From Spiroplasma floricola 23-6 (lineage in GTDB: Bacteria > Bacillota_I > Bacilli_A > Mycoplasmatales > Mycoplasmataceae), in contig NZ_CP025057.1 in NCBI RefSeq assembly GCF_002813555.1, forward strand, positions 1,166,001 to 1,230,000: a DNA stretch of 64,000 bases, given 5' to 3'. The position numbers and the translations under genes are program-made. The notes under the pieces are model-generated. The model saw nothing but the letters and a program-made list of their open reading frames with translations, was not told the DNA's origin and did not search any database. Shown one piece after another: positions 1 through 64,000 of the stretch; the stretch's first letter is position 1; every line of letters begins with the position of its first letter.

Positions 1-781
1 CAGCAGCTTTAAGACATTTTTTTATGATGTTCTCAAATCCATCATTATCTAAAACTTTTTGTCCTTCAATTGTTGATCCATTTGGTACACAGATTTGATT
101 CACCATTGTTCTTAGATCAATTCCAGAATTAGCACAATTTTTAATGCTTCCAATTACAGCAGTTTCTACAATTCTATAAGCTTGTTCTTTTTCAAATCCC
201 TTTTCGATTGCATAGTCTGTGATTGCTTTAAAAAAAGAAATCACATAAGATGGTAAACACCCTGAAATTGCAGTAAGTGTACCAAATTTAACTTCTTCAA
301 TAATTTCAACTATTCCACAATTTTGAAACATTTCCACAACAAAATCTATTTTTTCTTTTGATGCATCTTTATGTGCAATAGCTGTAACTGATTCTCTTAT
401 TGACGCGTTCATATTTGGCATCATTCTTATAATTGTTAAATCTTTTTGATTTTTAAAGTTAGATTCTAATCGTTCTATATCAACAGCATTTGCCATAGAT
501 ACAATAGTTCTTCATTTTAAGTTTAATTTATCTAATTGAGAACATAAAGAATCAATAGCATCTGGTCTTGTTCCAATTACAATAACATCAATTCCTTCTG
601 ATTCAATTTCCTCAAGTGAATTAATAGCTGTTAATTTATCTAATGAGTTAACAATTTTATCTTGTAAATCCTTAAAAGCATCATATCCATATATTTTTGC
701 TTTAAAATTATTATTTGCAAGAATTCCTTTTACTAGTGAAGAACCCATATGTCCTAATCCAATAAACAAAATTTTTTTCAT
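1..781 (-). CDS. proC: pyrroline-5-carboxylate reductase (C-terminal end cut by window)
   Basis: Reduces 1-pyrroline-5-carboxylate to proline with NAD(P)H. The N-terminus shows a Rossmann fold with the pattern GLGHMGSSL at about residues 8-16 of the protein starting at MKKILFIG. The ATG at 781-779 is chosen over an upstream TTG because a G-rich Shine-Dalgarno (787-791) sits 5 nt before it. About 260 codons are visible; the frame is still open at base 1, in the helical C-terminal part (ENIIKKCLKAA), so only a few residues should be missing. It contains UGA as Trp at 512-514. It lies downstream of the ribosomal operon on the same strand but beyond a terminator, so it is probably transcribed separately. 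Confidence 0.9.
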
Positions 782-838
782 AAATACCCCCAAATATTAT
801 AAACCTTTCATTAGAAACTTTTTTAATCAAAGCAAATT

Positions 839-870
839 AAAAAAAAAAAAAAAAACACCAAATAGTGTTT
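839..870 (-). terminator. Intrinsic terminator of the S10-spc-alpha operon
   Basis: On the minus strand AAACAC (865-870 side) and GTGTTT (853-858 side) form a 6-bp stem with a 6-nt loop. A run of about 14 T follows directly. It lies 24 nt after the rplQ stop and before proC. Confidence 0.75.
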
Positions 871-893
871 TTAATTATGCTAAGAGTTTTTAA

Positions 894-1253
894 TTAAACT
901 AACTCTATGATACACATTGGTGCATTATCACCACGACGGTTATCCAATTTAAGAATTCTTGTATAACCACCTTCTCTTGTTTTAAATCTTTTTGCGATTG
1001 TTGTAAACAATTTTTGTAATGCAGTTTCTTTTTCTGAAGCATCAACATGTCTTAATCAAGCAGCTGCTTGTCTACGAGCATGTAAATCTCCTCTTTTACC
1101 AAGTGTAACCATTTTGTCAAAGTGTTGTCTTAATTCTTTAGCTCTTGTTTCAGTGATTTCTAATCTTTCTGAAATAATTAGCTCAGTAGTTAAGTTTCTC
1201 ATTAATGCAACTCTTCAAGCAGTATTTTTACCTCTTTTTTGAATGTATGACAT
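894..1253 (-). CDS. rplQ: 50S ribosomal protein L17
   Basis: Large-subunit protein L17, last gene of the alpha operon after rpoA. 119 aa, the usual core length for bacteria without long extensions. The N-terminus [14 protein letters not shown] and the motif [10 protein letters not shown]-like region are typical of the family; the C-terminus ends in IIELV. The start ATG at 1253-1251 has an AGGAAGAGGTG Shine-Dalgarno upstream, just after the rpoA stop at 1270. UGA codes Trp at two sites, including the W of NTAWR, so with the standard code the gene would be fragmented. It is followed by an intrinsic terminator. Confidence 0.95.
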
Positions 1254-1269
1254 ATAACTACACCTCTTC

Positions 1270-2223
1270 CTAATCTTGTTTAAAAGTTAGTCCTAATTGA
1301 ACCACTTTATCTTTTATTTCTTTTAATGATTTTCTACCCAAGTTTCTGATTTCTTGAATATCATCTTCTGTACGTGATACTAAATCACGCAATGAGTTGA
1401 TGTTTGCTCTTTTTAAACAGTTTAAACTTCTTTGTGTAAAGTCTAGATCTTCAATTAAGCGATCTAATTCTTTTTCATCTTCTTCGTTTGTTGCACCAAT
1501 AACATTTAAATCATTAATTTCGTCATTTAAATTAACAAAGAATTGTAAGTGTTCTACTAAGATTTTTGCAGCTGTTGCTACTGCATCACTTGCTGTAACT
1601 GTTCCATCAGTTTCAACTTCTAAAATTAACTTTTCTAAATCTACTGATTTACCAATTTTTGTTGCATCTACATTATAAGAAACTCTAACAATTGGAGAAT
1701 AATTTGAATCAATTGTAATTGCATCTACAACTAATTTTTCTTTTTTATTTTCTTTAAATGATCTATAACCTCTTGAGTTTTTTGCAAATAAAGTTAAATC
1801 TAAAACTCCTCCATCTGCTATTGTACAAATATGTAGTTTTGGATTTATAATTTCAACTCCTGTAGGGACAATAATATCTCCTGCAGTGATTGCTCCTACT
1901 CTTGTTGAATTAACTTTTAATTCAACAACTTCATCATCTTCAAATATTTTTGTATCAATTTTTAAAGCTAATTTTTTTAAATTTAATATAATTCTACTTA
2001 CATTTTCAACTATTCCATTGATTGATGTAAATTCATGAGCAGCTCCAGCAATTTTAATTGCATAAACTGCTGCTCCTGGTGTTGATGATAGCAATGTTCT
2101 TCTAATTGCATTACCAAGTGTAGTTCCAAATCCTCTTTCAAGTGGTTCTACTTTAAATTCCCCATAATTTCTGTTTTTTTCTTCTTTTAATAAATTAAAT
2201 TCTGGTCTTGAAAACTGTTTCAT
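1270..2223 (-). CDS. rpoA: DNA-directed RNA polymerase subunit alpha
   Basis: Alpha subunit of RNA polymerase; its N-terminal domain dimerises and nucleates core assembly, and its C-terminal domain contacts DNA and regulators. 317 aa, full length. The N-terminal domain carries the family motif LERGFGTTLGNAIRR (about residues 28-42). The C-terminal helix-hairpin-helix domain (about residues 245-310) shows the typical NLGRKSLKEI segment. It lies between rpsK and rplQ, in the usual alpha-operon order. No UGA codons interrupt it. Confidence 0.98.
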   Translation of the reverse strand: MKQFSRPEFNLLKEEKNRNYGEFKVEPLERGFGTTLGNAIRRTLLSSTPGAAVYAIKIAGAAHEFTSINGIVENVSRIILNLKKLALKIDTKIFEDDEVVELKVNSTRVGAITAGDIIVPTGVEIINPKLHICTIADGGVLDLTLFAKNSRGYRSFKENKKEKLVVDAITIDSNYSPIVRVSYNVDATKIGKSVDLEKLILEVETDGTVTASDAVATAAKILVEHLQFFVNLNDEINDLNVIGATNEEDEKELDRLIEDLDFTQRSLNCLKRANINSLRDLVSRTEDDIQEIRNLGRKSLKEIKDKVVQLGLTFKQD

Positions 2224-2231
2224 TAATTATA

Positions 2232-2624
2232 TTAACCTCTTGGGCGTTTTGGGGGACGCACTCCATTATGAGGAATTGGTGTTGTATCTTTAATTGCTGT
2301 TATTTCTAATCCGATACCTTGTAAACTTCTTACAGCAGCATCTCTTCCTGGACCTGGACCTTTTACCTCAACTGAGATAGTTTTTACTCCATTATCCATT
2401 GCTCCTTTTCCTGCAGCTTCTGCAATCATTTGAGCAGCGTAAGGTGTTGATTTCTTACTTCCTTTAAAACCCATAGCTCCAGCACTTGATCAAGATATTA
2501 CGTTACCTTTCTCATCTGAAACCGTTACGATTGTGTTATTGAATGTTGAGTGAATGTGAGCTATACCTTTAGCAATATTCTTTTTAACTTTTTTCTTGTT
2601 ATTGTTTTGTCTATTATTTGCCAT
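2232..2624 (-). CDS. rpsK: 30S ribosomal protein S11
   Basis: Small-subunit protein of the platform. 130 aa. The start ATG at 2624-2622 follows a GAGAGGTATAAACT leader. The N-terminus is a basic Asn/Lys-rich tail, then the conserved segment [15 protein letters not shown] and the WSSAG motif, whose Trp is UGA; translation with the standard code would wrongly start at the internal [11 protein letters not shown]. The C-terminus [13 protein letters not shown] is canonical. Order rpsM-rpsK-rpoA is that of the alpha operon. Confidence 0.97.
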
Positions 2625-2641
2625 AGTTTATACCTCTCTAA

Positions 2642-3007
2642 CTATTTTTTCTTGTTAGCTACAGTTTTTCTTGGACCTTTTCTTGTACGTGCGTTAGTCT
2701 TTGTAGATTGTCCACGAACTGTAAGTCCTTTTCTGTGTCTCATTCCTCTGTAACATCCAATTTCCATTAAACGTTTAATGTTTAATGCTGTTTCTCTTCT
2801 TAAATCTCCTTCAGTTTTAACTTTTGAGATTTCTTGAGAGATTGATTTGATATTATCTTCTGATAAATCTTTAACTCTTGTATCTTCGCTTACTTTTGTA
2901 GCCTCAAGGATTTTTTGTGAAGTTGATAAACCAATACCATAAATATAAGTTAGAGCAATAACTACTCTTTTTTCATTAGGTATTTCTACCCCATTTATAC
3001 GAGCCAT
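2642..3007 (-). CDS. rpsM: 30S ribosomal protein S13
   Basis: Small-subunit head protein that bridges to the large subunit and contacts the P-site tRNA. 121 aa, normal length. It shows the N-terminal [15 protein letters not shown], the helix-two-turn-helix stretch YIYGIG, and the C-terminal [14 protein letters not shown] basic tail. It follows rpmJ and precedes rpsK with 17-nt spacing, as in the alpha operon of Firmicutes and Mollicutes. Confidence 0.98.
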
Positions 3008-3069
3008 TATTAATTTCCTTTCTAAAAGATTAACTAATTTTTTGTTTAATAATATTAATTATTAAATAA

Positions 3070-3183
3070 TTAACCTTGACGTTGTTTATGTTTTGGTTGT
3101 TCACAAATAATCATTACACGGCCTTTACGTCTAATTACACGACACTTGTCGCAAATTTTTTTGACAGATGATCTTACTTTCAT
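3070..3183 (-). CDS. rpmJ: 50S ribosomal protein L36
   Basis: Smallest large-subunit protein, 37 aa. [19 protein letters not shown] is directly readable, with the zinc-binding pattern C-x2-C ... C ... H (Cys in ICDKC, then ICEQPKH), so it is the zinc-binding form. The start ATG at 3183-3181 has an AGGAGG Shine-Dalgarno. It lies between infA and rpsM in the standard order. Confidence 0.96.
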
Positions 3184-3243
3184 CTTTTCTAACCTCCTGA
3201 TTTTGTGCACTTATTTTTTTATATTTATTTTAATTGAAATTAC

Positions 3244-3471
3244 CTATTTACCATTTTTAAAACGGTATGTAATTCTTCCACGTGTAGGGTCATATGGTGA
3301 AATTGCCACAGTTACTTTGTCACCTGGTAAGATGCGAATGTAGTTCATACGGATTTTACCAGACACGTGGGCGTCTATAACTATTTCATTTTCTAATTTC
3401 ACCTTAAAAGTAGCATTTGGTAGTACTTCTAAAACAGTACCATCCACTTCTAAATAATCTTCTTTTGCCAT
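3244..3471 (-). CDS. infA: Translation initiation factor IF-1
   Basis: OB-fold factor that occupies the 30S A site during initiation. 75 aa, slightly longer than the usual 71-72. It begins [13 protein letters not shown] and keeps the conserved [18 protein letters not shown] region and the C-terminal GRITYRFK. Its ATG (3471-3469) shares one base with the map stop codon (UAAUG), which suggests translational coupling; a GGAGGAAAC Shine-Dalgarno lies inside the map coding end. Confidence 0.97.
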
Positions 3472-4244
3472 TATTCTGTTTCCTCCTTTGGTTTAAATAA
3501 AGTTAATACCTCTGGGTTTCCTTCAGTTACCAAAATAGTATGTTCAAAGTGGGCAGTCATGCTACCATCTTTTGATGATACTGTTCAATCATCATCAGCA
3601 ACAACAGTTTTATCTGTTCCTATTTGTACCATTGGTTCAATACAAATAGCCATTCCTGGAACTAATCTCATTCCAGTATTTTCTATTCCTACATTAGGAA
3701 CAAAGGGATCTTCATGCATTTCTAATCCTATACCGTGTCCTGAATAATCTGTTGGCAAATGATAACCATTTTCTTCAATAAAATTTTGAACAGTTGAAGA
3801 AATGGTTCCGATGCGCACACCGGCTCTTACATGCTCAATTGCCAAGTATAGTGACTTTTCAGTCAACTCTATTAGTTTATCATACTTTTTGTCTTTTGAG
3901 TTACCACAAGTTACTGTTATTGCTGAATCTGCATGATATTTTTCATAAACACAACCAGCATCAATTGATACTATATCGCCATCTTGTAATACTCTATTTT
4001 TAGGAATACCGTGAATTAATTGTTCATTAATTGAAATACAAATATGGGCAGGAAAACCTCCATAACCTTTAAAATTGCTTGTACAACCTTTACTTGTAAT
4101 AAAATCAATGAAAAATTTATCTAAATCTAAACAATTTATTCCTGGTTTAATAAGTTTTTTTAATTTATATAAAGCTTCTCCAAGTACTTGTCCAGCATAT
4201 CTCATTTTCTCAATTTGTTGTGCATTCTTAATTGTAACTGCCAT
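3471..4244 (-). CDS. map: Type I methionine aminopeptidase
   Basis: Removes the initiator methionine from nascent proteins; dinuclear metallohydrolase. 257 aa. Metal-ligand motifs of the pita-bread fold are visible: [11 protein letters not shown] (first Asp), HADSAIT (second Asp), [12 protein letters not shown] (His) and IEPM (Glu), and the last ligand Glu in LVTEG near the C-terminus. UGA encodes Trp in DDDW. The start ATG lies 5 nt after the adk stop. Its stop overlaps the infA start. Confidence 0.96.
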
Positions 4245-4249
4245 CTATC

Positions 4250-4885
4250 TTAAGAACCTAATACTTTTTTAACTCTATTGTATAGTTCTTCAGGAGAACA
4301 TTTATCAGCATCTACTTTAATAATTTTACTTTTATAGAATTCTATTAAAGGTGCTGTTTGAGTATGATATGCTTCTAATCTTGTTTTAATTTTATTTTCT
4401 TGATCATCTGGTCTTGTAATTAATTGTCCACCATCAAAATCACATATTCCCTCTTTTAATGGTTTTCTGTTAATTTTGTGATAACTTCTTTTACAGATTT
4501 TGCAAATCATTCTACCTGTTAATCTTCCCAATAAAACATCTTGATTGATTTCAAGATAAATAACTTTATCAATTTGATTATTTAAATTTTTTAACATAAT
4601 ATCTAATGATTTTGCCTGATCATCGGTTCTTGGATAACCATCAAAAATTAATTCAGATGATCTTGTTTTTAAATAATTTTCAACCATTGAATTAGTAACA
4701 GAATCAGGAACTAAATTTCCATCATTCATATACTTTTGAGCTTCTATTCCTAAATCTGTTTTATTTGAAATGTTTTCCCTAAATAAATCTCCAGTAGATA
4801 ATTGAGTAAAGTTGTCTTTCTCACAAAGGAACTCTGAAAGAGTTCCTTTTCCACTACCTGGAGCTCCAAGCAATATTATATTCAT
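4250..4885 (-). CDS. adk: Adenylate kinase (zinc LID type)
   Basis: Interconverts ATP + AMP and 2 ADP. 211 aa. P-loop GAPGSGKGT at residues 7-15; NMP-binding segment with STGDLFR; LID domain from GRLTGR on carries a zinc site of the C-x2-C ... C-x2-D type (CKIC and CDFD), as in Gram-positive adenylate kinases. It sits between secY and map as in Firmicutes spc operons. Confidence 0.97.
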   Translation of the reverse strand: MNIILLGAPGSGKGTLSEFLCEKDNFTQLSTGDLFRENISNKTDLGIEAQKYMNDGNLVPDSVTNSMVENYLKTRSSELIFDGYPRTDDQAKSLDIMLKNLNNQIDKVIYLEINQDVLLGRLTGRMICKICKRSYHKINRKPLKEGICDFDGGQLITRPDDQENKIKTRLEAYHTQTAPLIEFYKSKIIKVDADKCSPEELYNRVKKVLGS

Positions 4886-4904
4886 AAATTATTGTTTCTC
4901 CTTA

Positions 4905-6335
4905 TTATCAAATATGTGAATTATATGAAGTTTCTTCTTCTTTAAATTTATCTTGTTTTTTGTCCAAGAATGATTGTTGAATTAATCTTCCTTTTAATTG
5001 CTGTACTGTTTGAATTGAAACAGAAATAACAATAATTAATCCTGTTCCTCCAATAGCCAAGTTTGATGGCAATGAAGTAATTTTTGTAATTACATATGGA
5101 AGAACTGCAATACCTGCAAGGAATAGAGAACCCATTATACTTAATCTATTGATTACACCAGTTAAGAATTTCTCTGTCTCTTTTCCTGGTTTAATTCCAG
5201 GAATAAAGGTTCCTGATTTTTTAAAGTTCTCTGCAATTTTTTCTGGATTGATTTGAACTTGTGAATACAAGAAAGTAAATAGAATTGTTAATACTCCATA
5301 TATTGAAATTCCTCATCATGTACCAAATGATAGATAATTTTGTGTAAATGCTACAAATCCGTTACTTGGATTACTTGCAGCAATAATTTGAGCTACTGTC
5401 ATTGGAGTAGAAATAATTGCTGATGCAAAGATAACTGGAATAACTCCCGCATTATTTAACTTAAGTGGTAAATAAGGGGTGTGCTCTTTTGTATCTACTA
5501 ATCCCGAACCTGTTTGTTGGATTGGAATTTTTCTTTCAGCTTCATTCATTACAACAACAACAAATATAACAAATAAGAATGAAACTATATAAATTAAGAA
5601 TTTTAATAATCCATCAAATAAGATTGTTGGTTCTCCCTTTAATTCAACTCAGAATTTAAATGTATTTGTAAAGTTATTAGGCATTTGTGAAACAATACCT
5701 GTAAAGATGATAATTGAAACTCCATTACCAATTCCCTTAATTGTAATTTGATCTGAGATTCATAACATTAAAAATGTTCCACCAAGCATTATTGTTGGGA
5801 TTAATATGTAATAGAATCAAGCAGGACCTGTACCTTGAGCATTTGTTCCTCATTTTGCATCTATTAATCCTTGACTTGTAAGTGTAAAGATTGTTGCAAC
5901 TGATTGCATTAAAGCAAAAGGAATAGCCAATAATTTTGTTAATCTATCTAATTTTCTTCTTCCTCTTTCTCCTGATTTACTTCATCTTGTTAAAACAGGA
6001 ATAACATCTGTTGAAAGTAATTGAACTATAATAGATGCTGTAATATAAGGAGAAACTCCTAATGCTAAAATCGAGAATTGCCCAATTGATCCTCCCCCTA
6101 AAGTAGAAAGTAACTGGAAGAAATCTTGATTTCCAACTTGTTCTTTAAAATTTGATGATACTTGAATACCTGGGACTGTTAATAATGTTCCCATTCTAAT
6201 TAGAATTAATACTATTAAAGTAAAAACGATTCGTTTTATAAGATCTTTGTTTCTGATAAAGAAACCACCTTTAGCGAATTCGTTTTTATATTTAGTTGAT
6301 TTAGCCTTTTTAGTTTTTTTAACTTTAGCAGCCAC
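4905..6335 (-). CDS. secY: Protein translocase subunit SecY
   Basis: Channel subunit of the Sec translocon in the cell membrane. 476 aa with about ten hydrophobic membrane segments. The start is GTG (6335-6333), with GAGGTGATT as Shine-Dalgarno; the N-terminal about 25 residues are Lys-rich. The first TM contains LILIRMGTLLTVPGI, and the plug region GGSIGQFSILALGVSPYITASI follows, matching the family. Several Trp codons are UGA, including the last residue before the TAA stop at 4907-4905. It starts just after the rplO stop (6337). Confidence 0.96.
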
Positions 6336-6336
6336 T

Positions 6337-6774
6337 CTAAATCACCTCTACTGTACCGCCAGCTGCTTTAATTAACTCTTCAGCGCTTTTTGATACTTTA
6401 TTAACTTTAACATTTATTGACTTTGTAATTTTACCATTTCCTAGCACTTTTACCAAAGTTTTTTCATTTTTAATGATTTTTTTCTCCATTAGTGTTTTGT
6501 GATTTACATCTTTTAAACCTAATGTTTCTAATTTATCTAAATTGATTAATACAAATTCTTTTCTATTTAAACTTGTGAAACCAATTTTAGGTAATCTTCT
6601 GAATAAAGGAGTTTGTCCCCCTTCAAAACCAGGTCTTACCCCTCCACCAGAACGTGAATTTTGACCTTTATGTCCTCTAGTTGATGTTTTACCTTTACCA
6701 GAAGCCATACCACGACCAACACGAGTTGCGTCTTTTTTACTTCCTGGTGTAGATTTTAATTCATGTAATTTCAT
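6337..6774 (-). CDS. rplO: 50S ribosomal protein L15
   Basis: Large-subunit protein L15, 145 aa, normal length. It has the Gly/Arg-rich N-terminal extension typical of the family ([20 protein letters not shown]) and the C-terminal globular domain ending in AAGGTVEVI. The stop TAG lies 1 nt from the secY GTG start, so the two are probably translationally coupled. Confidence 0.98.
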
Positions 6775-6791
6775 AAAATAATTACTCCTTC

Positions 6792-7436
6792 TTAAGCTGT
6801 TGTAGCTTCTTTAGTTTCTTTTTTAACTTCAACTTGAGTTCCACGTAATCTTGCAATTTGTTCTGGTGTTTGCATTTGTTGTAAACCTTCTAATGTAGCT
6901 CTTATCATATTTATAGGTGTATTTGATCCCAATGATTTAGTATAGATATCTGAAATTCCAGCTAATTCGACAACAGCACGAACTGGACCACCAGCAATAA
7001 CCCCTGTACCTTTTCTTGCAGGTTTAATCATGACTTTACCAGCTCCATAGTGTCCCATTACATCATGGGGAACTGTTGAACCAGCTAAAGGAATTCTAAT
7101 TAAAGATTTTCTTGCTTCTTTAATAGCTTTCTTAATAGCATCTGGTACTTCATTTGCTTTTCCTGTTCCTAATCCAACTCTACCTTTTTTATCACCAATA
7201 ACTACAACTGCTGCAAATCTGAATCTACGTCCACCTTTTGTAACTTTTGTAACACGGTTAATTGTAACAACTCTTTCTTCATAAGGGTTGTCTTCTCTAT
7301 TTCTGTTGAATTTTGGATCTCTTCTTTGTCCATTAGGTTTATTGTTGCTATTTGGTCTTGTGTCTTTTTTGTTTTGACTGTTTGAATCTGCTTTTGGAGC
7401 AGTTTCAGTTTTAACAACTTTTGTTTCTTCTGCCAT
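6792..7436 (-). CDS. rpsE: 30S ribosomal protein S5 with long N-terminal extension
   Basis: Small-subunit protein with a role in decoding fidelity. 214 aa, against about 165 for typical bacteria; the extra 50 or so N-terminal residues are polar and rich in Lys, Asn, Asp and Arg, with no predicted fold. The core starts near [14 protein letters not shown] and keeps the double-stranded RNA-binding-like [15 protein letters not shown] and the [10 protein letters not shown] segment. Extra tails on ribosomal proteins are known in Mollicutes. Start chosen at MAEETKVV, preceded by AGGAGATTAAGGAAAA. Confidence 0.97.
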
Positions 7437-7453
7437 TTTTCCTTAATCTCCTT

Positions 7454-7804
7454 TTAGAATTTCATACCATTTTCTTTTGCAGATTCTGCAAAAGCTTTTA
7501 CTTTACCATGGAATAAGTATCCACCTCTATCAAATACTACATTAGATATTTTTTTATTTTTTGCTTTTTCTGCAATATCTTTACCTACAGCTTTTGCTGC
7601 ATCAATATTACATCCATTTTTTAATCCCAGTTTGATTGAAGATGATGATACTAATGTAACACCTTTAACGTCATCAATAATTTGAGCATAGAAGTATGTG
7701 TTTGATTTAAATACATTTAATCTTGGTTTAGCACTAGTTCCTGACACTTTATTTCTTACTCTATAGTGTCTTCTTTTTCTTGCTTCTGCTTTAGTGTATT
7801 TCAT
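7454..7804 (-). CDS. rplR: 50S ribosomal protein L18
   Basis: 5S rRNA-binding large-subunit protein, 116 aa, normal length. It has the basic N-terminus with KRRHYRVRNKVSGT and the conserved RLNVFKSNTYFYAQIIDD strand pattern; the C-terminal VFDRGGYLFHGKVKA is diagnostic. It lies between rplF and rpsE with short gaps. Confidence 0.98.
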   Translation of the reverse strand: MKYTKAEARKRRHYRVRNKVSGTSAKPRLNVFKSNTYFYAQIIDDVKGVTLVSSSSIKLGLKNGCNIDAAKAVGKDIAEKAKNKKISNVVFDRGGYLFHGKVKAFAESAKENGMKF

Positions 7805-7827
7805 AATTACTTCTCCTTAGCAACAGC

Positions 7828-8370
7828 CTACTTACCAGCTGCTTTACCTTCTTTTCTAATGATTTTTTCATTTTTGTATTTAACTCCCTTACCTTTATAA
7901 GGTTCAGGTCTTCTATATGCTCTAATATTTGCTGCTACTTCTCCAACTAATTGTTTATCAATTCCTGATATTTTTATTTCTGTTGGTTTTGGGATTTCTA
8001 CTGTTATTCCTTTTGGAACTTCATATTCCACTGGGTGTGAAAACCCAAGTGATAAGTTGATTTTATTTCCTGCAAGTGCAGCTCTATAACCAACCCCAAC
8101 AATTTCAAGTTCTTTAATAAAACCTTGACTAACTCCTGTTAGCATACCTTCAATTAAAGAATTTGTTGTTCCATGCAATTGTTTTGTATGTTTATTTTCA
8201 TTTGCTCTTAAAGTTTTTAGTTCTGCACCTTCAACTTTAATTTCAATTAATGGACTAAAAGTTTGAGTTAACTCTCCTTTTGATCCTTTTATAGTTACAA
8301 CGTTATTTGTTTCAACTTTAACTTCTACTCCAGCAGGAATTGCTAATATTCTGTTTCCTATACGTGACAT
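7828..8370 (-). CDS. rplF: 50S ribosomal protein L6
   Basis: Large-subunit protein near the factor-binding site. 180 aa. It begins [15 protein letters not shown] and shows the C-terminal signature [13 protein letters not shown] followed by the Lys-rich end. Two alpha/beta repeats characteristic of L6 are covered. It lies in spc-operon order between rpsH and rplR. Confidence 0.98.
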
Positions 8371-8386
8371 ATATTAATTCCCCCTA

Positions 8387-8776
8387 TTATCAAACAAATG
8401 CTAGAACTTCTCCACCAATATTTTGGTGACGAGCTTCTTTATCTGTTATGATTCCATTTGAAGTTGAAACGATTGCAATACCTAACCCGTTTAATACTTG
8501 AGGTAAGTCATAAGAATTTGAATAAACTCTTAATCCTGGTTTTGAAATTCTTTTTAATCCTTTAATAACTCTAATTTTCCCTTTGTATTTTAAGCTTATA
8601 GTAATGTCTTTCTTAAAGTCATCTGCAACTTTGAAGTCTTCGATAAAACCTTCTTTTTTAAGAATTTTTGCTATTTCTAATTTTACTTTGCTTCCTGGAA
8701 TTAGAACTTCTTTGTGATAACGTTGGTTAGCATTTCTAATTCTAGTAAGCATATCTGCGATTACATCTGTTGTCAT
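8387..8776 (-). CDS. rpsH: 30S ribosomal protein S8
   Basis: Small-subunit assembly protein that binds 16S rRNA helix 21. 129 aa. It starts [18 protein letters not shown] and has the C-terminal [13 protein letters not shown] signature. The last residues are LAFVW with Trp encoded by UGA (8392-8390) and TAA next (8389-8387), so with the standard code the protein would lose its conserved terminal Trp. Spacing to rplF is 16 nt. Confidence 0.98.
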
Positions 8777-8794
8777 AATTTCTTTTTCCTTTCA

Positions 8795-8980
8795 CTATCA
8801 TGAAGCTTTCTTAATACCAGGGATTTGTCCTTTGTATGCTAAATCTCTAAAGCACACACGACATAGATTAAATTTTCTCAAAACTGAATGAGGTCTACCA
8901 CAATTTCCACAACGTGTGTATTCTCTAACTTTGAATTTTTGGACTTTTGCTTGTTTTACTTTTAATGATTTTTTTGCCAT
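8795..8980 (-). CDS. rpsN: 30S ribosomal protein S14 type Z
   Basis: Zinc-binding S14 of the short type, 61 aa. C-x2-C pairs at CGNC and CRVC bind the metal. The conserved end [11 protein letters not shown] is completed by a UGA-encoded Trp (8800-8798) before the TAG stop. It lies between rplE and rpsH as usual in the spc operon. Confidence 0.98.
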
Positions 8981-8999
8981 TTTATCCTATTCTCCTCAA

Positions 9000-9557
9000 T
9001 TACTTAACGAAAGGCATTCCTATTTTTTTTAGTAATGCAAATGATTCGTCCTTGTTAGTTGCTGTTGTAACTATTGTTATGTCCATCCCACGAACTTTTT
9101 TTACTTTATCATAATCAATTTCTGGGAAGATAATTTGTTCTTTGATACCCATTGTATAGTTTCCTTGTTTATCAAAACTAGTTTTAGGTACCCCTCTAAA
9201 GTCACGTACACGTGGTAACGCAACTGATATTAATTTGTCTAAGAATTCATACATTCTTTTTCCTCTTAAAGTAACTTTTGCTCCAATTGGCATACCTTCA
9301 CGCAATTTGAACACCGCTAAAGATTTTTTAGCTTTAGTTACAAGAGGTTTTTGACCTGTGATTTGTTGTAATTCAAGAACTGCATCATCTAATTTCTTAG
9401 TATCTTGTACAGCATCTCCAATTCCCATATTTATAACTACTTTTGTGATTTTTGGAACTTGCATGATTGATTTGTATTGCTTTTCTTTAAATAATTCTGG
9501 GATGATTTTTTCTTTATATTGTTTTTCTAATCTATTAACATTTGCTTTTGTTGCCAT
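9000..9557 (-). CDS. rplE: 50S ribosomal protein L5
   Basis: 5S rRNA-binding large-subunit protein that contacts the P-site tRNA elbow. 185 aa. The motif [13 protein letters not shown], the [12 protein letters not shown] segment and the C-terminal [11 protein letters not shown] are typical of L5. Stop TAA at 9002-9000; the next gene rpsN starts 19 nt later. Confidence 0.98.
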
Positions 9558-9574
9558 ATTAACTTATCCCTTTC

Positions 9575-9892
9575 CTATTTAACTTCTGTTCCAGATTTTT
9601 TAGCAATTCTAACTTTTTTTCCATCTGCAATTTTGTATCCAACTTTTGTAGCACTATTTTTTACTTTTGGATCAACAAGTGAAACGTTTGAAGCATCAAT
9701 TGATGCAGGAATTTCTCTAATTCCACCTTCTTGATCTGTTTGTGAAGGTTTTGCATGTTTGATTGCAACTATTCCTTCTACATATACTCTTTTTTTATCT
9801 TTTGATAATTTAACTACTGGTCCAATTTTTCCTTTATGTGTTCCGGCGATTACTTTTACTACATCTCCTCTTAAGATTTTTGATTTATTCAT
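9575..9892 (-). CDS. rplX: 50S ribosomal protein L24
   Basis: Early-assembly protein of the large subunit; KOW domain. 105 aa. The KOW signature is in LRGDVVKVIAGTHKGKIGPV near the N-terminus and is followed by the VYVEGIV strand. It sits between rplN and rplE in conserved order. Confidence 0.97.
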   Translation of the reverse strand: MNKSKILRGDVVKVIAGTHKGKIGPVVKLSKDKKRVYVEGIVAIKHAKPSQTDQEGGIREIPASIDASNVSLVDPKVKNSATKVGYKIADGKKVRIAKKSGTEVK

Positions 9893-9905
9893 AAAAGTTC
9901 TCCTT

Positions 9906-10274
9906 CTATAACACTTCTGGAGCTAAGGATGCAATTTTTGCAAAACCTGCATCCTTTACTTCACGTGCAATTGGACCAAAGATACGAGTACCTCTTGGTG
10001 ATTTATCATCTTTAATAATTACTGCAGCATTTTCTGAAAATTTGATGTATGTTCCATCAGCTCTTCTTAAACCTCTAACAGTTCTAACAATAACAGCTTT
10101 AATTACTTGACCTTTTTTAACAGCTCCACCAGGTGCTGCTGATTTAACAGTTGCAACAACAATATCTCCTATATTTGTAAATTTTCTAACACTTCCACCT
10201 AAATTACGAATAACCAATATTTCTTTAGCTCCTGAATTATCTGCAACTTTTAATCTTGATTCATTTTGTATCAT
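9906..10274 (-). CDS. rplN: 50S ribosomal protein L14
   Basis: Large-subunit protein that bridges to 16S rRNA. 122 aa, normal length. It begins [18 protein letters not shown] and carries the family signature with the Gly-rich [13 protein letters not shown] and [13 protein letters not shown]. It follows rpsQ after 17 nt. Confidence 0.98.
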
Positions 10275-10291
10275 TCTACTATACCTCTAAA

Positions 10292-10549
10292 TTAAATAAT
10301 TGCTTTCTCAATAACTTTAACAAGTCTAAAGTTTTTAGTTTTACTCATTGGACGAGTTTCCATAATTTCAACTCTATCTCCCATTTGAGCTTGTGAGTTT
10401 TCATCATGTGCTTTATATTTTTTTGAATACTTAACTCTTTTTTTGTAAATAGGGTGGTTTTTATATGTTTCAACTAAAACAGTTATGGTTTTGTCCATTT
10501 TATCTGAAACAACTCTACCTGTGTAAGTTTTTCTTAAATTTCTTTCCAT
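10292..10549 (-). CDS. rpsQ: 30S ribosomal protein S17
   Basis: Primary 16S rRNA-binding protein with an OB fold. 85 aa. The motif [17 protein letters not shown] and the later [16 protein letters not shown] identify it. The ATG lies 2 nt after the rpmC stop, which suggests coupling to the unusual long L29 gene upstream. Confidence 0.98.
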
Positions 10550-10551
10550 AG

Positions 10552-11499
10552 TTATTTAGCTCCTTTTGTTGTTGCTTTTTTAAGTAATTTTTTTTCTGCT
10601 GCCTTTTTATTTGCTTCTTCAATTTGTTTTTTTGCTTCTTGAGCATTAGATCCAAAAGTATATGTTTTTGCATCTTTTGGCTTACCTGAAAGTTTTAAAT
10701 CAATACCTTCAATACCTTCACCTTTAGCAACTCCAACTTTCATAGGTTTCATTTCAAATCCTTGAAGTGATTTTTTACCTTTTCCTGTTGGTACTGCTTC
10801 ACCAGTTTTAATTGGTTTAATAACAGTTTCTTTTATTTCAGGTTTTTTTACTTTAGATTCAACTTTTGTTGTAGCTGCTACCTTTTTAGGTTCAGCTTTC
10901 TTTACCTCAACTTTTGGTGTAGCCTCTTTTTTAGGTTCAGCTTTCTTTACCTCAACTTTTGGTGCAGCCTCTTTTTTAGGTTCCGCTTTCTTTACCTCAG
11001 GTTTTGATGCAGCTGCCTTTTTAACTTCAGCTTTCTTTACCTCAACTTTTGGTGCAGCCTCTTTTTTAGGTTCAACTTTTTTTACTGTTTCTTCTTCAAT
11101 TTTTGATTCATTTACTGCATTTTCCATTGCTGCCATAATAGCATCTTCTGAAACATCATTTTGTGAACCAAATTGTTCTTGTTGAAGTTTTTCAATCATT
11201 TCTTTGTGTTTTTTACGAACTTCTTTACCAGCTTTTTCAGCATTTTCAACTGCTTGTGAATAGTTAGCTTTAATAGTCTGATTAATATTTTCACCAGTTC
11301 TTTTTCTTTCACCTAATAACATTTCAATTCTTGCAATATCTTTTTTTAGAGCAGGAATTCTATGAGTTTGTTCTAAACTACCTACTGCTACTTGAAACTT
11401 AAGTGCGAATAATTCGGCACGGCGATCTTCACCTAATTTTATTAAATCTTCAATTGATTTTGTTCTTAATTCCATCATGAAGTCAACTGATTTAGACAT
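10552..11499 (-). CDS. rpmC: 50S ribosomal protein L29 with very long repeat-rich C-terminal extension
   Basis: L29 lies at the polypeptide exit tunnel and helps form the docking site for SRP and trigger factor. A normal L29 is 60-70 aa; here residues about 8-75 are the L29 core ([18 protein letters not shown], then [16 protein letters not shown]), and the protein continues to 315 aa. Residues about 75-135 are charged and helical; 140-225 are Lys/Glu/Ala/Pro repeats of 15 aa built on [10 protein letters not shown]; the tail (235-315) is basic with the unrelated segment [16 protein letters not shown]. Its ATG overlaps the rplP stop (UAAUG). Extended L29 is known in some mollicutes; the extension's role is not known to me. 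Confidence 0.93.
10885..11090 (-). repeat. 45-bp tandem repeats inside rpmC
   Basis: The unit beginning GGTTCAGCTTTC (plus-strand text) recurs at 10889, 10934, 10979, 11024 and 11069, exactly 45 bp apart, about 4.5 copies with few substitutions. Each unit encodes 15 aa of the pattern (P/A)[14 protein letters not shown] multiple of 3 keeps the frame, so copy number could change without breaking the gene. Confidence 0.9.
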
Positions 11500-11912
11500 T
11501 ATTCATCACCTCTCTTAACGATTTTGCAACGTACTGGTAATTTGTGCATTGCTAAACGTAAGGCTTCACGAGCAACTTCTTCTGAAACTCCACCAATTTC
11601 AAACATAAATTGGCCAGTTTTAACTACTGCTACTCATTCTTCAGGAGATCCTTTTCCTGAACCCATACGTACTTCTAATGGCTTTTTAGTTTTTGCCATA
11701 TGGGGAAATATTCTAATTCAAACTTTTCCAAAACGTTTCATATAACGTGTCATAGCAATACGTGCTGCTTCAATTTGTCTTGAAGTAATTCAAGCACCAT
11801 CTAATGACATTAATCCATATTCACCAAATGCGATGAATTTTCCACCTTTTGCTTTTCCTTCATAACTCACTCTGTGAGGACGACGGAACTTAACTCTTTT
11901 GGGCATTAACAT
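11499..11912 (-). CDS. rplP: 50S ribosomal protein L16
   Basis: Large-subunit protein near the A-site tRNA and peptidyl transferase centre. 137 aa. The start ATG at 11912-11910 ([14 protein letters not shown]) is preferred over the Met two codons later because the GGGAGG Shine-Dalgarno is about 10 nt upstream. The motifs [20 protein letters not shown] and [13 protein letters not shown] are canonical, with Trp residues partly coded by UGA. The stop TAA overlaps the rpmC start by one base. Confidence 0.98.
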
Positions 11913-11914
11913 AA

Positions 11915-12625
11915 CTATTTAACCTCCCTTGGTGTTTTTTGTTGAATTTTTTTATCTTCAATTACTTTTGAATTGTTTTGATTGTTTTTTCCTAAAATTT
12001 CCCCGTGATTAATTCAAACTTTAACCCCTATTTGCCCATATGTAGTTCTTGCTTCATATAAGGCATAATCGATATCACTTCTTAAAGTTGACAATGGTAC
12101 TGAACCTTCTAAGTAACCTTCAGTACGAGCCATTTCAACTCCACCAAGTCTTCCAGAAACTGAAGTTTTAATTCCTTTAGCTCCTGCTTTTAAAGCTTTT
12201 CTAATTGCTAATTTTTGTACAGTTCTAAATGATGCACGATTTGTAATTTGTTCTCCAATAAATGTTGCAACTAATTTTGCATCAACATCTGGATTTTTAA
12301 TTTCTATTACTTTAACTTTTACATCAGCTTTTCTGTCTTTAATTGTTTTTCTAACTGTTAAAACGATATTTTCAACATTTTTACCTTCTTGTCCAAGAAC
12401 GATAGCTGGACGAGCAGAACGAATTACTAGAGTGATTTCTTTTTTAGTTCTTTCGATTTCAATTTTTGAAACTGCTGCATTTTTTAATTGTTTTTCAACA
12501 GCTTTTCTAATTTTGATATCTTGATGTAATCACTTAACATATTCACCTTTTTCAGCATATCAACGATTTTCTCAACCTCTGATAATACCTATACGTAAAA
12601 CATTTGGAGATACTTTTTGTCCCAT
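11915..12625 (-). CDS. rpsC: 30S ribosomal protein S3
   Basis: Small-subunit protein at the mRNA entry channel. 236 aa. It begins [18 protein letters not shown]; the KH domain is seen around [16 protein letters not shown], and the C-terminal domain carries [20 protein letters not shown]. It ends in an Asn/Lys/Gln-rich tail of about 20 residues. Its stop is 2 nt before the rplP start. UGA codes several Trp residues. Confidence 0.98.
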
Positions 12626-12642
12626 AACTCTATAATTCCCTT

Positions 12643-12978
12643 CTATCTTTCGTCGCTAACCACTATTGTAATGTGGCTAGTTCTTTTCAAAATTTCATAT
12701 GCTCTACCATGAGCTCTTGGTCTAAAACGTTTTAATGTTGGTCCTTCGTTAACGAAGATTGTTTTAACAAATAATTGATCAGCTTCCATACCATTGTTGT
12801 TAACAGCATTTGCTACAGCTGAGTTTAATAATTTTAATACTGGTTCTGAAGATCTTTTGTCTTGATTTTGAAGAATTGCTACAGCTTCTGATATTTTCTT
12901 ACTTCTGATAGAGTCAGCTACTAGTCTAACTTTTCTAGGTGATATTCTAATCATTGTTAATTTTGCTTTTGCTTCCAT
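12643..12978 (-). CDS. rplV: 50S ribosomal protein L22
   Basis: Large-subunit protein whose hairpin lines the exit tunnel. 111 aa, normal length. It has the N-terminal [14 protein letters not shown] and the hairpin [19 protein letters not shown]; the end is [10 protein letters not shown]. It lies between rpsS and rpsC in S10-operon order. Confidence 0.98.
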
Positions 12979-13004
12979 ATTTTGAAACTCCTATTTCCTA
13001 ATGA

Positions 13005-13274
13005 TTATTTTTTCTTTTTCTTATCATCACCGTGTCCACCAAACTTACGTGTTGGTGAAAATTCTCCTAATTTGTGACCTACCATATCTTCTGTAACATA
13101 AACTGGGATAAATTCTTTTCCGTTGTAAACTCCAAATGTGTGACCAACAAAATTTGGAAATATTGTTGAACGACGTGATCAAGTTTTAATTGTTTCTTTT
13201 TTGTCACCTAATGCTTCTACTTTTTTAATTAAGTAGTCATCTGCAAAAGGTCCCTTTTTTAATGATCTAGACAT
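13005..13274 (-). CDS. rpsS: 30S ribosomal protein S19
   Basis: Small-subunit head protein that forms a complex with S13. 89 aa. It starts [15 protein letters not shown] and shows [15 protein letters not shown] and [16 protein letters not shown], diagnostic for S19. The Trp of KTWSRR is UGA. The C-terminus is a run of five Lys. Confidence 0.98.
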
Positions 13275-13288
13275 TTATTCATTTCCTC

Positions 13289-14131
13289 CTATTTGTTGTC
13301 ATTTCTTCTTCTTACTATTAATTTAGTAGAAGCTTTCTTTTTATCACGTGTTTTAACTCCAAGAGCTTTTTTACCTCATGGTGTTAATGGCGCTTTACGC
13401 CCAATTGGAGCACGACCTTCTCCCCCTCCGTGAGGGTGATCGATTGGGTTCATAACTGACCCACGAACTGTTGGTCTAATTCCTCTTCAACGGTTTCTTC
13501 CAGCTTTTCCTCAGTTTACTAAGTTATATTCTTCATTTCCTACTTCACCAATTGTTGCATAACACTCAGCAAGTACTTTTCTAACTTCTCCTGAACCTAA
13601 ACGTAAAGTGATGTATTTTCCATCTTCATCTTTACCTAAAATTTGTACTGAACTTCCAGCACTACGTGCTATTTGTCCACCTTTTCCTGGTCTTAATTCA
13701 ACATTGTGAATTAATGTTCCTTCAGGAATATTTTTTAATGGTGCAGCATTACCTACTTTAATATCGGCATGTTCACCTGCAATAATTTCTTGACCCACTT
13801 GCATTCCTTTTGCAAATAAGATGTATCTTTTTTCACCATCAATATAATTAACTAAACAAATAAATGAGTTTCTATTTGGATCATATTCAATAGTTGCGAT
13901 TTTTCCAGCAATATCTAATTTATTACGTTTAAAATCAATGATACGATATTTTCTTTTATGTCCTCCACCTTTATGGCGAGTTGTTATTTGACCATGATTA
14001 TTTCTTCCAGCCTTTTCATTTAGTTTAGAAACTAATGAACTTTCAGGCTTTGAAGTTGTAAGGATACTATAATCTAAGCTAGTCATGTTTCTGCGACCAT
14101 TAGTCGTAGGCTTATATTTTTTGATTGGCAT
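13289..14131 (-). CDS. rplB: 50S ribosomal protein L2
   Basis: Large-subunit core protein required for peptidyl transferase assembly. 280 aa. N-terminal [17 protein letters not shown] and [16 protein letters not shown] are typical; the C-terminal signature with the critical His is in [20 protein letters not shown]-encoded Trp residues at NLVNWGKAGRNRWRG and TPWGKKA mean the last third would be lost under the standard code. Confidence 0.98.
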
Positions 14132-14183
14132 AATATATCCTCCTGTTTTCGCCTAATCTCTTTTCTTTCCTTATAAATTAATT

Positions 14184-14468
14184 TTATAAGTCTGATAAGA
14201 TATCTAATTTTTCTCCATCTTTTAGTACAATGATGGCTTTTTTGAAACTTGCTGTTTTACCAACAAATTTACCCATTCTTTTATCTTTTCCATCATAGTT
14301 CATAGTTCTTACATCTTTAACTTTAACTTGAAAGATTTCTTCGAATGTTTTTTTAATTAATGATTTATTTGCTTTTTTATCAACAATAAATGTGTACGCA
14401 CCATTTTGTTGACCTAAGTAAGTCTTTTCAGTTAACAAAGGTTTTTTAATAACTTGTGTTAAATGCAT
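14184..14468 (-). CDS. rplW: 50S ribosomal protein L23
   Basis: Large-subunit protein at the tunnel exit; docking site of trigger factor and SRP. 94 aa, without the extension some mycoplasmas have. The pattern [11 protein letters not shown] and [22 protein letters not shown] is canonical. Its ATG shares one base with the rplD stop (UAAUG). Confidence 0.97.
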
Positions 14469-15094
14469 TATGCATACACCTCCTCGATTTTGTTTACAGT
14501 TTCTTCAGTAACAATTAATTTAGTTGCATTTAATAAATCAAAGATATTCATTTTTTGAAAATCTAAAGTTTTAACTCCTGGAATATTTCCAGCTGATTTA
14601 ACAACTAATTCTTCATGTTCTTTAGTTACTATTAATGTTTTTTGATCTTCAGCTTTAATATTTTTCATTACACTTAACATTTCTTTTGTTGAAGGTTTTG
14701 AGAATGCAAATTTATCCAATATTACTAAATTTGCTTCTTTTGCTTTAATACTTAAAGCACTTCTAATTGCTAATTGTCTAACTTTTTTATTAACAGCTTT
14801 TTTGTAGTTAATATTTGGTGTAGGACCAAAAGTTACTCCCCCACCTCTTCATTGTGGAGCTCTAATAGAACCTTGACGAGCACGTCCTGTTCCTTTTTGT
14901 CTTCAAGGTTTTCTACCTCCACCACGTACTTCAGCTCTAGTTTTTGTTTTTCTTGTTCCTTGTCTTAATGCAGCTTGTTGAGAAACAACTGTATCAAATA
15001 TAGCTTGTTGATGAGGTTCAATACCTCAAACTTTATCGTTTAATGTAATTTCTTTAAGAGATGTTCCCTTAACATCTAAAACTTTTGCTTTCAT
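14468..15094 (-). CDS. rplD: 50S ribosomal protein L4
   Basis: Large-subunit protein with a loop in the exit tunnel. 208 aa. The start ATG at 15094-15092 follows GGAGGATACAATTTAAC. The tunnel-loop region [19 protein letters not shown], with UGA-coded Trp, is well conserved; the C-terminal half [20 protein letters not shown] is typical. Stop TAA overlaps rplW ATG. Confidence 0.97.
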
Positions 15095-15114
15095 GTTAAA
15101 TTGTATCCTCCTAA

Positions 15115-15840
15115 TTATTCAGCTACAGGAGCTGCTTCTTCTACTACTGGAGCAGCAGTTTGTTCAACTGGTGCTTTAGTAGCAGTGTTTCTTGATAACA
15201 ATGAAACAGCTTCTTGTGCTTTTCTACCTTTAACGTTTTGTTTAATTACAACAAAGCCTTTTCTTGGACCAGGAACTGATCCTTTAACTAAAACTAAATT
15301 TCTTTCAGCATCGATTTTCACTACTTCTAAATTTTGAATTGTCACTTGTTCATGTCCCATGTGACCTGCCATTTTTTTAGATTTAAAAATTCTATTAATA
15401 ATTGCACCCATTGATCCAATACCTCTGTGGTATCCTGAACCATGACCCATTGGCCCTCTTGAGTAATTATGTCTTTTAATTGCTCCTGCAAATCCTTTAC
15501 CTTTTGATATACCTGTAACGTCCACAAATTCACCAGCGTTGAATACGTCGGCTGCATTTATAATTGCACCAGTTTCGTATCCTTCCATATCTCTGATTTC
15601 TTTTACGAAGCGCTTAGGTTCTGAGTTAACTTTTTTAAATTGACCCATATCAGGTTTATTTAATAAGTTAGCTCTTTTTGTAACAGTTCCCAATTTTAGT
15701 GCTTGGTATCCATCTTTTTCAACTGATTTTACTTGTAAAACTGTATTTTGTTCTACAAAAATAACAGTAACTGGAATTAATTTACCGTTTTCACTAAAAA
15801 TCTGAGTCATCTCTAACTTACGTCCTAAGATTCCTTTCAT
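15115..15840 (-). CDS. rplC: 50S ribosomal protein L3 with Ala/Pro-rich tail
   Basis: Large-subunit protein important for peptidyl transferase centre assembly. 241 aa. Start set at [15 protein letters not shown] (15840), which has an AGGAGGAAATATC leader; an upstream in-frame Met lacks a ribosome site. The signature [20 protein letters not shown] is clear. About 25 residues beyond the usual end are an Ala/Pro/Glu/Val tail ([12 protein letters not shown]), another mollicute-style extension. Confidence 0.97.
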
Positions 15841-15894
15841 GATATTTCCTCCTGTATTTTTTTTATGACTATTCATGTATATCTTGATTGTTTA

Positions 15895-16203
15895 CTATAA
15901 TTTAATTTCGATATTAACACCTGTTGGCAATTGAACTCTTGTTAATGAATCCATTGTTTTAGGTGTTGGTTCAACTATTTCAAGTATTCTTTTATGTGTT
16001 CTCATTTCGAACTGCTCTCTACTATCTTTGTATTTGTGAGTAGCTCTTAATATTGTAATAATTTGTTTTTCTGTTGGTAATGGAATAGGTCCACGAACTT
16101 TAGCTCCTGTTGATTCAGCTGCTTCAATAATTTTAGCAATTGATTGGTCAACAATGGCATGGTCGTAACCTTTTAATTTAATTTTAATTTTTTGTTGAGC
16201 CAT
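15895..16203 (-). CDS. rpsJ: 30S ribosomal protein S10
   Basis: Small-subunit head protein, first gene of the S10 operon. 102 aa. Start at [15 protein letters not shown] (16203) with a strong GAAGGAGG Shine-Dalgarno; the in-frame ATG 24 nt further upstream has none. [17 protein letters not shown] and [11 protein letters not shown] are canonical. Confidence 0.98.
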
Positions 16204-16259
16204 TTGGTCCTCCTTCAACATTGACAACCCTTTTCAGTGTGTTGTCTTAATGAACACAA

Positions 16260-16288
16260 AATATACATGCTTTTCAATTATCACACAA
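16260..16288 (-). promoter_or_regulatory. Candidate promoter of the S10-spc-alpha operon
   Basis: On the minus strand TTGTGT (16288-16283), a 17-nt spacer and TATATT (16265-16260) form a good sigma-A-type promoter. The transcript would start near 16253 and leave a leader of about 50 nt before rpsJ. No other promoter of this quality was seen further down the operon. Confidence 0.6.
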
Positions 16289-16365
16289 CAATGTTAGGAA
16301 AGCAATAGATTATTTAAAAAAATAATAAATAAATGTGAATTCTTTATTTATTAAAAAATAAAGTA

Positions 16366-16391
16366 AAAATCAACTTAAATAAGCTGATTTT
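16366..16391 (-). terminator. Intrinsic terminator after the 1667-aa permease
   Basis: The arms AAAATCA (16366-16372) and TGATTTT (16385-16391), with inner CTT/AAG pairing and one mismatch, form a hairpin 3 nt past the stop codon. On the minus strand a T-rich stretch follows. It separates the permease from the S10 operon. Confidence 0.7.
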
Positions 16392-16393
16392 CT

Positions 16394-19300
16394 TTATTTC
16401 ATTAAAGATACTGGTGATTCTTTTCTAATTTTTCAAGTAGTAATTAGAATTGAAGTCACATAACTTGTTATTAACAGTATTGACGATATTAGTAATGCTC
16501 ATCAACTTAATCCCAAAGGAATGGATCCTACATTTTTTCGAATATAAAATCCAGCTGACAGTACAATTGCAGCACTTCCACATATTCCCAAAACCATTGC
16601 TATTGCTGCTAGTATTGATAAAGTACCAAATGAGTATTTAATTACTTTTCAATTTGAATAACCTAGAGATTTCATAACAAGCATAAATTTTTTATATTGA
16701 TTTACATATAAATCAGTAATTATTATCATTGATAAAGTTGCAGTTATGATGATTACTACAATAAAAGATATTCCTATTGTTAAAATTAAACCTGCAATTT
16801 GATTAATTAAAGCTTTTTGCTCTGTTAAAAACTCTACACTTTTCATTTCTAAACCATCATAATATTGGCTTCCTCCATTTAAAGTATACTCACCAACTCT
16901 AATAGTTTTAGAAAATGAGGCCTGACTTGTTAAAAAATAGGGCTCTTTTGATTGAGACATAATTCCTGTAAATCAACTAGAAGGTTCATAGTTTTTCTGT
17001 TCTCCTTCTCCTCAAATTTGTTCTTTTAAATCTCTTTGCACTAAATCTTTTGGTTTGTTTCATTCATAAGTTTTTATCTCTTCACCATTTAATAGCTTAT
17101 AAGAAGATTTTTGTTGTTTTTCATAAACATAATTGTATGGCATATAAGAACTTGTTGAATAACCATGAAGTAGATTTGCTAATTTTTGATCTGTAAGTAT
17201 TACATTACTTCCATAAACATCTACTGTTGAAACAGGAACTAAGTTTATATTAGTTGATCATTGCATTTTTATATCTTTATCAACTATTCCTGGTTTTGAT
17301 TCTAGAAAATTCTGTCTATAGAATGAATTATAATATCTTAAAACATTTGCTATTTCTGTTCCAACCTCTCCTTGACCCTCATATGTTGAATCATAAGTTC
17401 ATGAATAAGGTCTTATTCACATAAAATCATTGGCTGAATAATTTTTACCAACACTAGCTCTATTTCAATCATCAATTGTTTTTTGAGGAATTTTATTAGT
17501 ATTGTTTAAATCATCAAATCATTTATGATTTTGAGCTCCAGCATTTAAAGCTGCCATACTATCTTTATATTCTTTGGGAATAATTAAAAATAAATTATCA
17601 AAAGTATAATATGGTCTTATCTCTGATTTTAATACTCCATTTTCATCATAATATAAATTAGCAAAAGCCATTGCATTTTCTGCAATTGATTTAGTTCTTG
17701 CTGTTCTGTCAAAGGCATATGAATCTTCATTATTATTTAAACCTTGTTCCTTATCATATATAAATGATCTTGCAAATGTAAATTTTGAAGTATCTAATGT
17801 AGAAGGGTCTAAAAAATTCTGTGCTGAATAAGTTTTTTTGTTCTCTTCTCTTTGTGAAGCTCAATCATTGTCATCATAAATTCAAGCACTATTTGGAATG
17901 TTTGTATTATCTTTTGACATTACTAACCTTTTGGAAACAAAATCATCAAGTTCAATTGAATTACTTTTTGATTTATTTAACGAAAATTTTGCTTGTTCAT
18001 TCATAGTAACTGGTATATTTAATGTTCCATTTGAATAAAGTGTAAATCCATTTGCTGTTTCAATTGTTTGATTTTTATTTGTATCTATTCCCTTAATAAT
18101 TTTTTCACTTTTCAATAAAGAATCTTGATCAATATACATTTTTTTAGAGTTATCTTTTAGCTTATAGGCTTTTTGATTTTCTTGAACTCCTGTTAGAGAC
18201 ATTTGTTTATCATTAGAAATAAAATTAGTAGTTGTATAAAAATCATCATCTCCTGGGATATAGTTCGTGAAAGTTCACCCAAAAGTATATTGATTATATC
18301 TATTTTCACTTTTATTTAAATAACTTTTTACATAACTTGGCGATTGACTTAAAATAGCAGATGTAATTTGGTTTTTTCAAGTACTATCTTCATTATTGTT
18401 AATCTCTGATGGGAAAATTGCTTTTAGAATTGGAGGCAATCCTTCTGAAAGAGTAGCTGTTAAATTATCTATTTTCTTTATTCTATCTTCAACACTTAAA
18501 TGTTCATCACCTTCACTATGAGCCATTCATTCAATAATTCTTTGCATATCTGCTATATTTATAGCTCTTCCTAAAGTTTGAGGTAAGTTATTTCCAAAAA
18601 TATACCCAACTAAATTTAACAGTGAGTCACTGGCAAGCATCTCTGTACTTCAATTAGCAGATAAATTTCCATTTGAATCTTTAGTATACATGAATTTTGG
18701 AATTAAAGAATAATCTGTATTTCCAGTAACTTCTGTAACTGAATCACTTAAATAATCTACTGTCCCATAGTTTCCTTTTACATTTCTTAAATATGACTCA
18801 TAATAATCTACACCATTTCAAGCAGATAAAGTTGTTTTGGATAAAGGAGAATTACCAATAGGTTCAAAGTTCTCCATTTTATTAGAATATTTAACATTTT
18901 TATAATATGAAGTTACAGCTTTATTAACCATTCCAGGAATTGACATGGATGTTGTTATTAAAAGAGAAGAAATTAATATAGTTATTGTTGAAACTAGTGT
19001 TGGTTTCATACCACTAATTGCAAGTTCTATACTAAATTTAGTTGTGAATTTTGTATTTTTTGTTAATTTTAGTTTTAAGTTATCAACTCATTGGATTCTT
19101 TTAACACTCTCTTTTTTATTTATAATTTCAAGAACAGGTTTATTAATAAGAACTATTGCAGTTATATATGAAACCAAAATAGTAAGAACTCCAAACAATA
19201 ATATTGAAACTCCCAATGATCAGCCATTAAAGTAAATACGATTGTAAGAGCCACCAGTATAAGATATAAATAACCTAGAAAATAATTCTTGAATTAAAGT

Positions 19301-21397
19301 TCCCATAAATCAAGATAAAGGAACAACAAATATTAATAGAATCAGCCCATATGAAATATATGAAAAAGCAATTTGTGAATTTCTTGCTCCTAAAGCTTTT
19401 AAAATCCCAATTTCTGAAGCATTGAATTTTATTGTTTTTCTTATAGCAATTAGTGTTGTTGCCAAACAAATTGATAAAATAATGGCACAAACTATGTATG
19501 AAATTGTAGAAAAAGTTTTTAAAGCTATTGGAGTTAACTCTCAGTTATATGAAAATACACTATTTTTATAGTTTTTAAAAGAGTAATTATAATCAATATA
19601 ACTAGGAGTTACTTTTGAAATATTTTCGTTGTCTGCTTTTAAAAAATTAACATAATTATAATTCAATGATTTAAATAAATTAAGATTTTGTGATTTCTTA
19701 TCTTTATCTTTAAATGTCAAAAATCTATAAACATTTGATGTTGTAACTTTCGCCTCATTTGAAGGAAGAATAAGATCTATAATATCTTTATTTATATATA
19801 TTATTGCTCCTTTTTTATTATTTGGAAAAGGTATTGTTAAATCAGCAATAGGAAAATTAGTATAAGGATCAGCTGCAAAACCTGAAACTATTAAATTTGC
19901 AGCTCCAACTTTTATATTTGAACCTATTTGAATTTTATTTGAATGAGCATATTGAGAATTTAACAATATCTCATTTTTAGTTTTAGGTTTTCTACCATCA
20001 TAAATGGTTACATTATCATCAATTCATTGATCCATTACAATCATTCTATAATGTTTTTCAGATGCATTATCTGAATAAATCATTTCTGTTCTTGAATAAA
20101 CTTGTGCATCACTTACCAAACCAATTAATTTCTGTCTTATAAAATATGATGAAGCTATATCAGCATTTTGTAAATTGTAATTATCTTTTTTAATAAATCC
20201 TCTTTTATCTTTTAATTTATTTTCAATAAAATCACCATTATCAATTAACTTTAATCCATCAGCTTTATCTTTTACATTTCCATTTAAATCAACATGAGCT
20301 AATTGTCCTTTAGCTCCACTTAAATAAATATTATCTTCTTGTTTTAGATTTCTTGAAGAGTTATTAAAATCTTTAGAAATTAATCATGAATATAATACTT
20401 CTTTATTTGAACTAGTATCTTCTATTCCTAACTTACTTGATATTTTAAAAGTATTTAATACTTTTTCTTTTTGAGGCAAATCAATATTTTCTTTGATGGC
20501 TTCTTGCATATGATATTCAACATAATCATGAATCATTTTATTAATTTGTATTACTAAAGATAAAAAAGCAAAATCCATATAAGTATTTACTTCTCTAATG
20601 AATTCACTTTCTTGTGAATAGTCAAAATTATCATTTATTATAATATCTTTTGCTGAGAGCAATTCATTTTTAAAAAGCAACCCAAAAAGGGAGTTTTGTT
20701 TTTTTATACCATTTTGCTCTTCTACATCTTTTATTAACTCAGTTTTTAATATTTTTATTGTTGACTTACTAAATTCGCCCAATTGTTTAGCTATAAAGTT
20801 ATTTTCATTTGTATAAACATCTAATGGAGAAAAGTTTCTATTAGTTCCCTTAGCATCATCTTTATCAAATTGATATCAATAGTTTGTTTCTCTCACATTA
20901 TTTTTCTTTGAATCTAAACCATATGCATTATAGTATGGACTTTGATCTCATTCATTTCATTTATAATTGAATCAGCTTTGTGAATAATTATGATTATCTA
21001 TTAATTTGTTAAAAGATAATTTAAAATCATTGCTTTCAAATGCTTTTGTAATAAAAGTTTCTTTTTCATTTTGTTTTGCAATATTTACATTGTATCCAAC
21101 AGATTCACCTTTATATACTAAATATTCATCAGATATAAAATCCATTATTGGAACCATCATTTGACTTCCAGTAGCATTTGATGTTTCTAATGCTTTTTCA
21201 TCATAATAATCAAATTTACTTGTTTTTTGCATAGTTTTATTATATTCATATCTAATTCTGTCACTTATTGAGTTACTAATACTTAATATAAGAGATGCAA
21301 AAAAACCTAATATAACTATTAATATAAATTGTGTTTTATATCTAAATACACCTTTTAATCCTTGTTTAACCAACAAGAAAAAATTGCTCTTTCTCAT
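16394..21397 (-). CDS. Giant ABC transporter permease, FtsX type (1667 aa)
   Basis: One open frame when UGA is Trp. Layout: N-terminal TM at about residues 15-40 (QFILIVILGFFASLILSISNS), an extracellular domain of about 570 residues, a first FtsX/MacB-like membrane domain around residues 610-720 containing EIGILKALGARNSQ, a further TM near 797 followed by SYYKNVKYSN and NSPLSK, a second large extracellular domain of about 740 residues, and a second FtsX domain at about 1550-1667 with KSLGYSN. FtsX-type permeases work with a separate ATPase and often extract or move lipids or lipoproteins; substrate unknown here. It is a paralog of the 1429-aa permease upstream (same YYKN-KY and NPLS motifs after the third TM block). 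No ATPase gene is nearby. Confidence 0.85.
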
Positions 21398-21440
21398 TTA
21401 TTTTTGCTCTTTTCTAATTTTCTTTTATTATTTTCAAATT

Positions 21441-22166
21441 TTAAAAAGCAAAAAAATCAGGAGGCACAATTCCTTTTTTATTTTTTCTAAGTTGTTTTGA
21501 TTCAATATTATTAATTAAAATTATAGTTTCCTTTCAGCTTTTTTGAATTGAATAGGTTTTACTGTTAGTTATTTTAATTTTTTCAAAAATTAGCTTTATA
21601 ATTTGATTTAACTTTACTGATTTTTTATAAATAGTATCAATGAATTGTTTATTTGAACTTATAACAGTTTTTATTATTGAATAAAAAAATATCAATACAG
21701 AAGCATAGCAAATTGAATATATTAGAAATAAATTAAATAAAGCAATTAGAAGAAAAAATATGACATTAATATTTAAATATTTATTTATATTATAATTTCA
21801 TCATCCATCATTTTTAACTGTAATAGCAATTATTTTTTCAAGAAAAATATAAGTGTTTAAAAAGGACATACCAAAGAACACAAAAATTAGAGTAATTATT
21901 AAACAAAAATTAGAGTTAATATTTAAAAGATTAATATTTAAAAGATTTCTTTTTGAAATTTCAAAATTGCATTTCTGAATATGTTTTAAGCATTTTGAGA
22001 TATTTATAGAAATAAAATAAAAGGAGAATAAAAAAACTGAGATATTTACAATAAAGGAAATAACTAATACCGTAACTCTATTTTCTAAATAACTTTGTAT
22101 TAAGAATGTAAAAAAAAATAATATAAATAATAATACTAAGTTAATGTACTCCCCACACTTTTTCAT
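21441..22166 (-). CDS. Small polytopic membrane protein, intact paralog
   Basis: 241 aa, not recognised as a named family. About four hydrophobic segments: residues 10-27 (LVLLFILFFFTFLIQ), 33-55, 87-112 and 140-165, with a polar stretch FEISKRNLLNINLLN between the second and third, and a basic C-terminal tail ending NKKGIVPPDFFAF. The product at 28911-29643 shares FEIS, NLLN, a WWN motif after the third TM and the NKKG-PP end, so the two are paralogs. The ATG at 22166 is preferred over an in-frame ATG at 22187 because a TATAAT hexamer (22191-22186) would place the transcript start between them. It directly precedes the 1667-aa permease (43 nt), so probably a partner of it. Confidence 0.65.
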
Positions 22167-22185
22167 AAGTCACCACTTTATAGTC

Positions 22186-22191
22186 ATTATA
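22186..22191 (-). promoter_or_regulatory. Possible -10 element for the small membrane protein and 1667-aa permease
   Basis: A perfect TATAAT on the minus strand lies just past the T-tract of the upstream terminator and about 20 nt before the ATG at 22166. No good -35 is visible, because that position falls in the terminator's T-run. Confidence 0.3.
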
Positions 22192-22200
22192 AATAAAAAA

Positions 22201-22270
22201 AAAAAAAAAAGAACTGAAAATTCTTTTAATTAAAAAATAAAAAAACTTTTTAATTTTTAAAAGTTCTTTT
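22201..22270 (-). terminator. Terminator after the 1429-aa permease
   Basis: Arms AAAAGAAC (22207-22214) and GTTCTTTT (22263-22270) pair and enclose an A/T-rich loop that can pair further. On the minus strand a run of about 16 T follows. It splits the membrane locus into two transcription units. Confidence 0.6.
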
Positions 22271-25200
22271 ATTCATTCCCTATTAGCGATGCTAATCTAA
22301 CACGTTTAATAGATAACATAACTATAATATATCCAAATAAGAATATAGACATTCCAGCTATAAAAATAACTGGCATGATTGATCAACTAAATATTATTGG
22401 AACTGCTATATCAATTGACAATAACACGTGTGGCAATAAATTAGTTATTAACAATGATATTATTGTTATACCTAATAGAACTGAAATTATTGTTAGAGGT
22501 AAGAATATTCACATAATAATAGAGTTTATTTCTTTCATTGAATATCCTTGAATTCTCATATAACTCATAAATCTCTTATACTTACCAACAAACATATCTG
22601 TAATTAAATAAATAATTATGATAGCTGTTATTAAAGATAAAGAAACAAATATCAATGATATTGAAATTACTGACATTATTAGATTATTCATAGCCTCTTT
22701 TTTCATATGAATATAATCTGTATTTCCAATTGACTGATTCATATATTTTGCCAATCCATCTGTAGCGTTATTTGAATTAAATGTTGTAAACAATATTCTT
22801 TGTAATTGATCTGCATTTTGAGTATTAGAACTCATTTTTGCATTACTTCAAATATTTATTGAAGTTCCATCATTAAACATTTTTCTTGCATTAAAATTAT
22901 TATTTACTTCCATTAGTTTATTTGCATATAATTGGTCCATATAAATTTTATTTCCATCATATAATTCTTCTACACCTACAGCTTTAAGTTTTTGATAACT
23001 AGTTGTATCAATTAATTTATTAGCTAATAGTCCCTCTTTTAACGCAATATTGAATCAACTATTTGTTCCGTTTAAAAGAGTTTGAGTTAGAAAAGGAATA
23101 CGTCCAATATTTTCTTCATAATGATATATATCAAATGGTTTAACAATATAATAATCTCCACTTTCTTTATAAACATTTTCGTTATTTGAATATTCTTTAT
23201 ATTCTTGATTTACTTTATTAAATAATTCCTCATTAATTAAGTCTTTCTTAAGTTTTAATTCAATATCTGCCATATTTTCATATGGTTTATAATTGTCTTG
23301 AGAATCTTGATAATAAAATTTATTTTCATCTAAATAATAAGTAAATCTATTTAAATCCATTGTATATAAATCCTGATTTTTATAAGTTCAATCACTGTTT
23401 TTTATTTCATTTAAATTACTATTAGAATCAAGTGTTGCTAATAAATTTTTTGATGTTTTTATATTAAACTCATCACCAACTTTTAGACCTTCCAAGATAT
23501 CTTTTTTATTAATTAAAACCGGAACATAATTTAAATTTTCATCATACTTAATTAACTCTTTATTTTTTAAAACCAAATTATTTAAGTTTGAGTTTAAATC
23601 AATACCATAAATTTTAACTTGTGTTTCTGCACTATTTTGTATAGATGAATTAAATGTTGTATACATTTGATCTAAATTTTTATCTACTGATATGCTTGAA
23701 AAATTAAATGAGAAGTTTAAAAACTCATTTTCGTTAGTATCTCAAAGTTCTTTTACACTCGAAGGAAGTATATTATTTGAAATAGATTTTATACAATCTT
23801 GATAGTTTGCTTTGTTATCATTAATAGCTGCTTGTCCAAATAATTCTGGTAATACTTTACATGAAAAATCATCAAGATTATTTTTAACAGTTTTATTTTG
23901 TCCTACTATTTCTTTTTCCAACTTTACAAGGTTGTTCATTACACCAACAGAGATTAATCCACTTTTAAAAGTAAGAAGATTATTAACTAATATATTTTCA
24001 AAATTATCTGTAAAATCTTTTGCATTACCTTTTCATTTGGAAGCATCTAATAAATTTTTATGTTCTGTTTCATCTTTAATTCATATATTAAATAGTGAAG
24101 CTTCTAAATTGCTTTTTGATTTATTTTCTTCATCCATTTGATAAAAAGAATATCTTGATAAAGGATTATTTTCAACAACTCCTGAATAATTAAAGTCATT
24201 ATTATATTTAATATTTTTATAATATTCTTTTGTCATATTTTTCATTGTTTTGGGTGCAATAGATGTAAGAGTTATTACAGCACTTGAAAATAACAATATA
24301 GAGAAAAATATAAAGATATCTTTTATAGAAGAAGAAATAATTACTAATCTTAATTTTGAAGTAAAGCTTTTAATTTTAATTTTATTTAAATTTCTTAGTA
24401 AAAAGATATTAGGTTTGTTACTTCTACTTGGAGAAAGTAGTTTTAATGGAGATTGTTTAACTGTAGTATAAGCCAAAATAAACACCATTAAAGAAACAAT
24501 TGATATAAATGAGATTCATTCAACAAATAATAATTTTCAATCAATTGAAAAGGCTGCTGAAATATTGAAATATCTTTCAAAAACTCCCATTAAGGATCCT
24601 TGTAAAAATAAACTTATTGTTCAACCTATTGGTACAAGAATTATGACAGGAAAAGCCATATAAAGTATATAGTTAAATATTATTTTAAAGTTCGAAAATC
24701 CCAATGACTTTAAATTACCTATTTGAGTTCTTTGAGAGACTAAAACTTTTTTAAAAATATTGTAAACAACAAACGCTAAAGATATTGCAAAAACTAAACA
24801 AAATATAATAGCTAGTGCTAAAAACCCAAAAACCACACCAGAAAATAGACTACTTCTCATATTTAATAAAGTTGTTTCATCATACTTTTGAATCTTAGCT
24901 CTTGAAAGATCATTGTTGAAAACATTATTTGTAATATTTTCTTGAACTTGTTCTAAATTTAATATATTGTCTGCAAAATAAGTTTTAAATTTATCAATAT
25001 CTGAATTCATTTGTGTCTTATTTTTATTAGTATAAGTTAGATATGTTCTACTTACATCTTGATAAGATTTTTCATCTGGAATTGTTTTTGAATTTCTGTT
25101 AAATTGCTGATTAAAAAGACTATTATTTATATAAAATATTGCTTCATTTTGTTGATTAGTTAAAAGATCTTCTTCATAAATTGTAGGATAAACATTTAGT

Positions 25201-26558
25201 GAATCTACACCAATTCCATCCATTTTAAGAGATTGTTGAAAATCATTAAATATTTTATAAGAATTTCCTAAAATCATATTATTATATTTAGCATATCCAC
25301 TAGAAACAATAAATGAATTTGCTGTTAAAGAATCAACATCATTAGTTCTTTTATAAAAATAAAATAAATCTTCATTGTAAAAATGAACTTTGTATTTATC
25401 TGTTCCTATTTCTTGTTCATTATAGAAAGCCGAAATATATCGATATTTATTACCATTAGAGTCTCATTTAACTGCTTCACTTGTTGTTCTAATTTTGAAG
25501 TTTGTTAAATCTCCTAGTAGATTCATATATTTACTGAATCAATCACCTTGAGTAATTTGTCTGTTAGCAACTAAATAACCATCAGCATCCAGACTTGTTT
25601 TAAATAAATTATAAGTGTCAAATTCTTTCATTAAAAAACTTGCATTATTTTTAATCATATTAAATGATTGAGTATCATCATTTCAATTTTCATTTTCAAC
25701 TTCATGGTTTAGAAATGAATATTTTCCATTTTTATCTAAATTACCTATACCTTTTTTAAGATAATCATCAATAGCTTGTTGACCTCCCGTATTGTATAGA
25801 TTTATTAGATCAAGTTTAATTTGATAAGTTAATCAAGAATTATTTAAATAAAACATGTAATCAAAAATATTTAAAGCACTTTCTTTAGCTTCAGAAGTTA
25901 AAGAATTAGATTGAAAATAATCATACTTTTCATAAATTTGACCTATTAAAGATTTCTTAAAATATTGTGATTTAAAATTTATTTTATAAAAATCACCAAA
26001 CGCACCTTTTGCAACAGTGTCAATTTTATCTTCATCAGAGTAATTTGTAATTGCCTCTTCTGGTGTTGGAATTATTCTTTTTCTATTTGCTGTATTGTCA
26101 AAACCATAATTAGATTCTACATCTCCAAAATGAAAATTTAGATGTTCTTTGCTTCCAAATTTAAAAATTGATGATTTATAACAACCATTAACTGAATCTA
26201 AGCAACCAGCTTCTTGTTTATCAATAAATTTATAGGATTGAAAAATACTATCTTGTTGTCCAAATGTTAATTGAGGTAAACTAATATTATTTTCATCCTT
26301 TATTAAATTAGTATTAAATGCAAATCAGGGAGTAAAAGTTTGAGTATCATTAGATTTATACGAAGTCGACGTATATCTAAATGAGTAATCAAACTTTTCA
26401 AAATTTCTATTTATTTCATTATCTGTTCTTATTAAATTTGAAGTGACAATACCAAAAGAAGAAGTAAATATAACAGCAATTGTTATAAGTACTAAATAAA
26501 TTCCAAATTGAACATAATCTTTTAGTAGTTTTCTTAAACCATTTTTAAATAAAAGCAT
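22269..26558 (-). CDS. Giant ABC transporter permease, FtsX type (1429 aa)
   Basis: Continuous frame with UGA as Trp. N-terminal TM at residues 17-37 (FGIYLVLITIAVIFTSSFG), then an extracellular domain of about 480 residues; first FtsX membrane domain around 520-690 with GNLKSLGFSNFKI; TM near 740 (FIFFSILLFSSAVITLTS) followed by EYYKNIKYNNDF and NNPLSRYS; a second extracellular domain; final FtsX domain from about 1240 to the end with FMSYMRIQGYSMKEIN. Same architecture as the 1667-aa permease. It starts 3 nt after the stop of the 757-aa lipoprotein and has no Shine-Dalgarno of its own, so translation is probably coupled. An ATPase partner must be encoded elsewhere. Confidence 0.85.
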
Positions 26559-26561
26559 TTA

Positions 26562-28835
26562 TTAATATATATTATAGAATTCTTCTCCACTTTCATTAAA
26601 GCATTTAATTGAAGTAATAATTCAGTAAGGTGATTCAGTATTTTTAGAAATATTTTCTCAAACTATTTTATATGAATTTTTAACATTGTTATAGTCTTGA
26701 TAATTTCCTTTACCATCATATGCTGCTAGTTCATCTTCTTTAATAACTCCTTGCTCAAGTCCAAGAATTTTTCCTGAATTAGCTATTTTTTCTTGATCTA
26801 ATTTTGATTCCAATCCATCTTTTCACTTATCTTTTTGATTTTCCACTATTGTTTGATAAGGATTGAACTTCTCATTTACTTCTACTTGTTTTGTTTGTTT
26901 ACTTGCATTTGAAGTAACATCTCCAATACCATTATATTTCAGATTGAATTCCATTTTAGCTCCAGCTTGTGTATTACTTGTTGAAGTAATTTTTACATCA
27001 TTTACATCTCAATATTTTTCATCTACTAAATATTGTAATACTGGTTCATGAACTTCTTTCATAGCATTAGCTACATAATCTTTGAAACTTGCAAAAAAGT
27101 TAGCTAAGTCAGATTGTCCTACAGTTTTTGAATCTGTCATAGCACTAAAAATTCTTGCCCCAATTGAACCCTCTTCATAACCTTTTTCAGATCAACCTAT
27201 ATCTTTTAATAATTCATTTTTCTTAGAAATAGTTAAATCTCTAAAAGTTTTTTCATCTTTAAAATCTTCAATTATTTGATCCAAAGTATTTCTAACATTT
27301 TCTTCAGTTATCATTTTATAAAAACTTTGAACTAACTTAAGAAGTTTAATTCCTCCAGCATTATTTTTTCCATACATAGAGTTTTTTCAATTTTCTTCTC
27401 CAATATAAGTCATCATAGAACTATAAGCATCATAAAATCCCTTTTTAGAAGTACAAAACATTTCTGTTATAAAAGCGTTCTTATCAGTACTTTGTTCATA
27501 TGAGTTTACAATACTATCTATAATATCAACTATATTTGCTGCATTTGTTCCTGGATTAATTTTGTCTTTATCCTTACTTTTATAAAGATCACTTACTATA
27601 GGACTGCTAAGTCCTAAAAATGAATAACTTGGAGCTTCATCTAAATTATTTATTTTTTCTTTAGTAGATTCATCTAACCTATCTGAAGTGCTAGGATTTT
27701 TTATTCCCTTTCAAATATTGCTTGTCAATGAAATACCAACAGATTGCATAATATTGTTAGAGTCACCTATACTAATATTTCCTGACCTTACCATAGGAAA
27801 TAAAACATTCATAAATTCTGCAAATATTAAAGCACCATTTTTTGTAGGTGAAATATTTTCAAACATTGATCCAAATAAACTTATAAATCCTTTAATATTT
27901 TGTTCTCCTGCAACTTTTGTTATTAATCCCCCAGTTGAGTTAAATTTAATATTTCCAATTTGAGATTGGTTATCTGAATTCGCCTTTGAATAATTTTTAT
28001 CTTTCAATTTATTTTTACTTAGTTCTTGTCCCTTTGAACCAAGTCATCCATCTTTTACACTATAATCAGTGCTTTTTTTAGCACCATCGTTCATTAATAT
28101 AGAATTATATCAAGCATATCCTGAACCATTTGTACCAACTTTCTCTCCTGCAGAAGAAGCTGGTCCTGATGAACCATTGGTATCTGTTGGATTTGCACCA
28201 TCAAATTTCATATTTAATAAGTAATTTGAAAGTGCTCCTGTATCTTGAATAGCTCAAGCAAGATTTCTTCTATCTTGATTATCAGATAAATTAATATCAC
28301 TTCCTAAACCTGCTGCATATCCCATTGCATTTTTTCCATCTTTTTTGTTATATCCTTGGTTACCAGTTGTAGAAAATGTATCATTGAAATAATATGCCTT
28401 ATTATCACTATTTATCATAGTTTGATAGAAATCATCATCATACATTCCCATAATATAACTTGCAAACATTCCTGCATAATTGTCTCCATTAAAGTAATTT
28501 AAAGATGGAGCCAAATAGTTTTTATATTTATTAATATCTGATGCCATATTTATACTTTTTCCATCATATTTATATGAAGTTGGCATATTCATAGCAGTTG
28601 TTGAAGGTGTTAAGAAAATTGACAATATTTCGTTAATATTGTAATTTAAATTTTCATGTCTTCCCCCAACAATTAATCTTGATATAAATTCTGCTCCTTG
28701 AAGCATTTCTTTTTGAATATCTGTTAAACCATTTGTTTCTGGATCTGGTTTCACAGGAACTTTACATGACATAACTGTAGCAGTTGATGATCCTAACAAT
28801 GTAATAACTGCTAACGAATTTATTAATTTTTTCAT
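26562..28835 (-). CDS. Lipoprotein of the permease locus (757 aa)
   Basis: N-terminal signal peptide MKKLINSLAVITLLGSSTATVMSC with a lipobox ending in Cys24, of the Mollicutes lipoprotein type; the mature protein is expected to be anchored to the outer face of the cell membrane. The mature part is Asn/Ser/Asp-rich and has no motif I recognise; Gly-rich low-complexity stretches occur near residues 215-240. UGA is used for several Trp residues. Start ATG has AAGGGGAAAAAATA upstream. It lies 3 nt before the permease and most likely acts with it as an accessory or substrate-binding subunit; this is inferred from context only. Confidence 0.8.
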
Positions 28836-28910
28836 TATTTTTTCCCCTTATTTTTAAAAATTTATAGATATTTATTTTATATTTAAAATAATTTAGTTTA
28901 TTAATGTCAT

Positions 28911-29643
28911 TTAAAATTTTAAACTTGGGGGAGTTTTTCCCTTTTTATTTATTTTTAATTCCTCTGATTCATATGTACAAATTTGTCTAATAGTTGAATC
29001 TCAACTTTTATCTTTACTTGTTTCTTGAGAATTTTTAATTTGAATATCTCCAAAAAGAGCTTTTATAAGATTTTTCAACTTTATAGAATTTTTATAAATT
29101 TTATTTATAAATTCTTTATTTGAATTTGAAACAACATCTAAAATAAAAAATATAAACAAACAAATACCAATATAAGAAACATTATATATTAAGAAAATAT
29201 TTACAAGAAGAATGAAAACATACATAAATAAACTGACATTATGCATATTCAAATATTTATAAACTTTATAATTATTTCATCAATTTATATCATTTGTTAC
29301 TGAATCTGTTATTGAAAATGATCTAATTGTTAATAAAATTGAAAAAGCAAAAAATATTAATATGATAATCATCTTACTGTAGAATTTGTAATTAGTATTT
29401 AAAATATTCAAATTTAAGAGATTTTTTCTTGATATTTCAAATTTATATTTTTCTGTATACTTTAAAAATTCAAAAATAAATTCACTTATATAATAAAGAG
29501 TTATAAAAATAAGAATTGCATTGATTATAAAGCAAATTGAAGTAGTGGCAATTTTATTATGAAAAAAATTTTGATCTGGGAACGCTAAAAAAAAATAGTA
29601 ATAAATAAGGTATTAAATTTTTTTTACCCCTAATTATTTTCAT
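28911..29643 (-). pseudogene. Small polytopic membrane protein, frameshifted in a T9 tract
   Basis: Paralog of the 241-aa protein at 21441-22166. An ATG at 29643 with GAGGG Shine-Dalgarno opens a frame (MKIIRGKKNLIPYLLL) that meets a run of nine T (29595-29587) and stops at about residue 28. Removing one T joins it to a long frame that runs to TAA at 28913-28911 and contains FEISRKNLLNLNILN, INWWNNYKVYKYLN and the C-terminal INKKGKTPPSLKF, all shared with the paralog. Total length 733 nt is 1 nt over a multiple of 3. Either a disrupted gene, a phase-variable one, or a sequencing error in the homopolymer. The intact version would be 243 aa. Confidence 0.75.
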
Positions 29644-29677
29644 AAATACCCTCTTGATAATTATTATATTTCAAAAA

Positions 29678-29729
29678 AATAAAAAAATACACTTATTTTT
29701 ATAATAAATATAAAAAGAAATGTATTTAA
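29678..29729 (-). terminator. Intrinsic terminator of alaS
   Basis: AAATACA (29685-29691) pairs with TGTATTT (29721-29727), and inner T/A-rich arms extend the stem. On the minus strand the hairpin is followed by TTTTTTATTTTTTTG. It starts right after the alaS stop. Confidence 0.65.
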
Positions 29730-32405
29730 TTAAACTATTTTTCCTTGAGCAAAGGTATTATTTCCTCCACCTTTAACTTCATATTTGCCATTATTTTTAA
29801 ATAGATCTATTGCTTTGTTATCATTTGAAATACTTTCACTTACTGATACTATAAATACTTTATCTTTTGTATTTGCAAATTTAATAATTAAATTATCATA
29901 TTTATTTTGCATTTTATCTGAAAGAACTTTTAATTCTTTCATTTCAAGATCATTTATTTCAATATCAATTAAATTTATATTTTCTTTTTTAGTTGGTTCA
30001 ATATTTGAATATTTTGCTAAATTCTCTTCAATTAGCAAATCTTCTACTTCCTTTTGATAAAGTTTAAATGTATTTTTTAGATCATTTACTTTTTGTTTTA
30101 TTAAAATCAAATTAGGTTTAGTTACTTGCATAGAAGTAATTGCATTTATTTCTTGTTCAATTTCTTGATTTTTAACTTTTAATTTAAAATTATTGAACTT
30201 ATCAATTAATGAAGATATTTCAGATTTTTGTTTTCTGAATTGTTCATTTAAATAATTTGCAACTTCTTTATGACTTGTTACTGCGTGATATCTAAAAACT
30301 CCACTACCTTTTGATTCCACATTAGTAATTAATAAGTCTTCAATATCTTTGGTATTTTCAACATGAGTTCCTCCACAAAGTTCACATGAAAATTTTCCAA
30401 ATTTAATTATTCTAACTGTTCCACCATATTTTTCTGTAAATAATGCTAAAGCATTATGTTTTTCAATTGCTTCTTGTAATGAACAGTAAATGATTTCTCT
30501 TGGTATACAGTTTTTTATTTCTCTGTTTATAGCTAAGTGAATCTTATCTATTTCTTCTTGAGTTGGTAATCTATTGTAAGAAATATCAATTCTTAATCCA
30601 TTTTCATCATTATAACTACCGCTTTGCAATGCTTCTTTTCCTAAGACTTCTTGAATACCTGCTTGTAATATATGAGTTCCTGAATGATTTTTCATAGTAT
30701 AAAAACGTTTTTCACTATTAATTTCAGCTTTAATTAAATCCCCAACTTTTAAAGTTCCATTGACTTGAACTTTGTGAATATGTTGACCATTTGGCCCTGA
30801 TTGAACATCAAGTACTAAATGACGATTTTCTTGTTCATCGATTAAATAACCATTATCTGCTGCTTGTCCACCTTTTTCTGCATAAAAGGGTGTTTTTGTT
30901 AAAGTAACAAAAACTACTTTATCTTTTGCAATTTCAAGAGATTTTTCATCTTCAAAAATAAAGTTAATAGTAGATTCACATTCTTCTAATTCATAACCTA
31001 CAAATTCACTTTCAACATTTAATCCAGTTAAAATAGCAGATTGTTTATTTCATGCCTTATCATTCTTTCTAGAATTTCTAGCTAACTCTTTTGTTTGTTC
31101 TAATAGAGCTTCATAGCCCTTTAAATCAACTTCTACATTTGATTCACTTGCTATTTCTGAAGTTAATTCAATTGGAAAACCAAAAGATTCAAATAATAAT
31201 AAAGCATTTTTGGCACTTACTTTATTTTCATTTTTAACTATATTTTCTAAATGCTCATAACCTTTTGAAAGTGTTTTCAAAAATCTTAACTCTTCTTGTT
31301 TAATTATTTCTTTAACTGATTGTGCTTTTTCAATTAAATAAGGATAAAATTCTTGCATTGCTTCAATAACTTTATCAACTAATTTGTATAAAAAAGCATC
31401 TTGAATTCCAAGTTTTCTTCCATACACTGAGCTTCTTCTTATAAGTCTTCTAATAATATATCCTCTATCTTTATTCCCAGGAAATACTCCATCACTTATT
31501 GCAAAGACTACAGCTCTTACATGATCTGCAATAACTTTAAAAGCTGTATTAATTTTAGTTTGTTCTTTATTTTCATTATAATAATTTTCAATAGAGTATT
31601 TAAATTTTGAGTTACATATCTTTTCTACTTCTTTTATAGTTGGAAAAAATATATCTGTTTCAAAGTTTGTAGGAGCATCTTGAAATATTGAAACTAGTCT
31701 TTCAAATCCAGCACCAGTATCTATATTCTTTCTTGGCAATTCAATATAATTATTATTTCCGTCATTATTAAATTGTGAAAAAACTATATTTCAAATCTCA
31801 ATGTAGCGATCATTTTCAATATCATCTTTTAAAAGTCTAGAACCTATTTTTTCTGTGTCTCATTTTTCACCACGATCAAAGAAAATTTCAGTATTTGGTC
31901 CGCAAGGCCCTTGTCCTACATCTCAAAAGTTTGTATCTCTAGAACCTTTGAAAATATGATCTTCTTTAATACCTATAGTTCTTGTTCAAACATCATAGGC
32001 TTCTTTGTCTTCATTAAAAACAGTTATGTATAAAAGTTCAGGATTAATAGCAAATCATTTTGGAGATGTTAAAAGCTCTCAAGCAAACTCAATTGCTTCT
32101 TTCTTAAAGTAATCACCAATTGAAAAATTTCCTAGCATTTCAAACATAGTTTGATGACGAGCTGTAACTCCAACATTTTCAATATCATTTGTTCTAATTG
32201 ATTTTTGTGAATTAGTTAATCTTGGTGAAGGAGGATTCATTCTCCCATCAAAATAAGGTTTTAATGTAGCCACTCCTGAGTTAATTCACAATAAACTTGG
32301 ATCTTCAACAGGAACTAAACTTACAGGTTCTAAAAAATAATGATCCTTAGATTTGAAAAAATCTAATCACATTTTTCTAATTTCATTTGCAGAAAGTTTT
32401 TTCAT
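29730..32405 (-). CDS. alaS: Alanine--tRNA ligase
   Basis: Charges tRNA-Ala and clears mischarged Ser/Gly. 891 aa. Catalytic class II domain from the N-terminus ([37 protein letters not shown]); editing domain with NHSGTHIL and the zinc motif CELCGGTHV; a shortened C-Ala domain ending [14 protein letters not shown]. Start ATG 32405 with AAGGAGAC upstream. Many Trp codons are UGA. The gene follows a small Cys-rich gene by 53 nt. Confidence 0.97.
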
Positions 32406-32458
32406 TATATTGTCTCCTTATAAATAACAAAATAATTTTAGCATATAAGAACTTTTAA

Positions 32459-32719
32459 TTATTTTATAAAGCAATCTTTATGTACTGCCATTGTTATACC
32501 ACTAAATTCAACCTCATTATAATTTTCATTATTGTAGAATTTAATATTTCATGCACTAGAGTCATCAACTTTTGAGTAATGTTTATTATAATCCATATGT
32601 TTTAAACAAACTATGCAAAGTCTGTGAATATCAAATTTATCTTTTTCATCTCCACATTGACAAAGTAATGCATTACTTCAAGCATTAGTTGCTATATTAT
32701 CTAATTTAATTTTTTCCAT
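32459..32719 (-). CDS. Small Cys-rich hypothetical protein (86 aa)
   Basis: Not recognised. It begins MEKIKLDNIATNAWSN. Cys residues occur as LCQCG, LCIVC and DCF, with nearby His (DIHR, LKHM), a pattern that suggests a small zinc-binding fold. Two of its Trp codons are UGA, in frame, which supports coding. Shine-Dalgarno AAGAGAA is weak. It lies between the guaB terminator and alaS on the same strand, so may share a transcript with alaS. Confidence 0.65.
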
Positions 32720-32754
32720 AATTTAATTCTCTTTTCAAATTTTGTTTAGAAAGT

Positions 32755-32777
32755 AAAAGGTTCATATCGAACCCTTT

Positions 32778-32780
<3 letters not shown>
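32755..32780 (-). terminator. Intrinsic terminator of guaB
   Basis: AAAAGGTTC (32755-32763) and GAACCCTTTT (32769-32778) pair with a one-base bulge and a 5-nt loop. The hairpin overlaps the guaB stop codon; on the minus strand it is followed by only a short T-rich stretch (TTACTTTCT). Confidence 0.55.
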
Positions 32781-34247
<1,467 letters not shown>

Positions 34248-34259
34248 CTTTTAAAACTC

Positions 34260-35804
34260 CTATTCTCATTCAATTGTACCTGGAGGTTTTGAAGTAATAT
34301 CATAAACCACTCTGTTAACACCATCAACTTTATTAATAATTTCATTGACAGTTTTATCTAAAAATTCTCAAGGTAAATGACTACTTGAAGCTGTCATAAA
34401 ATCAATTGTATTTACAGATCTTAAAGCAACTACATAATCATAAGTTCTATTGTCTCCCATTACTCCAACTGTTTTTACAGGAAGTAATGTAACAAATGCT
34501 TGTGAAACTTCATTATATAAATTAGCTTCAATTAAATTATTTATGAAAATATCATCAGCTTCTCTTAAAATATCACATTTTTCTTTTGTTACTTCTCCAA
34601 TAACTCTTACTCCAAGACCAGGGCCAGGAAATGGATGACGATTAATCATTAAATCAGGAATACCTAATTCTTTTCCTACAGCTCTAACTTCATCTTTGAA
34701 TAATGTTCTTAATGGCTCTAGTAATTCAAATTTTAAATCTTCTGGTAAGCCTCCAACATTGTGATGTGATTTAATTGTTTTTGAAACATGACCATGACTT
34801 GAAGATTCAATAACATCAGGATAGATAGTACCTTGTGCTAAAAATTTAGCCCCTTGCATTTCTCTTGCTTGATCACTGAATACCTCAATAAATTTGCGTC
34901 CTATAATTTTTCTCTTATTTTCAGGATCTGTTTCTCCTTTTAAAGCATTATAGAAAGTTTCTCCTGCATCAATCAATTTAATATTCATATCAAATTCTTT
35001 ATTGTACAAGTCCATAACTTTTTGTGCTTCATTTTTTCTTAACAAACCTGTATCAACTAAAATACATGTTAATTGTTTTCCAATTGCTTTTGAAATTAAA
35101 ACAGCAGCTACAGAAGAGTCAACTCCCCCTGATAATCCAAGAATGACTTGTTCTTCACCAACTATTTCTTTAATTTCTGCAATTTTTTCTTTAATAAATT
35201 CTTTCATTTCTCAATCTTTTTGACATTTTGAAATATCAAATAAGAAGTTTTCTAGCATTTGAATACCTTGTTCTGAATGAGTTACTTCTGCATGAAATTG
35301 AATCCCATAAATTTTTTTCTCTTCATTTGCAATTCCCGCAACAGATGAATCTGAATGAGCTATTTGTTTAAAACCTTTTGGCATTTGTGTTAAATGATCT
35401 GCATGACTCATTCAAACTTGTGAGTTGTTTTTTACATTTTTAAATAGAGGAGTTTTTAAATCATCTATAAATAATTGTGCTTTACCAAATTCTTGTGAAG
35501 AAGCAAGTTCAACTTTTCCTTCAAACATTTCAGTTATAAGTTGCATACCATAGCAAACACCAAGTATTGGAACATTTAAATCAAATAATGCTTTATCAAC
35601 AGTATATGCTTCACTTAAATATACACTACTTGGTCCTCCTGAAAATATAATTGCTTTTAAATTTGTATATTCTTTTTGTAATTCTTCTTTTGTTTTATCA
35701 AAAGGAATTACTTCTGCATATACATTTAAATGTCTAACTCTTCTTGCAAGCAATTGAGTATATTGACTTCCAAAATCTAAAATAAGTATTTGTGTTTTTG
35801 ACAT
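34260..35804 (-). CDS. guaA: GMP synthase (glutamine-hydrolysing)
   Basis: Converts XMP to GMP using glutamine nitrogen and ATP. 514 aa. N-terminal class I glutamine amidotransferase domain with nucleophile Cys in GVCYGMQ and the His/Glu partner in [13 protein letters not shown] pyrophosphatase P-loop [12 protein letters not shown]-terminal dimerisation domain ending [10 protein letters not shown], with Trp as UGA. Upstream gap is short (about 55 nt to the pdhD terminator hairpin). Confidence 0.98.
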
Positions 35805-35848
35805 ATTTCTTACCTTTCGCTAATTTTATTAAAACCAATGTTTTATTA

Positions 35849-35854
35849 ATTATA
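35849..35854 (-). promoter_or_regulatory. Possible -10 element for guaA-guaB
   Basis: TATAAT on the minus strand, about 45 nt before the guaA ATG and just past the pdhD terminator hairpin. The -35 region would fall inside the hairpin and has no good match, so this is tentative. Confidence 0.35.
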
Positions 35855-35859
35855 CATTA

Positions 35860-35898
35860 AAAAAACATCAGTATAATTCAAGTATACTGATGTTTTTT
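35860..35898 (-). terminator. Strong intrinsic terminator of the pdh operon
   Basis: Perfect 16-bp stem (35860-35875 with 35883-35898), 7-nt loop, flanked by A-run and T-run. It ends 5 bases from the pdhD stop codon and is symmetric enough to work on both strands, although guaA upstream is transcribed away from it. Confidence 0.85.
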
Positions 35899-35902
35899 AA
35901 AA

Positions 35903-37780
35903 TTAAAAGTTAATTGGTTTTCCTGTTTCTAATGCCTCAGCTGCTTCTCCAATTGCCTCACTTAATGAAGGGTGAGGGTGAATTGATCTTGCTATTTCAG
36001 TTATTGTAGCTTCCGATTGCATAACAGTAGTTATTTCTGAAATCATATCAGTTGCTGTATTAGAAATAATATGACAACCTAAAACTTGTTTGAATTTAGG
36101 TTCACAAATTAATTTAACAAAACCTCCTGTATTTCCATCAGCAAGTGCTTTACCAATTGCAGCAAATGGAAATTTATAGACTTGATATTCAGTTCCTGCT
36201 TTTTTAAGTTCATCTTCTGTTTTACCAACAGCAGCAACTTCTGGATAAGTATAAATACAACTTGGTACTCTGTCAAAATTCATAGATATATCTTCAGCGT
36301 GTTCGTTTCCCAATCTTCTTGCTATTCTATTTGCAGCAATGATACCTTGATGAGATGCAACATGTGCTAACATCATTTTTCCTGTAACATCACCAATTGA
36401 ATATACTCCATCAATATTTGTTTCACAGTATTCATTTACATTAATATGTCCACGTTCATTCATTTCTAAATTAATATTTGTAAATCCCTCTGTTACAACT
36501 TTACGTCCCACTGATTGTAAACAATAATCAGCTTTAATTTTATATTCTTTACCATCTTTTTCATAAACTACTTCTTTTTTACCAAATGACTTTGTGTTTA
36601 CTCCATAAATAATCTCTAAGTTTCCTCTAGAGATTAACTCTTTTGTCATTTCTTTTGAAACATCACTATCTAACATTTCTAAAATGGTTGGTAAAAATTG
36701 CAGAACAGTAACTTTTGTTCCTAATCTTTTATATACACAAGCAAACTCAATACCAATAACTCCTCCACCAATAATTACTAATTCTTTTGGAATTTTTGGA
36801 AGAGATAAAGCTCCTGTTGAATCAATTAAGAATCCTGATTCCATAGCTTCTTTTGCTCCTGGTAAATTAAAGTGATTTGGTACACTTCCTGTTGCAATAA
36901 TCATATTGTCACAAGTATATTTTTTATTATTTACTTCAACTGTGTTTTTATCTAATGCTTTTGCAAAACCTTCAACTGATGTAACTTTATTTTTTTTCAA
37001 TAAACCTTTTACACCTGTTGTTAATTTTCCAACAACATCATCTTTTCTTGCTTGAATTGCTTTTCAATCTGCTTTTACTCCACTAACATCAACTTGAATA
37101 CCATACTTGTCTGCACGTTTTGTAATTTGTTCATATAAATATGCTGATTTTAATAAAGTTTTAGTTGGAATACATCCAATATTTAGACAAACTCCCCCAT
37201 AATTTCCTTTTTCTACAATTAAAGTTTTTAAACCTAATTGAGCACACTTAATAGCAGAGACATAACCTCCAACTCCAGCTCCCACAACAATAACATCAAA
37301 ATGATCTTCTGGATTTTTTGGTGTAAATTTTGGTGCTGGTCTTAAAGCTCCACCTTTGCCTTTTACAAGCCCTGACATATTTACATTATTTACAGCATTA
37401 ACAATTGTCTCTACTGGTGATTTTTTGGGAGGAACTGCTCTTGTTCTTCCTCTTGAAAGTAAATCATTTGATACTGGTGTTGCACCAACAACTGATGCAT
37501 TTTCTTCAACTGGTTCAGCTTTTGCTTCTTGTGGAGCATCACCTTTACCATCATCTATTTCTACAACTATATCTCCAACTTTAATTTCTTGATTTGGTGA
37601 AATTAAAATTTTTGCTACTGTACCATCTGTTGGTGCATAAATATCTGAAGTAACTTTGTCAGTTTCAACGTTAAATAAAGAGTCTCCCATTTTAACTTTG
37701 TCCCCAACTTTAACTAAAACTTCAGTAACTGTTCCTTCTGTTAAACCTTCTCCGATGTCTGCGAATTTTACTTTAAACAT
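35903..37780 (-). CDS. pdhD: Dihydrolipoyl dehydrogenase (E3) with N-terminal lipoyl domain
   Basis: Reoxidises dihydrolipoamide in the pyruvate dehydrogenase complex. 625 aa. Residues 1-80 are a lipoyl domain with the modifiable Lys in VETDKVTSD; a linker of about 70 residues follows; the flavoprotein starts at [12 protein letters not shown] (FAD) with the redox disulfide [13 protein letters not shown], the NAD-binding [13 protein letters not shown], and the C-terminal catalytic His in [10 protein letters not shown]3 with its own lipoyl domain is known from mycoplasmas and some other bacteria. The first 308 bp are almost identical to the start of pdhC. Confidence 0.97.
37473..37780 (-). repeat. 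308-bp lipoyl-domain repeat, copy in pdhD
   Basis: Direct repeat of 38808-39115. Reading both by eye I find 3 differences in 308 bp, all silent, so the encoded residues are identical from Met1 to the SVVGATPV segment. Similarity ends sharply after the ACTGGTGTTGCACC stretch (plus-strand text). Confidence 0.92.
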
Positions 37781-37792
37781 ATATCAATTCTC

Positions 37793-39115
37793 CTAAACCA
37801 ATAGAATTGCAGGATTTTGTAAATAATACGCGATTCTTGTTAAGAATCTTCCTGCATCAGCACCATCAATTACTTTATGATCTGCAGTAATTGAGAATGG
37901 CATATAATCTCTAATTTCAATTTCATCTTTAACAACTCCAGGAGCTTTTGTTATTGTTCCAACTCCTAAAATTGCTGATTCAGGGAAGTTAACAATTGGT
38001 GTTGCATAATCTAAACCTACAGCACCAAAGTTTGTAACAGTAAAAGTAGCTCCACTCATTTCACTTGGTGCTAATTTTTTAGCTCTTGCTTTTGTTGCAA
38101 GATCATTAATTTTTACAGCAATTTGTAAAACACTTAATTTATCTGCTCCTTTAATTACAGGAACCATTAAACCATCTGGTGTATCACATGCCATACCAAT
38201 ATTAATTTGTTGTGCAAATTTTGTTGCTTTATTTTCTTCATCAATTCTTACATTTAAATTTGGCATATCTTTTAAAGCATTTGCACTAGCTTTAATAATA
38301 AATGCTAAATAAGTCAATTTAACCCTTAATGAATCTGCATGACCTTTTAATTGATTTCTAATATTTACTAATTCAGTAATATCTAGATTTCTCAATCCTG
38401 TAAATCCTGCAACTTTTTCATGAGCTGTTGTCATTGCTTTTACAGTTGCTTTTCTAATAGGATTTCATGGTTTTGATTCAAATGTTAATGGTTCATTAAT
38501 TTCAGGAACTGAAATTAATGGGTTTGAATAATCAATTGCAGTTCCTTTTGAAGCACTTGCAATTGGTGCTGAAACTGTACTTGGTTGTGGTGTTGCTGAA
38601 AATGATTGAACATCTGCAACTAATATTCTTCCATTTGGTCCAGATGGACTAACTTTTGATAAATCCACTCCCATAACTGCTGCCATTTTTCTTGCTAATG
38701 GTGATGCTTTAACATCAACATTGCTATTATCAATAATACTTGGTTGAGATGAAATCTCTTGTTTTGGTGCAACCTCTCTAGCTGCTCTTGAGATAACTTC
38801 ATTAGAAACTGGTGTTGCACCAACAACTGATGCATTTTCTTCAACTGGTTCAGCTTTTGCTTCTTGTGGAGCATCACCTTTACCATCATCTATTTCTACA
38901 ACTATATCTCCAACTTTAATTTCTTGATTTGGTGAAATTAAAATTTTTGCTACTGTACCATCTGTTGGTGCATAAATATCTGAAGTAACTTTGTCAGTTT
39001 CAACGTTAAATAAAGAGTCTCCCATTTTAACTTTATCTCCAACTTTAACTAAAACTTCAGTAACTGTTCCTTCTGTTAAACCTTCTCCAATGTCTGCGAA
39101 TTTTACTTTAAACAT
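37793..39115 (-). CDS. pdhC: Dihydrolipoamide acetyltransferase (E2)
   Basis: Core of the pyruvate dehydrogenase complex; transfers acetyl from lipoamide to CoA. 440 aa. One lipoyl domain (residues 1-80, VETDKVTSD); peripheral subunit-binding domain around residues 133-168 (ASPLARKMAAVMGVDLSKV, GPNGRILVADV); catalytic domain with active-site motif TADHKVIDGADAGRF (His-x3-Asp-Gly). The Pro/Gln/Ser-rich linkers are short. It starts 23 nt after pdhB and is followed by pdhD after 12 nt. Confidence 0.97.
38808..39115 (-). repeat. 308-bp lipoyl-domain repeat, copy in pdhC
   Basis: Partner of the repeat at 37473-37780 in the next gene, with the same orientation. The separation (start to start) is 1335 bp. 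Only three silent changes were seen. Confidence 0.92.
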
Positions 39116-39138
39116 ATTTTCAATTCTCCTATGACTAT

Positions 39139-40128
39139 TTAAAATTTATAATTTAAAATTTCTTCCATTTTAACTAATATTTTTTTTGGATGAGGTTGGT
39201 GATAAGCTTCACCTGAATCAAAAGGAATAACAATATCATAACCTGTGCATCTCATTGAAGGAGCCTTTAAGTATTCAAAACACTCTTCATTTACTGATGC
39301 AATAATTTCTGATGAAACTGAAAATGATCTAATTGCTTCATGTACAACTAATAATCTTCCAGTTTTTTTAACTGATTCGAAAATCATTTCTTTATCTCAT
39401 GGTTGAATTGAACGTAAATCGATTAATTCAATTGTGATATCTGGATTTTTAGATTCTAATTCATCAATAGCTTTTTGACAATCAACAGTTTGTGCTCCAT
39501 AAGTCACAACTGTTAAGTCATTTCCTTCTTGAATTTTAAAAGCTTTTCCTATTTCAACTGTATAGAATCCTTCAGGAACTTCTTGTTTGAAAGCTCTATA
39601 TAATTTTGTTGGTTCAAATACAATAACTGGATCTGGTGATTCAATTGCTGCTAATAATAAACCTTTTGTATCGTATGGTGTTGAAGGACAAACAACTTTA
39701 ATCCCTGGTGTATGTGCATACATTGCTTCCATTGCCTCAGAGTGTAATTCAAGAGCTCTAATTCCCCCACCCATTGGCATTCTTATAACAACTGGTGTAG
39801 GATATTTTCCTCTTGTTCTGTTTCTCATTCTACCCATATGTCCTAAAATATTTTGCAATGATGGTCATCCTAAACCTTCAAATTGTAATTCCACAACTGG
39901 TTTCATTTTATTAATAGCCATACCTATTGCAACTCCAGCAAATACTGCTTCAGAGATTGGAGCGTCAAAACATCTTTTTTCTCCAAATTTAGCTTGTAAT
40001 CCTTCAGTGGCTCTAAAAACTCCACCTTCATAACCTGCATCTTCTCCATAAACCACAACATCGTCTCATTTTTCCATTGCAACTTCAAGTGCTTCTGAAA
40101 CGGCTTTAACGTTATTTAAAACTTTCAT
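39139..40128 (-). CDS. pdhB: Pyruvate dehydrogenase E1 component, beta subunit
   Basis: Thiamine-diphosphate enzyme that decarboxylates pyruvate together with PdhA. 329 aa. Typical segments: VVVYGEDAGYEGGVFRATEGL near the N-terminus, GMAINKMKPVVELQFEG, RMPMGGGIRALELHSE, and the C-terminal VVHEAIRSFSVSSEI with AYHQPHPKKI. The ATG overlaps the pdhA stop by one base (UAAUG), and GGAGG lies in the pdhA end. UGA is Trp at several sites. Confidence 0.97.
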
Positions 40129-41240
40129 TAATGGTGTCCTCCTTTTGCAACTTCTGGATATTTAGCAAAGAATTCTTTTGCTTCATTATATTGTTTTTCA
40201 AGATCTGGAGTTTTTTGAGCATATTGAAAATTAAAGACATCTTCTAAATCATATGATTTATTTGCTTCTGCTCAATCAAATTCTGTTCTAATAAATTCAT
40301 CTTGTTCTTTATCTAATTTTTCTTGTTTTTTATCATCTCATATACCTTTTGCAATTAAGAATTTTTTCATTCTAATTAAAGGATCTTTAGTAAGTGCTTC
40401 TTCAAATTCAGGTTTTGGTCTGTATATATCTGGATTATCTGAAGAAGAGTGAGCTCCTAATCTATAAGTATCACATTCAATAAATACAGGTCCATTTCCA
40501 CTTCTTGCATATTCAACTGCCTCTGATGCAACAGCATATACTGCCAATAGATCATTTCCATCAACTTTAACTGAAGGAATTCCTGATGCAATACCTTTTA
40601 CAGCAATATTTATTGCTTTTGTAGATTTTTTATAAGGTGTTGATATAGCTCATTTATTATTTTCACAAATAAATATAACTGGCAGTTCGTGAATTTTTGC
40701 AAAGTTCATAGCTTCGTAAGTTTCTCCTTCACTCATTCCTCCATCACCAGTAGTAGTTAAAGCAACTCCACCAGTACCTCTATATTTTTCTGCAAATGCA
40801 ATTCCTGTTGCTTGTGAAAATTGAGAACCAATAATAATATTTGGTGGAAGTGAATTTACACCTTCAGGTGATTTACCTCCATACTCATTTCCCATTCAAT
40901 AAAGCATAATGTTTCTCATTGGCATTCCAACATTTAATCATGCTGCATTGTTTCTATAACCTGAAGCAAATCAATCTTTTCCTTTTATCATTGGTAAAGT
41001 ATATCCAATTTCTGATGCTTCTTGTCCTGTTGATGAAAGAAATGACAATAGTCTTCCTTGTCTTTGTGCTTTATTTTGAAAATCATCTTGTCTTCTTGAA
41101 AGATTCATTAATTTGTAAGCTTCTATCATTTCTTTGTCAGTCATTTTTGGCATTAATTTTTCATTTAATATTTTGCCATCTTTATCCATAATTTGAACGA
41201 TTTCGTCTTTTAATGGATCAAATTTTCCTATAAATTTCAT
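40128..41240 (-). CDS. pdhA: Pyruvate dehydrogenase E1 component, alpha subunit
   Basis: 370 aa. The ThDP-binding motif GDGGMSEGETYEAMNFA is intact and is followed by CENN at about 50 residues in. The phosphorylation-loop-equivalent TYRLGAHSSSDNPDIYR is canonical. Start ATG 41240 has AGGAGGTATAAA 5 nt upstream. Located between lplA and pdhB. Confidence 0.97.
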
Positions 41241-41250
41241 TTTATACCTC

Positions 41251-42246
41251 CTATTGAATTAATAAGTTAAGAATGTCTTGAGTTGTAAATGTTTCTCCAA
41301 ACATACCTTTAATATCTGAATTGTCTAAGATTTTCTGTAATTCGAATGTCTCATACTTTGCATTGATTAGACTTTTTTCAAGTGGTTCTGTTCCTTTAAA
41401 TCCTAAAAAATCTCCATAGAATTTAGCTTCTTTAATAACTGCTTTTTCAATTTTTAAAAGAACTTCTACAGAACCCTTTCCTTCTAATCTTTGTTTGTTT
41501 CTATAATCAAAATCTGCATTTTTTGCAAAATTTCAATCTGGATTTTTGAATTTATTCTCACTAAGAGTTTTAATTTCTTCTAATTCTTCTTGAGATAACT
41601 CTATTGTTTTAATTTCTTGTAAATCTTTATATGTTTCAATTAACTGATTCATAAATTGTTCTATATCAATTTTATTTTCTATTTCAGAGTTTATATTTGT
41701 AACTCTAGCTGCAATAGATTTAATATTTTTTGAAAGAATCTTTGCTCTATCAACAGTTAAATAATTTGTTAACTTATCAAGATTTGCATTAAACAATATT
41801 GTTCCATGTTGCAAAAACCTATCCTCATATTTTCACATTGCATTTCCAGATATTTTTTTGCCATTTAATTCAATATCATTTCTTCCAGAAAATTTTGCGG
41901 GAACACCTAAATTATTTAAAGTTTTAATAACTGGCTCTAACATTGATGCAAATAATGAAACAGCTTTGTTATCAACATCTGTATAAATTATGCTAAAATT
42001 CATATTTCCCAAATCGTGAAATACAGTTCCCCCACCACTATTTCTTCTAACAATATTTACCATATCTTTTTGCGCATTTTGAAGATTAATTTCTCAAGCA
42101 GCATTTTGATTTCTTCCAACAACAATAGTATTGTCATTTTGCCATAAAAAAAGAATTGGTTCGTTATATTTTTTTACTCTTACAAAGTATTCTTCTGTTG
42201 CCAAATTAAAAGCAGGATCAACACAAGAAGTTTTATAAATAAACAT
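41251..42246 (-). CDS. lplA: Lipoate-protein ligase A
   Basis: Attaches free lipoate (via lipoyl-AMP) to lipoyl domains of E2 and E3. 331 aa. N-terminal catalytic domain with NLATEEYF, the RRNSGGGTVFHDLGNMNFS signature (lipoate-binding RR-SGGG-VFHD) and the adenylate-binding Lys segment GRNDIELNGKKISGNA; C-terminal accessory domain from about residue 240. It is the first gene of the pdh operon, which fits its role. UGA encodes Trp in three places. Confidence 0.95.
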
Positions 42247-42272
42247 TCTACACTACCTTCCTATACATATAT

Positions 42273-42301
42273 ATTTTAGAACTTTTCTCTGTTTTCTCCA
42301 A
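42273..42301 (-). promoter_or_regulatory. Promoter of the lplA-pdhABCD operon
   Basis: Minus strand: TTGGAG (42301-42296), 17-nt spacer, TAAAAT (42278-42273). The transcript would begin near 42266, about 20 nt before the lplA ATG. The divergent HAD gene lies on the other side. Confidence 0.6.
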
Positions 42302-42353
42302 AATTTTTTTAAAGTATGAAAAAAATTTTCAAAAATTTTTATTATAAAAAATA

Positions 42354-42359
42354 TATAAT
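42354..42359 (+). promoter_or_regulatory. Possible -10 element for the HAD phosphatase gene
   Basis: TATAAT 24 nt before the ATG and followed by AAAGGAG as ribosome site. No convincing -35 in this A/T-only stretch. Confidence 0.4.
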
Positions 42360-42383
42360 CTTAATTAAAGGAGTTGAATATAT

Positions 42384-43256
42384 ATGCAACTACAACATTT
42401 ATCTAAAAAAAGACTAATTTTAATAGATTTAGATGGAACTACTTTAATGTCTAATGGAGAAGAAATTCATCCAATTACAAAAAAAGCATTAATAAATGCA
42501 AGAAAAGAAGGACATGAAGTTTGTATAATAACAGGTCGTCCACATAGAGCAAGTATCAGATTTTACAATGAATTGGGTTTAACTACTCTTTTAACTAATT
42601 TTGATGGAGCTCATATTCACGATCCAATATCAAAGAAATTTAAAAGAATTGTGTTTCCAATAAGTGAAGAAATTGTAAGTGAAATTATGAATCACGAAAA
42701 AATTAAAAGTTCTATTTCAAATATATTAGTAGAATCATACAATAAAGCAATGGTGAGAGAGAAAGACGAATTTGTAGAAAACTTTTTTCACTTAGATGAC
42801 GTTGATGATGATGAATACAAAATAACAGATCCATATAAAAGCTGAGAAGGTTCAGCAACTAACTTAGTTTTGTTTATTGATACAGAAGATAATAGAGATG
42901 AAGTTTTAAGAGTTTTAGAAAAATTTAAACATACAATTAAAATTCAATCTGGAAATGTTTATGGAAATTTAACAAAGTCTTCAAAACTAATGATTACTTT
43001 AACAAATAAAATAGTAAATAAGGGATTTGTAACTGATATATTAGCTCAATATTACAATAAAGATATTAGAGATGTTATTGCTTTTGGAGACCAAATGAAT
43101 GACTATGAAATGGTTCAAAAAGTTGGTTATGGAGTAGCTATGAAAAATGGAAGTCAAGAGTTAAAAAATATTGCAGCAGGTATTACAAATTTAACTAATA
43201 ATGAAGGTGGAGTTGGAGAGTACTTAGAAAAATTGTTAAAAGGATTAGAAGTTTAA
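42384..43256 (+). CDS. Cof-type HAD family sugar-phosphate phosphatase
   Basis: 290 aa. HAD motif I is LILIDLDGTTL (residues 11-21, nucleophile Asp in D-x-D-G-T), motif II is CIITGR, a Lys for motif III is expected in the cap-core junction, and motif IV is AFGDQMNDYEM. Length and motif spacing fit the Cof (IIB) subfamily, which dephosphorylates sugar phosphates or flavin/pyridoxal phosphates; the substrate cannot be told. One UGA Trp at KSWEGS. Start has AAAGGAG. It is the only plus-strand gene in this part of the window. Confidence 0.9.
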
Positions 43257-43280
43257 AAAACTGGCTTAAGCCAGTTTTTT
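43255..43280. terminator. Bidirectional terminator between HAD gene and pepF
   Basis: Perfect 11-bp stem (43255-43265 with 43270-43280), TTAA loop, A-run on one side and T-run on the other. It overlaps both stop codons of the convergent genes. Confidence 0.85.
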
Positions 43281-45057
43281 ATTTTACTAGTTTTTCTAAT
43301 TCGTCTATCAGATTATCTATTTCTTCAATTAAAGGCAGATAAGTATTTTTATCTAAAAAATCTACACCTACATCTTTTAAAATTTCTAAGGGTTCTTTTG
43401 AGCCTCCCATTTTTAAGAAATTTATTATATTTTCTTTATATCCATTTTTAAAATCATTGTAAAGTTTAAAACTTGCAACTAAATCTATTGCATATTTGTA
43501 AACATAAAATGGAGATTGAAAGAAATGAGAAATATAAGGTCATGAATAATTTGACTCATCCTTATCTGCAAATTCATCATATCCAAACTCTTTTTGTTTT
43601 TGAACAAATAAGTCTTTTAATGTTTCTGTAGTAATTGGTTCATCTTCTTCAATTAATTTATGTGCACTATATTCAAAATCTGCAAATTGTATTTGTCTAT
43701 AAAAAGTTGAAATTAAATCAAATATTCTTTGCTGTAATAAGTATTTTTTCTCTTCTAAATCGTTTGTATTTGAATATAAATAATCAAATAACAAATGCTC
43801 ATTAAATGTTGATGCTACTTCTGCTAATATAATTGGATAATTATTTAATGGATAAACTTGATATTCATCTGAAAATAAAGTGTGCACTGAATGACCTATT
43901 TCATGTGCTAATGTACTTACTGAACCTAGTGTATCATCTCAATTCATTAATATTATTGGTTCAACACCATTTCCCCCAGATGAATATGCTCCATCAGATT
44001 TATTATCATCTTCATAATAATCTATTAGATTATCTTTAAAAGCTATTTGTAATTTATCAATATATTCTTTTCCTAAAACTTCTAAAGAATTTTTTACAAT
44101 TTCTTGTCCTTGTTCAACACTAAATTTTTTATTATAGTCCTTAGTAATTTTTAATAATCTATCTGAAGAGTTAAATTCTTTTAAATCATAAACCTTCTTA
44201 ATTAATCTATTATATTTTCTAAATGATTCAATAGTTTCCTTTCCAAATTCAATTAACTTTAAATAAATACTTTCACTAACTTGATCATCAAATAAATTCA
44301 TTTCCAGTATTGATTTGTAATTTCTTACGTTTTTGCTTTCATATTGTTCTTGAATAATTGCCTCATATATTTTTGCAAAACTATGTTTTCTAGAAATAAA
44401 GTTTTCAAAATATAACTTTTGAGCTTCTTTTCGTTTTTCTTGATCCATTTTAGGATCTGAATTTTCCATAATTTCTTTATAAAGAGAAGAGGTTAATTCT
44501 TCTTCTTTATTTTGTCAAATTATTTTATTTGACTCTCTATCTGCATAAGCAAGAGAATCATATAAATTTCCAACTGCATTTCTGCTTCTTTCTAATTTGC
44601 TCATTAACTCTTCTTGTCTATCATCAAGAATATACTTTGAAGATTTAAAAAAAGTTCTAAAATAATAATTATAATTTTGTAAGTTACTTTCGCTTAATCA
44701 TATAGATATTTTTTCTTCACCTATCTCTTTTAACTCATTTAATAAAAAAGCAGATTTAACTTTGGATTCTTGATAAAAGTTATCTAAAATTGAACTCAAT
44801 TCTTGATTTTCATTATTTGTTTGATCAATATCAATTAAATGAGCATATTGATTTATTTTAGTTATTAGTAAATCTTTTTCCTTTTCTAAATTTAAATATT
44901 TTAAAAAATTCTCCTTAATATTTAAAGTACCTTTTAAATTATGAATATCTTGACATAATTCTTTGGCCTTTTTAATTTCATCGTTTCATTGTTGTGTGTT
45001 TTCATATAAATGGGAAAAATTTCATTTATATTTATTATCAGCGTTTTTTCTTTTCAT
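43279..45057 (-). CDS. pepF: Oligoendopeptidase F (M3 family)
   Basis: Cytosolic zinc metallopeptidase acting on oligopeptides. 592 aa, typical length. Zinc motif HEIGHSVH about residue 390, with the third ligand in LAEVASTFNEHLL about 25 residues later. The GGNGVEPIILMNW segment before it is typical for M3B. Start ATG 45057 (MKRKNADNKYKWNFSHLYE); the ribosome site is weak. Multiple UGA Trp codons. Confidence 0.93.
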
Positions 45058-45182
45058 AGAGTTATTATATAAAATAAAGTTTGTCTTTATAAAGAAAATA
45101 AAAAATAAGGTCTATAATTTTATTTTTTTATTTTATAATAAAAATGAACTAATAAAAGTTGTTTTAATAATAATATAGAGAG

Positions 45183-45255
45183 AGGTTTTTAGTTATGCTA
45201 AAAACCTTTAATTTGATAAGACTAATATAATAAAAACTTATAGTTTTTTATCAAA
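45183..45255. other. Structured non-coding segment between pepF and the 624-aa gene
   Basis: The 292-nt gap 45058-45349 holds two inverted repeats: AGGTTTTTAG/CTAAAAACCT (45183-45192 with 45198-45207), a 10-bp hairpin with a T-rich flank, and TTTGATAA/TTATCAAA (45212-45219 with 45248-45255), which encloses a hairpin AAAAACT/AGTTTTT (45232-45238 with 45242-45248). Could be leader RNA structures of the downstream gene or a small RNA with a terminator. No open frame of note in the gap. Confidence 0.4.
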
Positions 45256-45349
45256 TAAATTATCTATAAAAAATTTTTTATTACTTCTAAATTTTGAAAT
45301 GTGAAATATTAAAAAAATTGAGTATTTAAATTATAAAGGAAATAAAATT

Positions 45350-47224
45350 ATGATCTATGAACCATTAAAAGAATATGAAACAACTCTAAAGAAGAAGTTT
45401 GAAGATACTTTAGAAGAAGAATTTGATAAACTAGTAAAACTTTCAGGAGTTGATAAAGAAGCAAATGAAAAATTAATGAAGTCTATAAAAAGCGATCGTA
45501 AAAAAATAGCAAAAGCAAATGATAGATATCAATTAATGAAAAGATGAAAAGGCTTTTTATTCATTTTTTTTATAGTTTTTACTATAATAACAACTACAGT
45601 AGTATTAAGTATATTTATTAATTTATCACTTTTTATTGCCAATATAAGTTTATATGGAAAAGCTCTTTATCTAAGAATTTTAATAATGGGAATTTATGCA
45701 ATTTACTCGTTCTTTTATTTAAAGTATTTTTTTATAAAATATAAAAAATTTTGAAAAGAAATAGATAAATTAAAAGCTAGAGCAGAAGAAAATATAGAAG
45801 TTGCATGACAACAAATGAAAAAATTAAATGATTTATTTGAATGAGGAATTCCTTTAAAACTTTTTTCAAAAACTATTGATTTTATAAAATTTGATAATAA
45901 CTTAACTAGTAATAAAATGCAGTATTTGATCAGCAGATATAACTTACCTTTAAAAAATAAAACTTATTCAACAAAAAGTTTAATAAGTGGAGAAATAGCA
46001 AAAAATCCATTTCTAATTTGAGAAAGAAGTTTTTTTATAATGGAGGATATAACTTATAGCGGTCAAAAAAATTTTCAATATAAGAGAAACATTATAGAAG
46101 ATAATGGTGATATTAGCTATTCAATTGATGATAAAGTTTTAAGAGCTGAAATTGTAAAACAAATTCCTGTTTTTAAAACTGAAAAAGTAGTACTTTTCAT
46201 GTCTGATTTAATTCCTAATTTAAGTTATACAAGAAAACCACAAAATTTAAATTCCTTAAATTTAAAGGAATTAGAGGAGTTTATAAATAAAAATAAAGAA
46301 CTTTTAGAGAAAAAAGCTATTGATTCAATTAAGGAAAATAGTAGTTTTAACTTGATGAATAATACTGAATTTGAAAGTTACTTTAATGTTCAAAATAGAA
46401 GTAATGAAATTGAATTTAGAAGACTTTTCACACCAATTGCTCAAAAAAATATGATAGAACTAATAGCAGATCTTAAAAGTGGATTTGGAGATGATTTCAC
46501 TTTAGAGAAAAAAGGTATGATAACTTGAATTAAATCTGATAGATTAAAAAACTGATACTTTGATCAAAATCCTGTTGACTATACTTCTTTTTCATTAGAT
46601 TCAATCAAACAAAAGTTCTTTGATATTAATAGAGTTCAGTTTAGACACATGTACTTTACACTAGCTCCTATTTTAGCAACTCCTGCATTAATTAATACAA
46701 ATGCAAAAAGTTTAATTATAGATAGTCCAGAAGTTAATACAAATAGCTCCCCTTCAACACATGTTTTAGAATCTATCATCTATAAATTTTTAGATGATAA
46801 CTATTCATTTACTTTATTTAAAAAAGAAAGTATTCTTGATTTAACTTCAATTGAAGAGAGTGGTGGAATTAATATTTCAAATCTAAATGTAAATTCCTTT
46901 AACAGAAATAGTACCACTGAATTTATAGTCAAAAAAACACCAGATGGTGATCAAAGAAATATTCCAATTAAGTATAAAAATTTCTTAAGAACTGTAGATT
47001 CATTTTATTTCCACTCTATTGTTGTAAAAGATATGGATAATGCCTTATATCTTTACAATATTTTCAACAATAACAATTGAAAAAAAATAATGGCAAACAA
47101 TTCTTTAATGGAGCAAAATATGTTCTTTTCTCAAAACATTATCGGTATTTTTTCAAAAGAGAAAGTATCTTTAGACGATTTAAAAGTTTTTAAAAATAAA
47201 ATGGATTATCAACAAACATTTTAA
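45350..47224 (+). CDS. Two-TM membrane protein of unknown function (624 aa)
   Basis: Not firmly recognised; a resemblance to DUF3137-type proteins is possible but not verified. The first 65 residues are charged and probably helical. Two hydrophobic segments follow at about 67-98 and 104-130, then a long soluble domain of about 490 residues with no known motif. A cluster of Pro and Ser lies near residues 465-475. Start ATG has AAAGGAAATAAAATT upstream. Several UGA Trp codons keep the frame open to TAA at 47222-47224. The topology suggests a membrane-anchored protein with a large cytoplasmic domain. Confidence 0.75.
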
Positions 47225-47237
47225 TTAAAACTATAAT

Positions 47238-47273
47238 AAAAAAATCAGTGATTTATAAATCACTGATTTTTTT
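47238..47273. terminator. Bidirectional terminator between the 624-aa gene and pepA
   Basis: A long perfect palindrome centred at 47255/47256 (AAATCAGTGATTT arms) with A-run left and T-run right, between the two convergent genes. Confidence 0.85.
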
Positions 47274-47285
47274 CTTTTTTTATAA

Positions 47286-48623
47286 TTATTTATTTAATAA
47301 TTCAAACATAGTTCTTAGCATAGGTGCTCTACCACGTTTGTTGATATCTGCAGTTGATGCAATATCTAAATGAATAAAGTCTTTTCCTTCAGCAAATGAA
47401 TCTAAGAATGCTGCAGCTGTTGAAGAACCTGCTTGTCTTCCTGGTTCTGAGTTAGCTAAGTCAGCTACTTTAGAACATTGCATTGCTTTTAGGTGATCTT
47501 TAAGAACTGGCATTCTTCATACTGCTTCTTGTGCTTTAATAGCTGCTTTATCAAATTCTCCATAGAATGAATCACTTGTTGAGAATGTTCCTGTGAATCA
47601 TTTTCCTAAAGCAACATCAATTGCTCCTGTTAAAGTTGCAACAGTAATTGCTCTATCAGCTTTTGCATTTCTTACAGCATAAGTAATACCATCAGCTAAA
47701 ACTAATCTTCCTTCTGCATCTGTGTTTGTAATTTCTACAGTTTTACCGTTCATTGATTTAATAACTGATTCTGTTAAAGTTGCTTTTCCACCAATTCTGT
47801 TATCTGTTAATAATCCAATTGACACTACATTAGTTTTTACTTTTGCTTTTGCAAGCGCCATAACTGTTGAAGAAACAATTGCAGCTCCTGACATATCGAA
47901 TTTCATATTTTCAATAAAGTTAGATGGTTTTAAATTATATCCTCCAGTATCGAAAGTAATTCCTTTTCCTACTAAAGCAGTTCTTTTTTGAGATGGATCT
48001 GAGTTATATTCCATTACAACTACTCTAGCTTCAACATTACTTCCTGCATTAACTGATAGTAATAATCCCATACCCATTTGTTCGATTTGTTTTTTGTCAT
48101 ATACAGTAACTTTAATATCACTTAGTTCTTTTGCTTTTGCAGCCAATCTATTTGCAATTTCAACTGATGTACCAATATTTGGTGGTAAATCTTGTAAGTC
48201 TCTTGCAAAATCCATATATTCTATTTTTATTAATGATACTTCATAAATTGAATTATATTTTTTATCAAAAACAAAATTAATTGATTTTGGTTCTGTTGAT
48301 TTTTCTTTATAGTCTAAATCTTTGTGTGATGCAAAAGCTATTGCTTCTACAACTGTTTGAAATGCTTCTTCAGCTTTTTCAAACTTAGAAATAAATGAAT
48401 CAACATCTACATTTAAATCATATTTATTTGATTTAATAAATGACTCTAAAGAATTTCATAAATCTTTAAGACAAGAATTTTCTTCAACATAATAGTAAAT
48501 TATTTTATCTTCACTTATTAATGATACTGCTCCATTTTCTTTTAAAACTAATTCATTAACTTTATCTTTTGAACTTACAGCTTTTAAAGTTAATGTAAAT
48601 TGTTTTGCGTTGTTTGTTATCAT
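47286..48623 (-). CDS. pepA: Leucyl aminopeptidase (M17)
   Basis: Releases N-terminal residues from peptides; dinuclear zinc/manganese enzyme. 445 aa. Catalytic domain motifs: VGKGITFDTGGYNLKP (metal Lys and Asp), MKFDMSGAA, and the family signature NTDAEGRLVLAD. The N-terminal about 140 residues are the poorly conserved P-loop-like domain. Start ATG 48623 has AAGGAGAATTAAT upstream. UGA Trp occurs in GKWFTG and AVWRMP. Confidence 0.95.
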
Positions 48624-48669
48624 ATTAATTCTCCTTTATTTTATAAGATTATAATATCATTTTTTTTCA

Positions 48670-49257
48670 TTAGTTTATTTTAAACTTGATTTTACAAGTT
48701 TTATTTTTACATATTCCATAAACGATTAAATGAATATGATCTTTATTTTTATCATATGAAAGAGATCCTTTAACTAAACCATGTCCATTTGGACATCTCA
48801 ATTTTCTATTTACCAATTTTGTATTTAAAGAAAAGTGTTTAGACTTAGTTGTATATATATAGTATGTCTCTCTTTTTAATCTATCATTTTGATCTTCAAT
48901 CTCATCTAAAAAAACAAAATTGATATCTTTAATCTCTTCTACTCTTTTGTTCATAATTGAATACATTTTGTTTTTTTTATTAGCATATCCTTTTATGTGC
49001 TGTTTAAATCTCTCTTTAACATTTACAGATTCACCAATATAGCAAAATCTTAATTTATTATTCACTATCGAATATAAAAGATAAACCCCTGGTTTTTTAT
49101 TATCCATTTTATTCAGTTCATCAAACTTTAGTGATTTTTTATTCTCTAAAAGTTTATTTATAATTTCAAGTAAATAAATTTCAGATAAACTTCTAACATC
49201 TAAATTACTAGAGTTTTTTATTTTAGATATGATTTTAAATTGATCAGCTAATTTCAT
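48670..49257 (-). CDS. GIY-YIG nuclease-domain protein with C-terminal zinc motif
   Basis: 195 aa. GIY-YIG fold: GVYLLYS at 57-63, CYIGES at 72-77, Arg83 in KERFKQH, and a possible catalytic Glu130 in KRETYYIY. A C-terminal C-x3-H ... C-x4-C set (CPNGH 155-159; Cys183, Cys188) suggests a small zinc finger for DNA or RNA binding. Not UvrC, which is much longer. It could be a homing-type, repair or restriction-related nuclease. It follows the MFS remnant by 10 nt and precedes pepA by 46 nt. Shine-Dalgarno AAAGGAAG. Confidence 0.7.
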   Translation of the reverse strand: MKLADQFKIISKIKNSSNLDVRSLSEIYLLEIINKLLENKKSLKFDELNKMDNKKPGVYLLYSIVNNKLRFCYIGESVNVKERFKQHIKGYANKKNKMYSIMNKRVEEIKDINFVFLDEIEDQNDRLKRETYYIYTTKSKHFSLNTKLVNRKLRCPNGHGLVKGSLSYDKNKDHIHLIVYGICKNKTCKIKFKIN

Positions 49258-49267
49258 AAAACTTCCT

Positions 49268-49711
49268 TTATAAAATTATTATAAAGTAAAAAGCAATATT
49301 AAATAATTTTCAAAAATATATTCACTCTATGATTTGACAATCTCTTTTTTTATTTTTCTCTTTTCTTAACGTGTACATAAGAACTAAACCTGCAACAATT
49401 CCTATAACTCGCCCAATCACTATTAAAATCATTGAATACTGATAAACTATTTGATAATTGTAAATACCTGATATTTCAGTTTCAACTTTATATTTATCTA
49501 ATAAGAAGGAATGGAATTGTCAAAATCATACATCGGGAGAAAATGCAGTAACTGAAACTAATCCTAGTGCTGTTGCATAAATTTTTTGATCTACTCCTAT
49601 TTCATAAATTGTTGCTCATCTATTTATAACAAGTCCTCAACAAATTGCTCCCAAACTTAAGAAAAATATATAAACAATAACTTGTATTATTATTTTAAAA
49701 GTTCTAGACTG
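49268..49711 (-). pseudogene. C-terminal remnant of an MFS transporter
   Basis: An open frame (UGA as Trp) of about 147 codons with no start codon at its 5' end, where TAA lies at 49714-49712. It encodes three hydrophobic segments: IIIQVIVYIFFLSLGAICWGLVI, then ATALGLVSVTAFSPDVW, then YSMILIVIGRVIGIVAGLVLMYTLRK. The VS-x3-(Y/F)-(T/S)-PD motif and the last TM with a basic end match the C-terminal part of major facilitator permeases. A 20-codon frame (VKRIQWWVLVKKHFIKVD, about 49720-49790) just upstream may be the N-terminus, so most of the middle is deleted. Position after glpQ suggests the lost permease served glycerophosphodiester or glycerol-phosphate uptake. Confidence 0.6.
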
Positions 49712-49777
49712 TTATTTAAATTAATCTACTTTAATAAAATGTTTTTTTACTAATACCCATCATTGTATTCTTTTTAC

Positions 49778-49805
49778 TTTTAATAAAACTCCCTCCTTAT
49801 TAAAA
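49778..49805 (-). promoter_or_regulatory. Inverted repeat enclosing the ribosome site of the MFS remnant
   Basis: Arms TTTTAATAA (49797-49805 side) and TTATTAAAA (49778-49786 side), 9 bp each, flank AGGAGGGAG-like bases (loop of 10 nt). The Shine-Dalgarno would lie in the loop. The upstream arm includes the end of glpQ. Confidence 0.35.
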
Positions 49806-50507
49806 GTTAATTAACAAATCCCTTTTATCACTAATAAAAGAATTGATTTTATCTTTATATATTGATCAGATAATTTTTGCATCTTCATCATTTTTAAAGG
49901 TTCATATATTTAAAGGTAAATTTATTTTTTCAACTATCTTATAAGATGATTTGATTTTTAGATTCTCTACATAAGGATGTAAATAATCAAATTTCTTTAT
50001 TAAATCAAAGTCTACTTTTTTAATATTTTCAATTAAATAACCCTTTTTAAAATTATTATCTAATTGTGAAATAAACTTTAAAACCTTAAGTTCAAATGAT
50101 GAAACAACAATCTCTGCATTAGTTTGTTCTCTTAAAAGATTTAAAGCTCTCTTAATTTGTTCAAACTCTTCTACTGTGTTTCTATCTGGTTTTATTTCAA
50201 CATTAATAAAGTTATACTCTTTTGAGATTTTCATAATAAAATCTTCAATGAATAATGGAGGTAGAAAATCAGGATTTTGCTTGAAGTAATCCATATTTTC
50301 AATTTCTTTATAAGTTAAACTTCTAACAGTTTTATTTAAATTTCCAATTCTTTTAAAATTGTGATCGTGAAAAATTATTATCTTTTTATCTTTTGTCATT
50401 CTAATATCAAACTCTACAGCTAGACAAGTTTTTAAGGCATCTTCAAAATCTATCATTCTGTTTTCTCTATTTTTACCCCTAAAACCTCTATGCGCTACTA
50501 AAAACAT
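49800..50507 (-). CDS. glpQ: Glycerophosphodiester phosphodiesterase
   Basis: Hydrolyses glycerophosphodiesters to glycerol-3-phosphate and an alcohol. 235 aa. GDPD motifs: AHRGFRG with catalytic His and Arg at residues 5-7, NRMIDFEDA, VEFDIRMTKDKKIIIFHDHN (metal Glu/Asp and second His), and INVEIKPD. Start taken at MFLVAHRGF (50507), which has a GAGGGAAAGATT leader. In mycoplasmas the enzyme supports lipid-derived glycerol use and peroxide formation. UGA Trp near the end (NIWTFK). It appears to lead an operon with the MFS remnant. Confidence 0.9.
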
Positions 50508-50607
50508 AATCTTTCCCTCTTTCAAAGATTAAGAGATACTTAAAACTCTCATTAATACTTTACTATTACTAGCGTAAACAAAACAAGTTATTCTTATTCA
50601 CATTTTT

Positions 50608-50636
50608 ATTATATAAAATAAATTAAGAGTTTCCAA
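50608..50636 (-). promoter_or_regulatory. Promoter of glpQ
   Basis: Minus strand: TTGGAA (50636-50631), 17-nt spacer, TATAAT (50613-50608). It leaves a leader of about 95 nt before the glpQ ATG, longer than other leaders here. Confidence 0.65.
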
Positions 50637-50679
50637 TTTTGCAAAACTAGTTTAAAAAAAATTACTAAATAAAAAACAA

Positions 50680-50716
50680 AAAAATCTTTGTATATATTTT
50701 ATATACAAAGATTTTT
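50680..50716. terminator. Intrinsic terminator after tuf
   Basis: Perfect 16-bp stem (50680-50695 with 50701-50716) with A/T flanks, 37 bases past the tuf stop codon. It also isolates glpQ. Confidence 0.85.
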
Positions 50717-50752
50717 AATTTTTAAAAGCTTTTATTTTTTATATTGTTTAAA

Positions 50753-51940
50753 TTATTGAACGATTGAAACAACTGTTCCAGCACCAATAGTTCTTCCACC
50801 TTCACGGATTGAGAATTTTGTACCTTGTTCAACAGCAATTGGTTTAATTAATTCAACAACTAATTCAACGTTATCTCCAGGCATAACCATGTCTGTTCCA
50901 CTTGGTAAGTGAACTTCTCCAGTAACGTCTGTAGTTCTAAAGTAGAATTGAGGACGGTATTTGTTGAAGAATGGTTTGTGTCTTCCACCTTCTTCTTGAG
51001 TTAAAGCATAAACTGATGCATTTAATTTTGTATGAGGTTTAATTGTTCCTGGTTTTGCAAGAACTTGTCCACGTTCGATGTCGTTTCTGTCAACCCCTCT
51101 TAATAATGCTCCAACGTTATCTCCAGCTTCAGCAAAGTCTAGTAATTTTCTAAACATTTCTAATCCTGTAACAACAACTTTTTTGCTATCTTCTACTAAT
51201 CCAACAATTTCAACTTCGTCGTTAACTTTAACAACTCCTCTTTCAACTCTTCCAGTTGCAACAGTTCCACGCCCTGTAATTGTAAATACGTCTTCTATAG
51301 GCATTAAGAATGTTTTATCTGTATCACGAGTTGGTGTTGGAATGTATGCATCAACTGCATCCATTAATTCTTCCACTTTTTCAACTCATTTAGCATCACC
51401 ATTTAATGCTCCTAAAGCTGATCCACGAATAACTGGTGCTCCATCTCCATCAAAGTCATATGCAGATAATAAATCTCTAACTTCCATTTCAACTAAGTCA
51501 ATTAATTCTTCGTCATCTACCATATCACATTTATTTAAAAATACTGCGATTGCTGGTACTCCAACTTGTCTTGATAATAGGATGTGTTCTCTTGTTTGAG
51601 GCATTGGTCCATCAGTTGCAGCAACAACAAGGATTCCTCCATCCATTTGTGCAGCTCCTGTAATCATGTTTTTAACATAATCGGCATGACCTGGACAGTC
51701 TACGTGTGCGTAGTGTCTTTTATCTGTTTTATATTCAACGTGAGAAGTATTAATTGTAATACCTCTTTCTCTTTCTTCTGGTGCATTATCAATATTTGCA
51801 TAATCCTTGAATTCTGCTCCACCTTTTGCTGCTAATACTTTTGTAATTGCAGCTGTTAAAGTAGTTTTACCGTGGTCAACGTGTCCGATTGTTCCAATGT
51901 TAACGTGAGGTAAACTACGGTCAAATGCTTCTTTTGCCAT
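50753..51940 (-). CDS. tuf: Elongation factor Tu
   Basis: Delivers aminoacyl-tRNA to the ribosome. 395 aa. G1 GHVDHGKTT (residues 19-27), G2 region [13 protein letters not shown]3 DCPGH, G4 NKCD, G5 SALGAL. Domain 2 and 3 complete to VVSIVQ. UGA codes the Trp in AKWVEKV. It lies 114 nt after fusA with a promoter of its own in the gap, so tuf can be expressed alone as well as from the str operon. Confidence 0.99.
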
Positions 51941-51999
51941 GTTTTTTCATTCCTTCCATTTGGTTCTTATTTATTTTATTGCGACCAAGTGTCCTAATA

Positions 52000-52028
52000 A
52001 TTATAAATAGATTTTGTTTAAAGTACAA
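52000..52028 (-). promoter_or_regulatory. Promoter of tuf
   Basis: Minus strand: TTGTAC (52028-52023), 17-nt spacer, TATAAT (52005-52000). The start would be about 55 nt before the tuf ATG. Confidence 0.6.
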
Positions 52029-52054
52029 TATTTTTTTAATTTGATAAATAGCTA

Positions 52055-54124
52055 TTATTTACCTTGTTTTTTGATAATTTCTTCAGCAATGTTTTTTGGT
52101 GCTTCATTATAGTGACTGAAAATCATTGTGTAATTTCCACGTCCTTGTGTAAATGAACGCAACTCTGTTGCATAACCAAACATTTCTGATAGAGGAACTT
52201 TTGACTTAATAGTTTGTGCATTTCCTCTTTGTTCTGATCCTTCAATTAAACCACGTTTTGATGAAATGTTACCCATTACATCCCCATAGTATTCATCTGG
52301 TACAGTTACTTCAACTGACATAATTGGTTCTAAAAGAACTGGATTAACTTTTTTAGCAGCTTCTTTTAATGCCAATGATGCAGCAATTTTATATGCCATC
52401 TCATTTGAGTCAACATCATGATATGATCCATCAACAATTGTTGCTTTAACATCTATCATTGGGAATCCTGCAATAACCCCGTTTTGTAAGGCATTTTCAA
52501 GTCCCACTCTAGCAGCGTTGATATATTCTTTTGAGATTTTACCCCCAACAATTTTATCAACTCATTCAAATCCTTTATCATGATTTGGTTCAAATTCAAT
52601 CACAACGTGACCATATTGTCCACGTCCCCCTGATTGTTTAACATATTTACCTTCAACTTTTGCTGAACCTTTAATTGTTTCACGATATGAAACTTGAGGT
52701 GCTCCAACATTTGTTTCAACTTTGAATTCTCTTTTCAAACGATCCACAATAATATCTAGGTGTAATTCACCCATTCCAGCAATAATTGTTTGTCCAGTTT
52801 CTTCATCTGTATAAGTTCTGAAAGTTGGATCTTCTTCTGATAATTTGTTTAATGATAAACCTAATTTTTCTTGATCAGCTTTTGTTTTTGGTTCTAAAGC
52901 CAAATGAATAACTGGTTCTGGGAATATCATTGATTCTAAAATAATTTCATTTTTTTCATCTGTTAAAGTATCACCAGTTGTTGTATCTTTAAGACCAACA
53001 GCTGCTGCAATATCTCCAGCATAAACTTCATCAATTTCTTCACGATTGTTTGCATGCATTTTTAATAAACGTCCAACACGTTCTTTTTTATCTTTAGTTG
53101 CGTTTAATACATAACTTCCTTTTGCTAACTTTCCTGAATAAACTCTAAAGAATGTTAACTTACCAACAAATGGGTCAGTCATAATTTTAAATGCTAATGC
53201 TGCAAATGGTGCATCATCTGAAGCTATTCTTTCAGCTTCTGTTCCATCTGGTAATATACCTTTAATTGCAGGTACATCTAATGGAGAAGGTAAATAAGCA
53301 ACAACAGCGTCTAATAATAATTTAACACCTTTGTTTTTAAATGCTGACCCAGCCAATACTGGGAAAAATTCAGCAGATATTACTCCTTTACGAATTGCTG
53401 ATTTTAATTCTGGAATTGTGATTTCTCCTCCATCCAAGAATTTCATCATTAATTCTTCGTCATATTCCACAGCCATCTCAACTAATTGAGCTCTTAATTC
53501 TTCTGCTTTATCTTTTAAGTCAGCAGGAATTTCTATTTCTTTTGCTATTTCTTCAGCAGCTCCATCAAATCCTCATGCTTTCATTTCTACTAAGTCAATG
53601 ATTCCATTGAATTGATCTTCTGCTCCGATTGGCAATTGAATAGGTGCTGCTTTAGCTCCTAATCTATCTCCAATTGTTTTTACTGAATATAAAAAGTCAG
53701 CTCCTGTTTTATCCATTTTGTTAACAAAAACTACTCTTGGTACTCTATAAGTTGTTGCTTGTCTTCAAACAGTTTCAGTTTGAGGTTCAACCCCACTTTG
53801 ACCATCCAATACAGCTACAGCTCCATCAAGAACTCTCAATGATCTTTCAACTTCAACTGTGAAGTCAACGTGACCAGGAGTATCTATGATGTTAAATCTA
53901 TGGTCTGCTCAAAATGCTGTTGTTGCAGCAGAAGTAATTGTAATACCACGTTCTTGTTCTTGAGCCATTCAGTCCATTTGTGATTCACCTTCGTGAGTTT
54001 CACCAATTTTATGAATTCTACCTGTGTGGAATAATATACGTTCTGTTGTAGTAGTTTTACCAGCATCGATGTGAGCCATAATACCAAAGTTACGAGTCAT
54101 ATCTAAACTATATTCTCTAGGCAT
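52055..54124 (-). CDS. fusA: Elongation factor G
   Basis: Ribosomal translocase GTPase. 689 aa, full length. Begins [21 protein letters not shown]1 [13 protein letters not shown]2 [12 protein letters not shown]3 DTPGHVDF, G4 NKMD. Domain IV tip region [12 protein letters not shown] and the C-terminal domain with [19 protein letters not shown] are canonical. UGA Trp codons occur throughout, for example QMDWMAQEQ. Located 23 nt after rpsG. Confidence 0.99.
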
Positions 54125-54147
54125 ATTCTTTTCTCCTTAATCTTCTA

Positions 54148-54615
<468 letters not shown>

Positions 54616-54667
54616 AAGTTAGTAACTCCTTTCTTTTTTTAATTGATAAAATGTGAATTACACTCTA

Positions 54668-55087
54668 TTATTTTTTCTCTTTAGGTCTTTTTGTTCCATA
54701 TAAAGAACGAGATTGCATTCTTCCATTTACTCCAGTTGTATCTAAAGTACCACGAATTATATGATAACGAACCCCAGGTAAGTCTTTTACCCTTCCTCCA
54801 CGAATTAACACAACACTGTGTTCTTGTAAGTTGTGTCCTTCTCCTGGAATATAAGCTGTTACTTCCATACCGTTAGTTAATCTAACCCTTGCATACTTAC
54901 GTAAAGCTGAGTTAGGTTTTTTAGGAGTCATAGTTGCAACCCTTGTACAAACACCTCTTTTTTGAGGTGCTGAAATTTTAGTAACTTTTTTTAATAAAGT
55001 GTTAACCCCTCTGTTTAAAGCAGGAGCTTTAGTTTTTCAAGTTTTTGCTTTTCTTGGTTTTCTAACTAATTGATTAATTGTTGCCAT
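54668..55087 (-). CDS. rpsL: 30S ribosomal protein S12
   Basis: Decoding-centre protein, first gene of the str operon. 139 aa. N-terminal [20 protein letters not shown]; the conserved loops [11 protein letters not shown] and [12 protein letters not shown] keep the lysines where streptomycin-resistance changes are known in other bacteria, so the sequence looks like the sensitive form. UGA Trp in KTWKTK. AAGGAGGAACC Shine-Dalgarno. Confidence 0.98.
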
Positions 55088-55105
55088 TTAAGGTTCCTCC
55101 TTTCC

Positions 55106-55124
55106 ACAATACCGAGTGTATTGT
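55106..55124 (-). promoter_or_regulatory. Hairpin in the rpsL leader
   Basis: ACAATAC (55106-55112) and GTATTGT (55118-55124), 7-bp stem, 5-nt loop, placed between the promoter and the ribosome site of rpsL. It could be a regulatory leader element; no known binding site recognised. Confidence 0.4.
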
Positions 55125-55139
55125 AATCACACAAAATAT

Positions 55140-55169
55140 ATTATATATGAAAAAAGCTTATAAATGCAA
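55140..55169 (-). promoter_or_regulatory. Promoter of the str operon
   Basis: Minus strand: TTGCAT (55169-55164), 18-nt spacer, TATAAT (55145-55140). It lies directly after the terminator of the upstream gene. Confidence 0.6.
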
Positions 55170-55178
55170 ATATTAATT

Positions 55179-55210
55179 AAAAATACAAACCTTTATAGGT
55201 TTGTATTTTT
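55179..55210 (-). terminator. Intrinsic terminator after the 252-aa unknown gene
   Basis: 14-bp stem AAAAATACAAACCT (55179-55192) with its complement at 55197-55210, TTAT loop, symmetric A/T flanks. It touches the stop codon of the gene. Confidence 0.8.
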
Positions 55211-55968
55211 TAGTTATATAAAGTAATATCTGGCATTATATTATCAAATGCTTGTTGATTCATCATTTCTTCTTGTAAAGGATAAACTAGTATTATTTCT
55301 AATAAATAAGTCATTAAATAGTAAGTGTTCATATATTCCATAAACATTTCAATTCTTTGATTTGTTAAACTATCTTCTTTTATATTAGATAATCTAATAT
55401 AAATATTTTTGTAGTTTTTATTGAATTCCAAGATATTTTCCATTAATTTTGCAAATGCTGACTCTACATCTTGTTTTGAAACCTCTTTAAAGAACTTATT
55501 TAAAGGTTTAAATACTTCATTAGTATCTTGATCTAAATTTAACTGTTCATATTTAGCAATCATTTCATTAGCTTTTACTCCAAATGCTTGTACAGCAGTT
55601 GCAACAATAACATCAATTCCTTTTGGATTTGTTATTACTTCTTTTTCTAAATTCTCTTTTTCCATATTTACATCAATTGAAATAAGAACAATAATTGAGT
55701 TTTGCAATATTGACATTAAATGGTTTAAAAGTATTAGCCTATCTAAGTTTTTATCTAAAACTTCTCAATCTGCAAAAGTCTTGTCAAATTCTTTTCCTAA
55801 ATTTTCAATATCTTCTCTAGTAGATAATTGAGAATTCTCATTCAAAAAACTTTCAATATTTGAAGGTACTTTAAATTCATTTTTAATATTTTGTTTTAAA
55901 TTTTCATATACAGTATTTACTCTTTTAACAATGATTTTTTCATAATTAATTGATTTAATTTCTTTCAT
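55210..55968 (-). CDS. Hypothetical protein, mostly helical (252 aa)
   Basis: No recognised family. Acidic and Asn/Glu/Lys-rich, long helical stretches; a moderately hydrophobic segment at about residues 82-100 (HLMSILQNSIIVLISIDV) and another near 150-165. Ends PDITLYN. In-frame UGA Trp near residue 68 supports the full reading from ATG 55968. A weak AGAGA ribosome site. It is divergent from the 375-aa gene at 56049 with an 80-nt gap, so the two may be co-regulated. Confidence 0.7.
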
Positions 55969-56048
55969 AAAAATCTCTTTTCTAATTTTATATATAAAAT
56001 AATCATACTACATTTGATATTATTATAAATAATAAGGGGGATTTTAAT

Positions 56049-57176
56049 ATGGTATGAGGTGAATCAAATTCAAGAGATTTCTTAGATTGAGCAGATTTTT
56101 GCAGAAATAATACTGTTAGAGAAAAATCAATAAATACTTCAATAAATGGAGCAAATTTTGCAAACGATAAAAGCTCTTCTCAATACAACTCTGTAAAGGC
56201 AACTATTTTAAATACTATAGAGAGTTATAAAAGCATTAGTGTTCAACAATTATATAACGTTTTGCCAGAAAGTATTGTTGCAAATCCTACTTCAAAACAT
56301 GTAATTTTACAGTTATATTTTGAAGATAACTTAAAAATACAAGGACAAGCTAAAAATAATAATGATCGTGAATCAAATTTTGTTTTAATTTTTGTCAAAA
56401 AGATGATACCAAAACAACCTGCTCCATTAACTGATAGACAAAAAGGTCAATCAAATATTGAAGACTTAATTGATAATAACTGACAAGCAACTGGTAGAAA
56501 ACTTGAATTTGACAAAATGGAACGTAAAGATAAAAGCAATCTTAATATTAGCTTAAAACGAGTTAATCCAACTCCAACAAATAGAGTTGGAGAAAAGCCA
56601 AATATTGATGTTAGAGAAACCATTAAAGAAAAACCAATTCCTACTCCAATACCAAAAGCTATACCAAAAGAAGAAATACCTGTAAAAGTAAATTCAAATA
56701 TAACTTACATTGAAATTCCTAAACCAAAACCTGAAATAATAAAAGAAGAAGTGGTTAGTCCAATTAAAATGAATCTTGAGTATAGACCAACTCCAAAAGT
56801 TAAAGAAGTTATAATTGAAGATAAAGTCTTTTATGGACTAAGCGCATTTGATCTATATTACATAGAAGCATTTTTAAGTGATGCTGCAATTAAAGAAGAA
56901 GCATATCAAAAAGAAATAAAAATTACTAGAGATATTGTAAAAGTAAGAGGAGATATTAAATATACTGAAGAAAAGCAATATTCTAGTTTAGGTAAAAACA
57001 TTGCAAAATTTTTTGGTTGTTTAACTATAGTTGGTATTCCCTTTGTAATTGCATACAGTGGAAATAAAATAAGAAAAAAAGCAACTAAAACTTATAAAGA
57101 ACAGTTGAAAAATAGAGGCTATGATTCTATTAAGCAAGATTTAAAATTAGCTAATCCTAAGATAATAGAGTTTTAA
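56049..57176 (+). CDS. Pro-rich protein with C-terminal TM segment (375 aa)
   Basis: No recognised family. Starts MVWGESNSRDFLDWADF after an AAGGGGGATTTT ribosome site. Residues 1-150 look globular; 155-260 are rich in Pro, Lys, Glu and Ile with repeated short patterns such as PIPTPIPKAIPKEEIP; a compact domain FYGLSAFDLYYIEAFLSDAAIKEE-like follows; one hydrophobic segment at about 319-336 (FFGCLTIVGIPFVIAYSG) and a basic tail. This suggests a tail-anchored or membrane-associated protein with an extended linker. UGA Trp codons are in frame. Confidence 0.7.
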
Positions 57177-57208
57177 AAAAAAGAACCTAATTTTGAGGTT
57201 CTTTTTTT
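57176..57208. terminator. Bidirectional terminator between the 375-aa and 64-aa genes
   Basis: 13-bp stem (57176-57188 with 57196-57208), 7-nt loop AATTTTG, A-run and T-run flanks; overlaps both convergent stop codons. Confidence 0.8.
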
Positions 57209-57401
57209 ACATTTCTTGTCTTTTAAAACTACTTTTTAAAATTTTTGCTTCACTTATAATATTTTTTAATTCATTTTTCTTAATTTTGATTTCTAACTTT
57301 GCTTGTTTAATTGCTTCTTTACATTTTTCAATTTCAGTTTCCTTAGCATTTTTTTTTACTTTAAAATCAGCTAACTTATCTTTTAATTCTTCTTTTGTCA
57401 T
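57207..57401 (-). CDS. Small coiled-coil protein (64 aa)
   Basis: Starts MTKEELKDKLADFKVKKNAK at 57401 with a strong CCAAGGAGAAAC leader. Almost entirely charged heptad-like helix (Lys/Glu with Leu/Ile), ends KRQEM. No family recognised. It has its own near-consensus promoter. Confidence 0.6.
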   Translation of the reverse strand: MTKEELKDKLADFKVKKNAKETEIEKCKEAIKQAKLEIKIKKNELKNIISEAKILKSSFKRQEM

Positions 57402-57445
57402 AATTGTTTCTCCTTGGTTTATAAGAACATTTTGCTTACTCAATA

Positions 57446-57474
57446 ATTTTAATTTAAAAGCCAATTATTGTCAA
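57446..57474 (-). promoter_or_regulatory. Promoter of the 64-aa coiled-coil gene
   Basis: Minus strand: TTGACA (57474-57469), exact consensus, 17-nt spacer, TAAAAT (57451-57446). The best -35 in the window. The transcript start would be about 40 nt before the ATG. Confidence 0.7.
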
Positions 57475-57506
57475 ATATAGTCTTTTTATGCTAAGAAACT
57501 CTTTTT

Positions 57507-58083
57507 TTATTTTTTTGTATTCGGATTTTCTGTTAAAGCTCACTTTTCCATTTTTTCAAAATGATCTACAATTTTTTTAGGTGTTAATGAGTTAATTAAC
57601 TCATTTTTTGTTTCATAAAATCTTTCAATTCTGTTATCCTCTTTTAAAATAATTAAATCTATTTCTTTTCCTTTAGGAGAATATAAAGTTTTTCTATAAT
57701 CCAAATTTGGAGTAAACTGTTGAATTTTATATTTATATATAAAATCTCAAGCTCTATATATATCATTTTTGTTTTTCTACAGAAGTAGCATTAAACTCCT
57801 TTTGTAATTCAGTTTGTTCTTGTTTTGTTTTATTAAAATAGTCATTTTCAACTTTTCATTTATATGACTTTTCTATTGCTATTTCTCTTCAATAGTCCAA
57901 ATCATCATATTTTACTTTTATTTTCTCTTCTATTTCTTCAATACTTTTTGGTTGTTCTGTTTCCATAAAAAAGTCTTTATCTGTTTCTATTTCTTTTTCT
58001 CCTTTAATTTGACATGAAGTTAAAGTTAAAGTACTCATAGCAGTCATTGAAAAAGCTGCTATTAAATTTAATAATTTTTTCAT
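57507..58083 (-). pseudogene. Array lipoprotein, copy 5 (last), split by -2 frameshift
   Basis: Signal peptide MKKLLNLIAAFSMTAMSTLT with lipobox LTSC; first half reads to VEKQKWYI and a TAG at 57756-57754 (109 aa). The second half, from the AWDFIYKYK segment to NPNTKK, TAA 57509-57507, is open in another frame. Total span 577 nt, 2 nt short of the 579-nt intact copy. Mature protein unknown in function; surface-exposed lipoprotein expected. UGA Trp occurs in both halves. Confidence 0.8.
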
Positions 58084-58114
58084 ATTATCATTTCCTCTCT
58101 CAAAAATATATATT

Positions 58115-58691
58115 CTATTTTTTTGTATTCGGATTTTCTGTTAAAGCTCACTGTTCCATTTTTTTATAGTGATCTACAATTTTTTTAGGTGTTAATGAGT
58201 TAATTAAATGGTTTCTATTATTATAAAATCATTTCATACTATTCTCATTTTTTGATATATCTAAGTTTATTTCTTTTCCTTTAGGAGAATATAAAGTTTT
58301 TTTATAATCTAAATTTGGAAAAAACTGCTGAATCTTATACTCATATATAAATTTCCAAGCTATATATATAAAATTTTTGTTGTTCTATGCAAGTAGCATT
58401 AAATTTTTTAGTTAATTCTTCTCTCTCTTCTTTAGTTTTGTTTCAATAATCATTAGCTCAAACTCACTGATCTCATTTATCATGCGACAATTCATTATAC
58501 TCCTTTTGTATATCATATGTATTTATTATTCTTTCTTCTACTTCTTCAATACTTTTCGGTTGCTCTGTTTCCATAAAAAAGTCTTTATCTGTTTCTATTT
58601 CTTTTTCTCCTTTAATTTGACATGAAGTTAAAGTTAAAGTACTCATAGCAGTCATTGAAAAGGCTGCTATTAAATTTAATAATTTTTTCAT
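58115..58691 (-). pseudogene. Array lipoprotein, copy 4, split by -2 frameshift
   Basis: Same signal peptide and lipobox as its neighbours. The middle differs (EEVEERIINTYDIQKEYNELSHDK), the most divergent copy. The first half reads past the junction and ends at TAA 58337-58335 after 118 codons. The second half is open from about the AWKFIYEYK segment to TAG 58117-58115. Span 577 nt. Confidence 0.8.
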
Positions 58692-58722
58692 ATTATCATT
58701 TCCTCTCTCAAAAATATATATT

Positions 58723-59301
58723 CTATTTTTTTGTATTAGGATTTTCTGTTAAAGCTCACTTTTCCATTTTTTCAAAATGATCTACAATTTTTTTAGGTGT
58801 TAATGAGTTAATTAGATCATTTTTTATTTTATAAAATCATTTAATGCTATTTTCATCTTTTAAAATAATTAATCGTATTTTTTTACCTTTAGGAGAATAT
58901 AAAGTTTTTTTGTAATCTAAATTTGGAATAAACTGTTGAATTTTATACTCATATATATTATTTCAAGCCATATATATATAAAATTTTTGTTGTTCTATGC
59001 AAGTAGCATCAAATTTTTTTTCTAATTCAGCTTGTTCTTGTTTTGTTTTATTAAAATAGTCATTTTCAACTTTTCATTTATATAACTTTTCTATTGCTAT
59101 CTCTCTTCAATAGTCTAGATCATCATATTTTACTTTTATTTTCTCTTCTATTTCTTCAATACTTTTTGGTTGTTCTGTTTCCATGAAAAAGTCTTTATCT
59201 GTTTCTACTTCTTTTTCTTCTTTAATTTGACATGAAGTTAAAGTTAAAGTACTCATAGCAGTCATTGAAAAAGCTGCTATTAAATTTAATAATTTTTTCA
59301 T
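58723..59301 (-). CDS. Array lipoprotein, copy 3, full length (192 aa)
   Basis: The only copy in which both halves are in one frame: 579 nt from ATG 59301 to TAG 58725-58723. Signal peptide with Cys24 lipobox (TLTLTSC), an acidic linker, first half with YFNKTKQEQ-type helix, junction ATCIEQQKFYIYMAW, and second half with IQQFIPNLDYKKTLYSPKGK and LTPKKIVDHFEKMEKWALT. Predicted surface lipoprotein of unknown function. Trp residues in the first and second half are UGA. Confidence 0.8.
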
Positions 59302-59332
59302 ATTATCATTTCCTCTCTCAAAAATATATATT

Positions 59333-59903
59333 CTATTTTTTTGTATTCGGATTTTCTGTTAAAGCTCACTTTTCCATTTTTTCAAAATGATCTACAATTT
59401 TTTTAGGAGTCAATGAGTTAATTAGATCATTTTTTGCTTCATAAAATCATTTAATAATATTCTTATTTTTTGATATATCTAGGCTTATTTCTTTTCCTTT
59501 AGGGGAATATAAAATTTTTTTATAATCTGAATTTGGAATAAACTGTTGAATTTTATATTCATATATTTCATTTCAAGCCTTATATATATCATTTTTGCTT
59601 TTCTATAGAAGTAGCATTAAACTCTTTATGTAATTCAGCTTGTTCTTGTTTTGTTTTATTGAAATAGTCTTTTTCAACTTTTCATTTATATGACTTTTCT
59701 ATTGCTATTTCTCTTCAATAGTCTAGATCATCATATTTTACTTTTATTTTCTCTTCTATTTCTTCAATACTTTTTGGTTGTTCTGTTTCCATAAAAAAGT
59801 CTTTATCTGTTTCTTTTTCTCCTTTAATTTGACATGAAGTTAAAGTTAAAGTACTCATAGCAGTCATTGAAAAAGCTGCTATTAAATTTAATAATTTTTT
59901 CAT
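59333..59903 (-). pseudogene. Array lipoprotein, copy 2, split by -2 frameshift
   Basis: Signal peptide as others; lacks two codons (Ile-Glu) in the acidic linker. First half stops at TAA 59582-59580; second half open to TAG 59335-59333. Span 571 nt; adding the 6-nt linker deletion gives 577, again 2 nt less than copy 3. Confidence 0.8.
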
Positions 59904-59934
59904 ATTATCATTGCCTCTCTCAAAAATATATACT

Positions 59935-60511
59935 CTATTTTTTTGTATTCGGATTTTCTGTTAAAGCTCACTTTTCCATTTTTTCAAAATGATCTACAAT
60001 TTTTTTAGGTGTCAATGAGTTAATTATTTCATTTTTTGTTTCATAAAATATTTTAATTCTGTTATCCTCTTTTAAAATAATTAAATCTATTTCTTTTCCT
60101 TTAGGAGAATATAAAGTTTTTCTATAATCTAAATTTGGAGTAAACTGTTGAATTTTATATTCATATATAAAATCTCAAGCTCTATATATATCATTTCTGC
60201 ATTTCTATAGAAGTAGCATTAAACTCTTTATTTAATTCATCCTGTTCTTGTTCTGTTTTTTCAAAATATTTATTATCAACTTTTCATTTATATCATTTCT
60301 CTATTGCTATTTCTTTTCAATAGTCTAGATCATCATATTTTACTTTTATTTTTTCTTCTATTTCTTCAATACTTTTTGGTTGCTCTGTTTCCATAAAAAA
60401 GTCTTTATCTGTTTCTATTTCTTTTTCTCCTTTAATTTGACATGAAGTTAAAGTTAAAGTACTCATAGCAGTCATTGAAAATGCTGCAATTAAATTTAAT
60501 AATTTTTTCAT
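59935..60511 (-). pseudogene. Array lipoprotein, copy 1 (first), split by -2 frameshift
   Basis: First gene of the array, next to the promoter region. Signal peptide and lipobox intact. First half stops at TAG 60184-60182; second half AWDFIYEYKIQQ onward is open to TAG 59937-59935. Span 577 nt. Confidence 0.8.
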
Positions 60512-60550
60512 ATTATCATTTCCTCTCTCAAAAATATAATATATTTTTAC

Positions 60551-60574
60551 ATTATAAAAACATTTTTAAATGTT
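60551..60574 (-). promoter_or_regulatory. Possible promoter and operator of the lipoprotein array
   Basis: Minus strand TATAAT (60556-60551) about 40 nt before the first array ATG. An inverted repeat AACATTT/AAATGTT (60559-60565 with 60568-60574, 2-nt gap) lies exactly where the -35/-10 spacer would be, as for a repressor site. No clear -35. Confidence 0.4.
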
Positions 60575-60646
60575 AAAAGAAATTTTATAAGTTGCTAAAA
60601 AAAATTATTTTAAATTAGAATAATATCGAAAGGAATAAAACTAAAT

Positions 60647-63391
60647 ATAATTGAGAACAAAAAAAGTAGTTTAGGAAAGTTTGTTGATAAATTACTTAAA
60701 AGTAAAGAACAAAAAAGTATAAAAAAATACTTAGTAGTTAGCTCCATAATAGGACTTGCTTTATCTTTAACTTTATCAGTAACTTTACCTATAGTTTTAA
60801 AAAATAAAACAGCACAAATTCAAGAAGAAATTTATTATAAATTTGAGGATAAATATTTTTCATCAAAAGAAGAAATATATAAATATTCAAGTGACAAAGC
60901 TAAACAAAATAACTACTCATTTGAAACAAGTAAATTCATTCTAGATGATAATGTTTTTTCATCAAAAAATAAATTAAATGAATATATTAAAAATAAATTT
61001 AACATTGAAAAAGATATTACAAAAAATAATCCTAATGATTATTTAATTAACTCATCAGGAGAGCTTTCACCACTTGTAAAAACAAGTGATTATGAAAAAA
61101 ATATTAAAGTATATAAAGGGGTAAATGGTGATGCTTATACTTCTGAAAATGATGCGAAAGAATCATTTATAAACAACTATAGAATAAATTATCAAGTAGA
61201 TGGTAGCTTATTTGATAATACTTTCAGTGCAAGAGAGTATTATTTAAAGAAAAAATTATTTGATTTAGAAAAACAAATAAAAAAAGAAGTTTGTTATGAA
61301 CAAGGAGGAATCTGTCAAACAAAAGAAGAAATCAAATCTTGATTAAGAAATAATATTGAAAAAGGATTTGAATATAACGGAAAGGATTTTTCAAATTTAA
61401 ATTATACAGACTTTCTAAATGCTATGAGAGATTTAGATGAGGACATTATTAATACTCATATTAAAGATGTTATAAATGCTAATAAAAGTTCTTATTGAGT
61501 AACTCAAAATACATCAAATCGACTTGGATATTTTGTTGGACCTAAATATTTTGAAAGTAAAGAAAAAGTATCTAATATTGCCAAATTTAATGCTATAGAA
61601 TCTTATGATGTTAATTACTTTATGAGCTACTTTGTTGCTATTCCAGCAATTGGTCTGCTTATAAATTCATTCATTGAATCTAAAGAATCTACACAAAAAA
61701 AATATAATATGGAAAACTACTTGAATAATATATTGAACAAAGATGAAACTATAGAAATAAATAGTATAATTCAAGAATTAAGTCTAAACCAATTGGATAG
61801 TTTATCAGAAGGATTAAATGATATTAATGATCCAGAATTTAGTAATTTTTATAAACTATTGGTATCTTTTAAAAGATTAATAGAAATATCAAAAATTTTT
61901 GGTATAAAAAAAATAGAAACCAAAGATCTGGAGTCAATAATCCAGCAAACAGTTATTAGTATTTTAAATAAAAATAAAGACTTTATTAATGGAATTTTAA
62001 ACACTAGAAATAATAAAGAAAGTTTGAGTATTTTAAACAAACTTAGTTTTGAAGATATTTATTCTTTATTTTTAAACACAAGTAATTTCTTTAATAAAGG
62101 AGGAGTTAATAAAGTAGTATGAGATCTAACACAAGGCTTTTTAAATAAAGTAGATAAAGTAATGGATGCTTTTGGTGATGGAGTTAACGCAGCTAGTGAT
62201 TTAGCAGGTTTATTTTCAAAAGATAAGAAGAAATCTAATAAAAATGATAAAAAACTTTCAGTAAGTTTAAAGAAAAAAACAGCTGAAATTTGAAGCAAAT
62301 TACATAAAAAAAATGAAGATGTTTTAAAAGCTCTTGGAATGCAAGATTATAGAACTAAAGAAAGAGCTGGACCTATTGTAATAATGAAAGCTATTAGTAC
62401 AGTATGAAGTTTAGGAAAAATAATGAGTTTTATATCTTTGAAAACATATGAAGCAAAGTTAGATAGTAACCAATCATTATATTATTTTGAACCAACTATT
62501 AAAATACCTTTTACAGATATTACTTTTGGAGGATCTGTTCAAGATCAAGAAATTAAAACTTTAATAGATACTCCTTTAAAATATTTTAATCCTAAAAATA
62601 ATGGAAAAGAAATAAATGAATTATATGAATTTAATGGAAAATATTATCATGAAAAAAGTAAAGCTATTAAAGATTTAAAATATGAAATATTTAAGAAACC
62701 AGAAGATTACTTAAAAACTAAAAAAATACTAACTTCAGTTATTAGTAAAGACAATACTTATAAATTGAATTTACCACAAGTATGTAATGGAGATGAAAAA
62801 CAAAAAGACTGTATATCAAATTATGAATACAACAGAAGATTTGCACAAGAAAAAGAGAAATTTATAGAAAATTTATTTAATAGATTTTATGAAAATAGCA
62901 AAAAAGAATACTTTTTAGATGGTTTTGGTGGAGCACATACAAGCAAAGAAATAGCTATGAATGAGTTAAAAAGAAAAGCTGATAAAGTTGAAAACTATAA
63001 AAGAGTTTATATTTATATGCTAAATAATAATAGAGTTATTAAAAATAGATTAGAAGATATTAAAGAATTTATTAGAAATAATCAGCCTTTAGAATATAAA
63101 AATATTATAAATACAGATTTAATTAAAACTAATCATTTTGATAGTTTAAAAGAAAATAATAATTATACTTTTGATATCTGAAAAGTAAATTTCTATGGGC
63201 AAGAAAAATATTTTAGATCTCAATTAGAACTTTGAAAATTTTTAGAGAATAAACTAAATTACAAAGTTATGAATTATACAAGAGAAGAAACAACTCATGT
63301 TTATAACAATATAGAATTTATAAAAAAAGAAGAATTTATAAATTGAATTAATAATCAAATAGTAGAAGTTAGAAAACAAAAAATTAATTAA
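60647..63391 (+). CDS. Large modular membrane protein (about 914 aa), start codon non-standard
   Basis: Open frame from the in-frame stop at 60611 to TAA 63389-63391 (UGA as Trp) has no ATG, GTG or TTG before the N-terminal TM. ATA 60647 or ATT 60650 after AAAGGA (60629-60634) are the best candidates; the coding evidence is the TM at about residues 29-52 (SIIGLALSLTLSVTLPIVL) right after a basic stretch. Short degenerate modules with an aromatic-rich start, a Gly/Asp-Lys turn, Phe/Tyr and Ser-Lys-(x)2-Ala/Leu recur near residues 61, 90, 151, 181, 214, 658, 754, 838 and 883 (for example KFEDKYFSSKEEIYKY and EFNGKYYHEKSKAIKDL). The middle (about 320-600) has one hydrophobic segment and helical stretches. 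Probably a surface protein; function unknown. Confidence 0.7.
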
Positions 63392-63405
63392 AAGGAGATA
63401 AAAAA

Positions 63406-64000
63406 ATGTTTAAAAATATATTATTAACTTTATCTCTTACTAGTTTTTCAACAACTACTGTAAGTAGTTTAGTTGAAAAAAACAATGTAAGTGAAAAAGA
63501 AAAATTAATAAATTTTTTAAGAAATGATATTGAAAAGAAAAAAGTATTTTTAGGAAATGAAAATTACATAAAATTTGATAATAAAGTTTTTACTAATAAA
63601 AATTTATTAAATGAATATCTACTTTCAAATTCATATATTAAAAGTGAATTTACATTTTCAAATCCAAATAAAATTATAAAAGATTATGAAAATATGATTT
63701 TAGATAAGAACAGAATTTATAGTTTGGATATGGACAAATATACAAAAGTATATAGAGATGCTTTTGGAAATATTGCAAAAACTAGTAAGAATGCTTTAGA
63801 TACTTATACTAATGCTGGACTTGTAAAGCAAAAGTATAGTTATGACGAAGTACAATGATTTGATACACCAGAGGAAGCTAAAATAAATCAAAAAGACAAA
63901 ATGGAAATTAGAAGTTCACTTTATTATATTCATAATAATAAATATTATAATGCTTTTAATATTACAGATATAAATAATCTATTAGGAGATTTTAAGAAAG
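63406..64000 (+). CDS. Modular secreted or surface protein (C-terminus cut by window)
   Basis: Start ATG 63406 with AAAAGGAGATAAA. N-terminal signal-like segment MFKNILLTLSLTSFSTTTVSS without a lipobox Cys. Carries the same modules as the gene 14 nt upstream: IKFDNKVFTNKNLLNEYL, KVYRDAFGNIAKTSKNAL, and WFDTPEEAKINQ (Trp as UGA), then YIHNNKYYNAFNITDIN. The frame is open at the window end (198 codons visible). Co-transcribed with the preceding gene and likely of the same system. Confidence 0.7.

Follow-up and report, generated by a model that had tools for sequence, protein, structure and literature searches.

A two-nucleotide frame break at a TA repeat in four of five tandem lipoprotein genes of Spiroplasma floricola: probably recent slippage in redundant paralogues

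Why do four of five neighboring lipoprotein genes lose their reading frame at the same place? The five copies (c1–c5, Table 1) lie in tandem on the minus strand of a 64,000-nt stretch of Spiroplasma floricola 23-6 (contig NZ_CP025057.1, positions 1,166,001 to 1,230,000), hereafter the window. An earlier note on this DNA read the common break as a possible ON/OFF switch of surface antigens, as the spread of a broken parent by gene conversion, or as the deliberate production of two shorter proteins. Its description of the array holds: the unit lengths are as it gave them, the short c4 is explained by an in-frame 6-nt deletion near codon 30, and a single frame across both halves is found only in c3 (translation table 4). 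The copies are ~90% identical, with c2 diverging most, and are separated by spacers of 31 nt that each contain a ribosome-binding site. The array is real and beyond chance, and the 2-nt difference is exact across the broken copies. The deficit does not look like an assembly error, as it is shared by four copies with differing junction sequences.

Table 1. Coordinates of the lipoprotein copies and of the adjoining membrane protein gene in the window.
Feature	Position	Length	Strand	Description
c1	57507..58083	577 nt	-	broken frame; halves at 57766-58083 (first) and 57507-57752 (second), 13-nt junction at 57753-57765
c2	58115..58691	577 nt	-	broken frame; halves at 58374-58691 (first) and 58115-58360 (second), 13-nt junction at 58361-58373
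c3	58723..59301	579 nt	-	sole intact copy, encodes a lipoprotein of 192 aa; 15-nt junction at 58969-58983, 11-nt TA run
c4	59333..59903	571 nt	-	frame broken, in-frame 6-nt deletion; junction 59579-59591
c5	59935..60511	577 nt	-	frame broken; junction 60181-60193; leads in direction of transcription
divergent partner gene	60650..63391		+	membrane protein of ~900 aa, adjoins most loci of the lipoprotein family

The conserved QK codons are separated from the GCTTG at the start of the second half by 15 nt in c3 and by 13 nt in the broken copies. The missing 2 nt fall at one TA-rich junction, which reads, in the sense of the message, TTTTATATATATATG in c3, TTTTATATATATA in c2, TGATATATATAGA in c1 and c5, and TGATATATATAAG in c4. 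The CAAAAA flank of the tract that the earlier note had reported is present in c1 to c4, but c5 has CAGAAA. The TA tract is 8 to 11 nt long (4–5 TA units) across the copies and is the longest simple repeat of the lipoprotein gene, where it encodes I-Y-I of a helix. Substitutions at the end of the tract cut the pure repeat in c1, c4, and c5. In these three copies a stop follows the junction immediately (UAG, UAA, and UAG, respectively), and c2 reads ~10 codons beyond that position. The second halves comprise 82 codons including the stop and have no indels in any copy; as described earlier, they are all free of internal stops, use UGA for Trp, and keep their PNTKK end. The broken copies retain their own ribosome-binding sites and signal peptides, and c3 has no separate expression site. 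A start codon (ATG, GTG, or TTG) that would yield at least 40 aa of the second half is absent from c4 and c5; the only candidate in c1 is a TTG, and in c2 an ATG that lies 40 codons before the end.

The c3 product matches the NCBIfam model NF038029 (LP_plasma) over residues 1–24 at 24.2 bits (cut-off 24), which classes it as a lipoprotein; a Pfam search with the lipoprotein gave no family above the cut-off. In a family-level set of 60 genomes, full-length or near-full-length members are clear in the genome under study (G000) and in the related genomes G029, G039, G041, G042, and G043. As judged from these members, the family is one of Mollicute lipoproteins confined to one genus, with no assigned function. 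All copies are intact in the arrays of G029 (5/5) and G039 (4/4, one of which lacks an initial ATG) as well as at another G000 locus, the second in this genome (2/2). Because the residues flanking the break on either side are invariant among intact family members, the single long chain is evidently ancestral, and c3 keeps the ancestral layout, since the arrays of G029, G039, and the second G000 locus are full-length. Relative to these homologues at three other loci, the frames of the broken copies are interrupted in the manner of pseudogenes. A bigger tandem array, with approximately nine or ten distant members of the family, some of them with short open frames, is found in G043 (G043:C1:529051-534531).

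The position of the break in the protein is illustrated by an AlphaFold2 model that was built on the copies in the window (mean pLDDT 79, ~90 in the core). The model takes on helices at residues 48–79, 87–100, and 102–124, a beta hairpin at 130–146, and two C-terminal helices; no solved structure compared with it matched convincingly. The break corresponds to residues 107–112 and lies within the predicted third helix (102–124). Truncated copies would lose most of this helix, the beta hairpin, and both C-terminal helices.

The same interval varies in related species. The G042 orthologue, which adjoins the same partner gene, has 11 nt between QK and the core; it is also frameshifted in the signal peptide and near the C terminus, and its partner gene contains stops. 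The G041 orthologue sits elsewhere, in a different genomic neighborhood beside gpmI, and has 13 nt in the interval versus 15 nt in its sister G043, besides nonsense codons. Automatic nucleotide alignment sets the G041 gap a few bases upstream; it is placed here between QK and FW, since the first frame still contains the QK motif. The interval changes in 2-nt steps across three species (this genome, G041, and G042), which would be explained most naturally by slippage at the gene's longest simple repeat. Both orthologues belong to the same lipoprotein family and have, like the broken copies, a length change in this interval that breaks the frame, but they are single copies with several more nonsense or frameshift lesions and otherwise read plainly as dead genes, whereas the four broken copies have this lesion alone. 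Beside gpmI, the family genes of G043 (L045) and G041 (L047) share a TAA where the EQPK motif has its conserved Gln, and in L045 this TAA is the only internal stop in an otherwise open gene. Two overlapping transposase-like ORFs, IS3-like by eye, adjoin the decayed orthologous lipoprotein gene of G042 (L041:1364-2517).

The 11-nt TA run of c3 is one of five such runs in the 1.28 Mb genome and ties for the longest; a 12-nt TA run (TATATATATATA) is not found there, and TATATATATA occurs at 13 places. In G029, all five copies have a ATATATATAT tract at the same place and are in frame. A search of the genome for mutS1 and mutL gave no match, while the controls worked, and absence of mutS/mutL has been reported for the whole genus Spiroplasma (PMC8208695).

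Codon models bear on the age of the break. For the four broken copies, second-half omega is 0.38–0.49 under MG94-type models (p 0.0035–0.029; 2/100 neutral simulations as extreme) and 0.25 under GY94 with F3x4, and first-half omega is 0.21–0.29 (MG94); all these values are approximate, as codon models assume a tree and this assumption is violated by recombination. The second halves of the intact arrays give 0.44 in G039 and 1.5 in G029, compared with which those of the broken copies show no extra relaxation. Among second-half changes found in just one broken copy, 9 are silent, 19 are replacements, and 0 are stops against an expected 0.19 : 0.74 : 0.07, which is close to neutral, in small numbers. 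Recombination among the copies is detected (p<=0.001), with informative sites arranged as a mosaic of blocks that pair different copies; c3, for example, equals c2 over 34 nt just before the tract and equals c1/c4 upstream. If a single break predated all divergence of the four copies, ~68 changes would have brought ~5 stops, and the probability of zero stops would be ~0.007. Decay of the broken copies therefore needs a break that is recent, recurrent, or spread by conversion. These observations are most simply reconciled if the copies had largely diverged before the break occurred in each of them, the break itself being young, repeated, or propagated by conversion. The modest constraint on the second halves fits a young break; it would also be expected if slippage rejoined the halves.

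Taken together, the locus is probably best explained by recent slippage of a TA unit that truncated redundant paralogues, recurrently or with spread by conversion, and not by a switch. The loss of one TA unit (2 nt) from the gene's longest simple repeat would have truncated four of the five copies, and such slippage would stay uncorrected because MutS and MutL are absent. The break may have arisen repeatedly or may have been copied from unit to unit by gene conversion. The earlier suggestion of conversion from a broken parent stands insofar as recombination among the copies is clear, but a single parent is not favored: repeated slippage seems at least as likely, since the surroundings of the break differ in c2 and the interval changes length in related species. 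As the break would be younger than the divergence of the copies, the second halves would still resemble coding sequence. The truncated copies would presumably have lost their function and would give rise to membrane-anchored stubs, and full protein would come from c3 only; such stubs may nevertheless be produced and serve a purpose, as the first halves remain constrained.

A surface lipoprotein array in a Mollicute without mismatch repair, with interval changes in 2-nt steps in three species, recalls phase variation, in which the TA tract slips both ways, different copies are ON in different cells, and the sequenced clone had one ON. Vmm of Mycoplasma mycoides provides a precedent, being likewise a Mollicute lipoprotein gene with a TA repeat that varies in 2-nt steps (PMC2628566, PMC3053259). 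The TA-repeat lipoprotein switches known from Mollicutes, however, have at least 10 TA units and lie in promoters (PMC3053259, PMC2628566), and switching of Vmm is observed, whereas the tract of this array has 4–5 units, is coding, and is known from one assembly. Vaa of Mycoplasma hominis is closer in position, as a frame change at a short coding repeat turns a surface protein off; its coding poly-A tract is reported to slip at 1e-3 to 1e-4 (PMC524362). But this tract is an 8-A homopolymer close to the beginning of a lone gene for which reversible switching is reported, and the repeat studied here is a dinucleotide in mid-gene in 4/5 paralogues of one assembly. Contingency loci are characterized by a long pure repeat clearly above genome background, which the array lacks with its 8–11 nt in a genome without a 12-nt run. 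The switch put forward in the earlier note is further disfavored by the substitutions that shorten the pure repeat in c1, c4, and c5, by the in-frame tracts of all five G029 copies, and by G041 and G042, which point to decay rather than switching; the 31-nt spacers also make one transcript common to all copies probable. Switching is therefore rather unlikely. The broken copies could instead serve as a silent variant store that recombines into c3, giving antigenic variation by gene conversion. One intact copy beside four broken ones, the stop-free second halves, and mosaic blocks such as the match of c3 and c2 just before the tract would suit such a store. Variation among copies does not need silent ones, however, as arrays of this kind have all copies intact in G029 and G039, and the store is made unlikely as well by the ribosome-binding sites and signal peptides of the broken copies and the missing separate expression site of c3.

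Ribosomes or RNA polymerase might also slip 2 nt on the UA repeat and so obtain some full-length product from the broken copies. This recoding would explain why the second halves are under constraint and free of stops and indels in four copies, and why the stop is flush with the repeat in 3/4 broken copies. In c1, c4, and c5, the stop is preceded by UAU AUA, and the AUA tRNA would re-pair perfectly 2 nt back; the product of a -2 slip would regain the ancestral spacing, and -2 frameshifting has precedents in phage Mu and arteriviruses (PMC5009743). A +1 slippery site common to the copies was considered and rejected by eye, with UUU U in c2 and no good re-pairing in c1, c4, and c5, which leaves -2 as the only slip that the copies could share. 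Recoding is nevertheless improbable, since c2 has no stop at the site, inspection identified no stimulator, the private changes look near neutral, and intact copies at three other loci do without recoding. It is distinctly improbable that -2 slippage occurs naturally at the UA repeat, yields some full-length lipoprotein from all four broken copies, and lets the array tolerate the break or exploit it to set dosage. The production of two shorter proteins on purpose from each broken copy, as the earlier note proposed, would agree with both halves being open and conserved. It is extremely unlikely, because the break lies within a predicted helix and a usable second-half start is missing in c4 and c5; c1 and c2 offer only the starts described above, and relatives have one chain.

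Recent slippage in redundant paralogues would mean that, in a lineage lacking mismatch repair, one short dinucleotide repeat has broken several copies of a surface-protein family and has done so in several species; the intact sister arrays act as controls. A frame break common to paralogues does not have to signal a switch. The array also offers a test of 2-nt slipping by Mollicute ribosomes on UA repeats.

The lipoproteins are divergent from the ~900-aa membrane protein at five loci (two in G000 and one each in G029, G039, and G042). No Pfam family above the cut-off was found for a stand-in of this partner, in which the 655-aa ORF of the window was mixed with the N terminus of the second-locus partner, and NCBIfam gave nothing for the 655-aa part. 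The partner gene of the window has ATT where three homologues have ATG and is otherwise open; it appears that either a rare start codon is used or the start was lately lost. Just downstream of the array, positions 57207-57464 (-) encode a small Lys/Glu-rich, coiled-coil-like protein of ~64 aa counted from the ATG, and the gene has a good promoter-like site.
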